Program-made: the position numbers and the translations under genes
DNA from: Paludibacteraceae bacterium
GTDB lineage: Bacteria > Bacteroidota > Bacteroidia > Bacteroidales > Paludibacteraceae
Length of the DNA stretch: 39,847 nt
Assembly: GCA_017448345.1 (NCBI GenBank)
Contig: JAFSLP010000001.1
Span: 1 to 39,847 of the forward strand
Direction: 5' to 3'
The notes under the pieces: generated by a model
Databases searched by the model: none
What the model was told of the DNA's origin: nothing
The model's input: the letters and a program-made list of their open reading frames with translations, nothing else
Part shown: in pieces, positions 1 to 39,847 of the stretch
Layout: every line of letters starts with the position of its first letter
How positions within the stretch are numbered: the first letter of the stretch is position 1

Positions 1-182
1 AGTAGCAGGGGTCCCCAGCGTAAACCGAACGAAGTGTTTGCGATGGGGAGAGCGGAGGCAGAAGTTGCTTTGTCAATTTAGCGGAGCGGTATTGACCGCC
101 GCAACCTTCTTGCCGAACGCGAGCTTCTAAAGCACTCAAAGGGTTTATCTATGTTTTTGTACTTTTTTGGTGGACAGTAGTG
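1..182. repeat. Partial MITE-like element, right end
   Basis: The last 60 bases (about 123-182) closely match the right end of the element at 1612-1910: both carry TAAAGCACTCAAAGGGTTT, a T-rich stretch and the terminal word GTGGACAGTAGTG. The rest of this copy is rich in hairpins. One pairs 12-25 with 36-49 (14-bp stem, one mismatch, one wobble); another is built on GCGGAGCGGT and ACCGCCGC at 81-102. The left end lies outside the window, so its length and target duplication cannot be seen. A diverged copy or a fragment of a larger insertion sequence are both possible. Confidence 0.55.
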
Positions 183-204
183 AATTTCAATCACTATTCA
201 CCAT

Positions 205-235
205 AAAAAAAAGAGAAACCGCCAAATGGTTTCTC
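205..235 (-). terminator. Rho-independent terminator of the RhuM gene
   Basis: On the minus strand GAGAAACC, a 7-base loop and GGTTTCTC form a perfect 8-bp stem followed by eight T residues. It lies about 50 bp past the stop codon of the RhuM-like gene. Confidence 0.85.
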
Positions 236-285
236 CTAAATGTTCCAATTCTGCTCATCCCGGAAAATAGTATCGTGCTTCCCGC

Positions 286-1173
286 TCACAGCCTCTCTTT
301 TATGGTTGCTATTTGTCCGGCATTCATCTGCGTGAAGGCGAACAGGCGTTTGCCGGCATCCTTCAGCGATGCACCGATAAGATATATTGTTTGGTCATCA
401 ATAATCAAAAAGCGGTCATGACAACTCTGTGTCGTATGCAGAGACAATCCACCGTATTGAACATTGAAATGTTTTTCTGCCAGTTGCAGGGCATTATTGA
501 TTTCCTTTGTATAAATCTCCACCTTAACGCCGCTCTGCTTCTCACTCATCATCGTCAGCACGGTTTCATCTACATAGTTATCTACCAGTAATATAGATTT
601 TTGCGCCGACTTGATCAACCGCTCTATAAACTCAAAGGCATCGTATATCTGTCCGTCCACAAAAATCCCTTCTCTCGGCGGCAGAGAAGTGCGGATGAAG
701 AAATCCACTTTATCCTGCAACTCGTGTATCTGCTCGGTATGTTCCTGCAACTTGGCATCTATACGCTGCTCCATATAGCGCATATGCGGATTGACAGCAT
801 AGCCCCGCAGCAGATAATCTCTCAGCACCCTGTTCGCCCATTGGCGGAATTGGATACCTCGTTTGCTTTTAACACGATAACCTACAGATATAATAACATC
901 AAGGTTATAAACTGCTGTAGGTCTGTACTTAAACGTAGTATTATGCAAAATCTGCATATTACTTTTTTCCAATTCTCCTTCTTTAAAGATATTATTGATG
1001 TGCCGTGCAATAACAGACTGATCTTTTTGGAACAGTTGCGCTATCTGTTGTTGCGTCAGCCAAACGGTTTCGCCCGATAACTGCACATCCAACTGTATCG
1101 CATTATCTTCCGGGCGATAAACTACAATCGAGTTTTCTTCCGTATGTTGGGCTATTTCGTTGTTCGATGCCAT
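286..1173 (-). CDS. RhuM-family protein with C-terminal phospholipase D-like domain
   Basis: This 295-residue protein starts with a Virulence_RhuM-type domain (about 15-120). It contains VWLTQQQIAQLF, an HINNIFKEGEL segment, and YNLDVIISVGYRVKSKRG followed by FRQWANRVL, all typical of RhuM-like proteins related to phage Bro/KilA-N DNA-binding modules. The C-terminal half (about 165-295) looks like a phospholipase D-type fold: YDAFEFIERLIKSAQKSILL, a VDNYVD segment and HDRFLIIDD, which resembles one HxK(x4)D half-site with Arg in place of Lys. The start is the ATG after a short AT-rich leader. RhuM was named in a Salmonella pathogenicity island, but its biochemical role is unknown; homologues are scattered in Bacteroidota accessory regions and near defence genes. 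Here it lies between two copies of a small mobile element, which fits horizontal acquisition. The family call is good; the function is open. Confidence 0.85.
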   Translation of the reverse strand: MASNNEIAQHTEENSIVVYRPEDNAIQLDVQLSGETVWLTQQQIAQLFQKDQSVIARHINNIFKEGELEKSNMQILHNTTFKYRPTAVYNLDVIISVGYRVKSKRGIQFRQWANRVLRDYLLRGYAVNPHMRYMEQRIDAKLQEHTEQIHELQDKVDFFIRTSLPPREGIFVDGQIYDAFEFIERLIKSAQKSILLVDNYVDETVLTMMSEKQSGVKVEIYTKEINNALQLAEKHFNVQYGGLSLHTTQSCHDRFLIIDDQTIYLIGASLKDAGKRLFAFTQMNAGQIATIKERL

Positions 1174-1250
1174 TTACCTTTTTCAATCCAAAAATAATAT
1201 TTTTATTCTGCCTCTATTGCCGGATGACGCCTGCTTCGAGCCCGGAGCGT

Positions 1251-1270
1251 CCTTCCGATGAAACGGAAGG
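1251..1270. other. Short perfect hairpin between PqqD and RhuM genes
   Basis: CCTTCCG, the loop ATGAAA and CGGAAGG form a 7-bp perfect stem just past the PqqD-like stop codon. No T run follows on the minus strand, so it may be an RNA-stabilising or weak termination structure. It is not a clear terminator. Confidence 0.4.
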
Positions 1271-1282
1271 AGCGGCCTCCGC

Positions 1283-1570
1283 CTAGGATAGTTTTATTAC
1301 TCCTGCTTCTGTCCACGAGGAGACGGTATTTATCACATCCGTCATTGCCTGTTCGGGTGAGACGTCATATTCGGCACAAAGGGCTTTGCAGAGGTCGGAA
1401 ACGCTGAAACCCTCCGGCTTGGCGGAGCCTTCTTCCGCTTGCTCCCAGAGGAAAGCGGCTGTCTCATTGAGGGTTATCATCTTGTTGAAATTGATGAGCT
1501 CCATCGACTCACCCACAAGGATATATTCATTGCCTAACTTACGCAGGCGGAAACCGGGAACGGTAGTCAT
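1283..1570 (-). CDS. PqqD-like peptide-binding protein
   Basis: A 95-residue protein of the usual PqqD length. LNETAAFLWEQAEEG (about 34-48), then FSVSDLCKALCAEYDVS and a C-terminal SWTEAGVIKL match the PqqD winged-helix pattern of one beta-sheet and three helices. In known systems PqqD domains act as RiPP recognition elements that hold a precursor peptide for a radical SAM or other modifying enzyme. In Bacteroidota many stand-alone copies occur without a known modifying enzyme. Here the S24/S26 peptidase-like gene lies upstream on the same strand, about 470 bp away, and roughly 300 bp of that gap is an inserted element. The two were probably close neighbours before the insertion. No radical SAM gene or obvious precursor is in the window, so the partner is unknown. 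Confidence 0.8.
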   Translation of the reverse strand: MTTVPGFRLRKLGNEYILVGESMELINFNKMITLNETAAFLWEQAEEGSAKPEGFSVSDLCKALCAEYDVSPEQAMTDVINTVSSWTEAGVIKLS

Positions 1571-1580
1571 AATATAATAT

Positions 1581-1602
1581 AAATTAAAAATTAAAAATTA
1601 AT
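1581..1602. repeat. Heptamer array (TTAAAAA)
   Basis: About three copies of a TTAAAAA-type heptamer lie directly upstream of the PqqD start codon, next to the target site of the inserted element. Confidence 0.6.
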
Positions 1603-1919
1603 ATCTCGTTTCATTAGTGTCCACTTAAAATCAATTATTGTATTTATAAACTATTGTTATATAGAATATTATGTGGATATTTCAAGTGAACGGATTTGAT
1701 TTGACAATGTTTTTTATGTGATTTGACAATGTTTTTTATGTTTATGGCTTTGAGTGCTTTTTACTCGCAGAGTTGCCAAATTGGTAGTGAAAACTATCTG
1801 TAAGCTTGCTTGCAAGGAGTTTTTAGTAACAATTTGAACAAGGAGCATCGCTCCTAAAGCACTCAAAGGGTTTTATCGGTTTTTGTTTATTTTTTTAGTG
1901 GACAGTAGTGATCTCGTTT
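1603..1919. mobile_element. MITE-like element with terminal inverted repeats and 9-bp target duplication
   Basis: The element proper is 1612-1910 (299 bp). Its left end CATTAGTGTCCACTTAAAA and the reverse complement of its right end (CACTACTGTCCACTAAAAA) agree at 16 of 19 positions. The 9-bp word ATCTCGTTT stands immediately outside both ends (1603-1611 and 1911-1919), a clean target-site duplication. Inside are a direct duplication of a 22-bp word containing TTTGACAATGTTTTTTATG (about 1697-1740), an inner inverted repeat (GGCTTTGAGTGCTTTT at 1744 against CTAAAGCACTCAAAGGG at 1853), and a GGAGC/GCTCC hairpin at 1842-1854. No transposase is encoded, so it must have been moved by an enzyme elsewhere in the genome. 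A related right end occurs at 123-182. Confidence 0.8.
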
Positions 1920-2037
1920 TAAAAATTGACCAAGCACCCTGCGTAGTGGTAACGGAATGGTAACACAATAGTATTTCAGGAGGAGGGTATCACCATGGTA
2001 TCCGGGCGGAGAGAGGCGATCAATCCATCATTCTTTA

Positions 2038-2481
2038 TCAGTATCTCCATTTAAGCCATGTGTGGCGGTATAGCTTGAGGAGATAGCGGCGGACGGGCAG
2101 GAGGGCGTGCCAGAGCAAACCGCGTGTGAGTGGTTTGCCATGTCCGGATGGCGTTTCTATCTTCGTCACCCTGCCGATGATGTCTTCCCTGTGGCAGTGT
2201 TCTTCGCCTGTCAGGTTGCCGTCGCCCTGCAGGACATATATGCCGTCGTCTATGCGGATGAGGCGGTGCAGGACGTAGATAATGCGGTTGTCCGGCGTAG
2301 CCACCTGCGCCAAGATGATGTCTCCGCGTCGCGGACGGGTGACGGGCGAGAGGATGACGCTGTCTTTGTCTCCTTCTATGAACGGACGCATACTCACGCC
2401 GGACGGCATGAACCGCACCTCCTTGCCCTCGTGCAGCAGTCGCGCCAGCTCAGGAATCAATATCTCATTGGCTACTCTCAT
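2038..2481 (-). CDS. S24/S26 peptidase-like protein, ER-type Ser-His dyad
   Basis: I place the start at 2481, where ATGA overlaps the stop of the preceding gene by 4 bp; this gives 147 residues. GVSMRPF holds the expected nucleophile Ser (about residue 30). RRGDIILAQ and VLHRLIRI follow, with His at about 72 in the place where eukaryotic and archaeal signal peptidases use His instead of the bacterial Lys. QGDGN matches the GDN(N) box. There is no clear N-terminal membrane anchor, unlike ordinary LepB. Small peptidase-like proteins of this kind are often neighbours of PqqD-like genes in Bacteroidota, and a PqqD-like gene lies downstream here behind an inserted element. It is probably a protease for a dedicated substrate, perhaps a product of this operon; that is inference. 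A start at 2508 is possible but loses the coupling. Confidence 0.8.
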   Translation of the reverse strand: MRVANEILIPELARLLHEGKEVRFMPSGVSMRPFIEGDKDSVILSPVTRPRRGDIILAQVATPDNRIIYVLHRLIRIDDGIYVLQGDGNLTGEEHCHREDIIGRVTKIETPSGHGKPLTRGLLWHALLPVRRYLLKLYRHTWLKWRY

Positions 2482-3014
2482 TGTGACACTACTTGCAGAC
2501 AGGCACAAGACGACGGGTCGGTGGTGTATCTTATCTCTATAATGGATAATTGCACCGATGAGCTGTTGTTTGCAATCTTCAGATAATAATTCCCTTTAGG
2601 CACATCAGCAAAAGTTGTTCCTAAACCATATTCCATTGCAGTCAACGGATCTCCCCATGAAATGCCATCCGTAGAGACATATACTTTGAGATTAGGGCAC
2701 TTCGCGTTCGGGTAATGTGAGATTCTTACTTGCGTCAAGTCCTCTATCACAGATGTGGATACTTCGCTTCCGCTATTTGGTAGATTAATGGCAATAACAC
2801 TACTATATATAAGATCGTACCAAAATCTCTCAGTTCCTGTTCCACAAGTATATTCTACTTCTGCTGTAGTACCTTTCTTGTTTGCATTTGTAAGTGTTAA
2901 TTTCCCTCCCTTGAACAGTTCATCAAAATTATGCGTAATCGTCTCTGCGCGGAGGGGGGACACGCAGAGAACGAGTAAGAAAACGCATATGCTTCGGAAA
3001 ACGGCTTTCATCAT
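2478..3014 (-). CDS. Secreted beta-sandwich-like protein of unknown function
   Basis: The start at 3014 overlaps the M6 protease stop as ATGA, giving 178 residues; a start three codons upstream is possible. A signal peptide is clear (about 1-23: a basic start, then VFLLVLCVSPLRA). The mature part is rich in beta-forming residues, with SEVSTSVIEDLTQVRISHY, LKVYVSTDGISWGDP and FADVPKGNYYLKIAN, which resembles carbohydrate-binding or discoidin-like sandwich domains seen at the ends of secreted Bacteroidota enzymes. The C-terminus (DPSSCACLQVVSQ) contains two Cys and lacks the sorting-like tail seen in nearby secreted proteins. It sits between the M6 protease and the S26-like peptidase with overlaps on both sides, so it is probably made in step with them and could be a substrate or partner. 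I do not recognise a named family. Confidence 0.75.
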   Translation of the reverse strand: MMKAVFRSICVFLLVLCVSPLRAETITHNFDELFKGGKLTLTNANKKGTTAEVEYTCGTGTERFWYDLIYSSVIAINLPNSGSEVSTSVIEDLTQVRISHYPNAKCPNLKVYVSTDGISWGDPLTAMEYGLGTTFADVPKGNYYLKIANNSSSVQLSIIEIRYTTDPSSCACLQVVSQ

Positions 3015-4783
3015 TCTTCGCAACAGGGGAGGGGAATCTCGCTAAAAACAGCATGAATGGTGAGGTCCTCGGTGACTTTCTCCCCAAAACATTTGTCCAT
3101 GTCAGGCGGGAAGTCAAACGGGTCCGCCCAGTTCGGATAAAGGACTGTCCATCCGCGGAGCATCGTTCCGTCCTCGCAGGGCACGACCTCATTTTTCGGG
3201 GCGACGAGCACCTGCGAACCGTCAGCCGCATATTCCGCCACTTCCAGCACCTCGCCGTTTGCCATCCATGTCACTTTGAACGGCGGTTCGCTGATATAGA
3301 CGAGCGAGACGACACCGTTCTTCTCGGTGATGTTCTTGAGCGGTTTGGCGGCTATCTTGTCCCATGAGCCGGATACTTGCGCTACCGTGAAACGGGGTTT
3401 GCGGTCTTCGCTGTTCGGGGCATTCTCTTGCCAAGCCGTCTTGCTGTAATTGACTTTCCATGCTATCAGTCCGTGTCCGGGCAGATAGGAATCCCACCCT
3501 TGCTTCTGCCGGTTCTCGATATAATAGACGGAAGCATTGTTCTTGAGGCTGTCGGTAGGTCCTACGGGCTGGTCCGCATCGGTTATCTGGTATGCCTGAT
3601 AGCCGTCCTGTCCGTCGGCGGTGAGCTGCAGTCTGGCTGGCTCCGAACCGGGGTTGACAGGCGTGTGCCAGCCGAAGAAATACTTCTCCCACGCGTTGTA
3701 GTTGGGCGGGCAATGCCCTCCGCCGTTGTACGCGCCGCCGTCCATGACATCCCATTTGCCGGGTGTGAGTTTGTGCTCGTCGTTATAGCCGTAGTAAATA
3801 TCATAGAAATCCGGCAAGCCCATCACGTGCCCGAACTCATGGCAGAGGGTCCCGATACCGTCCAGACCGGAGTCCGAGAGCTCGTTGGAGCACGCGTAGG
3901 TATTGATCATCTTGCCGTCCACATAACAGTCGGACAAACTGTATTCCGGTGTGAAATAGGGCACAAATTCCGCTCCGTATTCGGCATAGAACTCTTCGGG
4001 AAAATCGGTGTAATACTCCTCCATCTCCAGTTGCTCCGTGATGGAATAGCTGTGCGGCCAGATTGTCGTGGCAGAACCGCCTGACGCCTCGCCTTTGCCG
4101 GCATAGAGCACATAGACGAAGTCCACCTTGCCGTCATTGTCCGAGTCGTATTGCGTGAAATCCACGCCGAGCTCTTTGTCTGCTGTCTTGCATGCCTCTA
4201 CAATCATGTTTGCCGCCCGTGCATCATTCCCTACGACATCGTTTTCTCCGTAATAAGCGCCTTTCCTGCTCAGCGTGACTGGTCCGTAGACATCAAAGAC
4301 CGGCGCATACTCGCCGTTGGACTGGTCCTTGAAATAGGTCCTCGCGGAGGGATAACGGGTGCCGTAATACTCATTCACTTGGCAGTCCTCGGCATTGCAC
4401 AGCGAGTCAATGACTTCGTTGGTATGGTTTGCCTGAAACGCCTTGTCGGTATAGTTCACCATGATGACTATTCCTCGCGGAGCAAGGTTGGGCGTGACGC
4501 CGAACTCCTTGCGCACGCGGCGTACCTTGTTATACGCACGACGCGCACGCGCCTGCTGACGCGTCGGTGCCTGACCTGCCGCCACATACATGCCGTCGGC
4601 ATTGAGATGCACCTGCTGCCCCTCACGGTTAATCATATAATGGTAATACTCGTCGCCGACGAGTTGTAACTCTATCGTCGTGCCGTCGCCTTGGGCATAG
4701 GTCTGCCAGCCGGGTTTTGCCGGAACGGCATGGACGGCGCTTGCCAGCGCACAAAGAATAACTATAAAGAATATTTTTCGCAT
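3011..4783 (-). CDS. M6 family secreted zinc metalloprotease (first copy)
   Basis: A 590-residue protein with a signal peptide (1-19), an N-terminal propeptide-like part (about 20-100, with LVGDEYYHYMINREGQQV and an Arg-rich linker), and an M6 (immune inhibitor A-like) catalytic domain starting near NLAPRGIVIMVNY. The zinc site is HEFGHVMGLPDFYD (His about 315, Glu 316, His 319). [20 protein letters not shown] is a calcium-loop-like segment typical of the family. The end (about 515-585) has WMANGEVLEVAEY and DLTIHAVF, resembling an InlB/Listeria-Bacteroides repeat. It lacks the sorting-like C-terminal tail found on the second M6 protease (9129-10733). It should be exported and degrade extracellular proteins after loss of the propeptide. 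It is the first gene of a coupled series (M6, secreted protein, S26-like peptidase), probably read from the promoter at 5311-5342. Confidence 0.92.
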   Translation of the reverse strand: MRKIFFIVILCALASAVHAVPAKPGWQTYAQGDGTTIELQLVGDEYYHYMINREGQQVHLNADGMYVAAGQAPTRQQARARRAYNKVRRVRKEFGVTPNLAPRGIVIMVNYTDKAFQANHTNEVIDSLCNAEDCQVNEYYGTRYPSARTYFKDQSNGEYAPVFDVYGPVTLSRKGAYYGENDVVGNDARAANMIVEACKTADKELGVDFTQYDSDNDGKVDFVYVLYAGKGEASGGSATTIWPHSYSITEQLEMEEYYTDFPEEFYAEYGAEFVPYFTPEYSLSDCYVDGKMINTYACSNELSDSGLDGIGTLCHEFGHVMGLPDFYDIYYGYNDEHKLTPGKWDVMDGGAYNGGGHCPPNYNAWEKYFFGWHTPVNPGSEPARLQLTADGQDGYQAYQITDADQPVGPTDSLKNNASVYYIENRQKQGWDSYLPGHGLIAWKVNYSKTAWQENAPNSEDRKPRFTVAQVSGSWDKIAAKPLKNITEKNGVVSLVYISEPPFKVTWMANGEVLEVAEYAADGSQVLVAPKNEVVPCEDGTMLRGWTVLYPNWADPFDFPPDMDKCFGEKVTEDLTIHAVFSEIPLPCCEE

Positions 4784-4802
4784 GGTTATAATGGATTTGA
4801 AT

Positions 4803-4866
4803 TAGTGGACTAGTTGACTAGTGGACTAGTGGACTATCTGACTATTTGACTATCTGACTATTTGAC
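4803..4866. repeat. Octamer tandem array between two secreted-protein genes
   Basis: Eight consecutive 8-bp units of the form TAnnTGAC or TAGTGGAC fill the gap between the M6 protease start and the stop codon of the gene upstream of it. The array touches that stop codon (4866-4868). Confidence 0.85.
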
Positions 4867-5282
4867 TATTGTTTTTGTCTGATGCCATATACGTTATACT
4901 CCACTCCGTCGCGGAGGATGACGAGCTGTCCGTCCCGTAGTATCTTCCGGCAGTTGGTCTCAGACGGTTGCGCCTGTTCCACGCCGGTTCCGCCATCCCA
5001 TACGGGCACAAAAACCACGTCTTTGGCTGGCATGGTGAACTTCTGGGCGGGCGAATAGGTCTTGCCGTCAAACTCCCAGCATTTGAATACTTTACCGGGC
5101 TCCTTGGGCACACCGGCAGAGATAGTCAGGTGCTCTCCTGCCGCATACGTCGGGTCTTCGCAAAGGGTCTTCTTGAACGGATAACCCTGATAGGTTAGCG
5201 TGAACTGCTCGGCTGATGCCGTCAGCACCGCCAAAAGGGCGAAAGCGAGAAGTGCCGCTTTCTGTTTCGGGTTTTTCATCAT
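4866..5282 (-). CDS. Small secreted InlB-repeat protein with sorting-like tail
   Basis: A 138-residue protein with a signal peptide (about 1-24, LLAFALLAVLTASA). The middle (about 26-98) fits one Listeria-Bacteroides/InlB B-type repeat: WEFDGKTYSPAQKFTMPAKD followed by VVFVPVW. The C-terminus has KILRDGQLVILRDGVEYNVY, which closely matches the tails of the 460-residue secreted protein (5510-6892) and the second M6 protease (9129-10733). It resembles a short type IX secretion sorting segment. A good promoter stands 29 bp upstream, and the M6 protease follows on the same strand after an octamer array, so the two are probably co-transcribed. Start: tandem ATGs at 5282 and 5279, both possible. 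Confidence 0.8.
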   Translation of the reverse strand: MMKNPKQKAALLAFALLAVLTASAEQFTLTYQGYPFKKTLCEDPTYAAGEHLTISAGVPKEPGKVFKCWEFDGKTYSPAQKFTMPAKDVVFVPVWDGGTGVEQAQPSETNCRKILRDGQLVILRDGVEYNVYGIRQKQ

Positions 5283-5310
5283 CTTCGGTTGTTGTTTTCA
5301 ATTGCGGCTG

Positions 5311-5342
5311 CAAAGGTACGACATTTTTTGCAAATATACAAA
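5311..5342 (-). promoter_or_regulatory. Bacteroidota-type promoter for the M6 operon
   Basis: On the minus strand TTTG (5342-5339), 20 bp, TACCTTTG (5318-5311). This matches the -33/-7 consensus exactly and stands 29 bp before the ATG at 5282. Confidence 0.85.
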
Positions 5343-5401
5343 TTTAGACGTGTAAAAATTGACGCATTTTGTGCAAAAACGGTTTTTTATACCCCTCTTT
5401 C

Positions 5402-5432
5402 TTGCGTATATGCACTAAAAATACTAATTTTG
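5402..5432 (+). promoter_or_regulatory. Bacteroidota-type promoter for the Ig-like secreted protein
   Basis: TTG (5402-5404), 20 bp, TAATTTTG (5425-5432). It gives a leader of about 70 nt before the ATG at 5510 and diverges from the promoter at 5311-5342. Confidence 0.7.
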
Positions 5433-5509
5433 CACTCGTTTTTGACAACTGCATTTGGCAAAATGCTATAAAACCCAAATTTTTCGTTTAACTAAAAACA
5501 CAAAAACAC

Positions 5510-6892
5510 ATGAAGAAAATTTTCACATTAGCAGCCGCCGTACTGGCAAGCTTCAGCCTCTGGGCTGCACTCCCTCTGGCAGACATCCCTCAAGGGACAA
5601 CCGCTTTCTCTGCTGAATCTGACTGGGGAAGTTCGGTGGACAAAAACAAAGTTATCTATGATGACAACAACTATTTTATGATGTTGACACAAGGTAACGC
5701 GCTCAAATTTGACGAGGCAAATGGTATTAAAATCGGCAACTCTTCCAAGCCGAGCGCTTTTGTTTTCCATCTGGGTGCAACCACAGACCTCAAACTCATT
5801 GTCGGTCAGAATGGTTCCACTTCTACCGTTTCGCTCCTGTACTTGGGCGAGGAGACCGAAGAATTGACTGCTGATAATATCGCCAACGGAGAACCGCTGG
5901 CTTCTGTTGAAGTAAGTTCTGATGTTTCTCCGGTAGAGCTGAGCGCATCCGCGTGTGTTCCCGGTTATTATAAGGTGCATGGCTCGCTCCGTTTCTGCTT
6001 CAAGTCTATTGAGGTCAGCGCGGGTGCCGCTCCTTCTACAGACCCCGTTGCTACGGTGACGCTGAGCGGTGACGCAGAGGCGTATGTAGGTGAGACTGTG
6101 GCTGTTACCGCTAAAACCGATGTGAAAGCCAACGCGTTCCAGTGGCTGGTTAACGACGCCGTACAAGAGGGTGCAGAGGCTGCCAAGTTCGACTTCAAAG
6201 CAGACGCTGCCGGCACATATAACATTGTTTGCAAAGCAAAGAACGACTATAACGAAGACTGGGTCGTTTCCGCTCCGCTCGCTGTCGTTGTGACCGAGAA
6301 GACCCTCGTGGAGCAGGTTGAAATTGATGGACCTACAGTTTGGGATTGGACGAAAGCTGCTTCTGTCAAGGAAATAAAATGGACAGGAGAACAAAAAGAT
6401 GCTGAGCCCGTTCTGCTCGCAAATGTAGAAGGTATGAACAACAATCAGGACTTCAACTCTCAAGCATTACTCTTCTCTGGAGAATATCCTGTTCGTGACA
6501 GCAAATTATGTCAAGGACACACACTCATCTTCAAGACAAAAGTAGCCGGATACGTACAGGTCGTATTCAGCAATACCGGTACAAAAGATGACCCGCGTTA
6601 TGTTGCTGTTAATGATGTTGTTAACACCGAAGTTGGTTCTCTGAACACAAAGGAAGTTGAGTCTGCTTTCATTCCCGTTGAGGCAGGAGAAGTACGTATC
6701 AATGGTGCTTTCGCAGATGGGACAAGACAATATCTGCGTATCTATAAAGTAACCTTTGGTGTTGGTGAAATCCCGACCGCACTCATCAACACCGACGCTG
6801 AGGTCAAGGCTGTCAAGCGTATCGTGAACGGTCAGCTCCTCATCGAGAAGAACGGTGTGCTCTACAACGCACAGGGCAACGTGGTAAAATAA
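5510..6892 (+). CDS. Secreted multi-domain beta protein with Ig-like domain and sorting-like tail
   Basis: A 460-residue protein with a signal peptide (1-19, KIFTLAAAVLASFSLWA). Residues about 21-170 form a first beta-rich domain. Residues about 178-262 are an Ig/PKD-like domain (VTLSGDAEAYVGETVAVTAK, AGTYNIVCKAKND). Residues about 270-425 form a second beta-sandwich-like part with GPTVWDWTKA, a segment type seen in secreted Bacteroidota glycan-binding proteins. The C-terminal 26 residues (KRIVNGQLLIEKNGVLYNAQ, then GNVVK) match the tails of 4866-5282 and 9129-10733. It is probably exported and held at the surface or released through a type IX-like route; the ligand is unknown. It stands alone between its own promoter and a terminator at 6951-6986, and it diverges from the M6 operon. 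Confidence 0.8.
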   Translation: MKKIFTLAAAVLASFSLWAALPLADIPQGTTAFSAESDWGSSVDKNKVIYDDNNYFMMLTQGNALKFDEANGIKIGNSSKPSAFVFHLGATTDLKLIVGQNGSTSTVSLLYLGEETEELTADNIANGEPLASVEVSSDVSPVELSASACVPGYYKVHGSLRFCFKSIEVSAGAAPSTDPVATVTLSGDAEAYVGETVAVTAKTDVKANAFQWLVNDAVQEGAEAAKFDFKADAAGTYNIVCKAKNDYNEDWVVSAPLAVVVTEKTLVEQVEIDGPTVWDWTKAASVKEIKWTGEQKDAEPVLLANVEGMNNNQDFNSQALLFSGEYPVRDSKLCQGHTLIFKTKVAGYVQVVFSNTGTKDDPRYVAVNDVVNTEVGSLNTKEVESAFIPVEAGEVRINGAFADGTRQYLRIYKVTFGVGEIPTALINTDAEVKAVKRIVNGQLLIEKNGVLYNAQGNVVK

Positions 6893-6898
6893 CACCAA

Positions 6899-6950
6899 CT
6901 ACCCGGACTACGTAAATAACGGGAACTACCCGGATTACGTAAACTACCCC
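6899..6950. repeat. Imperfect 26-bp tandem repeat after a stop codon
   Basis: Two copies of a unit of the form ACTACCCGGAYTACGTAAA, plus partial copies (ACTACCC), lie between the stop codon at 6892 and the terminator stem at 6951. Confidence 0.65.
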
Positions 6951-6986
6951 AAAAGACGGCTTGCAGCAATGCGAGCTGTCTTTTTT
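6951..6986 (+). terminator. Rho-independent terminator after the Ig-like protein gene
   Basis: AAAAGACGGCT pairs with AGCTGTCTTTT through 11 pairs with one wobble, loop TGCAGCAATGCG, followed by a T run. Confidence 0.85.
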
Positions 6987-7012
6987 AGTGTTAATTGAGC
7001 ATATCCCGCCAC

Positions 7013-7044
7013 AGGATAACCATAGGATAACCATAGGATAACCG
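7013..7044. repeat. 11-bp tandem array (AGGATAACCAT)
   Basis: Nearly three units of AGGATAACCAT (7013-7023, 7024-7034, 7035-7043) lie in the region between the terminator at 6951 and the mlaE promoter. Confidence 0.8.
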
Positions 7045-7153
7045 GAAGATACTTTGTGAAAATAACAGAAAAAGACGTTTTTTTACGCCTTGTACTATAT
7101 ATATACATAGTATATATATACTTTTAATTGGTGGGAGCTTGGGGAAAAATATA

Positions 7154-7185
7154 TTTGCATATATGCAAAATTTTTTGTACCTTTG
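7154..7185 (+). promoter_or_regulatory. Bacteroidota-type promoter for mlaE and the long plus-strand run
   Basis: TTTG (7154-7157), 20 bp, TACCTTTG (7178-7185), about 24 bp before the mlaE ATG at 7209. No similarly clear promoter was seen again before 20040, so this one may drive a very long transcript. Confidence 0.85.
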
Positions 7186-7208
7186 CACCCGCAAACAGGA
7201 AAGAACAC

Positions 7209-7946
7209 ATGAAGTTATTTCAACATATTGGCGAATATACGCTGCTGATGGGTCGCGTGTTGCGCTTGCCGGACAGGCAGCGGATGTTCTGGAGGCAGTA
7301 CAGCCGCGAGTTGGAGAAACAGGGATTACAGTCCCTGCCCATTGTGCTCATTATCTCCGTGTTCATCGGTGCTATCCTGACCATTCAGGCGAAAACCAAC
7401 ACCGAGAACCCGCTGCTGCCTACCTATACGGTGGGACTCCTGACCCGCGAGACACTCCTGTTGGAGTTCTCCAGCACGATTCTCTGTCTTATATTAGCCG
7501 GGAAGGTGGGTTCGAACATCGCCTCGGAGATAGGCACCATGCGCATCACCGAGCAGATTGATGCGATGGAGATAATGGGTGTGAACAGCGCCAACTACCT
7601 GATTTTGCCGAAGATACTTGCTTTTGTAACGATGATGCCGATGCTGGTCATCATCTCTACTGCCGTCGGGCTGGTCGGCGGATGGGCGGTCGGCGCCTTC
7701 ACGGACATCATCACGGTCCATGACTACCTCGTCGGCGTGCAGTACGCCTTCAACCCCTATTATGTGTGGTACGGTATCATCAAGAGCTTGGTCTTCGCCT
7801 TCGTAATCACCAGCATGAGCAGTTACTACGGCTATAACGTGCGCGGCGGGGCACTGGATGTCGGACGAGCAAGCACCAACGCCGTAGTCAACTCCAACAT
7901 CATGATTTTGTTCCTTGATTTGGTTTTGAGTAAACTGCTGCTGTAA
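7209..7946 (+). CDS. mlaE: MlaE-type permease of the lipid-transport ABC system
   Basis: The protein has 245 residues. The start at 7209 (MKLFQHIGEYTLL) is chosen because the promoter -7 box lies inside the longer frame. It has about five or six hydrophobic segments (for example LPIVLIISVFIGAILTIQ, LEFSSTILCLILAGKVGSNI and LAFVTMMPMLVIISTAVGLV). The conserved permease loop with EIGTMRITEQIDAMEIMGVN is clear. MlaE with MlaF moves phospholipids between inner and outer membranes with an MCE protein (MlaD). The ATPase gene follows after a four-unit 10-bp array. An MlaD gene does not follow here and is expected elsewhere. Confidence 0.92.
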   Translation: MKLFQHIGEYTLLMGRVLRLPDRQRMFWRQYSRELEKQGLQSLPIVLIISVFIGAILTIQAKTNTENPLLPTYTVGLLTRETLLLEFSSTILCLILAGKVGSNIASEIGTMRITEQIDAMEIMGVNSANYLILPKILAFVTMMPMLVIISTAVGLVGGWAVGAFTDIITVHDYLVGVQYAFNPYYVWYGIIKSLVFAFVITSMSSYYGYNVRGGALDVGRASTNAVVNSNIMILFLDLVLSKLLL

Positions 7947-7983
7947 TCGGAGGTAATCGGAATTAATCGGAGATCATCGGAGA
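7944..7983. repeat. 10-bp tandem array spanning the mlaE-mlaF junction
   Basis: Four units of TAATCGGAgg type run from the mlaE stop codon (TAA 7944-7946) to 3 bp before the mlaF ATG. Each unit contains a CGGA core and most contain GGAG, so the array also supplies Shine-Dalgarno-like sequence in front of mlaF. Confidence 0.85.
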
Positions 7984-7986
7984 AAA

Positions 7987-8745
7987 ATGATTGAAGTCAA
8001 AGATATTGTTAAGTCCTTCGACGGAAACGTGGTGCTGAACCATGTCTCCACACAGATGCGTGACGGCGAGGTGAACATGATTATCGGTCAGTCCGGCAGC
8101 GGAAAGACCGTGCTCATGAAGAGTCTGATAGGGCTGCACGACGTGGACAGCGGGCAGATCCTCTACGACGGACGAGACCTCGCCAAGATGAAGAGCAAGG
8201 ACATCCGGATGCTGCACCGCGAGGTGGGAATGCTCTTTCAGGGAAGCGCGCTCTTCGACAGCATGAATGTCATGGAGAATGTCCTCTTCCCGATGGAGAT
8301 GTTCAGCTCCAAGAGCCGCGAGGAGATGCAGCAACGGGCGGAGTTCTGCCTCAGACGTGTCGAGATGCCGGAGCGTGTCTGGCACCTCATGCCCAGCGAG
8401 ATAAGCGGCGGACAGCAGAAACGCGTCGCCATTGCACGAGCTATCGTCTTGGAGCCGAAATACCTCTTCTGCGACGAACCCAACTCGGGCTTGGACCCCA
8501 AAACCAGTCTCGTCATTGATGCACTGATACAGGATATTACACGCGAATATAACATCTGCACCATCGTCAACAGCCATGACATGAATTCCATCATGGAGAT
8601 AGGGGACAACATCCTTTTCCTCAAGGGAGGACAGAAAGAATGGCAGGGGTCGCGCCATGAGATATTCACCAGCACGAACGAGGCGCTGAATGACTTCGTC
8701 TTCGCCAGTGAACTTTTCAAGAAAATCAAACAAGCGAATATATGA
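7987..8745 (+). CDS. mlaF: MlaF-type ABC ATPase
   Basis: A 252-residue ABC ATPase. Walker A is GQSGSGKT (about 34-41), the Q-loop segment is GMLFQGSALFDSM, the signature is ISGGQQKRVAIARA, Walker B is YLFCDEPNSGLDP, and the H-loop His lies in IVNSHDMNS. The FQGSALFDSMNVMENV region and pairing with MlaE favour lipid-asymmetry maintenance or retrograde phospholipid transport over a generic transporter. It acts on the cytoplasmic face of the inner membrane. Its stop overlaps the next ATG by 4 bp (ATGA), coupling it to a small secreted protein that is not part of known Mla systems. Confidence 0.93.
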   Translation: MIEVKDIVKSFDGNVVLNHVSTQMRDGEVNMIIGQSGSGKTVLMKSLIGLHDVDSGQILYDGRDLAKMKSKDIRMLHREVGMLFQGSALFDSMNVMENVLFPMEMFSSKSREEMQQRAEFCLRRVEMPERVWHLMPSEISGGQQKRVAIARAIVLEPKYLFCDEPNSGLDPKTSLVIDALIQDITREYNICTIVNSHDMNSIMEIGDNILFLKGGQKEWQGSRHEIFTSTNEALNDFVFASELFKKIKQANI

Positions 8746-9092
8746 AAAAAGTACTATGGATGGTAGCTTTGATGGCTACACTGGTGCTGGGTGCGGGAGC
8801 ACAGGAGGCACCACAGAAACAGAGAGTGCCGGCGTATCGCGGGATTATTGAACGCGTGCAGCCCAACGGAGACACGCTCCGCACATACCTGCGCGGGGAC
8901 GAACGCAAACACTGGATGATGACTGAAGACGGATGGCTCATTCAGGAGTCGAAACGAGGATGGCTCAAATACATGAAGACCAACCGCAAAGGTGAAGTCG
9001 TACTGAGCTGCCGCAAGGCGCATAACGCCGAGAAACGCTCCAAATGCGAGAACCGGTGGCTGGAGAAGCACGGAATGAAGAAGAATTTATGA
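8742..9092 (+). CDS. Small secreted protein resembling a stand-alone M6 propeptide
   Basis: A 116-residue protein with a signal peptide (1-20, LWMVALMATLVLGAGA). The mature part contains VQPNGDTLRTYLRGDERKHW, MMTEDGWLIQ and an Arg/Lys-rich end. The same order (a GDxT segment, an L.GDe..H stretch, then M...G..l) is seen in the N-terminal propeptide region of the M6 proteases at 3011-4783 and 9129-10733. No catalytic domain follows. The start overlaps mlaF as ATGA, and the second M6 protease begins 36 bp after the stop. It could be a free inhibitor or folding helper for the neighbouring protease, or a remnant of a truncated M6 gene. The intact signal peptide, proper stop and coupling favour a real gene. 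The function is inferred from similarity and position only. Confidence 0.7.
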   Translation: MKKVLWMVALMATLVLGAGAQEAPQKQRVPAYRGIIERVQPNGDTLRTYLRGDERKHWMMTEDGWLIQESKRGWLKYMKTNRKGEVVLSCRKAHNAEKRSKCENRWLEKHGMKKNL

Positions 9093-9128
9093 GTTATGAG
9101 TAATAATTGATAATTAATAATTATATTT
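9087..9128. repeat. Heptamer array filling the gap before the second M6 protease
   Basis: Six consecutive 7-bp units (TTATGAG twice, then TAATAAT, TGATAAT, TAATAAT, TATATTT) run from the upstream stop codon (TGA 9090-9092) exactly to the base before the ATG at 9129. Confidence 0.75.
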
Positions 9129-10733
9129 ATGAAGAAGATTTTTAGTGTTCTGATGATTAGTGCTGTGGCTGTGACCGCAGCCGCTATGCCCGCACGACGC
9201 GGACCGGTTACCCGCACCGCAGAGGACGGGACAGAGAAAACAGTGTTCCTGCACGGAGATGCTTTCAGCCATCATATGACCGATGAAGCTGGCAACTGGC
9301 TGGACGAAACTACCCTCCGCCCGATGAGCGCGGAACAGCGTGCGGCACGCCAACAGAAGAATGCGGCACGCAGACAGGCTCGCCGTATCCAGCAGAAAGA
9401 GCAGGCAGGCTCGCCACTGAACCTCGCCCCACGGGGACTGCTCATCATGGTTAATTTCAAGAACAAAGCATTCACCACACCCGCCGACACCATCCATGAG
9501 ATGATTAACGGCGAGAATTTCAACCGCTCCTATGAATACGACTACACCTATACCTACAACCGCAAGACTTACACACAGCATGTCGTGGTGGACCATGTCG
9601 GCGGTAGCGCACGCCGGTATTTCCATGACGTCAGCTGGGGGCAGTACAACCCGCAGTTTGACGTGGTGGGACCTTACACCCTGAGCCAGAACTATTCCTA
9701 TTACGGCAGGAACGATGATGCCAACGTGGGTTATATGATTAAAGAAGCCTGCGAACTGGCGGACGCAGATGGCGTGGATTTCACTGTCTATGACAATAAC
9801 AACGACGGCGAAGTGGACTTCGTCTATGTGCTCTATGCCGGGTACGGAGAAGCGGACGGCGGTCCGGAAACCACCGTCTGGCCCCATAACTACGACATGC
9901 AGTACACCGGCGTGAGCTGCACCGTCGATGGCTTGGAGGTTGGAAACTATGCCTGCTCCAATGAGATAAGCTATTACTCGGGCATGTACAACGGCGTAGG
10001 CACTTTCTGCCATGAGTTCAGCCATGTACTCGGGCTGCCGGACCTCTACGAGACCAACAATGAGAACTCGTGGCTCGGGCTCCACACCCTGCTGGAATGG
10101 GACATCCTTGACTACGGACCCTATAACAACGACGGCAACACCCCTCCTGCCTATTCTGCCTATGAGCGTTTCTTCATGGGATGGCTCAAACCACGCGTGC
10201 TGACGGATGCGGAATATGTCTGGCTCAACCCGCTGGACCCCGGAAAAGAGGCGCTCATCATGTGCGATGGCGACGCACACAACCTCGTCGGAAACAACCC
10301 GAATCCTGCTACCTTCTACCTCGCCGAATGCCGCACGAAGACAGGATGGGACGAGTACCTCCCCGGAGAAGGACTGCTCATCACGAAAATCAAATACAGC
10401 AACTACTACTGGACGAATAACAAAGTCAACAACTCCGCTAATAACATGGGCGTGGACCTCATGGAGGCAAAGGCGAACACCTCGGAGTATGCAGAGCCGA
10501 CCGATGCGTTCCCTGCCGGCTCCAGACAATGGACTGCCTATGCGGACCATGAGCTTTCGCAGATTACGCTGCAGGACGGCGGAGCGGTCACTTTCTCCTA
10601 CAGAGGTGCCAAACCGACTGCTATAGAGACGGTGCAGCCTGCGGATGACGCGCCTCGCAAGATGCTGCGCGACGGACAAGTGGTCATCTTCCGAAACGGC
10701 GTCCTCTATGACCTGAACGGACGGGCTTTATGA
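9129..10733 (+). CDS. M6 family secreted zinc metalloprotease (second copy) with sorting-like tail
   Basis: A 534-residue protein with a signal peptide (1-19, [17 protein letters not shown]), a propeptide-like part (about 20-95, with [20 protein letters not shown] and an Arg/Gln-rich linker), and an M6 catalytic domain from [14 protein letters not shown]. The zinc site is [14 protein letters not shown] (His about 295, Glu 296, His 299). [20 protein letters not shown] is the calcium-loop-like segment. The C-terminal [20 protein letters not shown] plus NGRAL matches the tails of two other secreted proteins in the window. It is paralogous to 3011-4783 but has the tail that copy lacks and no InlB-like end. 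It is probably exported across both membranes and surface-linked or released as an extracellular protease. The orphan propeptide-like gene lies directly upstream; exonuclease III overlaps its end as ATGA. Confidence 0.92.
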
Positions 10734-11491
10734 AAATCATCAGTTACAACCTCAACGGCATCCGTTCCGCCGTCAGCAAAGGGCTCTTGGACTGGCTCAG
10801 AACCGAGAGCCCCGATGTCTTCTGCATTCAGGAGAGCAAGGCGCAGCCCGAGCAGATTGACGTAATGGCGTTTCAGGAGCTCGGCTATCACAGCTACATC
10901 CATTCGGCGGAGAAAAAAGGCTATTCGGGCGTCTGTATCTTCTCCAAACGCGAGCCCGACAGAGTGGTGGCGGGGATTGGCAATCCCGATTTCGACAGGG
11001 AGGGGAGGGTCCTCCGTGCGGACTTCGGCGACCTTACCGTCGTCGATGCTTACATCCCCAGTGGTACCACGGGAGATATACGACAGACCGTTAAAATGGC
11101 GTTTCTGGAAGAGCTGCTGACATGGACATGCAATCTGCGCAAAGAGCGTCCGAACCTCATTGTCTGCGGCGATTACAACATCTGCCACAAGCCCATCGAC
11201 ATCAACCACCCCGAGCGGCAAATCGGCGTCTCCGGATTCCTGCCCGAGGAACGCGAATGGATGGACCGATGGGAAGCAAGCGGTATGGTGGATTCTTTCA
11301 GGGTCTTCGACCCGAATCCCGAACGGTACAGCTGGTGGTCTTGGCGAGCCGGAGCACGGGCGCGCAACGTGGGATGGCGCATCGACTACCTGTGGGTCAG
11401 CGAACCCTTGAGAGAGAGACTCACGGACGGCAGAATACTGACGGAGGCGGTCCATTCGGACCACTGCCCTGTAGCGGTTACGCTTGATTGA
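10730..11491 (+). CDS. xth: Exodeoxyribonuclease III (AP endonuclease)
   Basis: A 253-residue enzyme of the usual length for the ExoIII/APE family. The motifs are in order: [22 protein letters not shown] (metal-binding Glu), [11 protein letters not shown] (catalytic Asp and Asn), a WWSWRAGAR segment, RIDYLWVS, and [11 protein letters not shown] at the end (the Asp-His pair). It cuts DNA at abasic sites and removes 3' blocking groups in base-excision repair in the cytoplasm. Its ATG overlaps the protease stop by 4 bp, so it is carried in the same transcript although its job is unrelated to its neighbours. Confidence 0.95.
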
Positions 11492-11500
11492 AACACGATA

Positions 11501-11540
11501 GATATACGTAAGATATACGGAGGATATACGGAGGATAACG
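11501..11540. repeat. 11-bp tandem array before lptB
   Basis: Three units of GATATACGGAG type (11501-11511, 11512-11522, 11523-11533) and a partial fourth end just before the lptB ATG at 11543. Each full unit of the last two brings GGAGG, so Shine-Dalgarno-like sequence is repeated. Confidence 0.85.
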
Positions 11541-11542
11541 CT

Positions 11543-12289
11543 ATGGATAAGCTGAGAACAGAGCACCTTGTCAAGAAGTACGGTAAACGGACCGTAGTGG
11601 ACGACGTGTCTATTGAACTGACGCAAGGCGAGATTGTCGGTCTCTTGGGTCCTAACGGAGCGGGGAAGACCACTACTTTCTATATGACTACAGGCTTGGT
11701 GGCGGCAAACAACGGACGTATCTTCCTCAACGACAAGGACATAACCGGTTATCCGATGTACAGGCGTGCACAGATGGGTATCGGATACCTGCCGCAGGAA
11801 GCCAGTGTCTTCCGTAAGATGACCGTGGAGGACAACCTGCGCGCTGTGCTGGAGATGACCGATTTCAGCAAGGAATATCAGGAGGAGAAAGTGGAGCAGC
11901 TCATTAAGGAGTTCAACCTTGCACATGTGCGCAAGAATCTCGGTGACCGCCTCAGCGGCGGAGAGAGACGGCGCACGGAGATAGCACGCTGCCTGGCCAT
12001 TGAACCCAAATTCGTCATGCTCGACGAGCCTTTCGCCGGAGTGGACCCGATTGCAGTACAGGAGATACAGGACGTTGTTTGGCGGCTCAAAGACAAGAAT
12101 ATCGGCATCCTCATCACAGACCATAACGTGGACGAGACCCTGATGATTACCGACCGTGCCTATCTGCTCTTCGAGGGCAGGATTCTCTTCCACGGCACGC
12201 CGGAAGAGCTGGCTGCCAACCCCACCGTGCGTAAGAATTATCTTGGGCGTGATTTTGAGCTGAAGAGAAAAACCCGAGAGGAGAACTGA
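11543..12289 (+). CDS. lptB: LPS export ABC ATPase LptB
   Basis: A 248-residue ABC ATPase. Walker A is [17 protein letters not shown], the Q-loop is [18 protein letters not shown], the signature is [15 protein letters not shown], Walker B is [13 protein letters not shown], and the H-loop is [25 protein letters not shown] and the LSGGERRR form are typical of LptB, which powers extraction of lipopolysaccharide from the inner membrane with LptF/LptG. The partner permeases are not in the window. It begins a block of envelope and glycan genes, which fits its role. Confidence 0.94.
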
Positions 12290-12293
12290 CACC

Positions 12294-14273
12294 ATGTTGA
12301 GAACTGTCTGGAGACACCCGTGGGTAACAGCGGCAAGCAATATTGCTTTGGTGCTTCTGCTGTATAGTCTGATGCGAGCGGGATGCTACGCCGTCAACAA
12401 AGGGATGTTTCCTGACATGACGGTGCGGCATCTGATGGAGATAATGGCGGGTGGCATACGGTTCGACCTCACGGCGGTTCTGTATCTGAGTGCATTATAC
12501 ATTGTGGCGGCGTTGCTGCCACTTCCTGTTTCTTGGAGAAACCATCCCCTGTACCGGAGATGCGCCGTGTGGGCGTTTTGGATTCCCAATAGTATCGGTC
12601 TGATTGTCAACGCGATAGACATTGTCTATATGCGCTTCTCCGGCAAGCGTACCACGTGTGCATTCTTCACGGAGTTTCAGCATGAGCATAACCTATGGAG
12701 GGTGTTCTGTGAAGGGATGCTGGATTACTGGTACGTGGCGGTAGCCGCTCTGGCGGCGCTGGTTCTCCTTGGGCTGCTCACACGGCGGTACTGGCGTGTG
12801 GAGACCCGCCAGCCGCGATGGTATTACATCCGCGAGACGGTGCTGTTAGTGGTTACTGTCTATTTCTGTGTCATCGGCATACGAGGCGGATTCGGCAGGT
12901 ACACCCGTCCCATCACCATCAGCAATGCGGCGCAATACACCGACCGCCCGGCAGAGACGGCACTGGTGCTCAACACACCTTTTACGCTGATGAAATCGAT
13001 AGAGAGTCCCCGGTACGTGGAGCCGGATTACTTCCCTGCTGAGGAACTGGCGGAGCATATGACTCCGGAGCACGGCATAGCGGTAAACGGAGAGACTGCT
13101 GCACCCGAAGAAGGAAACAGAGAGACTGCTGCACCCGAAGAAGGAAACAGGCGGACCAATGTAGTGGTGATTATTCTGGAGTCGTTCAGCAAGGAATATA
13201 TAGGTTTCTACAACCGTGACATCGCCGGTTATACCGGTTACACACCGTTTCTGGACAGTCTGCTGGAGCAGGCGGTGACGTTTGATTTCTCCTTTGCATC
13301 AGGGCGCAAGAGCATTGATGCGATGCCATCCGTGCTGTCCTCCATCCCTATGCTGATTGAGCCGTATATAGTCACGCCGTACTCCACAAACAGGATATCG
13401 TCTATCCCCGAGCGGCTGAAGAGAAAGGGATACCGGACGGCGTTCTTCCATGGCGCGCCGAACGGGAGCATGGGGTTCTTGGCATATGCACGCAGTGCTG
13501 GGTTTGATGCCTATTACGGAATGGACGAATTTGATGACGACAGCGAATATGACGGCACATGGGCGATATGGGACGAGCCGTTCCTGCAATACTATGCCAA
13601 CACCATGACTGCGATGGAGGAACCGTTCATGACTGCCGTCTTCACCGCCAGCAGCCATCACCCTTTCAGGGTGCCAAGCCAATACAGGGATTCGTTCCCC
13701 AAGGGGTCTATACCGGTTCATGAGACCATCGGTTATACGGACCATGCACTCAGACGGTTCTTTGAGACCGCCAGACAGCAGCCTTGGTACGGGCATACCC
13801 TGTTTGTCATCACGGCGGACCATACCAATGAACTGAGTCTGCCGGAATATACGAATGCCAAAGGTCTGTATGAGGTGCCGGTCGCCTTTTTTGACCCGCA
13901 GGCGGAGAAAGGGGAGCGCTTGGCGAGAGTCATCAGCCAGACGGACATCATGCCTTCCGTTCTGGAGTATGTGGGATATGACGAGCCCTATTTCGCCTTC
14001 GGAGAAGCGGCATTGACACAAAGCGGTAAGGCGCATCCGTATGCCGTGTGCTACAACGAACCGCTGTTTCAGATTTTCTCCGACAGCCTGCTGGTGCAGT
14101 TCGACGGAGAGCGGGTTGTGGCGGTGTACGACTATCGGCGGGACCGGTGCCTGCATAGGAATATCGCCGGCAGTATCGACCCGCAACGCATTGCGCCGAT
14201 GGAGGAGTACCTGAAGGCATATATCCAGCAGTATATACGCCGCATGATACACGACGAGATGACTGTCCTATGA
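12294..14273 (+). CDS. LtaS-like membrane sulfatase (phosphoglycerol/phosphoethanolamine transferase type)
   Basis: A 659-residue protein with about five N-terminal membrane segments (about 10-210) and an outward-facing sulfatase-fold domain. VVVIILESFSKEYIGFYN carries the metal-binding Glu. FASGRKSIDAMPSVLSSIPM is the nucleophile region, with Ser where Staphylococcus LtaS has Thr. FVITADHTNEL holds the Asp-His metal ligands. Bacteroidota lack lipoteichoic acid, so this family probably adds a phospho-alcohol group to a lipid or surface glycan; the lptB, glycosyltransferase and ligase neighbours support a role in envelope glycan decoration. A 10-residue linker duplication (RETAAPEEGN twice, about residues 267-286) precedes the catalytic domain. 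Its end overlaps the kelch lipoprotein start as ATGA. Confidence 0.85.
   Translation: MLRTVWRHPWVTAASNIALVLLLYSLMRAGCYAVNKGMFPDMTVRHLMEIMAGGIRFDLTAVLYLSALYIVAALLPLPVSWRNHPLYRRCAVWAFWIPNSIGLIVNAIDIVYMRFSGKRTTCAFFTEFQHEHNLWRVFCEGMLDYWYVAVAALAALVLLGLLTRRYWRVETRQPRWYYIRETVLLVVTVYFCVIGIRGGFGRYTRPITISNAAQYTDRPAETALVLNTPFTLMKSIESPRYVEPDYFPAEELAEHMTPEHGIAVNGETAAPEEGNRETAAPEEGNRRTNVVVIILESFSKEYIGFYNRDIAGYTGYTPFLDSLLEQAVTFDFSFASGRKSIDAMPSVLSSIPMLIEPYIVTPYSTNRISSIPERLKRKGYRTAFFHGAPNGSMGFLAYARSAGFDAYYGMDEFDDDSEYDGTWAIWDEPFLQYYANTMTAMEEPFMTAVFTASSHHPFRVPSQYRDSFPKGSIPVHETIGYTDHALRRFFETARQQPWYGHTLFVITADHTNELSLPEYTNAKGLYEVPVAFFDPQAEKGERLARVISQTDIMPSVLEYVGYDEPYFAFGEAALTQSGKAHPYAVCYNEPLFQIFSDSLLVQFDGERVVAVYDYRRDRCLHRNIAGSIDPQRIAPMEEYLKAYIQQYIRRMIHDEMTVL
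13091..13150. repeat. Exact in-frame 30-bp tandem duplication
   Basis: Two identical 30-bp units (AGAGACTGCTGCACCCGAAG plus 10 bp) encode a doubled Glu/Pro-rich linker between the membrane part and the sulfatase domain of the LtaS-like protein. Confidence 0.95.
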
Positions 14274-15238
14274 AGAAATACCTGTACATAGTAATGCTTG
14301 TGCTGCTCGCAGCATGCACGCCGCAGCCGGAACTGGAGGTCGCGTTGCACGAATGTACGCCCATCCCCTCGCCGCGTGCCTGTGCCGCCTGTTTTGTGGT
14401 GGACGGTCAGGCGTATGTCTTCGCAGGCAGAGACAGCACTGGTACTGCGAAAAACGACTTGTGGCGCTATACGCCTGCTACGGACACATGGGAGGACTTG
14501 GGCGTCACTCCTCTGCGCCCGCGTGTGAATGCCACCGCCTGCGTCCTGAACGGCAAAGTGTACCTCGGGCTGGGGTTCTGCGGCAAGTATGGAAACGACA
14601 GTTCTTATCTGCGGGACTGGTGGGAATATACGCCCGGTACGCAGCAATGGACTCAGTTGGCTTCTTACCCGAACGACTACACCGACCGCGCAACGGCTTT
14701 CGCTCACGGAGATGCGTTATATGTGGGATATGGCTTCAGCTGGAACTACCGGCGTGACATGTTCCGCTATGATATATCTTCCGGACATTGGGACTCCATT
14801 GACGTACAGGTATCCTTTCACGGTTACCCTACCCGCTCCTTCGGTGGCACAGGCTGCACTTGTCAGGGACGGCATTTTATGGGGACCGGCTATTACCGCC
14901 ACAGTTTGGACTGGTGGGCGGAACTGGCGGACGGCACGCACTGGGAGCGGCGTACACCTGTGCCCGGCAAAGCGCGCACACTGGCGGCTACGGCGGCTAC
15001 GGACAACTATATATACCTGTGCGGAGGATTGCATTACGGCGGCGTGAACACCACCGGAGAAGTGATGCAGGACATCCGCCGCTATGACCCGCAGACGGAC
15101 CGATGGACCTATGTGGCTGTGCTGCCGCAAGGCATATTCAACCATTTCTGTTTCACATCCGGCGGACGCGTCTACATAGGCGGAGGCGAGACGGAAGAAG
15201 GGCGGATAACTGACAAACTTTGGTATTTTGAGGAATAG
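14270..15238 (+). CDS. Kelch-repeat lipoprotein
   Basis: A 322-residue protein with a lipoprotein signal (VMLVLLAAC, Cys about 15), so it should be lipid-anchored. Five to six kelch blades can be seen with the usual motif of hydrophobics, GG or G, a Tyr/Trp and a conserved Trp: AYVFAGRDSTGTAKNDLWRY, VYLGLGFCGKYG, LYVGYGFSWNYRRDMFRY, IYLCGGLHYGGVNTTGE and VYIGGGETEEGR. Kelch propellers bind proteins or sugars; some, like NanM, are enzymes. The active-site residues of galactose oxidase or NanM cannot be recognised. It is coupled by ATGA to the LtaS-like gene and overlaps the Wzi-like gene, so it probably serves surface glycan assembly. Confidence 0.82.
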   Translation: MKKYLYIVMLVLLAACTPQPELEVALHECTPIPSPRACAACFVVDGQAYVFAGRDSTGTAKNDLWRYTPATDTWEDLGVTPLRPRVNATACVLNGKVYLGLGFCGKYGNDSSYLRDWWEYTPGTQQWTQLASYPNDYTDRATAFAHGDALYVGYGFSWNYRRDMFRYDISSGHWDSIDVQVSFHGYPTRSFGGTGCTCQGRHFMGTGYYRHSLDWWAELADGTHWERRTPVPGKARTLAATAATDNYIYLCGGLHYGGVNTTGEVMQDIRRYDPQTDRWTYVAVLPQGIFNHFCFTSGGRVYIGGGETEEGRITDKLWYFEE

Positions 15239-16667
15239 ACTGGTGCTCATAGTATTACTGCTCTGCGCAGGTCTGCACGCACGCAACCTGAGTTGGGAAT
15301 GGTGGCCGACTGGACTGACGGACAAGGCTACTGCCGGTGCGGACACGCTGCGGTGGATGGCAGGTATCAGCGGTGTGGCGTCCAGCGGAAAGTATGCACC
15401 CTTCTGGCTGCAAAGCAACAGGAACGGAGATGTGAGCAGCAACCCGTTCAGCGGCAATCTGACCGCCGGAGTCTATAAAGAAGCGGCGCATCCGGAGCGG
15501 TGGTGGGACTATGATTTCGCCGTGCAGATGACAGGAAGAGTGCCTCTCACAGGGTATTTCAACCTTGCATATGCGCATGTGCGCTTGTATATCTTTGACA
15601 TCACTGCCGGTATCAAACCGATGGTTTATGAGACACAGGACAGCCTGCTGGGTTCGGGAAGCCTCATCTTCTCCGGCAACAGCCAGCCGCTGCCGCGCAT
15701 CACCATCGGCATGGAACGGTACGTACCCTTCCCCGGATGCTATGGCTACTTTGAGATAAAAGGAGGTCTGACCCATGCTTGGATGACGGACAACATCTTT
15801 ATGAAGGGCTGTTTCCTTCATCATAAGTGGATCGGGTTCCGCTTCGGCGGACGCCTTCCTGTAAACATCAGTTATGAGTTTCACCACGCAGCCCAATGGG
15901 GAGGCACGCATCCTGTGTATGGCGACACGGGAAGCGACTGGAGAGCGTTCCTCAATGTGTTCATGGCGCATGCCGGAGGCTCTGCACGTAACGACCAACT
16001 CAACGCGCAGGGCAACCATGTGGGCAGCCAGCAGTTGATGCTGACCGGCAAAGGGAAAGGATGGGAGGTGAGTGCCTACTGGCAGAATTTCTTCGAAGAC
16101 AACTTCTCCTTTATTGGGGACGGTCAGAACATCGCCGACGGACTTTGGGGTATCAGTATGAAACAGACACGGTGGCGGTTCATAGAGGGTGTGACATACG
16201 AGTTTCTGAACACCACCGACCAGTCCGGTCCGTGGCATGACAGAGACGGTCTGTGTTATGCGGGGAACGACCAGTACTATCAGAACGGTCTTTTCAAGAA
16301 CGGCTGGAACTACTGGCAGCGGACGATGGGCACGCCGTTCATCACCTCGCCGCTGTATAACGAAGATGGAACCGTCCACACCCTGAACAGCCGCGTGCGG
16401 GTACACCACCTCGGCATACGGGGGGACATCTACGGTTTCATGTACCGTGTGAAGGCGAGTTATGCCCGTAACTACGGCAACGACAACACCAGCCGTGCCG
16501 TACTGAGCGACAACACCGCCCTGTTACTGGAGGTAAAGAAACATGTGGAACAGGCATGGGGACTGGATTTCGGGCTCCGCCTCGCCGCAGATTTCGGCAG
16601 CCAGTGGGGCAACCAGTTCGGTGCACAAATCACTGTTACCAAACAGGGTATAATAACCAAATGGTAA
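15228..16667 (+). CDS. Wzi-like capsule/surface-polysaccharide outer-membrane protein
   Basis: A 479-residue protein with a signal peptide (RNRLVLIVLLLCAGLHA) and long stretches of alternating polar and aromatic residues typical of a beta-barrel. MAGISGVASSGKYAPFWLQS near the start, ITIGMERYVPFPGCYGYFEI and WLGF-type strands fit the Caps_assemb_Wzi family of Bacteroidota. The start is taken as TTG at 15228 inside the preceding gene's end, because it supplies the basic residues expected before the hydrophobic core; GTG at 15243 is an alternative. In other species Wzi proteins bind capsule polysaccharide at the outer membrane. The glycosyltransferase, kinase and ligase genes downstream support that role. 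Confidence 0.78.
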   Translation: MRNRLVLIVLLLCAGLHARNLSWEWWPTGLTDKATAGADTLRWMAGISGVASSGKYAPFWLQSNRNGDVSSNPFSGNLTAGVYKEAAHPERWWDYDFAVQMTGRVPLTGYFNLAYAHVRLYIFDITAGIKPMVYETQDSLLGSGSLIFSGNSQPLPRITIGMERYVPFPGCYGYFEIKGGLTHAWMTDNIFMKGCFLHHKWIGFRFGGRLPVNISYEFHHAAQWGGTHPVYGDTGSDWRAFLNVFMAHAGGSARNDQLNAQGNHVGSQQLMLTGKGKGWEVSAYWQNFFEDNFSFIGDGQNIADGLWGISMKQTRWRFIEGVTYEFLNTTDQSGPWHDRDGLCYAGNDQYYQNGLFKNGWNYWQRTMGTPFITSPLYNEDGTVHTLNSRVRVHHLGIRGDIYGFMYRVKASYARNYGNDNTSRAVLSDNTALLLEVKKHVEQAWGLDFGLRLAADFGSQWGNQFGAQITVTKQGIITKW

Positions 16668-17372
16668 ATGGTAAATGACCAAATGATACATATTGTCATG
16701 CCCGTCAAGGACTCTCTCTCCACTACCGAAGAGGCGGTGCGTGCCATCGTGGCAAGCGGTTATACGCTGACGGTGTATGATGATTTCTCGACACCGGAGA
16801 ACGCTGCCCGCTTGGATGCTCTGGCGGTTGAGACGGGAATCCGTGTCGTGCATCTGAGCGCATTGACCGGCCATCCTTCGCCCAACTACCGCCTCGTGCT
16901 TATAGAGGCGCAGCGCACATGTCTGGAGCAGAACAGCCATCTGGTAATAGTGGAGAGCGATGTGCTCGTTCGTCCCGGCACCCTTTTGCGCATGTGCGAA
17001 GCGGTACGACCGGAAGTGGGCATGGTAGCCGCTGTAACGACGGACGGGAGCGGGCAGGTTAATTTCCCCTATGAGTATGCGCGGCGGTGGAAGACGGATA
17101 GAGTATGCAGCAAACGGCTCTCGTTCTGCTGCACGCTCCTGACGAACGAGTTCCTGCACACCTGCGATTTCGGGCAGTTAGACCCGGCAAAGAACTGGTA
17201 TGACGTGCATATCAGCCACTTGTCTATGCAAATGGGTTTTACAAATATACTGCAGCTCAGCAATCCGGTGCTCCATAAGCCGCATTCCAGCCGTCCTTGG
17301 AAACAGCTCAAATATACCAACCCTTTCCGCTATTACTGGCGTAAGCTGACACAACACCTCGATTCGATATGA
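16668..17372 (+). CDS. Family 2-like glycosyltransferase
   Basis: A 234-residue protein. IHIVMPVKDSLSTTEEAVRA at the start and LTVYDDFSTPENAARLDAL match the nucleotide-binding beginning of GT-A fold family 2 enzymes. SHLVIVESDVLVRPGTLLRM has the metal-binding acidic motif (ESD in place of DxD). The C-terminal part (YWRKLTQHLDSI) is short and there are no membrane segments. It begins right after the Wzi-like stop inside a TGGTAAA repeat, and the stop overlaps the next ATG (ATGA). It probably adds a sugar to LPS core or a surface glycan on the cytoplasmic side. Donor and acceptor are unknown. Confidence 0.82.
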   Translation: MVNDQMIHIVMPVKDSLSTTEEAVRAIVASGYTLTVYDDFSTPENAARLDALAVETGIRVVHLSALTGHPSPNYRLVLIEAQRTCLEQNSHLVIVESDVLVRPGTLLRMCEAVRPEVGMVAAVTTDGSGQVNFPYEYARRWKTDRVCSKRLSFCCTLLTNEFLHTCDFGQLDPAKNWYDVHISHLSMQMGFTNILQLSNPVLHKPHSSRPWKQLKYTNPFRYYWRKLTQHLDSI

Positions 17373-18772
17373 AACCGCTTGTCTCTGTCATAGTTCCGCT
17401 GTACAATGCCGCTCCGTATATCAGCGAGGCGCTGGCGAGTATCGTCGCCTCCGCCTATCGCCCGATAGAGGTAGTGGTGGTGGACGACGGCTCTACGGAC
17501 AACAGTCTGACGGTAGCGCAGGCGTTTGCCGCTACACATCCGGAGGTACGTGTGTTGCACCAGCCTAATGCAGGAGTCAGCGCTGCCCGCAACCATGCTA
17601 TACGCGAGGCTCAGGGGGAATGGATTCTGCCTGTCGATGCAGACGACAGAATCAGTCCTGAGTATATCGGGCATGCTGTGGCTGCTATTGAGCCGGACGT
17701 GCGGGTGATTGGGTGCAGAGCGGAATTCTTCGGTGCCAAGAGCGGTGAATGGAAACTGCCGGAGTTCTCACGGGAACTGCTGGCGCGGAAGAATATGATT
17801 CATATCTCCTCCCTCTTCCGGAAAGCCGACTGGATGACGGTGGGGGGGTTCTGCCAAGAAGATATCTATCGAGAAGACTGGGATTTCTGGCTCAGTCTGT
17901 TTGAATCGGAAGGCAGGTATGTACGGTTGGATGAGGTCGGGTTGTATTACCGCGTGCTGCCGGGCTCACGCCGGCATACAGCCAAGGCGCAGAAACGCGC
18001 CATCGTGGATGCGATGAACCTGCGCCATCCGGCATTCATGGAGAGACATCTCGGCGGACCGTTGCATTACATGCGTTCATGGAGCAGATTTCTCAACCGG
18101 TTCAGGAGATACAGGCAAACAGGCGGATTCCGGCACTGGGACACCGGGCATGTTATCTTGAATCACCGTAACATCATCCGTGCAGACCAAGAGGTGGTGG
18201 TGAAGCAGTTTGCCGTACCCGGTCTGTGGCGCGGCATATGGTATGGCTGGTTCGCAAAGAGCAAAGCGCAGCGCAGTTATGAGTACGCCTTGCGCTTGGG
18301 CGAAGATTTCACGCCTGCACCCGTTGCATACCGCGAAGCACGGGTGTTCGGCATTCTGAGAGAGAGCTGGTATGTGTCCCGGCGGGCGCTTTGCGACTAT
18401 AGTTTCAACGACCTCATCGGAGCACCGGATTTTCCTCTCCGCGATGAGATTCTCAGGCGGATTGGCAGGTTCACTGCCGGTTTGCACAAAAGGGGCGTGC
18501 TGCATGGCGATTACTCCGGCGGTAACATCCTCTTTAATGCGGATGGCACATGTATTCAGATTGTTGATTTGAACCGCCTCCGGTTCTGCGGACACCTCAC
18601 CCGCGAACAGCGGTTGTGTAACTTCGAGCGGCTGAACATTGACCGTTCGGCACTGGAAACATTAGCCCGCGCCTATGCAGAGGAGATGTGCGAAGATCCA
18701 TACTATGATGCAGAATACATCATCAGCCACCGTTGGCACAAACATGTGAAACAAGGTATTACCAATTTATGA
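17369..18772 (+). CDS. Fusion of a family 2 glycosyltransferase and an LPS-type (Kdo/WaaP-like) kinase
   Basis: A 467-residue protein with two domains. Residues 1 to about 245 are a GT-A family 2 glycosyltransferase: LVSVIVPLYNAAPYISEALA, VVVDDGSTDNSL, NAGVSAARNHAI, LPVDADDRISPEY and YREDWDFWLSLF. Residues about 265-467 resemble the Kdo kinase/InaA family: EVVVKQFAVPG (a VVK Lys), a SYEYALRLGEDFTPAPVAY segment, GVLHGDYSGGNILF (catalytic Asp and Asn) and IQIVDLNRLRF (metal-binding Asp). The protein could both add and phosphorylate a sugar on the LPS inner core, on the cytoplasmic face, before the O-antigen ligase acts. Its ATG overlaps the previous stop, and the ligase gene starts inside its own stop. 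The domains are clear; coupling of the two activities is inference. Confidence 0.85.
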   Translation: MKPLVSVIVPLYNAAPYISEALASIVASAYRPIEVVVVDDGSTDNSLTVAQAFAATHPEVRVLHQPNAGVSAARNHAIREAQGEWILPVDADDRISPEYIGHAVAAIEPDVRVIGCRAEFFGAKSGEWKLPEFSRELLARKNMIHISSLFRKADWMTVGGFCQEDIYREDWDFWLSLFESEGRYVRLDEVGLYYRVLPGSRRHTAKAQKRAIVDAMNLRHPAFMERHLGGPLHYMRSWSRFLNRFRRYRQTGGFRHWDTGHVILNHRNIIRADQEVVVKQFAVPGLWRGIWYGWFAKSKAQRSYEYALRLGEDFTPAPVAYREARVFGILRESWYVSRRALCDYSFNDLIGAPDFPLRDEILRRIGRFTAGLHKRGVLHGDYSGGNILFNADGTCIQIVDLNRLRFCGHLTREQRLCNFERLNIDRSALETLARAYAEEMCEDPYYDAEYIISHRWHKHVKQGITNL

Positions 18773-20040
18773 ACAGATACCGGAATATTGTCGAACGCAT
18801 CAACCACGGACTTTTCCTTGCTGTGATTGCACTGCTCCCCTACCCGCAGGTTCTCCTGCGCTATGCCTGCGCAGCGTGGCTGATAAGCTGGCTGCTGGAA
18901 TGTCGTTGGTTATCTCGTCCCAAGCCGTTCAGCGGCAACAGGATGGTTGTGCCGTTCCTCCTCTTCGGACTATGGTACGGCTGGAAAGCGGTTTCGGGTC
19001 TCTGGGCTGCCGACTCGGCGGCATGGGCATGGCAGATGGAGCGGTATATGTTGTTTGTGCTGATGGTGCCGCTTGCTTTATGGGGTGTCAACAAGCACTA
19101 CGACTGGCGGCAAGCCGGACGCATATGGGCAATCAGCAGCCTTGTGGCAGTGCCGGTGTATGTGTTGGTAATGGCTGTCTTTTATCATTTTCCTGCTCTC
19201 TCCGACAGTTTGTTTGAGCAAGGGGTATTGAATAGTCAGGGCAGAGACTGGTGGACGTTTTTCTCGGAAGACATATCCCACATCAAACACCGGCTCTTTC
19301 TCTCTGGAATAATGACCATGGGCGGTGTGCTGGCTATACAGGTGTGGCATGACAGGTGTTGGGTGCCGGCGGTGATGATTCCCCTTATGCTGGCTTTCAT
19401 AGCCATGACAGGTTCGCGTCAGGCATTGCTGACAGGCATCCTCGTCATCACGGTGGCTGTTGTTTTGTCCCTGCCGCAGCGTCTCCGCAAGCGGTACGGG
19501 TTGGCGCTCACGGCGGCTGGAGTGCTTGTCGGGGGGCTGTTGCTGATGTTCCATCCGAGGATGCAGGACATCGATTGGCGGGCGCTGAAAGAGATGCGCG
19601 AAGTGAGTTATTATCACGATGTGCGTTTTAACATCTGGGGCTGCGCATTACAGCGTCCGCAGGAGTATGCCGCCTACGGCTTGGGTGCCGGGCAGAGTAC
19701 GGAATATTTGGCGGAGCGGTATGCAGAAGCAGGGCTCACTTACTACGCGCAGGACCGGCTGCATTGCCATAACCAATATCTGGAAGAGTTGATGGAAACG
19801 GGTGTAGGAGGACTGCTTTTCTTTGTTCTCATATGGTTTGCCATCCCGCTTTGCGCACGGGGGGAAGGACGGCAAACGGCTGTCGCGTTCACCTTGCTCT
19901 ATCTGCTGAATATGTTCACGGATTGTATGTTCGGCTTGTTTGACGGACTTGTCCTCTGGGCGGTGGGATTACTGCTTGTCTTTCTCCAGTCCGACCCGCA
20001 GCGTGAAGAGAAGTCCGCGCGGGATACAGAGACTCATTGA
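18769..20040 (+). CDS. O-antigen ligase family membrane protein
   Basis: A start at 18769 (ATGA overlap with the previous stop) gives 423 residues. There are about ten to twelve membrane segments, a large periplasmic loop near the end with HCHNQYLEELMETGVGG (the conserved His-containing H-x-x-Y/L-E-x(5)-G pattern of WaaL/Wzy_C proteins), and MTGSRQALLTGILV before it. Such proteins join an O-polysaccharide or other glycan from undecaprenyl diphosphate to lipid A core in the periplasm. It is the last gene of the plus-strand envelope run and its 3' end overlaps the convergent outer-membrane protein gene by 72 bp. A role as a polymerase or in protein glycosylation cannot be excluded. Confidence 0.85.
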   Translation: MNRYRNIVERINHGLFLAVIALLPYPQVLLRYACAAWLISWLLECRWLSRPKPFSGNRMVVPFLLFGLWYGWKAVSGLWAADSAAWAWQMERYMLFVLMVPLALWGVNKHYDWRQAGRIWAISSLVAVPVYVLVMAVFYHFPALSDSLFEQGVLNSQGRDWWTFFSEDISHIKHRLFLSGIMTMGGVLAIQVWHDRCWVPAVMIPLMLAFIAMTGSRQALLTGILVITVAVVLSLPQRLRKRYGLALTAAGVLVGGLLLMFHPRMQDIDWRALKEMREVSYYHDVRFNIWGCALQRPQEYAAYGLGAGQSTEYLAERYAEAGLTYYAQDRLHCHNQYLEELMETGVGGLLFFVLIWFAIPLCARGEGRQTAVAFTLLYLLNMFTDCMFGLFDGLVLWAVGLLLVFLQSDPQREEKSARDTETH

Positions 20041-22500
20041 TGTGCGGCTGTCTTTCATCGAAGCGATACCCCGTTCCTCTGTCCAGTGAGGGTAAGTGGG
20101 ATGGTTGTAGTTGTCGAAGGTGTATTCGGTAAGTGCCGTCCCGAAATCATAGATGTTATAACACAGCACCTCCAGCGACATCGGCACATCGCGTATCCAC
20201 CAGCGCCCGGTAGCCCGCAGTTCGAAATTGAAGAAAGCATCTTCGCGTTTCCCGAAAGCGTTATTCGCCATGTTTATTCCCTTTGCGTCAGAGTGGACAA
20301 GTGCCACTTGCGTGTGTCCGTTGACGGTCTGCGGCACGGCGGTGAAAGTAGAGAACGGTTGTCCGTCCTTGAACTTGCCGTTCAGCCCGATGGAGAAATA
20401 GCGGCAGGCATTATAGGTCACTTGCAGACGCAGGATGAAGGATTTGTCTTGGTCCAGACGGCTATTGCCCTGATGCAGCAGACTCCCTTCGCTCAGCGCC
20501 CTGTAGGTGTCGGGGTTTGCCGAACTCTCGCTCAGCACACCTATGTTGTTATGCAGCGGTCCGTTGCCCAACGTGCTCAGTCCTGCCATCAGATAACTCT
20601 GCCAGCTCACCAGCACGAACCATTTGCGCCCAGTGTACGTGTAGCGCACCAGATTGGACATATAATAAGGTGTACGCCCGCCTGCGCGCGAGGACATCAA
20701 GTCAAGCGGCTGGGTGGTCACCGTGTAGTTTTTCTCTCCCTCGCGCAGATACATAAAACCGTCTTGCTGCACCATGTTGGCGTCCACGCCGTCTGTGAAA
20801 GCCGTGAACCACTGGTGGTAGTATTTGCGGATGGAGGATAGAACGGCTATCTGATGGCGGCGGCTTTTGCCGAAGGTGAAGTATATCGGCAGGTCCAAAA
20901 CTGCATAGGAGGGCTGATGCCAACTCAGGCTCTTGTCAGGTGTATGATACGCACTGCCGGTGGTAGCAAGAAGGGTCTTGTCGGCATACCGTATCTCGCC
21001 GGACATATAGTCGGCACTGATGTACCGCAGCTGGTCCCATGTGTAGGACATCCGGTGATGGCTGACGGAGAGCCCGAAACGGAACCACCACACCGGCGAA
21101 TAATCAATCGCTATTTTCGCCAATATATTCGGGGACACAATAGTCCGACGGGATACCGACAGGATACCGTCCAGAGACACACCTAAATGAGCATAGAAAT
21201 CCATGCCTTTCACCCATCCTTTCTTCTCTGCGATGACTGTCGCCTCGTTCTCTAAAAGACCGGAAGTAAAAGCGGAAGAATGCCAATGTATGGTATATAA
21301 CTCCGCCGGAGCCGCATCGGCTATTGACTGCGCATAAAGGCTGTTACTCCACTCCGCCGTAGAGGGATGAAAATGCAGAAGGGAGTTATAGCCCTCCGCA
21401 TGAACCCGGAGCCACGGCAGCAAGGGCTGGTCATATTGCACGGAGAGATTCAGGCTGTGCAGTCGTCCGTCGGCATACCACGGGTCGAACGCCTCGCCGT
21501 CCTGATCCAAGATGTTACGGGCAAAAGAGAGACTGTCATGACGGAGCGCATTATGCTCATAACTCGCGCCAAGCACCATCGTGCCGCCGTTGGAGAAAGT
21601 GGTCACGGTATAGAGCCCTGTGGTGAATGTGCGCTGCTGCGCTTGCTCGTTGCGGTTCAGGTAGAACTCCGAACCATAGTCCGTGCGTCCGCCTGCGGAG
21701 AGGAAATAATACAGTCTTGGTGATCCGTCCTCCCCCTTACGGAGGGGGTCAGGGGGTGCCTTTCGACTTTCGACTTTTGACTTTCGACTATTTAGCGGAA
21801 TCTCTCCGTCCATCTGCGCCTGATAGTTCGATGCGTCGTACAGACCGCTGATACCGGTGTGGTCGAAGGCGGTCAGACGGCGGCTGTCGTAATGGAAATA
21901 GGCATGCTGGTAATATCTCCGTCCGTTGGCAGGTATCGCCACTGTGGCTTCTGCCGTGCCGCCGCCTGCAATATGATTGCGCATCTGCACGGGACGGCTG
22001 TCCATCGTCCTCTCCTCGCCGGAGGAATGGAAAAGGTTAATCAGTTGCCGTGTACCGGGAGAGATACCGCCGAGGTTGCCTGCGTTGCCTGTAAGACGGA
22101 GCACACTCTGCTGCACGCTGTCATCGCGGAAGAGCAGTCTCCCCTCATGGTAGTCCAGCAGGAGTGAAGTGCGGTCCATGGAGATGTGCAGCAGCGTGCT
22201 TCCGGGCATGCTGCGGGAGTCTGTACGGAACCCGTTGAGACTGTATTTGTTCTGTCTGAACGAGTTACCGGCAATGGAGAACACCTGTTGGTTGCCGAGG
22301 TTCCACTCGCCGGTCGTCTCGGTCTCATAGACCGTGTAGTCGTTACAGTTATCGAGATAATGACCGAGGTCGGTCGTCTGGTACCAGTCACGGAAGAAAG
22401 CACTGCTGACGCTGTCCGCTCCGACAGACGCAAATGCCTCGGCACGAACCATCGTACCAAGGCATACCATACATAGTGCTATTATCTTCTTGCCCTTCAC
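19969..22500 (-). CDS. TonB-receptor-like outer-membrane beta-barrel protein
   Basis: An 843-residue protein with a signal peptide (1-20 or so: KKIIALCMVCLGTMVRAEA). A plug-like region follows with NSFRQNKYSLNGFRTDSRSM, then many amphipathic strands; it ends with CIPRGLLFTLRVGLEKDKQ, a barrel-like last strand. No TonB box or carboxypeptidase-like domain is obvious, so it is TonB-receptor-like rather than a proven transporter. Residues about 238-258 (SRKSKVESRKAPPDPLRKGE) are encoded by repeat words also found between genes (21727-21788) and look like an in-frame insertion in a loop. It lies 24 bp downstream of dnaJ on the same strand. Its final 72 bp are antisense to the O-antigen ligase end. 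Confidence 0.8.
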   Translation of the reverse strand: MKGKKIIALCMVCLGTMVRAEAFASVGADSVSSAFFRDWYQTTDLGHYLDNCNDYTVYETETTGEWNLGNQQVFSIAGNSFRQNKYSLNGFRTDSRSMPGSTLLHISMDRTSLLLDYHEGRLLFRDDSVQQSVLRLTGNAGNLGGISPGTRQLINLFHSSGEERTMDSRPVQMRNHIAGGGTAEATVAIPANGRRYYQHAYFHYDSRRLTAFDHTGISGLYDASNYQAQMDGEIPLNSRKSKVESRKAPPDPLRKGEDGSPRLYYFLSAGGRTDYGSEFYLNRNEQAQQRTFTTGLYTVTTFSNGGTMVLGASYEHNALRHDSLSFARNILDQDGEAFDPWYADGRLHSLNLSVQYDQPLLPWLRVHAEGYNSLLHFHPSTAEWSNSLYAQSIADAAPAELYTIHWHSSAFTSGLLENEATVIAEKKGWVKGMDFYAHLGVSLDGILSVSRRTIVSPNILAKIAIDYSPVWWFRFGLSVSHHRMSYTWDQLRYISADYMSGEIRYADKTLLATTGSAYHTPDKSLSWHQPSYAVLDLPIYFTFGKSRRHQIAVLSSIRKYYHQWFTAFTDGVDANMVQQDGFMYLREGEKNYTVTTQPLDLMSSRAGGRTPYYMSNLVRYTYTGRKWFVLVSWQSYLMAGLSTLGNGPLHNNIGVLSESSANPDTYRALSEGSLLHQGNSRLDQDKSFILRLQVTYNACRYFSIGLNGKFKDGQPFSTFTAVPQTVNGHTQVALVHSDAKGINMANNAFGKREDAFFNFELRATGRWWIRDVPMSLEVLCYNIYDFGTALTEYTFDNYNHPTYPHWTEERGIASMKDSRTSMSLCIPRGLLFTLRVGLEKDKQ
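21727..21788. repeat. Repeat insertion inside the outer-membrane barrel gene
   Basis: A GC-rich palindrome-like word (CCCCCTTACGGAGGGGG, 21732-21748) followed by GTCAGGGGG, and then four TTTCGAC-type heptamers (21761-21788). The heptamer word recurs at 24355-24372, 26402-26412 and 31678-31692. Read on the minus strand it encodes an in-frame loop of about 20 residues. Confidence 0.8.
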
Positions 22501-22524
22501 CTTAACATCCTTCGTACATTTTCC

Positions 22525-23679
22525 TTATATCCCGAACAGGTTCTTGAAGAAGTTCTTCTTGTCCGCCGAGCCCGGCGCGATATTGGGGCTGTTCTGCAGC
22601 TGCTCTATCAGTTTGCGCTCGTCCTTGCTCAGTTTCTCCGGGATATAGACTCCCACATTGATGAGCAGGTCCCCTGTGCCGTAGTTGCGTCCGTACTGGT
22701 CGATACGTGGCAGTCCTTTTCCTCTCATCCGCAGCACTTTGCCGGGCTGCGTGCCGGGAGTGATGGTAATCTTCACATCGCCTGTTAGGGTCGGTATCTG
22801 CACTTGTCCGCCCAGTACCGCTGTAGGCATGTCGAGCAGGAGGTTATAGATGAGGTCGCTGTCCTGACGGACGAAGTCTTTGTGCTCCTCTTCTTCGATG
22901 AGAACAAGCAGGTCCCCGTTGACGCCTCCCCGCGGAGCGGCGTTACCTTTTCCGGGCACAGTCAGCTGCATGCCTCCTGCCACGCCTGCGGGGATAGTGA
23001 TGGAGATAATCTCCTCGTCACGTATCACGCCCTGTCCGCCGCATTTGGGACATCTGTTCTTGATGACGGTTCCCTCTCCGCCGCATGTCTCGCATTCGCT
23101 CTGGACCTGCATCATGCCGAAGATACCGCGTTGTTGCCGTACGGTGCGTCCCGAACCCTTGCAGGTGGGGCAGGTCTCTGTCCGTCCGTCGGCACTGCCG
23201 GTTCCGTTGCAGTCCTTACATTGCACCAGTTTGCGCACTTTGATTTTCTTCTCGCAGCCCGTGGCTATCTCTTCGAGTGTCAGATGCACTTTGACGCGCA
23301 TGTCGCTTCCCCGCCGTACACGCGGACCGCGGCTGCGACCGCCTCCGCCGAACAGGTCGCCGAGGTCGAACCCTGCGCCCTCGAAGATGTCGCCGAAATG
23401 GCTGAATATATCTTCCATGGACATGCCGCCTCCGCTGAAGCCGCCGGCGCCCTGCATTCCTGCCATGCCGAACTGGTCATAACGCTGTCTCTTCTGCGGG
23501 TCGGAAAGAACCTCATACGCCTCTGCCGCCTCTTTGAATTTCTCCTCAGCCTCCTTGTCGCCCGGGTTCTTGTCCGGGTGATACTGGATGGCTTTCTTGC
23601 GGTAGGCTTTTTTTATCTCTTCCGCACTGGCGTTCTTCTCCACGCCAAGCACCTCATAATAATCTCTCTTCTCTGCCAT
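22525..23679 (-). CDS. dnaJ: Chaperone DnaJ
   Basis: A 384-residue type I J-protein. J domain at 1-70 ([23 protein letters not shown] in [14 protein letters not shown]), a Gly/Phe-rich region (about 75-125), four zinc-finger motifs ([42 protein letters not shown]) and a C-terminal substrate-binding part with [12 protein letters not shown]. It stimulates DnaK ATPase and delivers unfolded proteins. GrpE lies just upstream, so the two co-chaperones are co-transcribed without dnaK. Confidence 0.97.
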
Positions 23680-23691
23680 AACTTTGTTTTA

Positions 23692-23727
23692 TCCTTTGTA
23701 CATTGTACTTTGTCCCTTTGTACTTTA
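23692..23727. repeat. 7/8-bp array between grpE and dnaJ
   Basis: Tandem words of the form CTTTGTAC, ATTGTAC, TTTGTCC fill the gap between the two genes up to the grpE stop codon. The same words recur inside grpE at 23986-24013. Confidence 0.75.
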
Positions 23728-24324
23728 TTCGCCTACCACCACTTTGGCGAAGCGAATCACTTTCTCGCCTAATTTGTATCCTTTCTGCGTACAGTCGATC
23801 ACCTTGCCTTTCTTGTCTTCCCCGGCAGCAAAGGTAGTAACCGCTTCGTGCTCGTCGGTGTTGAAGTCGGCTCCTTCGGTCTCGATGACATGCACGTCGT
23901 TCTTGTCGAGGAAAGAAAGGAACTTCTGGTAAATCAGGTTCACTCCTTCCACCATGGCCTGATACCGCTCATCTTCCTTGGGGGCTTGTGCATTGTCCCT
24001 TTGTACATTGTCTATCGCTCTCTCAAAATCATCCACCAGCGGAAGCATCTCCTTGAAGATTCTCTCTCCGGCAGTTGCCATCAGGTCGAGTTTCTCTTTA
24101 TTGGTCCGGCGGCGGAAGTTGTCAAACTCCGCCATCATGCGCAGGTTCTTGTCCTCCAGTTCCTCTATACGCGCTTGTGCTTGCGCCAACTGCTCCTCGG
24201 CACTCGGTGCAGACTCTTCCCCGGGTTGCGGAGTTGTCTCCTCATTCTGCGCAGCATCTTCATTTATCACCGCGTCCTCATTCAGCACCTCTTCCTGTAA
24301 CTTTTCTTTCTTCTCTTCTTTCAT
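23725..24324 (-). CDS. grpE: Nucleotide exchange factor GrpE
   Basis: A 199-residue protein with an acidic, low-complexity start (about 1-45), a coiled coil (QARIEELEDKNLRMMAEFDN, then FRRRTNKEKLDLM) and the C-terminal GrpE domain ending GYKLGEKVIRFAKVVVGE. It releases ADP from DnaK. Residues around DNVQRDNAQAPKEDERY are encoded by a near-duplicated word that also occurs between grpE and dnaJ, so this loop may be a repeat insertion. The family usually has a shorter loop here (recalled, not checked). A good promoter lies at 24449-24479 on the minus strand. Confidence 0.96.
   Translation of the reverse strand: MKEEKKEKLQEEVLNEDAVINEDAAQNEETTPQPGEESAPSAEEQLAQAQARIEELEDKNLRMMAEFDNFRRRTNKEKLDLMATAGERIFKEMLPLVDDFERAIDNVQRDNAQAPKEDERYQAMVEGVNLIYQKFLSFLDKNDVHVIETEGADFNTDEHEAVTTFAAGEDKKGKVIDCTQKGYKLGEKVIRFAKVVVGE
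23986..24013. repeat. Intergenic repeat word inside grpE
   Basis: TTGTGCATTGTCCC followed by TTTGTACATTGTC. The words TTTGTACATTGT and TTGTCCCTTTGTAC also occur in the grpE-dnaJ gap at 23692-23727. In grpE they encode the doubled DNVQR/DNAQ segment. Confidence 0.75.
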
Positions 24325-24448
24325 ATTTTGCTTTTTTGCTATATTATTCTTTCGACTTTTATCTTTCGACTTCTGAATTCGTAATTCAACTATCGTGCCA
24401 AGGCGTTCTTTACTGCCATTTTGGCAGAGTATTGACTGATTAGGGCTG

Positions 24449-24479
24449 CAAAGGTACTATTTTTTATGAAAATTTCAAA
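24449..24479 (-). promoter_or_regulatory. Bacteroidota-type promoter for grpE-dnaJ
   Basis: On the minus strand TTTG (24479-24476), 19 bp, TACCTTTG (24456-24449). The leader is about 120 nt and contains a CTGCCAAAATGGCAG hairpin and the reverse of the ATCGTGCC word. Confidence 0.8.
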
Positions 24480-24518
24480 ATTTTTAATTTATAATTTTTA
24501 ATTTTTAATTATTTTTTG

Positions 24519-24526
24519 TATCTTTG
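24519..24526 (+). promoter_or_regulatory. -7 element before nadC
   Basis: TATCTTTG fits TANNTTTG and is followed by GCACC, but no TTTG is present 19-20 bp upstream in the AT-rich stretch, so only half of the promoter is convincing. Confidence 0.5.
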
Positions 24527-24542
24527 CACCAGAATTTACAAA

Positions 24543-24618
24543 AATGGTAAATGGTAAATGGTAAATGGTAAATGATAAAATAGTAAATGATAAAATAGTA
24601 AATGATAAAATAGTAAAT
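24543..24618. repeat. GGTAAAT heptamer array and related 14-bp array before nadC
   Basis: Four units of GGTAAAT are followed by three units of a 14-bp word GATAAAATAGTAAAT type. Each unit brings an ATG, so several short frames open upstream of the nadC start. The frame beginning at 24565 is in phase with nadC and would add 20 repeated residues (VNDKI repeats). Confidence 0.9.
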
Positions 24619-24624
24619 GATTTT

Positions 24625-25491
24625 ATGGACAAACAAGAACTACGCAAGCTGATTGCTATTTGGTTTGAGGAGGATATTCGCGACGGCGACCACACCTCTC
24701 TCAGTTGTATTCCTCCCACGCAGGAGGGTTGCCAGCAGTTGATTATCAAGGACACCGGCGTACTCGCAGGTGTTGAGGTGGCGAAGGAAATCATCGCCTA
24801 TTTCGACCCGGAATGCCGCGTAGAGCAGTACCTTGAGGACGGTGCACTGGTCAAGCCCGGAGATATTGCCTTCAAGGTCTATGGCAAGGAACTGAGTCTG
24901 CTGCAGATCGAGCGGACGATGCTCAATATCATGCAGCGTATGTCGGGTGTTGCCACCACCGCGCATCGCTACCAGAGCCTCATCGCCGACACGGGATGCC
25001 ATGTGCTGGACACACGCAAGACCACTCCCGGACTCCGTTATCTGGAGAAAGAGGCAGTGGCGTTAGGAGGCGGTATGAACCATCGAATCGGCTTGTTTGA
25101 CATGATTCTGCTGAAGGACAACCATGTCGATTTCGCGGGCGGTATCACCAATGCACTCACACGGGCACGCGACTACTGCAAGGCGAAGAACAAACCGCTG
25201 AAGATTGAGATAGAGGTGCGTAATTTCGACGAGATACGCGAGGCGCTTGCCACCGACATCCCCGACCGTATCATGCTGGATAACTTCACTCCCGCGAAGA
25301 CCAAGGAAGCGGTGGACCTCATCCGCGAATGGGAGCGCGCGGCGGGACGCCATATGGAGATAGAGTCCTCCGGCGGTATCACCATCGACACCATACGGGA
25401 CTATGCCCTGCAGGGTGTGGACTTCGTCTCCGTCGGGGCACTCACCCACTCATACAAATCACTCGACATGTCCTTCAAGGCGGTAAAGTAA
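24625..25491 (+). CDS. nadC: Nicotinate-nucleotide pyrophosphorylase (quinolinate phosphoribosyltransferase)
   Basis: A 288-residue enzyme from the ATG at 24625 (MDKQELRKLIAIWFEEDI), where alignment with the family is expected to begin. The family motifs include EEDIRDGDHTSL, ERTMLNIMQRMSGVAT, HVLDTRKTTPGLRYLEKEAV, GGGMNHRIGLFDMILLKDNH, IEIEVRNFDE, DRIMLDNFTP and IESSGGIT. It makes nicotinate mononucleotide from quinolinate and PRPP in NAD synthesis, in the cytoplasm. An in-frame start at 24565 is possible but its extra 20 residues are translated repeat sequence. Partner genes nadA and nadB are not in the window. Confidence 0.95.
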   Translation: MDKQELRKLIAIWFEEDIRDGDHTSLSCIPPTQEGCQQLIIKDTGVLAGVEVAKEIIAYFDPECRVEQYLEDGALVKPGDIAFKVYGKELSLLQIERTMLNIMQRMSGVATTAHRYQSLIADTGCHVLDTRKTTPGLRYLEKEAVALGGGMNHRIGLFDMILLKDNHVDFAGGITNALTRARDYCKAKNKPLKIEIEVRNFDEIREALATDIPDRIMLDNFTPAKTKEAVDLIREWERAAGRHMEIESSGGITIDTIRDYALQGVDFVSVGALTHSYKSLDMSFKAVK

Positions 25492-25501
25492 TCGTGCCCT
25501 T

Positions 25502-26686
25502 GTGGCTAAGAAATATATGTTCCTCTTTATTCTGTCATTAGTGCTGCATGTGCACGCAGGCGGAAGTATCGCTGCGGCATTGGACTCCGCAAGGACAGTG
25601 TATGCACAGCACGGCGAGAAAACCACTATCCTCATTGAGCCCGGGACGTATCAGGAAGAACTGACCATCGACATCCCCGGCATCCGTCTCGTCAATGCTT
25701 CGCGGCATCCCTCCATTGCGCTCAAGGACGGCGGCGTACATTGCGACGGGAATGCCGTGCGTCTGACTTGGTATTACGGCCACGGCTACCAATACCGCTC
25801 CATGGGCAGCCGCATCAACTACGGCGGCAGCCGCGAGAGACGGTGGAACGCCTCCGTACTCGTCACGGCACCTGATTTCTATGCCGAGAACATCATCTTC
25901 GAGAACTCCTTCAACCTGTATGTCTCCGAGAAAGAAGCACTGGACGAAGCAACACCCATTCTCCCTGCCGAAGGCGGGAAAGGGCGCGTCATGCCGGTGA
26001 GACCCAAGACAGCAGGCTCGACGGAAGTGCAGCTGAAAACCTACCGCGAACGCGCTGCCGCTATCTCGTTCACAGAGACGGCGCTGCGCGCACATCTCAA
26101 CAACTGCCGCGCTGTCGGACGGCAGGACGTGCTCTATGGAGACGAAGGCGCGTCTGTCTATTGGCAGGGAGGGGTCCTGCAGGGAGGGGTCGATTTTATC
26201 TTCGGAGCCATGACCATGGCGGTGGACAGAGCCACCATTGTTGCCAACATCAACGGAGAGAAAGAGGATAAATGCTATATCAGTGCCGGCAGAGGTGGGG
26301 AAGAGAAACGACACCGGGGACTGCTCTTCTATAAATGCCATATACGCTTGGCTACCGCAGAGGAACTGGTAAATTTGTCTTTCAACTTTGAGCGAAGCGG
26401 TCTTTCGACTTTGAGCGAAGCGGTCTATCTGGCACGCCCGTGGCGATGGTGGGGAGAGACGGTATGGGCGTACACTACTTGGGACGAAGGCATCCTTAAC
26501 CCCGAAGGATGGCACACGGGACTGGTGGAGAAGAAACCCGGCTTCAATCCCCAAAACCCTTGCCCCTACAGCTACGAATACCAGTCGCAGGACCGTTCTG
26601 TCGGCAGACCGGAATGGGTCACCGTTCTGCCCAAACCCACCCTACCCGATGGCACCAAACTGACGCCCCGCGCATGGCTGAAATAA
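25502..26686 (+). CDS. Secreted pectinesterase (carbohydrate esterase family 8)
   Basis: A 394-residue protein; a signal peptide (about 1-19) with Lys residues is obtained if GTG at 25502 is the start (AKKYMFLFILSLVLHVHAG), while ATG at 25517 would lose them. A right-handed beta-helix is suggested by TILIEPGTYQEELTIDIPGI. The family-8 signatures are AVGRQDVLYGDEG, VDFIFGAMTM (catalytic Asp) and YLARPWRWWGE (conserved Arg). It would remove methyl groups from pectin in the periplasm or outside. Just before the third signature, a 23-bp tandem duplication (26378-26423) is read in two different frames (FNFERSG, then STLSEAV), apparently without breaking the gene. Its neighbours (nadC, lgt) are unrelated, so it is not in a visible polysaccharide utilisation locus. 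Confidence 0.88.
   Translation: MAKKYMFLFILSLVLHVHAGGSIAAALDSARTVYAQHGEKTTILIEPGTYQEELTIDIPGIRLVNASRHPSIALKDGGVHCDGNAVRLTWYYGHGYQYRSMGSRINYGGSRERRWNASVLVTAPDFYAENIIFENSFNLYVSEKEALDEATPILPAEGGKGRVMPVRPKTAGSTEVQLKTYRERAAAISFTETALRAHLNNCRAVGRQDVLYGDEGASVYWQGGVLQGGVDFIFGAMTMAVDRATIVANINGEKEDKCYISAGRGGEEKRHRGLLFYKCHIRLATAEELVNLSFNFERSGLSTLSEAVYLARPWRWWGETVWAYTTWDEGILNPEGWHTGLVEKKPGFNPQNPCPYSYEYQSQDRSVGRPEWVTVLPKPTLPDGTKLTPRAWLK
26378..26423. repeat. 23-bp tandem duplication in the pectinesterase gene
   Basis: TCTTTCaACTTTGAGCGAAG plus CGG occurs twice in a row with one mismatch. The unit is not a multiple of three, so the copies are read in different frames. It contains the TTTCGACTTT word also seen at 21761-21788. 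Confidence 0.9.
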
Positions 26687-26711
26687 TTCGTAATTCGTAA
26701 TTCGTAATTCA
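26684..26711. repeat. TAATTCG heptamer array starting at the pectinesterase stop codon
   Basis: Four 7-bp units (TAATTCG three times, TAATTCA once). The first three bases of the array are the TAA stop codon. Confidence 0.95.
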
Positions 26712-26714
26712 ACC

Positions 26715-26741
26715 AAAAAACGCCCCGAAGGACGTTTTTTT
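26715..26741 (+). terminator. Rho-independent terminator after the pectinesterase gene
   Basis: AAAAAACG, then CCC/GGA around a CGAA loop, then CGTTTTTTT. The stem has one mismatch and is followed by T residues. Confidence 0.75.
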
Positions 26742-27117
26742 GTTTAGTGCCCTGCGTCGTAGGCTTCGCCGCACACTTTCCAGAAGTGTGTCGTTTTTCT
26801 TATGTTGCATTTTTCTTGTATTTTTGTGCTCGTAACTCGCTGATTATCAGATATGCAAATTCTCTAAAAACATAGGTAATACAGAACACTTCATATGAGT
26901 AAATCACTGATTGTCTGTACATAAAAATAAACATTTGCCGGTCCACAAAAAGGTACCTTTTAATAGACCCACCCAAACGCCCGAAATAGTGGGTATATAC
27001 AACATTTTAGTATGTCCATATGTTCAATATGCACTCTATAAGAAACAAATGGAACATCTTGATAATATGCTATTTGCAAAGTATAAATAGCAAAAAGAAA
27101 ATTTTTTTGCCAAAACA
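26742..27117. other. Gene-free stretch between pectinesterase and lgt promoter
   Basis: About 375 bp without a convincing reading frame. It begins with a CACACTT/AAGTGTG hairpin (26772-26790) followed by TCGTTTTTC, a possible second terminator, and a -7-like TATTTTTG at 26819-26826 without a good -33. The remainder is AT-rich and could be a decayed insertion; I recognise nothing specific. Confidence 0.45.
26772..26798 (+). terminator. Second terminator-like hairpin
   Basis: CACACTT, loop TCCAG, AAGTGTG, then TCGTTTTT. The 7-bp stem is perfect; the T run is interrupted at its start. Confidence 0.55.
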
Positions 27118-27149
27118 TTTGGTAGAGTCAAAAAAATGTACTATTTTTG
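27118..27149 (+). promoter_or_regulatory. Bacteroidota-type promoter for lgt
   Basis: TTTG (27118-27121), 20 bp, TATTTTTG (27142-27149). It leaves a leader of about 155 nt before the lgt ATG. Confidence 0.7.
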
Positions 27150-27311
27150 TGCCCAGTTTTAGATTTGTGGTTTCAGGCATGGGTGCAGAGACTTTTTGTA
27201 TCTTTAAATTTCTTTTTTTCCTCTGCATTCATGCCGCCACTTTTCTACACGGGCACGTGTAGGAATTACAGGAATAAAAGAAAAAAAGAAATAGAAAAAA
27301 AGAGAATAATA

Positions 27312-28181
27312 ATGCCTGCCTTGCTTAATTACATCGTCTGGGACGTCTCGCCTTTCATCTACGAGGGCGAACATTTCGCCATTGGCTGGTATGGCACGAT
27401 AGTTATGCTGGCAATAATTGCTGTTTATGTTTTTCAGTGGATTATATATCGAAAAGAACATTTGCCGCGCTATTACACGGACGTCGCTTTTATTGCTTGC
27501 ACATTATTGGGAGCATTCTTCTGCCATGTTTTCCATTGCTTGTTTTATGAGTGGTACGAAATGGGGAACGGTGCGCTTGATAATCCTACTTTCTCACAGC
27601 CGTTGGAATGGTTCCATTTGGGACATGGAATGGCAAGTCACGGAGTGGATTTCGGTATGTGGTTGGGGGCATGGATTGTAGCAAAGAGAGTGTTTGATTG
27701 CAGCACTTTGTGGGTCATGGATAGAATGATAGTCAGCCGTATAGCTTTTCATGCTATATCGCGTTTGTCAAATATCTTTAACTCGGAGATATATGGTTAT
27801 CCTACAGACCTGCCTTGGGGATTTGTGTTTGTGTATAACGGAGAAACGGTTCCTTGCCACCCTACTGCAATATATGAATCAATACTGGCTGCGGTAGCTG
27901 TTATTGTGTGGTGGTATTTGTATGAGAAGACGGATGCGAAACAGCACATGGGAATGTTAACGGGCATCTCGGCGTTGATGCTGTGGGTACCAAGATTTTT
28001 CATAGAGTTTCTCAAACCTGTCCAGCGTGCATTTGAAGAGGAATTTGTGCTGAATATGGGGCAGATGCTCAGCATTCCTTATATCATCATTGGTATAGTT
28101 TTGGTGGTTTATAGTGTACGTACAACCGCAGTGATAAAATCACCTATCGTCAATGACAAAGGTACGACCAAACGGAAATAG
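27312..28181 (+). CDS. lgt: Prolipoprotein diacylglyceryl transferase
   Basis: The start at 27312 (MPALLNYIVWDVSPFIY) gives 289 residues; upstream codons of the open frame are leader sequence. The protein has about seven membrane segments. Family motifs: HGMASHGVDFGMWLGAW (the HGG-type loop, with Val replacing a Gly), SRLSNIFNSEIYGYPTDLPW (the Arg and Asn of the RxxN signature kept, its Gly changed to Ser), CHPTAIYESI and PRFFIEFLKP (conserved Arg and Glu), then MGQMLSIPYI. It adds diacylglycerol to the lipobox Cys of prolipoproteins in the inner membrane. The changes from the consensus suggest a diverged but probably active enzyme. It overlaps the next gene by 29 bp. Confidence 0.9.
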   Translation: MPALLNYIVWDVSPFIYEGEHFAIGWYGTIVMLAIIAVYVFQWIIYRKEHLPRYYTDVAFIACTLLGAFFCHVFHCLFYEWYEMGNGALDNPTFSQPLEWFHLGHGMASHGVDFGMWLGAWIVAKRVFDCSTLWVMDRMIVSRIAFHAISRLSNIFNSEIYGYPTDLPWGFVFVYNGETVPCHPTAIYESILAAVAVIVWWYLYEKTDAKQHMGMLTGISALMLWVPRFFIEFLKPVQRAFEEEFVLNMGQMLSIPYIIIGIVLVVYSVRTTAVIKSPIVNDKGTTKRK

Positions 28182-29742
28182 CAAAGAACTCGCCTTATGG
28201 TGTAATGTGTTTTTGATACAGTTACTGCCTTCTTTGCTTCGTTCATATTGGTATGTGGAAGATGTACTGCCGTCTATGCTGGTGGGATGTATTGTATCGG
28301 CTGCCTTTGCAAGTGTAGTGGTTTGTTTCCCGTGGAGAGGAGTAAGGTGGGTTGTGTTTACGGTATTGTTGGGTGTTTCGCTTTTTGAACTGGCGCATAT
28401 GCTGGTGTATAATGGAGATACCGCCTCAGCAGGTTATGTGCGATCTTTGTTTATGACTACTCCATACGAGGCAGACGGAGCATTGTGGCGCGTTATACGG
28501 CAGCATATTGCCTTTATTGCGCTATTAGCGACTACCTGCATCCTTCTCTCGATACAGATATTCGTGACATCACCTGCCAACCGGCTCTCACGATGGGCAT
28601 TGCCTGTATCGGCTCTGATGGTAGCAGGCGGTATGCTCTTCCGGCATGACGCGTTTGTCAGCCGTCCGCCAATAAACATATACGTGCAGATGGCTGAAGC
28701 TTGCCGCCAAAGCGGAGAACGGGAAAGTCTTGTACCACAAGGAGATAGGTTTTGCTACCACGCCCGGCGAATGCAGAAACCGGCAAATGAAAAAAGAGAA
28801 GTGTATGTATTGCTGATTGGTGAATCGCTACGGTATGACCATATATCCATCGGCGGAGTCTATAGCCGTCCCACTATGCCGATGATAGAGCAGTTGCCCA
28901 ATGCGGTCTCCTACACGGACTATTACACAACAGGAGTGTTTACCATGTATGCCGTGCCGATGCTCATTACCCGTGCGGAACCGGAGACATTTGCGTCACA
29001 TTACAGTGAACGAGGAGTGCAACAGGCATTCGCGGAAACCGGATTCAAAACACTTTGGCTGACCAACGAAGCACAGATTGTCAGTGACGGAGTGAGCCAT
29101 TATATGGCGAGAGGGGCGGAGATTGTCAAGGCGAAGCATGATATGGATATACCGCAACTGCTGGACTCGGTGTTACAGGAGACCGACAGCAGTCTGTTTG
29201 TAATAATCAACTTATGGGGGAATCACCAGTTTTACTGGAATTCGCAGACTGCAGCTGCACGCTATTATCCGGACATAACGACCACCAAGGCGGTGCATGG
29301 AGAAGAGATGTACGTCAACTCATACGACAATGCTATTCTATGTACTGATTCCGTGATAGCAGCTATTACCTCCTGTCTGCTGCGGAAAGATATTATCGCC
29401 CAATGGATTTTCACATCCGACCATGGCGAGGGACCTATAGGAAACAATGGTGGTGCGCATGGTTATACATGTCCCACTTCCGGCGAATACCACGTCCCCT
29501 TGATGGTATGGTATAGCGATGAATACAAAGAAGCTTACCCCGAAAAGGTAGCGAACGTAATAAAACATAAAGACGAACCGGTCTGTGCCGACCATGTCTT
29601 CTGGTCTGTACTCGACATGGCGGATATACGGATAGACAGCACCTTGCAACAAGACGGCATGTCTGTCTTCGGCGACACCCTGTTGCCGCACCGGCGCACG
29701 CTCCTCTTGCCAGACGGCAGAAGCGTCCTGACGCTGGATTGA
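28153..29742 (+). CDS. Phosphoethanolamine transferase-like membrane sulfatase (EptA type)
   Basis: A 529-residue protein with about four to five N-terminal membrane segments (about 10-165) and a periplasmic sulfatase-fold domain. VYVLLIGESLRYDHISIGGV carries the metal-binding Glu, SRPTMPMI follows, TTGVFTMYAVPMLITR holds the probable Thr nucleophile, and FTSDHGEGP with GAHGYT gives the Asp-His ligands. This is the EptA/CptA arrangement, which adds phosphoethanolamine to lipid A or LPS core and often lowers binding of cationic peptides. Its start lies inside the end of lgt (29-bp overlap in another frame), so the two are co-expressed. The substrate is inferred from the family. The ATPase modules begin right after its stop. 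Confidence 0.86.
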   Translation: MTKVRPNGNSKELALWCNVFLIQLLPSLLRSYWYVEDVLPSMLVGCIVSAAFASVVVCFPWRGVRWVVFTVLLGVSLFELAHMLVYNGDTASAGYVRSLFMTTPYEADGALWRVIRQHIAFIALLATTCILLSIQIFVTSPANRLSRWALPVSALMVAGGMLFRHDAFVSRPPINIYVQMAEACRQSGERESLVPQGDRFCYHARRMQKPANEKREVYVLLIGESLRYDHISIGGVYSRPTMPMIEQLPNAVSYTDYYTTGVFTMYAVPMLITRAEPETFASHYSERGVQQAFAETGFKTLWLTNEAQIVSDGVSHYMARGAEIVKAKHDMDIPQLLDSVLQETDSSLFVIINLWGNHQFYWNSQTAAARYYPDITTTKAVHGEEMYVNSYDNAILCTDSVIAAITSCLLRKDIIAQWIFTSDHGEGPIGNNGGAHGYTCPTSGEYHVPLMVWYSDEYKEAYPEKVANVIKHKDEPVCADHVFWSVLDMADIRIDSTLQQDGMSVFGDTLLPHRRTLLLPDGRSVLTLD

Positions 29743-29754
29743 ATGTCTCTTTAT

Positions 29755-29767
29755 GGGGTCCCCGATG
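29755..29767. repeat. Module boundary word, copy 1 (GGGGTCCCCGATG)
   Basis: The palindromic GGGGTCCCC followed by GATG occurs here, at 31351-31363 and, one C shorter, at 32997-33008. The three copies mark the edges of the two ATPase modules. A GAGTGCT/AGCACTC hairpin follows this copy. GGGGTCCCC also stands at 8-16. Confidence 0.7.
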
Positions 29768-29791
29768 AGTGCTGACGTAGCACTCAAATAA

Positions 29792-29871
29792 CCAAATGGT
29801 CAAATAAATAGTACTTGGTACATGACCAAGATTTGAAAAATAATCGTGCCATTGGCTAAGAAATGGTAAAT
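29792..29871. repeat. 80-bp structured block, copy A
   Basis: Matches 31459-31538 at 78 of 80 positions. It contains nested complementary words: CCAAATGG near the start against CCATTGG near the end, TCAAAT against ATTTGA, and an inner CTTGGT/ACCAAG hairpin (29814-29830). It also contains ATCGTGCC followed by TTGGCTAAGAAAT. It stands upstream of the promoter of the first ATPase gene. Confidence 0.85.
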
Positions 29872-29875
29872 GGAA

Positions 29876-29900
29876 TGTTCTTTGACATATTGGATTACCG
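29876..29900 (+). promoter_or_regulatory. boxA-like word and left inverted repeat of ATPase module 1
   Basis: TGTTCTTTGACA (29876-29887) resembles the boxA antitermination signal of rRNA leaders. CATATTGGATTACCG (29886-29900) is the inverted copy, with one mismatch, of 31294-31308 past the ATPase gene, and an exact one of 32941-32955. The nearest promoter (29938-29969) is downstream, so the boxA role requires a transcript from further upstream. Confidence 0.5.
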
Positions 29901-29937
29901 CAAATTTGCTTGATTTGGTAAATTTGTGAACGATTTA

Positions 29938-29969
29938 TTTGCGTATCTTAAAAAAAAATGCTACCTTTG
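29938..29969 (+). promoter_or_regulatory. Bacteroidota-type promoter for the first ATPase gene
   Basis: TTTG (29938-29941), 20 bp, TACCTTTG (29962-29969) followed by CAGCGAAA. The same last 15 bases occur at the promoter of the second ATPase. Confidence 0.85.
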
Positions 29970-30010
29970 CAGCGAAAATTTGTTAATAATCACAAAAATT
30001 CCTTGCAAAC

Positions 30011-31267
30011 ATGCGTTTCTCACGTTCAAAGTACTTGCAACAACTTCTCGCAGGAAGAGGTAATGGAATGGTTAAAATCATTACTGGTGTTCGGCGTTGC
30101 GGGAAATCATTCCTGCTTTTTGATATATTCCGCTCCTATTTATTGGACGAGGGCGTAGGCGAAGATCATATTATTGCGTTGACACTGGATCAACGGAATA
30201 TGAAAGCCTTGCGCAATCCGGACAGGCTATTGGAATATGTAGATGCTCATTTTATAGCTGATAACCAACCCCATTATATTATCCTTGATGAGGTGCAATT
30301 GGTGGAAGACTTTGTAGAAGTGCTACTTACGCTCATGCGCAAACCAAACACGGAAGTGTATGTCTCCGGCTCCAACTCCAAGTTCCTCTCCAGCGATGTC
30401 GTCACGGAGTTCCGTGGCAGAGGCGATGAGATACGCATGTACCCCTTGTCCCTCAGCGAATATATGGAAGGAATGGGCATGGACTACGCTACGGCTGCCA
30501 AGAACTATTTTGTGTATGGCGGTCTGCCACAAGTAGCGTTGATGGAGAATACACAGAAAAAAGAGGAATTCCTTCGCACAATGACCGAGGTGACTTATCT
30601 TCGGGACGTAGTGGACCGCAATCATCTGCGCAACGAGGAAGGCATGCGTGAACTGATACGCATCTTGGCTTCCACGATAGCCAGTTCTACGAACCCGACA
30701 AAGATTGCAGATACCTTCAAATCAGTTGCTCGGCTGCGTATCACAGATACGACAGTTCGCCAGTATATAGCCTACCTGCAAAATGCGTTCTTGGTAGAAG
30801 AGGCACTACGCTACGACATCAAAGGACGGCATTATATAGGCGCAGAGAGTAAGTATTATTTCGTTGACCCGGGTATTCGGAACGCTGTGCTCAATTTCCG
30901 GCAGATAGACGACGGACATCTGATGGAGAATATCATCTATAATGAGTTGCGCATGCGCGGATATTTGGTAGATGTGGGACGAGTGGAAACATGGCAAATT
31001 GTGGACGGGCAACGCCTGAGAAAGAATCTGGAGGTAGATTTTGTAGTCAATCGTGGTAGTCAGCGATATTATATCCAGTCTGCGTATGAAATGCCTGATT
31101 CTGTCAAAATGGCGCAAGAAAAGCATTCTCTGCAACTGGTAGATGACTCGTTTAGAAAAATCATCTTGGTACATGAAGACATCCTGCCCCGTAGAGACGA
31201 AAAAGGAATTATAACCATCGGACTAAAGCAATTTCTTACGGATGAGCATGCTATTGACTTAGCCTGA
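30011..31267 (+). CDS. AAA-type ATPase with DUF4143 C-terminal domain
   Basis: A 418-residue protein of typical family length. Walker A is GVRRCGKS (about 26-33), Walker B YIILDEVQLVEDF, a sensor-like segment is VYVSGSNSKFLSSDVVTEFR, then GRGDEIRMYPLSLSEYMEG. The C-terminal DUF4143 part has YFVDPGIRNAVLNFRQID, MENIIYNELRMRGYLVDVGR and LEVDFVV, the last resembling a nuclease-like ExD-type core. Such ATPases are present in many copies in Bacteroidota and archaea, and their role is not established; conflict or defence functions have been suggested. The gene has its own promoter and a terminator-like structure, in flanks shared with the next ATPase gene. It is more AT-rich than the envelope genes to the left. 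Confidence 0.88.
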   Translation: MRFSRSKYLQQLLAGRGNGMVKIITGVRRCGKSFLLFDIFRSYLLDEGVGEDHIIALTLDQRNMKALRNPDRLLEYVDAHFIADNQPHYIILDEVQLVEDFVEVLLTLMRKPNTEVYVSGSNSKFLSSDVVTEFRGRGDEIRMYPLSLSEYMEGMGMDYATAAKNYFVYGGLPQVALMENTQKKEEFLRTMTEVTYLRDVVDRNHLRNEEGMRELIRILASTIASSTNPTKIADTFKSVARLRITDTTVRQYIAYLQNAFLVEEALRYDIKGRHYIGAESKYYFVDPGIRNAVLNFRQIDDGHLMENIIYNELRMRGYLVDVGRVETWQIVDGQRLRKNLEVDFVVNRGSQRYYIQSAYEMPDSVKMAQEKHSLQLVDDSFRKIILVHEDILPRRDEKGIITIGLKQFLTDEHAIDLA

Positions 31268-31291
31268 GCACTATCATTTTAGTACTATTTC

Positions 31292-31368
31292 AGCGGTAAT
31301 CTAATATGAGTAACGAATACTCAAAGCGGATTACCGCTTTGTTGTATTGTGGGGTCCCCGATGTAAAT
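31292..31368 (+). terminator. Right inverted repeat and terminator-like structure of ATPase module 1
   Basis: AGCGGTAATC pairs with GATTACCGCT, and inside it TGAGTA with TACTCA; alternatively AAAGCGG, ATTA, CCGCTTT form a tight hairpin followed by GTTGTATTGT. The block ends with GGGGTCCCCGATG. It matches 32939-33013 with only a few changes. The first part is the inverted copy of the left repeat at 29886-29900. Confidence 0.7.
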
Positions 31369-31458
31369 GGTTACATTAGCAGCGGGGGAAGCGTAGCACA
31401 ATACGCAGCACCATACAAGCGCAGAGCGCGCAGTCGTGCACGGATTAGTGCAAGCGCG

Positions 31459-31538
31459 CCAAATGGTCAAATAAACGGTACTTGGTACATGACCAAGATT
31501 TGAAAAATAATCGTGCCATTGGCTAAGAAATGGTAAAT
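31459..31538. repeat. 80-bp structured block, copy B
   Basis: The second copy of 29792-29871, with two changed bases next to each other. It lies 230-310 bp upstream of the second ATPase gene. Confidence 0.85.
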
Positions 31539-31543
31539 AAGAG

Positions 31544-31610
31544 TGATCTTTGACATATTCGGACTCCGCCTTGCTTTGTGCAATTCCCCCGAATATAAGG
31601 GAGGAAGCTT
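31544..31610. other. Extra boxA-like word with a short inverted repeat, possible emptied module
   Basis: TGATCTTTGACA (31544-31555) overlaps ATATTCGG (31555-31562), whose inverted copy CCGAATAT is at 31589-31596. The order copies that of the ATPase modules (boxA-like word, left repeat, right repeat), but only 26 bp lie between the repeats. Confidence 0.4.
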
Positions 31611-31645
31611 TGCATATTTTGCCAAGGCAGACGCCTGAATATCTA

Positions 31646-31670
31646 TGATCTTTGACATATTGGATTACCG
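31646..31670 (+). promoter_or_regulatory. boxA-like word and left inverted repeat of ATPase module 2
   Basis: TGATCTTTGACA (31646-31657) and CATATTGGATTACCG (31656-31670). The latter is the exact inverted copy of 32941-32955 beyond the ATPase gene. Confidence 0.5.
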
Positions 31671-31707
31671 AAAAATAGTCGAAAGTCGAAAGAAAAAAGA
31701 CAAAAGA

Positions 31708-31739
31708 CTTGCATATATCGAAAAAAAACACTACCTTTG
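31708..31739 (+). promoter_or_regulatory. Bacteroidota-type promoter for the second ATPase gene
   Basis: CTTG (31708-31711), 20 bp, TACCTTTG (31732-31739) followed by CAGCGAAA. It excludes a TTG start at 31737, which lies in the -7 box. Confidence 0.85.
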
Positions 31740-31769
31740 CAGCGAAATTATTATAATTGCAATAATTAT

Positions 31770-32903
31770 ATGGATAATAATCGCATAAACCCCTTTGTCA
31801 TAGGGAGGTACCTGTCACCGGACTACTTCTGTGACCGTGAACAAGAGACGGTTTTTCTTACCAAACAGATAGTCAACGGGCGGAATGTGACTTTGATTGC
31901 AGACCGGCGTATCGGCAAATCAGGGTTGATAAGCCACGTCTTTATGCAGCCTGAGATACAAAAGCAGTTTTATACCGTAGTGGTTGATTTATATGCCACA
32001 AACAGCTTGGCTGAAATGGTATATACATTCAGCAATGAGGTATATAGGAGCGTGGAGCAGCAGTCAAAATCATGGAAGGACAAGTTCTTTCAGGTTATCT
32101 CTTCCCTGCGTGTAGGATTCAAGTTGGATGCCGTTACCGGTTCTCCCGCTTTTGATATCGGATTAGGCGATATTGCCGCACCGGAAATGACGTTGGAGCA
32201 AGTCTTCGTATTTTTAGAGGAGGCTGACAAGCCTTGCATAGTGGCTTTTGACGAGTTCCAGCAAGTGACCAAGTATCCGGAGAAAAACATAGAAGCATTG
32301 CTACGCACATACATCCAGCGATGCAAGAAGACGCAGTTCATCTTCTCAGGAAGCCGGAAACATCTGATGACGCAGATGTTCCTCTCGCCCTCCAAGCCGT
32401 TTTATCAAAGCACAATAAATATGGGGCTTGATCCTATACCATGTGATGCCTATACGGATTTCGCAAAACGGATGTTCCTCTTTGGCAAAAAGGACATAGA
32501 AGATGAAGTGGTAAAACAAGTATATGACTTATGCAGAGGTATAACATGGTATATGCAAATGCTTCTGAATGAGATGTTTACAATCACTGTTCCCGGGGAC
32601 TGCTGCAAGGTGAATGCCATAGACGAAGCCTTGCGTAATGTGGTGCAAGTCCAAGAACCTTTCTATCGGGAGATTCTGGCTGCATTGCCGACCAAACAGA
32701 AAGGGCTCCTATATGCCATAGTAAAAGAAAAAGGAGTGGAAAACATCACGTCCGGAGCATTTGTCCAAAAGTATAAATTAGTTTCTGCAAGTAGCGTTCA
32801 GGCAGCATTAAAAGGATTGTATGAAAAAGATATAGTGATGGAGAACAATGGCACATGGTATGTATATGATATATTTTTTGCACAGTATCTTTCAGGCAAA
32901 TAA
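31770..32903 (+). CDS. ATPase of the archaeal-type/STAND-like ATP-binding family
   Basis: The ATG at 31770 is chosen because the promoter -7 box covers the longer frame; it gives 377 residues. The start INPFVIGRYLSPDYFCDREQ is the usual opening of this family (PF01637-like). Walker A is ADRRIGKS (about 44-51), Walker B CIVAFDEFQQV, a sensor-like segment is FIFSGSRKHLMTQMF. The C-terminal part contains a winged-helix-like region (LYAIVKEKGVENITSGAFVQ, then ASSVQAALKGLYEKDIV) and ends YDIFFAQYL. The function of such stand-alone copies is unknown; nucleic-acid or partner-protein switching is plausible. It is unrelated at family level to the neighbouring DUF4143 ATPase, yet the flanks of both are nearly the same. 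Confidence 0.86.
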   Translation: MDNNRINPFVIGRYLSPDYFCDREQETVFLTKQIVNGRNVTLIADRRIGKSGLISHVFMQPEIQKQFYTVVVDLYATNSLAEMVYTFSNEVYRSVEQQSKSWKDKFFQVISSLRVGFKLDAVTGSPAFDIGLGDIAAPEMTLEQVFVFLEEADKPCIVAFDEFQQVTKYPEKNIEALLRTYIQRCKKTQFIFSGSRKHLMTQMFLSPSKPFYQSTINMGLDPIPCDAYTDFAKRMFLFGKKDIEDEVVKQVYDLCRGITWYMQMLLNEMFTITVPGDCCKVNAIDEALRNVVQVQEPFYREILAALPTKQKGLLYAIVKEKGVENITSGAFVQKYKLVSASSVQAALKGLYEKDIVMENNGTWYVYDIFFAQYLSGK

Positions 32904-32938
32904 AGGCGTAAGATAAATCCTGATTCATTTGTTTTTTT

Positions 32939-33013
32939 AGCGGTAATCCAATATGAGTAGCAATACTCAAAGCGGGTTACCGCTTTGTTGTATTGTGGGG
33001 TCCCGATGTAAAT
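32939..33013 (+). terminator. Right inverted repeat and terminator-like structure of ATPase module 2
   Basis: AGCGGTAATC pairs with GGTTACCGCT (one wobble) and TGAGTA with TACTCA; alternatively AAAGCGG and CCGCTTT form a hairpin (loop GTTA). A T run comes before the stem, and GTTGTATTGTGGGGTCCCGATG-type sequence follows it. The structure may work on both strands. Confidence 0.7.
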
Positions 33014-33068
33014 CTAACCTACACCTAACATACGCCTAACCTATGCCTGAACTATGCCGAACCTGACC
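33014..33068. repeat. 11-bp tandem array before the giant surface-protein gene
   Basis: Five degenerate 11-bp units of CTAACCTAYGC type fill the gap between the module boundary word and the leader of the large gene. Confidence 0.85.
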
Positions 33069-33109
33069 GAACCGAACTAAGAAAACAAAATGGTACAAAC
33101 ATATAAAAA

Positions 33110-36100
33110 ATGAAAACAAAAATGAATCGTGCCCTACATGGGCAAAGAAAAACGTTCTTTTCCCAAGATGGGCAAAGAAAATTAAACCTTGCCAAACTGA
33201 AAGACTCCAACCTCTTTGGCTGGTCTGTTGGTGTAATCGTAGCACTCTTTGGTGCTTTAGGCATGTCGTTCACTCCTGTAGAGGAAGATGGTTCTTACCC
33301 CTCCCCTGAGAATGACTCCATCATCCTCAATTTAGGTGATACCACCCGTGTCATTGGAGGTCCGAGACGAAGTCACTGGCATTGGACAACTACATCCGGG
33401 TCAGGGTGTAGTGCAACGACGACTCCGCATTATCAAAGTTCGGTGGATTATGCCGAGACCAAAGTTCAAACAAGGGGTAATGGTTCTGCAACTATTTCTA
33501 CGACAGAGACCGCCAATGTGACGAGTGCTACATCGGCGTCAACCAATACAACGGCGGGAAGTACTGCGTCCATCTCTTGGAATAGTGGTCTTTCGCATAG
33601 TGACCAGACAACGGCAAAATACACTTCTGAACAAATTATTGCCGCTCACAAAAAAGTATTTACGCTTACTGCGGAGCCGATAAATGCTGACTATTATTTT
33701 CTTGGTTGGGGAACAAGTACCTCTGAGTCAAGTATAGTTTCTGCGGATAATCCATATACGGTTACATCCAATATGGGGATTACGGGATATACTGACGCTA
33801 GCTCACAACCTGCAAATTATGCGACAAATACCTATACCGAGACTTACTATGCGTTCTTTAGGGAGAGACTTCCGGCGAATATTACGCTGAAGTTACCGAC
33901 GAATGGTACGGTAAAATATTCGTATGAGAGTTATTCCAATGTGACTCTTTCTGCTGAAACGACTATCACAACAAAAGCAGACTTGACTCTTGTTGCCGTG
34001 CCGGATAAAAATTGTCGTTTCTATGGGTGGTACACCTTAGATGGTACAACAGAGAATTTTATCTCCACGTCAGAAACATATACTCGCGCATATCCGGATG
34101 ATATAACTATTTACGCCAAGTTTGTTCCTAATTCACAGGCAACCTTTACTATTAAGGGAACTGACCAGTATTTCTATGACTTAGGCCAAGCTTGTGCGGC
34201 GGCAGCATCTTCGTCATCAAAAATAGTCTATCCGATTGCAGACGGTACTGTGCCGGCGGGTAATTACACCATTCCGGACGGAGTTACCTTGCTGATTCCG
34301 TATGAGGGAACAACTTTGAATAAGTTAACGGCGCCGGCATTAACTTACTATGAGAAACCAGCGAATGTTCCCGCCCTCTCGTGCTATCGTAAGTTAATAT
34401 TATTGGAAGGAGCAAATATTACATGTAACGGGACAATTTGTGTAGGCGGTCAAATTGCTTCATTAGGAGGTGGCTATCCGTCCGGTTATCCTTTTGGTGC
34501 CTGCGGCGTGTTAGATATGAGCAATGGAGGACATATTGATTTAAATAGCGGCGCTAATCTATATGCATGGGGCTTTGTGAAGGGGCAAGATATGGATCAA
34601 GGAAATAACACTATTGGGGTAGGTACTATTACCGCTAAATCCGGCTCGAAAGTGTGGGAGGATTTTACGGGTGAAAACCGTGGAGGTTCTGCCTGTTCTG
34701 CATTAGCAGAGGATGGTAAGAGTTATAAGTCATTTCCGTTCCAGGGTTATGCGATCCAGAATATCGAAGTCCCTGTGACCTATCAATATCAATCTACGCT
34801 GCAAGTATATACGGCATTATATATTAGGGGTAATATTACAAAGGATTTCCCCTTGATAAGCTCTTCCGGTTCGTTGTTCTTGGTACAAAATAGTACATCA
34901 CAAGTGAGAAAATGGTATGACCCCACTACCGATCTCGCATGCTATGAATTAAGCGGAACCGCCAAGTTGGATGCAATTAATACTACTATTTATGTATCTG
35001 TTAATTCTGCGGATTTCAACTTGCCTATTTCCAGTAACATGCATATTATACTGGATAATTGTACAATGACATTATCGAATCCTGTCCAGATATTGCCGGA
35101 TGCGGTTATAGAAATTAAAGCAAATTCTACAGCCACCATTTCGTCTAATATGTTTATGTACGATAAAGACGACTGGAAGAAAGGTATTGGGGCGTATTAT
35201 TTTGCATCTTTTAAGAATCTCACAAGTCATAAAAATCGGGGTGATGGCACATCAAATGCCACTTTGGATGATGCGAAACTGATTGTGGATGGCACACTTA
35301 ACGTGACAGGTAAGCTCTACTCAACTACGGGTGGTGCCAATATTTGCGGTAATGGTGGCGGAACAATCACGTTTAGTTCGCTGCCAACGGCATCCAATTT
35401 ATATCAATGTTGGGGGGCTGTTAACGGTTCCGAGACCTACGAGGGTGTTGCTAATGTAAAATCATTCTCTTCTATAACAGGAGGAAAAACATATCTACAT
35501 GCCGTAGCTGTTAATTCGGCTAATTTACATAACGAAGATGGCAGTTATACTCAATCTGCCGCATCCTCCACTTTCCACAATGTAAACGGACGCTGGTTTA
35601 CTGCTGCAAATAAGGACGAAAATGAGTCAACACATGTCTATGATCACTTTATCTATATTTCAGATGGTCAACCGGTATCCGGTTCTTCGGGCTCAACAAC
35701 CGAAACAAAAGCTCTTTATGCTCCCGACAAAACAGGTCTAGTTGCCGGAATGAAATGGTGCAATGTGGTGCAAGATGGTACCTGTAGCAATATCTTTAAT
35801 GCAACGCAGGCACTCAACGAGACGCCGGCAAGCGATATTCGCTATACCTATCCGTCGGATAGTTGGCTGCAGTTGCTCAGGACAGAAACGGAAGGTGTCT
35901 ATGGTGGCTCTGATAATAGTCTGTACGCGGTTGACGGATGTGCTGTTAACTCTCTCGGATCCGTGGATGAGAACTGCTTGTACACGATTAACGATGTAAA
36001 AAAAGCGCTTGTAGATGGTCATTTCGTGGCTCTTGAGAAGAATACGGAAGACGAGGCATGGCATGATGTGGCTAACCCGACAAATTACTATATCAGCTTT

Positions 36101-39100
36101 GCCGGTTGTACTTGGCATCCGGCTACCAAATATGCAGGCGAGGAAAAGGCCTATATCGTAGAGGGTGGTATATACATCTGGTATAACAACGACTGGCTGC
36201 TCGTAGAGCGCGAAGATCCGTTCTTCTTCGATTACAACGATCAGAATGTTAAGCGCTACTATGAATATGATAATGGCGCATGGGTACTGGCATCTCCGCG
36301 TGTCCGCGTAGTGGATGCAATAGAAACGCGTGATTTCTATAAATTGCCTGATGCAATTACTGTTGCGTCCGGTAAAAAGAATGCCACCATCACTATCCTC
36401 AAAGACATCAGCGGTATAAACAACGAGATGACCTTCACGGCTGCCAACACCACTTGTACCCTTGATCTCAATGGTCATACTGTCAGCGGTGCTGTTCCCT
36501 TTACCGATGATAATAACCGGGGTATGCTTAAAATCAATGCATCAGGAACAACATTCACGATCACAGATAATAGTGCCAATAAAGAGGGTCGGTTAGAAAA
36601 TATCTGTAATCAGAATAAGGTAACTTATACCGTTCATTTGATGGCTGGTACGCTGAATGTGGAGCATGGTACCATTCATGCCGAGAACCCTGCACAATAT
36701 GCATCTAAAGTGGATGCTAATTTTGGTGTTTCCGAAACATTGACCGCTTGCGGCTCACGAGCCGTGCAAGTGGGTGCAGGTCAAAAACTGAATATCAATG
36801 GTGGACGCTTGGAGGCGTTTGCTACCAGAAATGCTTTTGGTATCGTGGCTTCCGGTAATAACGCTAATACAACGCAGGTGACTGTAACTAATGGCGAAGT
36901 CTATGCCGAAGCTCCTTGCGCCGCGTATGCGATCAACTGTTTAGGCAAACTGAATGTCAGCGGAGGATTGATAGAAGCCAAACTGAATGATCATCTTGTA
37001 GATGCTTCCTACGCTGCTACCGATGCTTCTAACAACATCAATAAGCACCAAACATGTCATGGCATTTATATGCAGGGTAGTGCCAACAAGGCGGCGACCA
37101 GTTGCTACTTTGGAACACTGACCATGACTGGTGGAACGGTGAAAGCAACATCGGATGTAGCGGCAAACTATATCTCCAATGTGTTTGGTATTAATCTGTA
37201 TGCGGATTTCGCCGGTACGGGGGCTGCAAATACAAAAGCAACCGATGGTACTCTATCGCAGAAATATGCTGCTAAAGCAACTATTGAAAATGCTAAAATT
37301 GAAGTCAATACCAAGGCTAATTACGGATATGGTATTATAGGATACGGACGTTATAATTCAGCAGATAAATCTACCTCTGTAATTAAAATCAAAAATACGG
37401 AAGTGGATGTGTATGCTCGCGCTTATGCATACGGTATATTATCATCAGTTCGAATAAGTTCCGGTACAGGAAACGGTGGTTGTACCAATGCAGACATTGA
37501 CTTAACCAATTGTGATGTTTATGCAGAAACCACTACCGCAGAAGGAGCATATGCAGTTTGGTCTTCGGCTACGCAGGGTGCAGTGTATGAATATACCTAT
37601 AAAGACGGTGTAGCGACAGCGACCAATAGCATATATGCTGGGGAATATGCTATCGGTGCTAATATGACCGTTCATAGCGGAAGGTATGAAGCAAAAACAA
37701 AAACTTCCAGCGCCTACGCATCAGGAACATCAACGAAGCAGATTAATACCTATTCCAGACACTCAGGAACGGCACTTTATCAGCAATTAGGCGGACAAGT
37801 CGAAGCCTATTCAACACTGAATATAGAAGATGGTACATTTATTGCAACGGCAGGAACGGAAACGGCTCGTGCAGTATCCAATGGTGGAAACACTACTATT
37901 ACCGGTGGAACGTTCCAAGCAACGGCAACAACGCGCTATGCATATTGTATCTATGCAATAAGCGGCACACTGAATGTGTCCAATGCCACTATTACTGCAA
38001 CCTCTAATAGTAATACTGCTAACGGAATCCATTTGGAGGGAACGATAGCCGCAAATACAATGTTTGCATATGCTCCTACTGCCACACTTACCAATCTGAA
38101 TGTTACAGCTACGACTGGAAGCAGTACAACTGCTCGTGCTCTATATGTGGCAGGCAAGGCACTAACACAGACAGAGGCTCAAAAAGAAGCGCTAACATCT
38201 TCGAATAGAAATAACTATTATAATATATATCAAGTAGGCGAAAAAGCAATTGCTCCTACGGTTACTGTTCATGGTGGAACGTATACCGCTACTGCGGGAA
38301 CAAGTTCTGCTTATGGAGCACATAGTCCGGGTACTTCTATTTCTACCAACAAAGTAGCAACCGCATCCCCTGTGATGAATCTTTATAATGCAACCTTTGT
38401 TGCTCAAACAGGAACGAGTACATCTGCCTATGGCGTTTCCGCAGGTGGTCCTACATTGATTGACGGTTGTACGATTACAGCAACAGCTGGAAATGCAACA
38501 AAATACCAGAGTACAGCTTCTGGTGTGCGTGCTGTAGATAAAACGACTACCATCAAGAACTCTACCATTACGGCTACTGCGACGGATGCCGCTTATGGTT
38601 TGGAAGGCTATGTGGAAATCAATGCTACACACGGTTATTGTTTCCATGGAGAGTTTGACCTCAGCGAAGCAGGGAATACAGAAGTTACAGCCGAGGCAAA
38701 AACAAGTGGAAAGAAAGCATACACAATTTACTTGAAATCTGCGAAGAAGAATATCGCTTCCGGCAATTTTGCAGGAGATTATGCTACGGCTGCCAGTGCA
38801 ACAATCAATGGTGGTACGTATAATGCAAAATTCACCACATCGGGTTCTGCGTATGTAATTTCGCTTGATGGCAAGCAGACGCAAGGAAGCGTTGTGACTC
38901 AACCGGAAGTGGAAGTGCTGGACGGTTTCTTTAATGGTGCTACTGCCGAAGTCGGAACAGCCGGTGTTGTCGGACATATGCAACTGAAAGGCGGTTATTT
39001 CGTACACCCGACCAACCTCGCTACCTACGCTGTTGCTCCAAAGTCCGTATGGACATTGCCCAATACACATGAGCATTACAATCCGTATAAGTATAAAGTA

Positions 39101-39847
39101 ACGGAGCACTATACCATTACTTTCAATAATGGTACAACCCCGTTACAGCAGAACGACTTGGAAGCAGGTACAACTCCGACTTATTCGGGAACGCCGACCA
39201 AAGACGCTGACGCACAATATACCTATACGTTTGACGGCTGGTCAACAACCAACGGAGGGGATAAATTAGCTGCGCTGCCTGCTGTTTCAGCGAACGCGAC
39301 TTACTATGCACACTTCAGCAAAGCAGAAAACAAATATACGGTATCTGTTGCGGCACGTACCAATGGTGCGGTTAGTCCGGCATCGGTGAGCGAGATTGGT
39401 TTCGAGACGGCATCAGGTGATATTACGGCTACGCCGGATGCAGGATACACATTCAGCGGATGGACACTGCCCGATGGCGTGACGGCGGCGAATGGATATA
39501 GTGCTACGAGCAACCCGATTCACATTCATGCCACCGCTGCGGGTAAGACCATTACGGCGAACTTTGTAGCGCGCAATGACATCAGCTACACCGTTAAGCA
39601 CTATCAGCAGAACATCGCTGACGATGACTATACTGAGGTAACGGCAGACAGACAAAACCTCACAGGAACGACCGCAGCGGAAGTAACGCCTGCTGTGAAG
39701 GAATACACCGGCTTTACTGCTCCGAGTACGCAGACGAAGGCTATTGCAGCAGATGGCTTGATGGTTATTGAGTACCGATACACGCGTAATAGCTATACTT
39801 TGTCATGGGTAACGGACGGTGATGCACTGACGGGTAGTTATACAAAC
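33110..39847 (+). CDS. Giant repetitive surface protein (adhesin-like), 3' end outside the window
   Basis: One open frame runs from ATG 33110 (or 33122) to the window end: 2246 codons with no stop seen. Residues about 35-55 (GWSVGVIVALFGALGMSF) are a signal or anchor segment after a basic stretch in which a 10-residue unit is doubled (HGQRK, DGQRK). InlB/Flg_new-like repeats follow (about 184-340: YYFLGWG, RFYGWYTLDG, ITIYAKFV). A long beta-rich middle follows. From about residue 1160 to 1960 some 15 degenerate units of 25-40 residues share the pattern [IV]xGGxYxA...AYG[IV] (for example TVHGGTYTATAGTSSAYGAH, LNINGGRLEAFATRNAFGIV), as expected for a beta-solenoid. InlB/MucBP-like repeats resume after about 2000 (YTFDGWSTTNGG, YTFSGWTLPDG). 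It probably binds host or plant-fibre material at the cell surface. No promoter is clear. A sorting tail would lie beyond the window. Confidence 0.85.
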   Translation, partial: MKTKMNRALHGQRKTFFSQDGQRKLNLAKLKDSNLFGWSVGVIVALFGALGMSFTPVEEDGSYPSPENDSIILNLGDTTRVIGGPRRSHWHWTTTSGSGCSATTTPHYQSSVDYAETKVQTRGNGSATISTTETANVTSATSASTNTTAGSTASISWNSGLSHSDQTTAKYTSEQIIAAHKKVFTLTAEPINADYYFLGWGTSTSESSIVSADNPYTVTSNMGITGYTDASSQPANYATNTYTETYYAFFRERLPANITLKLPTNGTVKYSYESYSNVTLSAETTITTKADLTLVAVPDKNCRFYGWYTLDGTTENFISTSETYTRAYPDDITIYAKFVPNSQATFTIKGTDQYFYDLGQACAAAASSSSKIVYPIADGTVPAGNYTIPDGVTLLIPYEGTTLNKLTAPALTYYEKPANVPALSCYRKLILLEGANITCNGTICVGGQIASLGGGYPSGYPFGACGVLDMSNGGHIDLNSGANLYAWGFVKGQDMDQGNNTIGVGTITAKSGSKVWEDFTGENRGGSACSALAEDGKSYKSFPFQGYAIQNIEVPVTYQYQSTLQVYTALYIRGNITKDFPLISSSGSLFLVQNSTSQVRKWYDPTTDLACYELSGTAKLDAINTTIYVSVNSADFNLPISSNMHIILDNCTMTLSNPVQILPDAVIEIKANSTATISSNMFMYDKDDWKKGIGAYYFASFKNLTSHKNRGDGTSNATLDDAKLIVDGTLNVTGKLYSTTGGANICGNGGGTITFSSLPTASNLYQCWGAVNGSETYEGVANVKSFSSITGGKTYLHAVAVNSANLHNEDGSYTQSAASSTFHNVNGRWFTAANKDENESTHVYDHFIYISDGQPVSGSSGSTTETKALYAPDKTGLVAGMKWCNVVQDGTCSNIFNATQALNETPASDIRYTYPSDSWLQLLRTETEGVYGGSDNSLYAVDGCAVNSLGSVDENCLYTINDVKKALVDGHFVALEKNTEDEAWHDVANPTNYYISFAGCTWHPATKYAGEEKAYIVEGGIYIWYNNDWLLVEREDPFFFDYNDQNVKRYYEYDNGAWVLASPRVRVVDAIETRDFYKLPDAITVASGKKNATITILKDISGINNEMTFTAANTTCTLDLNGHTVSGAVPFTDDNNRGMLKINASGTTFTITDNSANKEGRLENICNQNKVTYTVHLMAGTLNVEHGTIHAENPAQYASKVDANFGVSETLTACGSRAVQVGAGQKLNINGGRLEAFATRNAFGIVASGNNANTTQVTVTNGEVYAEAPCAAYAINCLGKLNVSGGLIEAKLNDHLVDASYAATDASNNINKHQTCHGIYMQGSANKAATSCYFGTLTMTGGTVKATSDVAANYISNVFGINLYADFAGTGAANTKATDGTLSQKYAAKATIENAKIEVNTKANYGYGIIGYGRYNSADKSTSVIKIKNTEVDVYARAYAYGILSSVRISSGTGNGGCTNADIDLTNCDVYAETTTAEGAYAVWSSATQGAVYEYTYKDGVATATNSIYAGEYAIGANMTVHSGRYEAKTKTSSAYASGTSTKQINTYSRHSGTALYQQLGGQVEAYSTLNIEDGTFIATAGTETARAVSNGGNTTITGGTFQATATTRYAYCIYAISGTLNVSNATITATSNSNTANGIHLEGTIAANTMFAYAPTATLTNLNVTATTGSSTTARALYVAGKALTQTEAQKEALTSSNRNNYYNIYQVGEKAIAPTVTVHGGTYTATAGTSSAYGAHSPGTSISTNKVATASPVMNLYNATFVAQTGTSTSAYGVSAGGPTLIDGCTITATAGNATKYQSTASGVRAVDKTTTIKNSTITATATDAAYGLEGYVEINATHGYCFHGEFDLSEAGNTEVTAEAKTSGKKAYTIYLKSAKKNIASGNFAGDYATAASATINGGTYNAKFTTSGSAYVISLDGKQTQGSVVTQPEVEVLDGFFNGATAEVGTAGVVGHMQLKGGYFVHPTNLATYAVAPKSVWTLPNTHEHYNPYKYKVTEHYTITFNNGTTPLQQNDLEAGTTPTYSGTPTKDADAQYTYTFDGWSTTNGGDKLAALPAVSANATYYAHFSKAENKYTVSVAARTNGAVSPASVSEIGFETASGDITATPDAGYTFSGWTLPDGVTAANGYSATSNPIHIHATAAGKTITANFVARNDISYTVKHYQQNIADDDYTEVTADRQNLTGTTAAEVTPAVKEYTGFTAPSTQTKAIAADGLMVIEYRYTRNSYTLSWVTDGDALTGSYTN

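Follow-up and report, generated by a model that had tools for sequence, protein, structure and literature searches.

Two neighbouring ATPase units on contig JAFSLP010000001.1 of a Paludibacteraceae bacterium (GCA_017448345.1) probably belong to a family of short, genus-restricted, non-autonomous and exchangeable gene cassettes in one Bacteroidales genus. Sequence comparisons suggest that these cassettes have been traded among genome sites. The units lie at positions 29755..33013 of the window, by which we mean the whole analysed stretch of 39,847 nucleotides, and their ends recur at more than 100 other sites. The analysis covered 178 genomes of the genus (MAGs, incomplete) and 390 genomes from 205 other genera of the same order.

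The two units of the window

A preliminary description of this DNA had noted two ATPase genes in tandem modules with nearly identical flanks. All the parts that it named were located in the window, as follows:

29755..29875 (+): unit 1 left linker, with the boundary word GGGGTCCCCGATG at 29755-29767 and the 80-bp block at 29792-29871
29876..29900 (+): unit 1 left end, TGTTC followed by the box TTTGACATATTGGATTACCG; a boxA-type word and the left copy of the inverted motif
29939..29977 (+): unit 1 promoter, Bacteroidota-type, TTG ... TACCTTTGCAGCGAAA
30011..31267 (+): unit 1 cargo, a 418-aa AAA_14 + DUF4143 ATPase matching defence candidate PDC-S01
31292..31338 (+): unit 1 right end, left arm AGCGGTAATCTAATATG (inverted box copy), hairpin, right arm GGATTACCGCT
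31351..31543 (+): linker between the units, with GGGGTCCCCGATG at 31351-31363 and the 80-bp block at 31459-31538
31544..31642 (+): non-coding module, read by eye, which likewise opens with the boxA word (TTTGACATATT at 31549) but has a different tail, CGGACTCCGCC ... GGCAGACGCCTGAATAT
31646..31670 (+): unit 2 left end, TGATC followed by the box TTTGACATATTGGATTACCG
31709..31747 (+): unit 2 promoter, TTG ... TACCTTTGCAGCGAAA
31770..32903 (+): unit 2 cargo, a 377-aa ATPase_2-like protein, below Pfam cut-off
32939..32984 (+): unit 2 right end, left arm AGCGGTAATCCAATATG, hairpin, right arm GGGTTACCGCT
32997..33008 (+): the boundary word GGGGTCCCCGATG for a third time, here lacking one C (GGGGTCCCGATG)

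The word CATATTGGATTACCG is found at 29886 and 31656, and the promoter words TACCTTTGCAGCGAAA are located at 29962 and 31732. The two genes do belong to different families, as had been stated; the unit 2 protein resembles both ATPase_2 and AAA_14, under the Pfam cut-offs in each case, and gave no match in PADLOC. The inverted repeats at the right ends, to which a terminator structure had been ascribed, have folding energies of -22.6 and -24.5 kcal/mol, with z scores of -5.3 and -5.7, and none of the 200 shuffles folded as well. The Rfam scan of the window returned nothing at gathering scores.

The 80-bp block, 78/80 identical between the units, had been taken for the conserved flank of the cassettes. 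This part of the description does not hold, as a similarity search found only partial recurrence of the block elsewhere in the same genome, whereas box and hairpin are seen again around different cargo. Both the block and GGGGTCCCC have the look of local linker sequence, not of cassette ends. The idea of cassettes with conserved flanks and exchanged cargo is thus retained, with the box and the hairpin arm as ends in place of those originally drawn.

Ends, distribution and cargo

The left end is the 20-nt box TTTGACATATTGGATTACCG preceded by YGNTC, which jointly form a boxA-type word. BoxA is a Nus-factor site, and the resemblance noted earlier extends to the rRNA operons of the genus: GATCTTTGACATATT follows the 16S gene in L227 and related words precede it in L228 and L233, although no boxA word was found upstream of 16S in the remaining rRNA loci inspected. 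At the right end, the left arm of the hairpin, AGCGGTAATCCAATA, is an inverted copy of the box. The cassette motif (compared over 126 boxes) comprises two inverted copies of 12-16 nt, (CA)TATTGGATTACCG ... CGGTAATCCAATA(TG), with the cargo and its own promoter between them. The boxA-type word is fused to the outer side of the left copy, and the right copy doubles as the left arm of the hairpin-terminator in most forward cassettes. Bacteroidota-type promoter sites were present in 67 of the 71 forward cassettes. The left arm is nearly invariant and the right arm departs from it even to mismatches (A-C in 16/77, T-T in 12/77), a difference that is partly predetermined because the search tolerated one change in the left arm and two in the right. 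The loop reads AATA, at 87, 96, 83 and 69%.

With at most one mismatch, the box was present in 79 of the 178 genus genomes, which exceeds chance (the backwards-pattern control gave none among the matches listed), and in none of the 390 genomes from the other 205 genera of the order. The host group consists of rumen bacteria. When identical contexts were merged, up to two mismatches permitted and loci L061-L089 left out, 131 distinct boxes remained. A hairpin followed within 5 kb in 77 of these; the right motif was not found within 4.5 kb for 46, many of them near locus ends. One exact box was found in viral contigs (L198), where the preceding DNA resembles a tRNA 3' end by eye, although ARAGORN calls no tRNA. 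Partial matches to the ATPases were seen in 7 plasmid and 2 phage records.

The cargo of the collected loci consists mostly of ATPases (AAA_14/DUF4143, ATPase_2) or toxin-antitoxin-like genes. The proposal of a non-autonomous family that spreads ATPase genes is therefore borne out for the ATPase cargo and too narrow in naming ATPases alone, since toxin-antitoxin-like genes are also common. Many cargo ATPases match PDC-S01, which a bovine rumen study reports to be the commonest of the individual defence loci (PMC13356809). As already remarked for the window, the cassettes seem to carry no mobilising enzyme of their own: neither the best 25 of 36 cargo families (E 1e-3) nor all 16 of 16 (1e-8) included a transposase or recombinase.

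Exchange of cargo and flanks

The preliminary description had proposed looking for many cargos between the same flanks, and the outcome was positive. There are 77 complete cassettes with diverse cargo, and a given site may hold different cargo just as a given cargo may occupy more than one site; the flanks are not limited to the two window genes, and no local duplication spanning coding sequence was found. In the strict count, which took in 120 eligible boxes, a common cargo with no left-flank match was seen in 59 pairs (52 cassettes) and a common left flank with no cargo match in 33 pairs (38 cassettes), while 8 pairs shared both, these pairs not being independent events. Looser counts gave 67, 54 and 8 pairs for the same 120 boxes, and 71, 89 and 19 for 127 boxes. 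The looser counts over 120 boxes and over 69 hairpins misfiled pairs such as L157/L166 (as different left flank) and L175/L177 (as different cargo), hence the strict count under a no-hit rule.

In same-left pairs identity is at background from +20, and in same-cargo pairs it is near background from -3 leftward; the switch in similarity on the left lies inside the box. The strict comparison at the right end, with 69 of the 77 hairpins, gave 18 and 22 pairs. Here the switch is at or near the hairpin and not sharp: similarity on the cargo side is weak in the 14 nt that precede the hairpin, and some pairs with a common flank are alike upstream of it too. Alleles of one site carry unrelated ATPases (L195 against L166 and L218). 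Moreover, nine ATPase genes, in different genomes, were reversed between the motifs (12 reversed rows less three, L145 and two of L151, on short ORFs).

Active spread is inferred; no moving, excised, circular or freshly moved form of a cassette was seen. An empty site in the form of joined motifs (within 30 nt) occurred in 0/178 genomes, and the L195 site was occupied in all four genomes with both flanks. One allele of the AraC-side site (L211) lacks a box, but its right flank differs, and a further, box-bearing copy is present in its genome. By eye, the few ends inspected showed no target duplication.

As for mechanism, a trans-acting enzyme might exchange or invert the cargo by acting on the inverted motifs, as in cassette exchange and dif modules, and boxA and terminator might shield the cassette from transcription arriving from the upstream gene, in which case read-through would depend on boxA or GGATTACCG. 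Toxin-antitoxin-like genes and defence-candidate ATPases fit a type of cargo that gains from movement. A further-reaching reading, with odds somewhat short of even, is a distinct system for cassette exchange: the enzyme would recognise the 12-16-nt inverted motif in trans, with an rRNA-type boxA fused to one copy and a transcription terminator incorporating the other, and defence ATPases and toxin-antitoxin pairs would pass between species of a single rumen genus as plug-ins insulated from outside transcription.

It is also conceivable, though fairly unlikely, that no dedicated enzyme exists and that the cargo is shuffled by ordinary recombination or template switching at the linkers and the short repeated ends, with help from hairpins and from inter-strain DNA transfer. 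The linkers too are repeated within arrays, and no mover emerged from the cargo families listed, the integrase scan or the recombinase association. However, the exchanged flanks of the strict set have no detectable similarity beyond the 20-25 conserved nt, leaving little substrate for RecA, and in the nine reversed cargos the box and the right motif stay in place. If the cassettes were not mobile, box and hairpin would be a common transcription module (boxA plus terminator) kept for its function by many selfish or defence operons of the genus, as the boxA word of the rRNA operons and the upstream gene would fit (co-directional in 87/112, opposite in 20/112, none in 5/112). Against this stand the mixing of flanks and cargo with a switch inside the box, the unrelated cargo at single sites and the reversed cargo; the reading is quite improbable and already hard to hold. 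That one unit was recently duplicated in place and its gene then replaced, in this window only, is hardly credible: it would suit the 78/80 identity of the linkers, but as an explanation of the family it is refuted by the differing gene families and the >100 other sites. Local duplication may be the source of the near-identical linkers only.

Candidate movers and known systems

Under the cassette reading, which enzyme might act? Integron integrase TIGR02249 was found above cut-off in 0/178 genus genomes, 177 having weaker Xer- or phage-type matches, and an integron was rejected on this ground. One genome (G040) has a stronger match, a tyrosine recombinase (128 bits, cut-off 265), about 12 kb from its only box. 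The neighbour scan covered 133 of 370 flanking ORFs and the best 25 of 110 families, so that single recombinases can escape notice; a serine recombinase was among the neighbours of L127. Among the cassettes scanned, none was seen to be a parent element bearing these inverted repeats.

The Y1 family PF01797, with matches at E 1e-3 in 68 genomes, of which 48 scored above cut-off, was associated with boxes (p 3e-4), and this prompted the use of a RAYT-like profile. That the mover is a RAYT-like HUH transposase of the genus, with the hairpin ends as its substrate, would be a special case of the cassette reading, and we consider it unlikely. The profile matched in 69/79 box-positive and 59/99 box-negative genomes (p 4e-5, phylogeny not corrected; p 0.0006 by permutation within size classes), with two matches in the genome of the window. 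However, the gene occurs in those 59 box-negative genomes and is missing from 10 box-positive ones, the three proteins tested fall below the NCBIfam RAYT cut-off, and palindromes beside L257 and L260 are by eye unlike cassette ends. Reversal between inverted motifs is not known to be typical of RAYT-like HUH enzymes, which also counts against such a mover. Another special case, an Mpi-type serine invertase of the genus that flips and exchanges cargo between the motifs, seems improbable. The motifs do enclose cargo in both orientations, a serine recombinase gene adjoins the cassette in L243, L244 and L245 (loci picked for nearness), and the L243 protein passes the Mpi family cut-off. Serine recombinases were, however, not associated with boxes across the 178 genomes (57/79 box-positive, 67/99 box-negative, p 0.62), for which reason they were rejected as mover, and none occurs in G018, a genome with four boxes and a listed completeness of 98%.

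Should the cassette reading hold, these bacteria package candidate phage-defence ATPases and toxin-antitoxin pairs, and exchange them, with neither an integron nor an enzyme-bearing transposon. The 20-nt word and the hairpin would offer a handle for cataloguing defence and addiction genes by position, novel ones included, and for tracing the mover, and cassettes that end in boxA and a terminator would tie gene mobility to transcription control in an unusual way. No description of these cassettes was found among the titles and abstract openings listed from the open-access literature, the motif itself lying outside the search.

Several known systems share some of these features. Integron cassettes form arrays of small cassettes, with many toxin-antitoxin genes and a hairpin at the 3' end, and the likeness extends to all three; here, in contrast, IntI is lacking above cut-off in the 178 genomes, and there are own promoters, inter-cassette linkers and two inverted end motifs. 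In Bacteroides, invertible segments flanked by inverted repeats occur in both orientations and are acted on by Mpi-type invertases. Cargo is likewise found here in both orientations between inverted repeats, and an Mpi-family gene occurs in the genus; however, whole cargo is exchanged and not just a promoter flipped, and the serine recombinase association is absent. Mobile insertion cassettes (MICs) hold passenger genes between inverted repeats and are transposase-free. TIME-type non-autonomous transposons are described similarly, with passenger genes between inverted repeats and no transposase inside (PMC4133298). Terminal inverted repeats around transposase-free passenger genes are found here as well, but no parent element was found among the cassettes scanned, no target duplication was seen by eye at the few ends inspected, and flanks are exchanged at the ends. 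The dif (pdif) modules of Acinetobacter plasmids are portrayed as small modules, often with toxin-antitoxin genes, that lie between short sites and that enzymes supplied in trans shuffle, invert and swap; they are reported from one genus (PMC13141974). Inverted sites around often toxin-antitoxin modules, with swapping, are what we see here too; the present cassettes differ in that their 12-16-nt motifs are fused to boxA and a terminator and are chromosomal, in a rumen Bacteroidales genus.

Ends of the cassettes

Both ATPase units in the window contain, in the same order, every part named in the preliminary description: boundary word, 80-bp block (78/80 identical between units), CATATTGGATTACCG, promoter, ATPase gene and right-end hairpin. 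The two ATPases come from different families, as claimed there. Within the source genome (G000; 2.5 Mb, 120 contigs, completeness 80.6%; the window is contig C85), both the box (the 20-nt left-end word) and the right hairpin are also found around other cargo; of the 80-bp block, only partial copies occur elsewhere. The box and left-arm copies in the window pair over about 16 and 15 nt.

The exact box, searched for in 84,980 species genomes, turned up in 108 stretches; among the 80 with titles listed, 79 are labelled Bacteroidales or Paludibacteraceae and one Eubacterium, and many of these titles name ruminants or the ruminant gut. With up to one mismatch, the box was present in 79 of the 178 genus genomes, and the backwards box, used as a control, gave none among the matches listed. 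Across 393 genomes of the order, three of them from the genus itself, only the source genome and G063 matched, and none of the 390 outside the genus did. In the viral collection (IMG/VR), one contig only carries the exact box (L198, 3184-3203, minus strand), in a cassette encoding an HTH protein flanked by two ORFs that match no Pfam family. To the eye, the stretch 5' of this box resembles a tRNA 3' end, where ARAGORN calls no tRNA.

The five bases 5' of the box read YGNTC, with G invariant (126 contexts). Together with the box, YGNTC forms a boxA-type word; the E. coli form is YGCTCTTTAACA. In a sister genome (L227), GATCTTTGACATATT lies ~140 nt 3' of 16S, presumably in the 16S-23S spacer. 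Related words were found 5' of 16S in L228 and L233, and none in that position in the remaining rRNA loci examined. The 51 nt 5' of the 126 boxes have no common sequence and a mean fold of -11.6 kcal/mol, vs -8.6 for random stretches from the same loci; some of these folds may terminate transcription of the gene upstream. That gene is co-directional in 87/112 cases (median gap to the box 156 nt), opposite in 20/112 and absent in 5/112, and from these counts boxA would act on transcripts arriving from upstream. A ~100-bp non-coding module starting with the boxA word, with another tail (CGGAC...GCC) and its own inverted ends, often lies directly 5' of a cassette:

Window, 31544-31642: boxA-word non-coding module
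L063, L066, L092, L134, L144, L169: further copies

Across 77 distinct right ends, base conservation in the left arm AGCGGTAATCC is 94-100% at every position. The right arm is variable, including mismatches (A-C 16/77, T-T 12/77), a contrast partly built in because the search was stricter for the left arm (one change tolerated) than for the right (two). The AATA following in the loop, outside the search pattern, is kept in 87, 96, 83 and 69% by position. Stem pairing alone cannot account for the constancy of both left arm and AATA; a match to the box does. The ATPase is reversed in nine cassettes, its stop codon falling within the box or a few nt 3' of it. In seven of these the terminator arm is missing and the right end reads GGTAATCC[AG]AT, so the common right end is the inverted motif and not a terminator. 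Three of the 77 cassettes (L103, L127, L132) have a second inverted boxA-like word 3' of the hairpin. The near-palindrome GGGGTCCCC (window 29755, 31351, 32997; also L094, L106, L117, L158, L172) is found near right ends in several of the genomes and may be a separate short repeat.

Exchange of flanks and cargo

In a strict recount, where "different" meant no similarity match whatsoever, 59 pairs (52 cassettes) had the same cargo and unrelated left flanks, 33 pairs (38 cassettes) combined a shared left flank with unrelated cargo, and 8 pairs shared both. A looser count of 127 boxes gave 89 pairs with the same left flank and another cargo start, 71 of the reverse and 19 sharing both; its right-end equivalent (76) gave 15 sharing the flank only, 15 of the reverse and 3 sharing both. 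A second looser count, which misfiles some pairs, gave 54, 67 and 8 for 120 boxes and 20, 29 and 4 for 69 right ends. Identity falls to the unrelated level from +20 in same-left pairs (0.36 vs 0.35) and near it from -3 leftward in same-cargo pairs (0.46 vs 0.41), which places the left-side switch inside the box. Strict right-end counts gave 18 and 22 mix-and-match pairs (69 cassettes). In same-cargo pairs, identity in the loop and right arm is close to background; in same-flank pairs it is somewhat above it. Because similarity around the hairpin is ragged, the right switch can be placed only at or near it.

One site illustrates the exchange. Its L195 allele carries a 399-aa ATPase and its L218 allele a 379-aa AAA_14/DUF4143 ATPase unrelated to it; L217 has a shortened form of the latter and L166 a remnant. 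Comparison of these cargos with that of L195 gave no similarity match. Relative to L195, the left flank is 91.7% alike in L166 (301 nt) and 97.8% in L218 (93 nt), and the right flank 95.2% in L166 (397 nt). Likewise, L148 and L177 have left flanks 97% alike and different cargo starts.

Cargo and promoters

Elsewhere in the source genome, cassettes hold a PIN pair (C50), a ParE pair (C42), a GNAT protein together with a small ORF (C94), further ATPases (C5 and, reversed, C97) and, in C89, a short ORF whose sole match, to DUF4143, is sub-threshold. A rule based on layout divides the 77 complete cassettes into 27 with P-loop ATPases, 21 with at least two small ORFs, 14 with one, 8 with other large ORFs and 7 without ORF. 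Among the 8, of which all but L139 were scanned individually, L090, L132, L153 and L113 score above a Pfam ATPase cut-off and window unit 2 below it, L143 is Bro-N and L192 is KilA-N. Pfam matches of 95 cargo ORFs (E 1e-3; 25 of 36 families listed) include AAA_14 (33), DUF4143 (17), ATPase_2 (14), YoeB (8), ParE (7), HTH_3 (5), Gp49 (4), PIN_3 (3) and YafQ (1). With PADLOC, up to 32 cargo members matched a single PDC-S01 model and up to 9 a PDC-S27 model; the unit 1 ATPase is PDC-S01 (E 3.5e-108), and the unit 2 ATPase had no PADLOC match.

A promoter-like site lies 3' of the box in 67/71 forward cassettes longer than 350 nt, vs 7.4% of random windows. By eye, short repeats of ~30 nt separate box and promoter in L107, L111, L114, L118, L163, L178, L189 and L194, and are perhaps operators of the ATPase gene. 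An ORF of more than 2,200 codons (33110-39847), open at the window end, lies 3' of the window cassettes; elsewhere, surface-type genes are frequent flanks.

Candidate movers and known systems

The cassettes have shared ends, exchanged cargo switching within the box, both orientations and their own promoters; an enzyme acting in trans would exchange or invert the cargo site-specifically. The cargo gene families listed include no mover. Serine recombinases occur in 124/178 genomes, with no association with boxes (p 0.62). In three loci selected for such nearness, the gene adjoins a cassette; that in L243 scores above the Mpi-family cut-off, and those in L244 and L245 are similar. By eye, a boxA-like word follows five of eleven serine recombinase genes examined.

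Serine recombinase genes near cassettes or small toxin-like genes
L243, 2751-3356
L244, 2755-3378
L245, 2097-2738
L249, 1355-1957
L250, 1328-1930
L250, 3095-3697

Proteins of 340-400 aa with a RAYT-like transposase domain occur in 128/178 genomes (e.g., L256, L257, L260, L263), namely 69/79 box-positive vs 59/99 box-negative ones (p 4e-5, and p 0.0006 within size classes, both uncorrected for phylogeny). Those tested score below the family cut-off.

Mobile insertion cassettes (MICs) resemble these cassettes, and no parent element with the same inverted repeats was found among the cassettes scanned. Integron cassettes are also alike, but none of the 178 genus genomes has an integron integrase above the cut-off. 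TIMEs show a resemblance too (PMC4133298). In their apparent working, the cassettes are closest to dif modules (PMC13141974). We file the cassettes as a variant of non-autonomous gene cassettes, akin to dif modules, TIMEs, MICs and integron cassettes and belonging to none of them.
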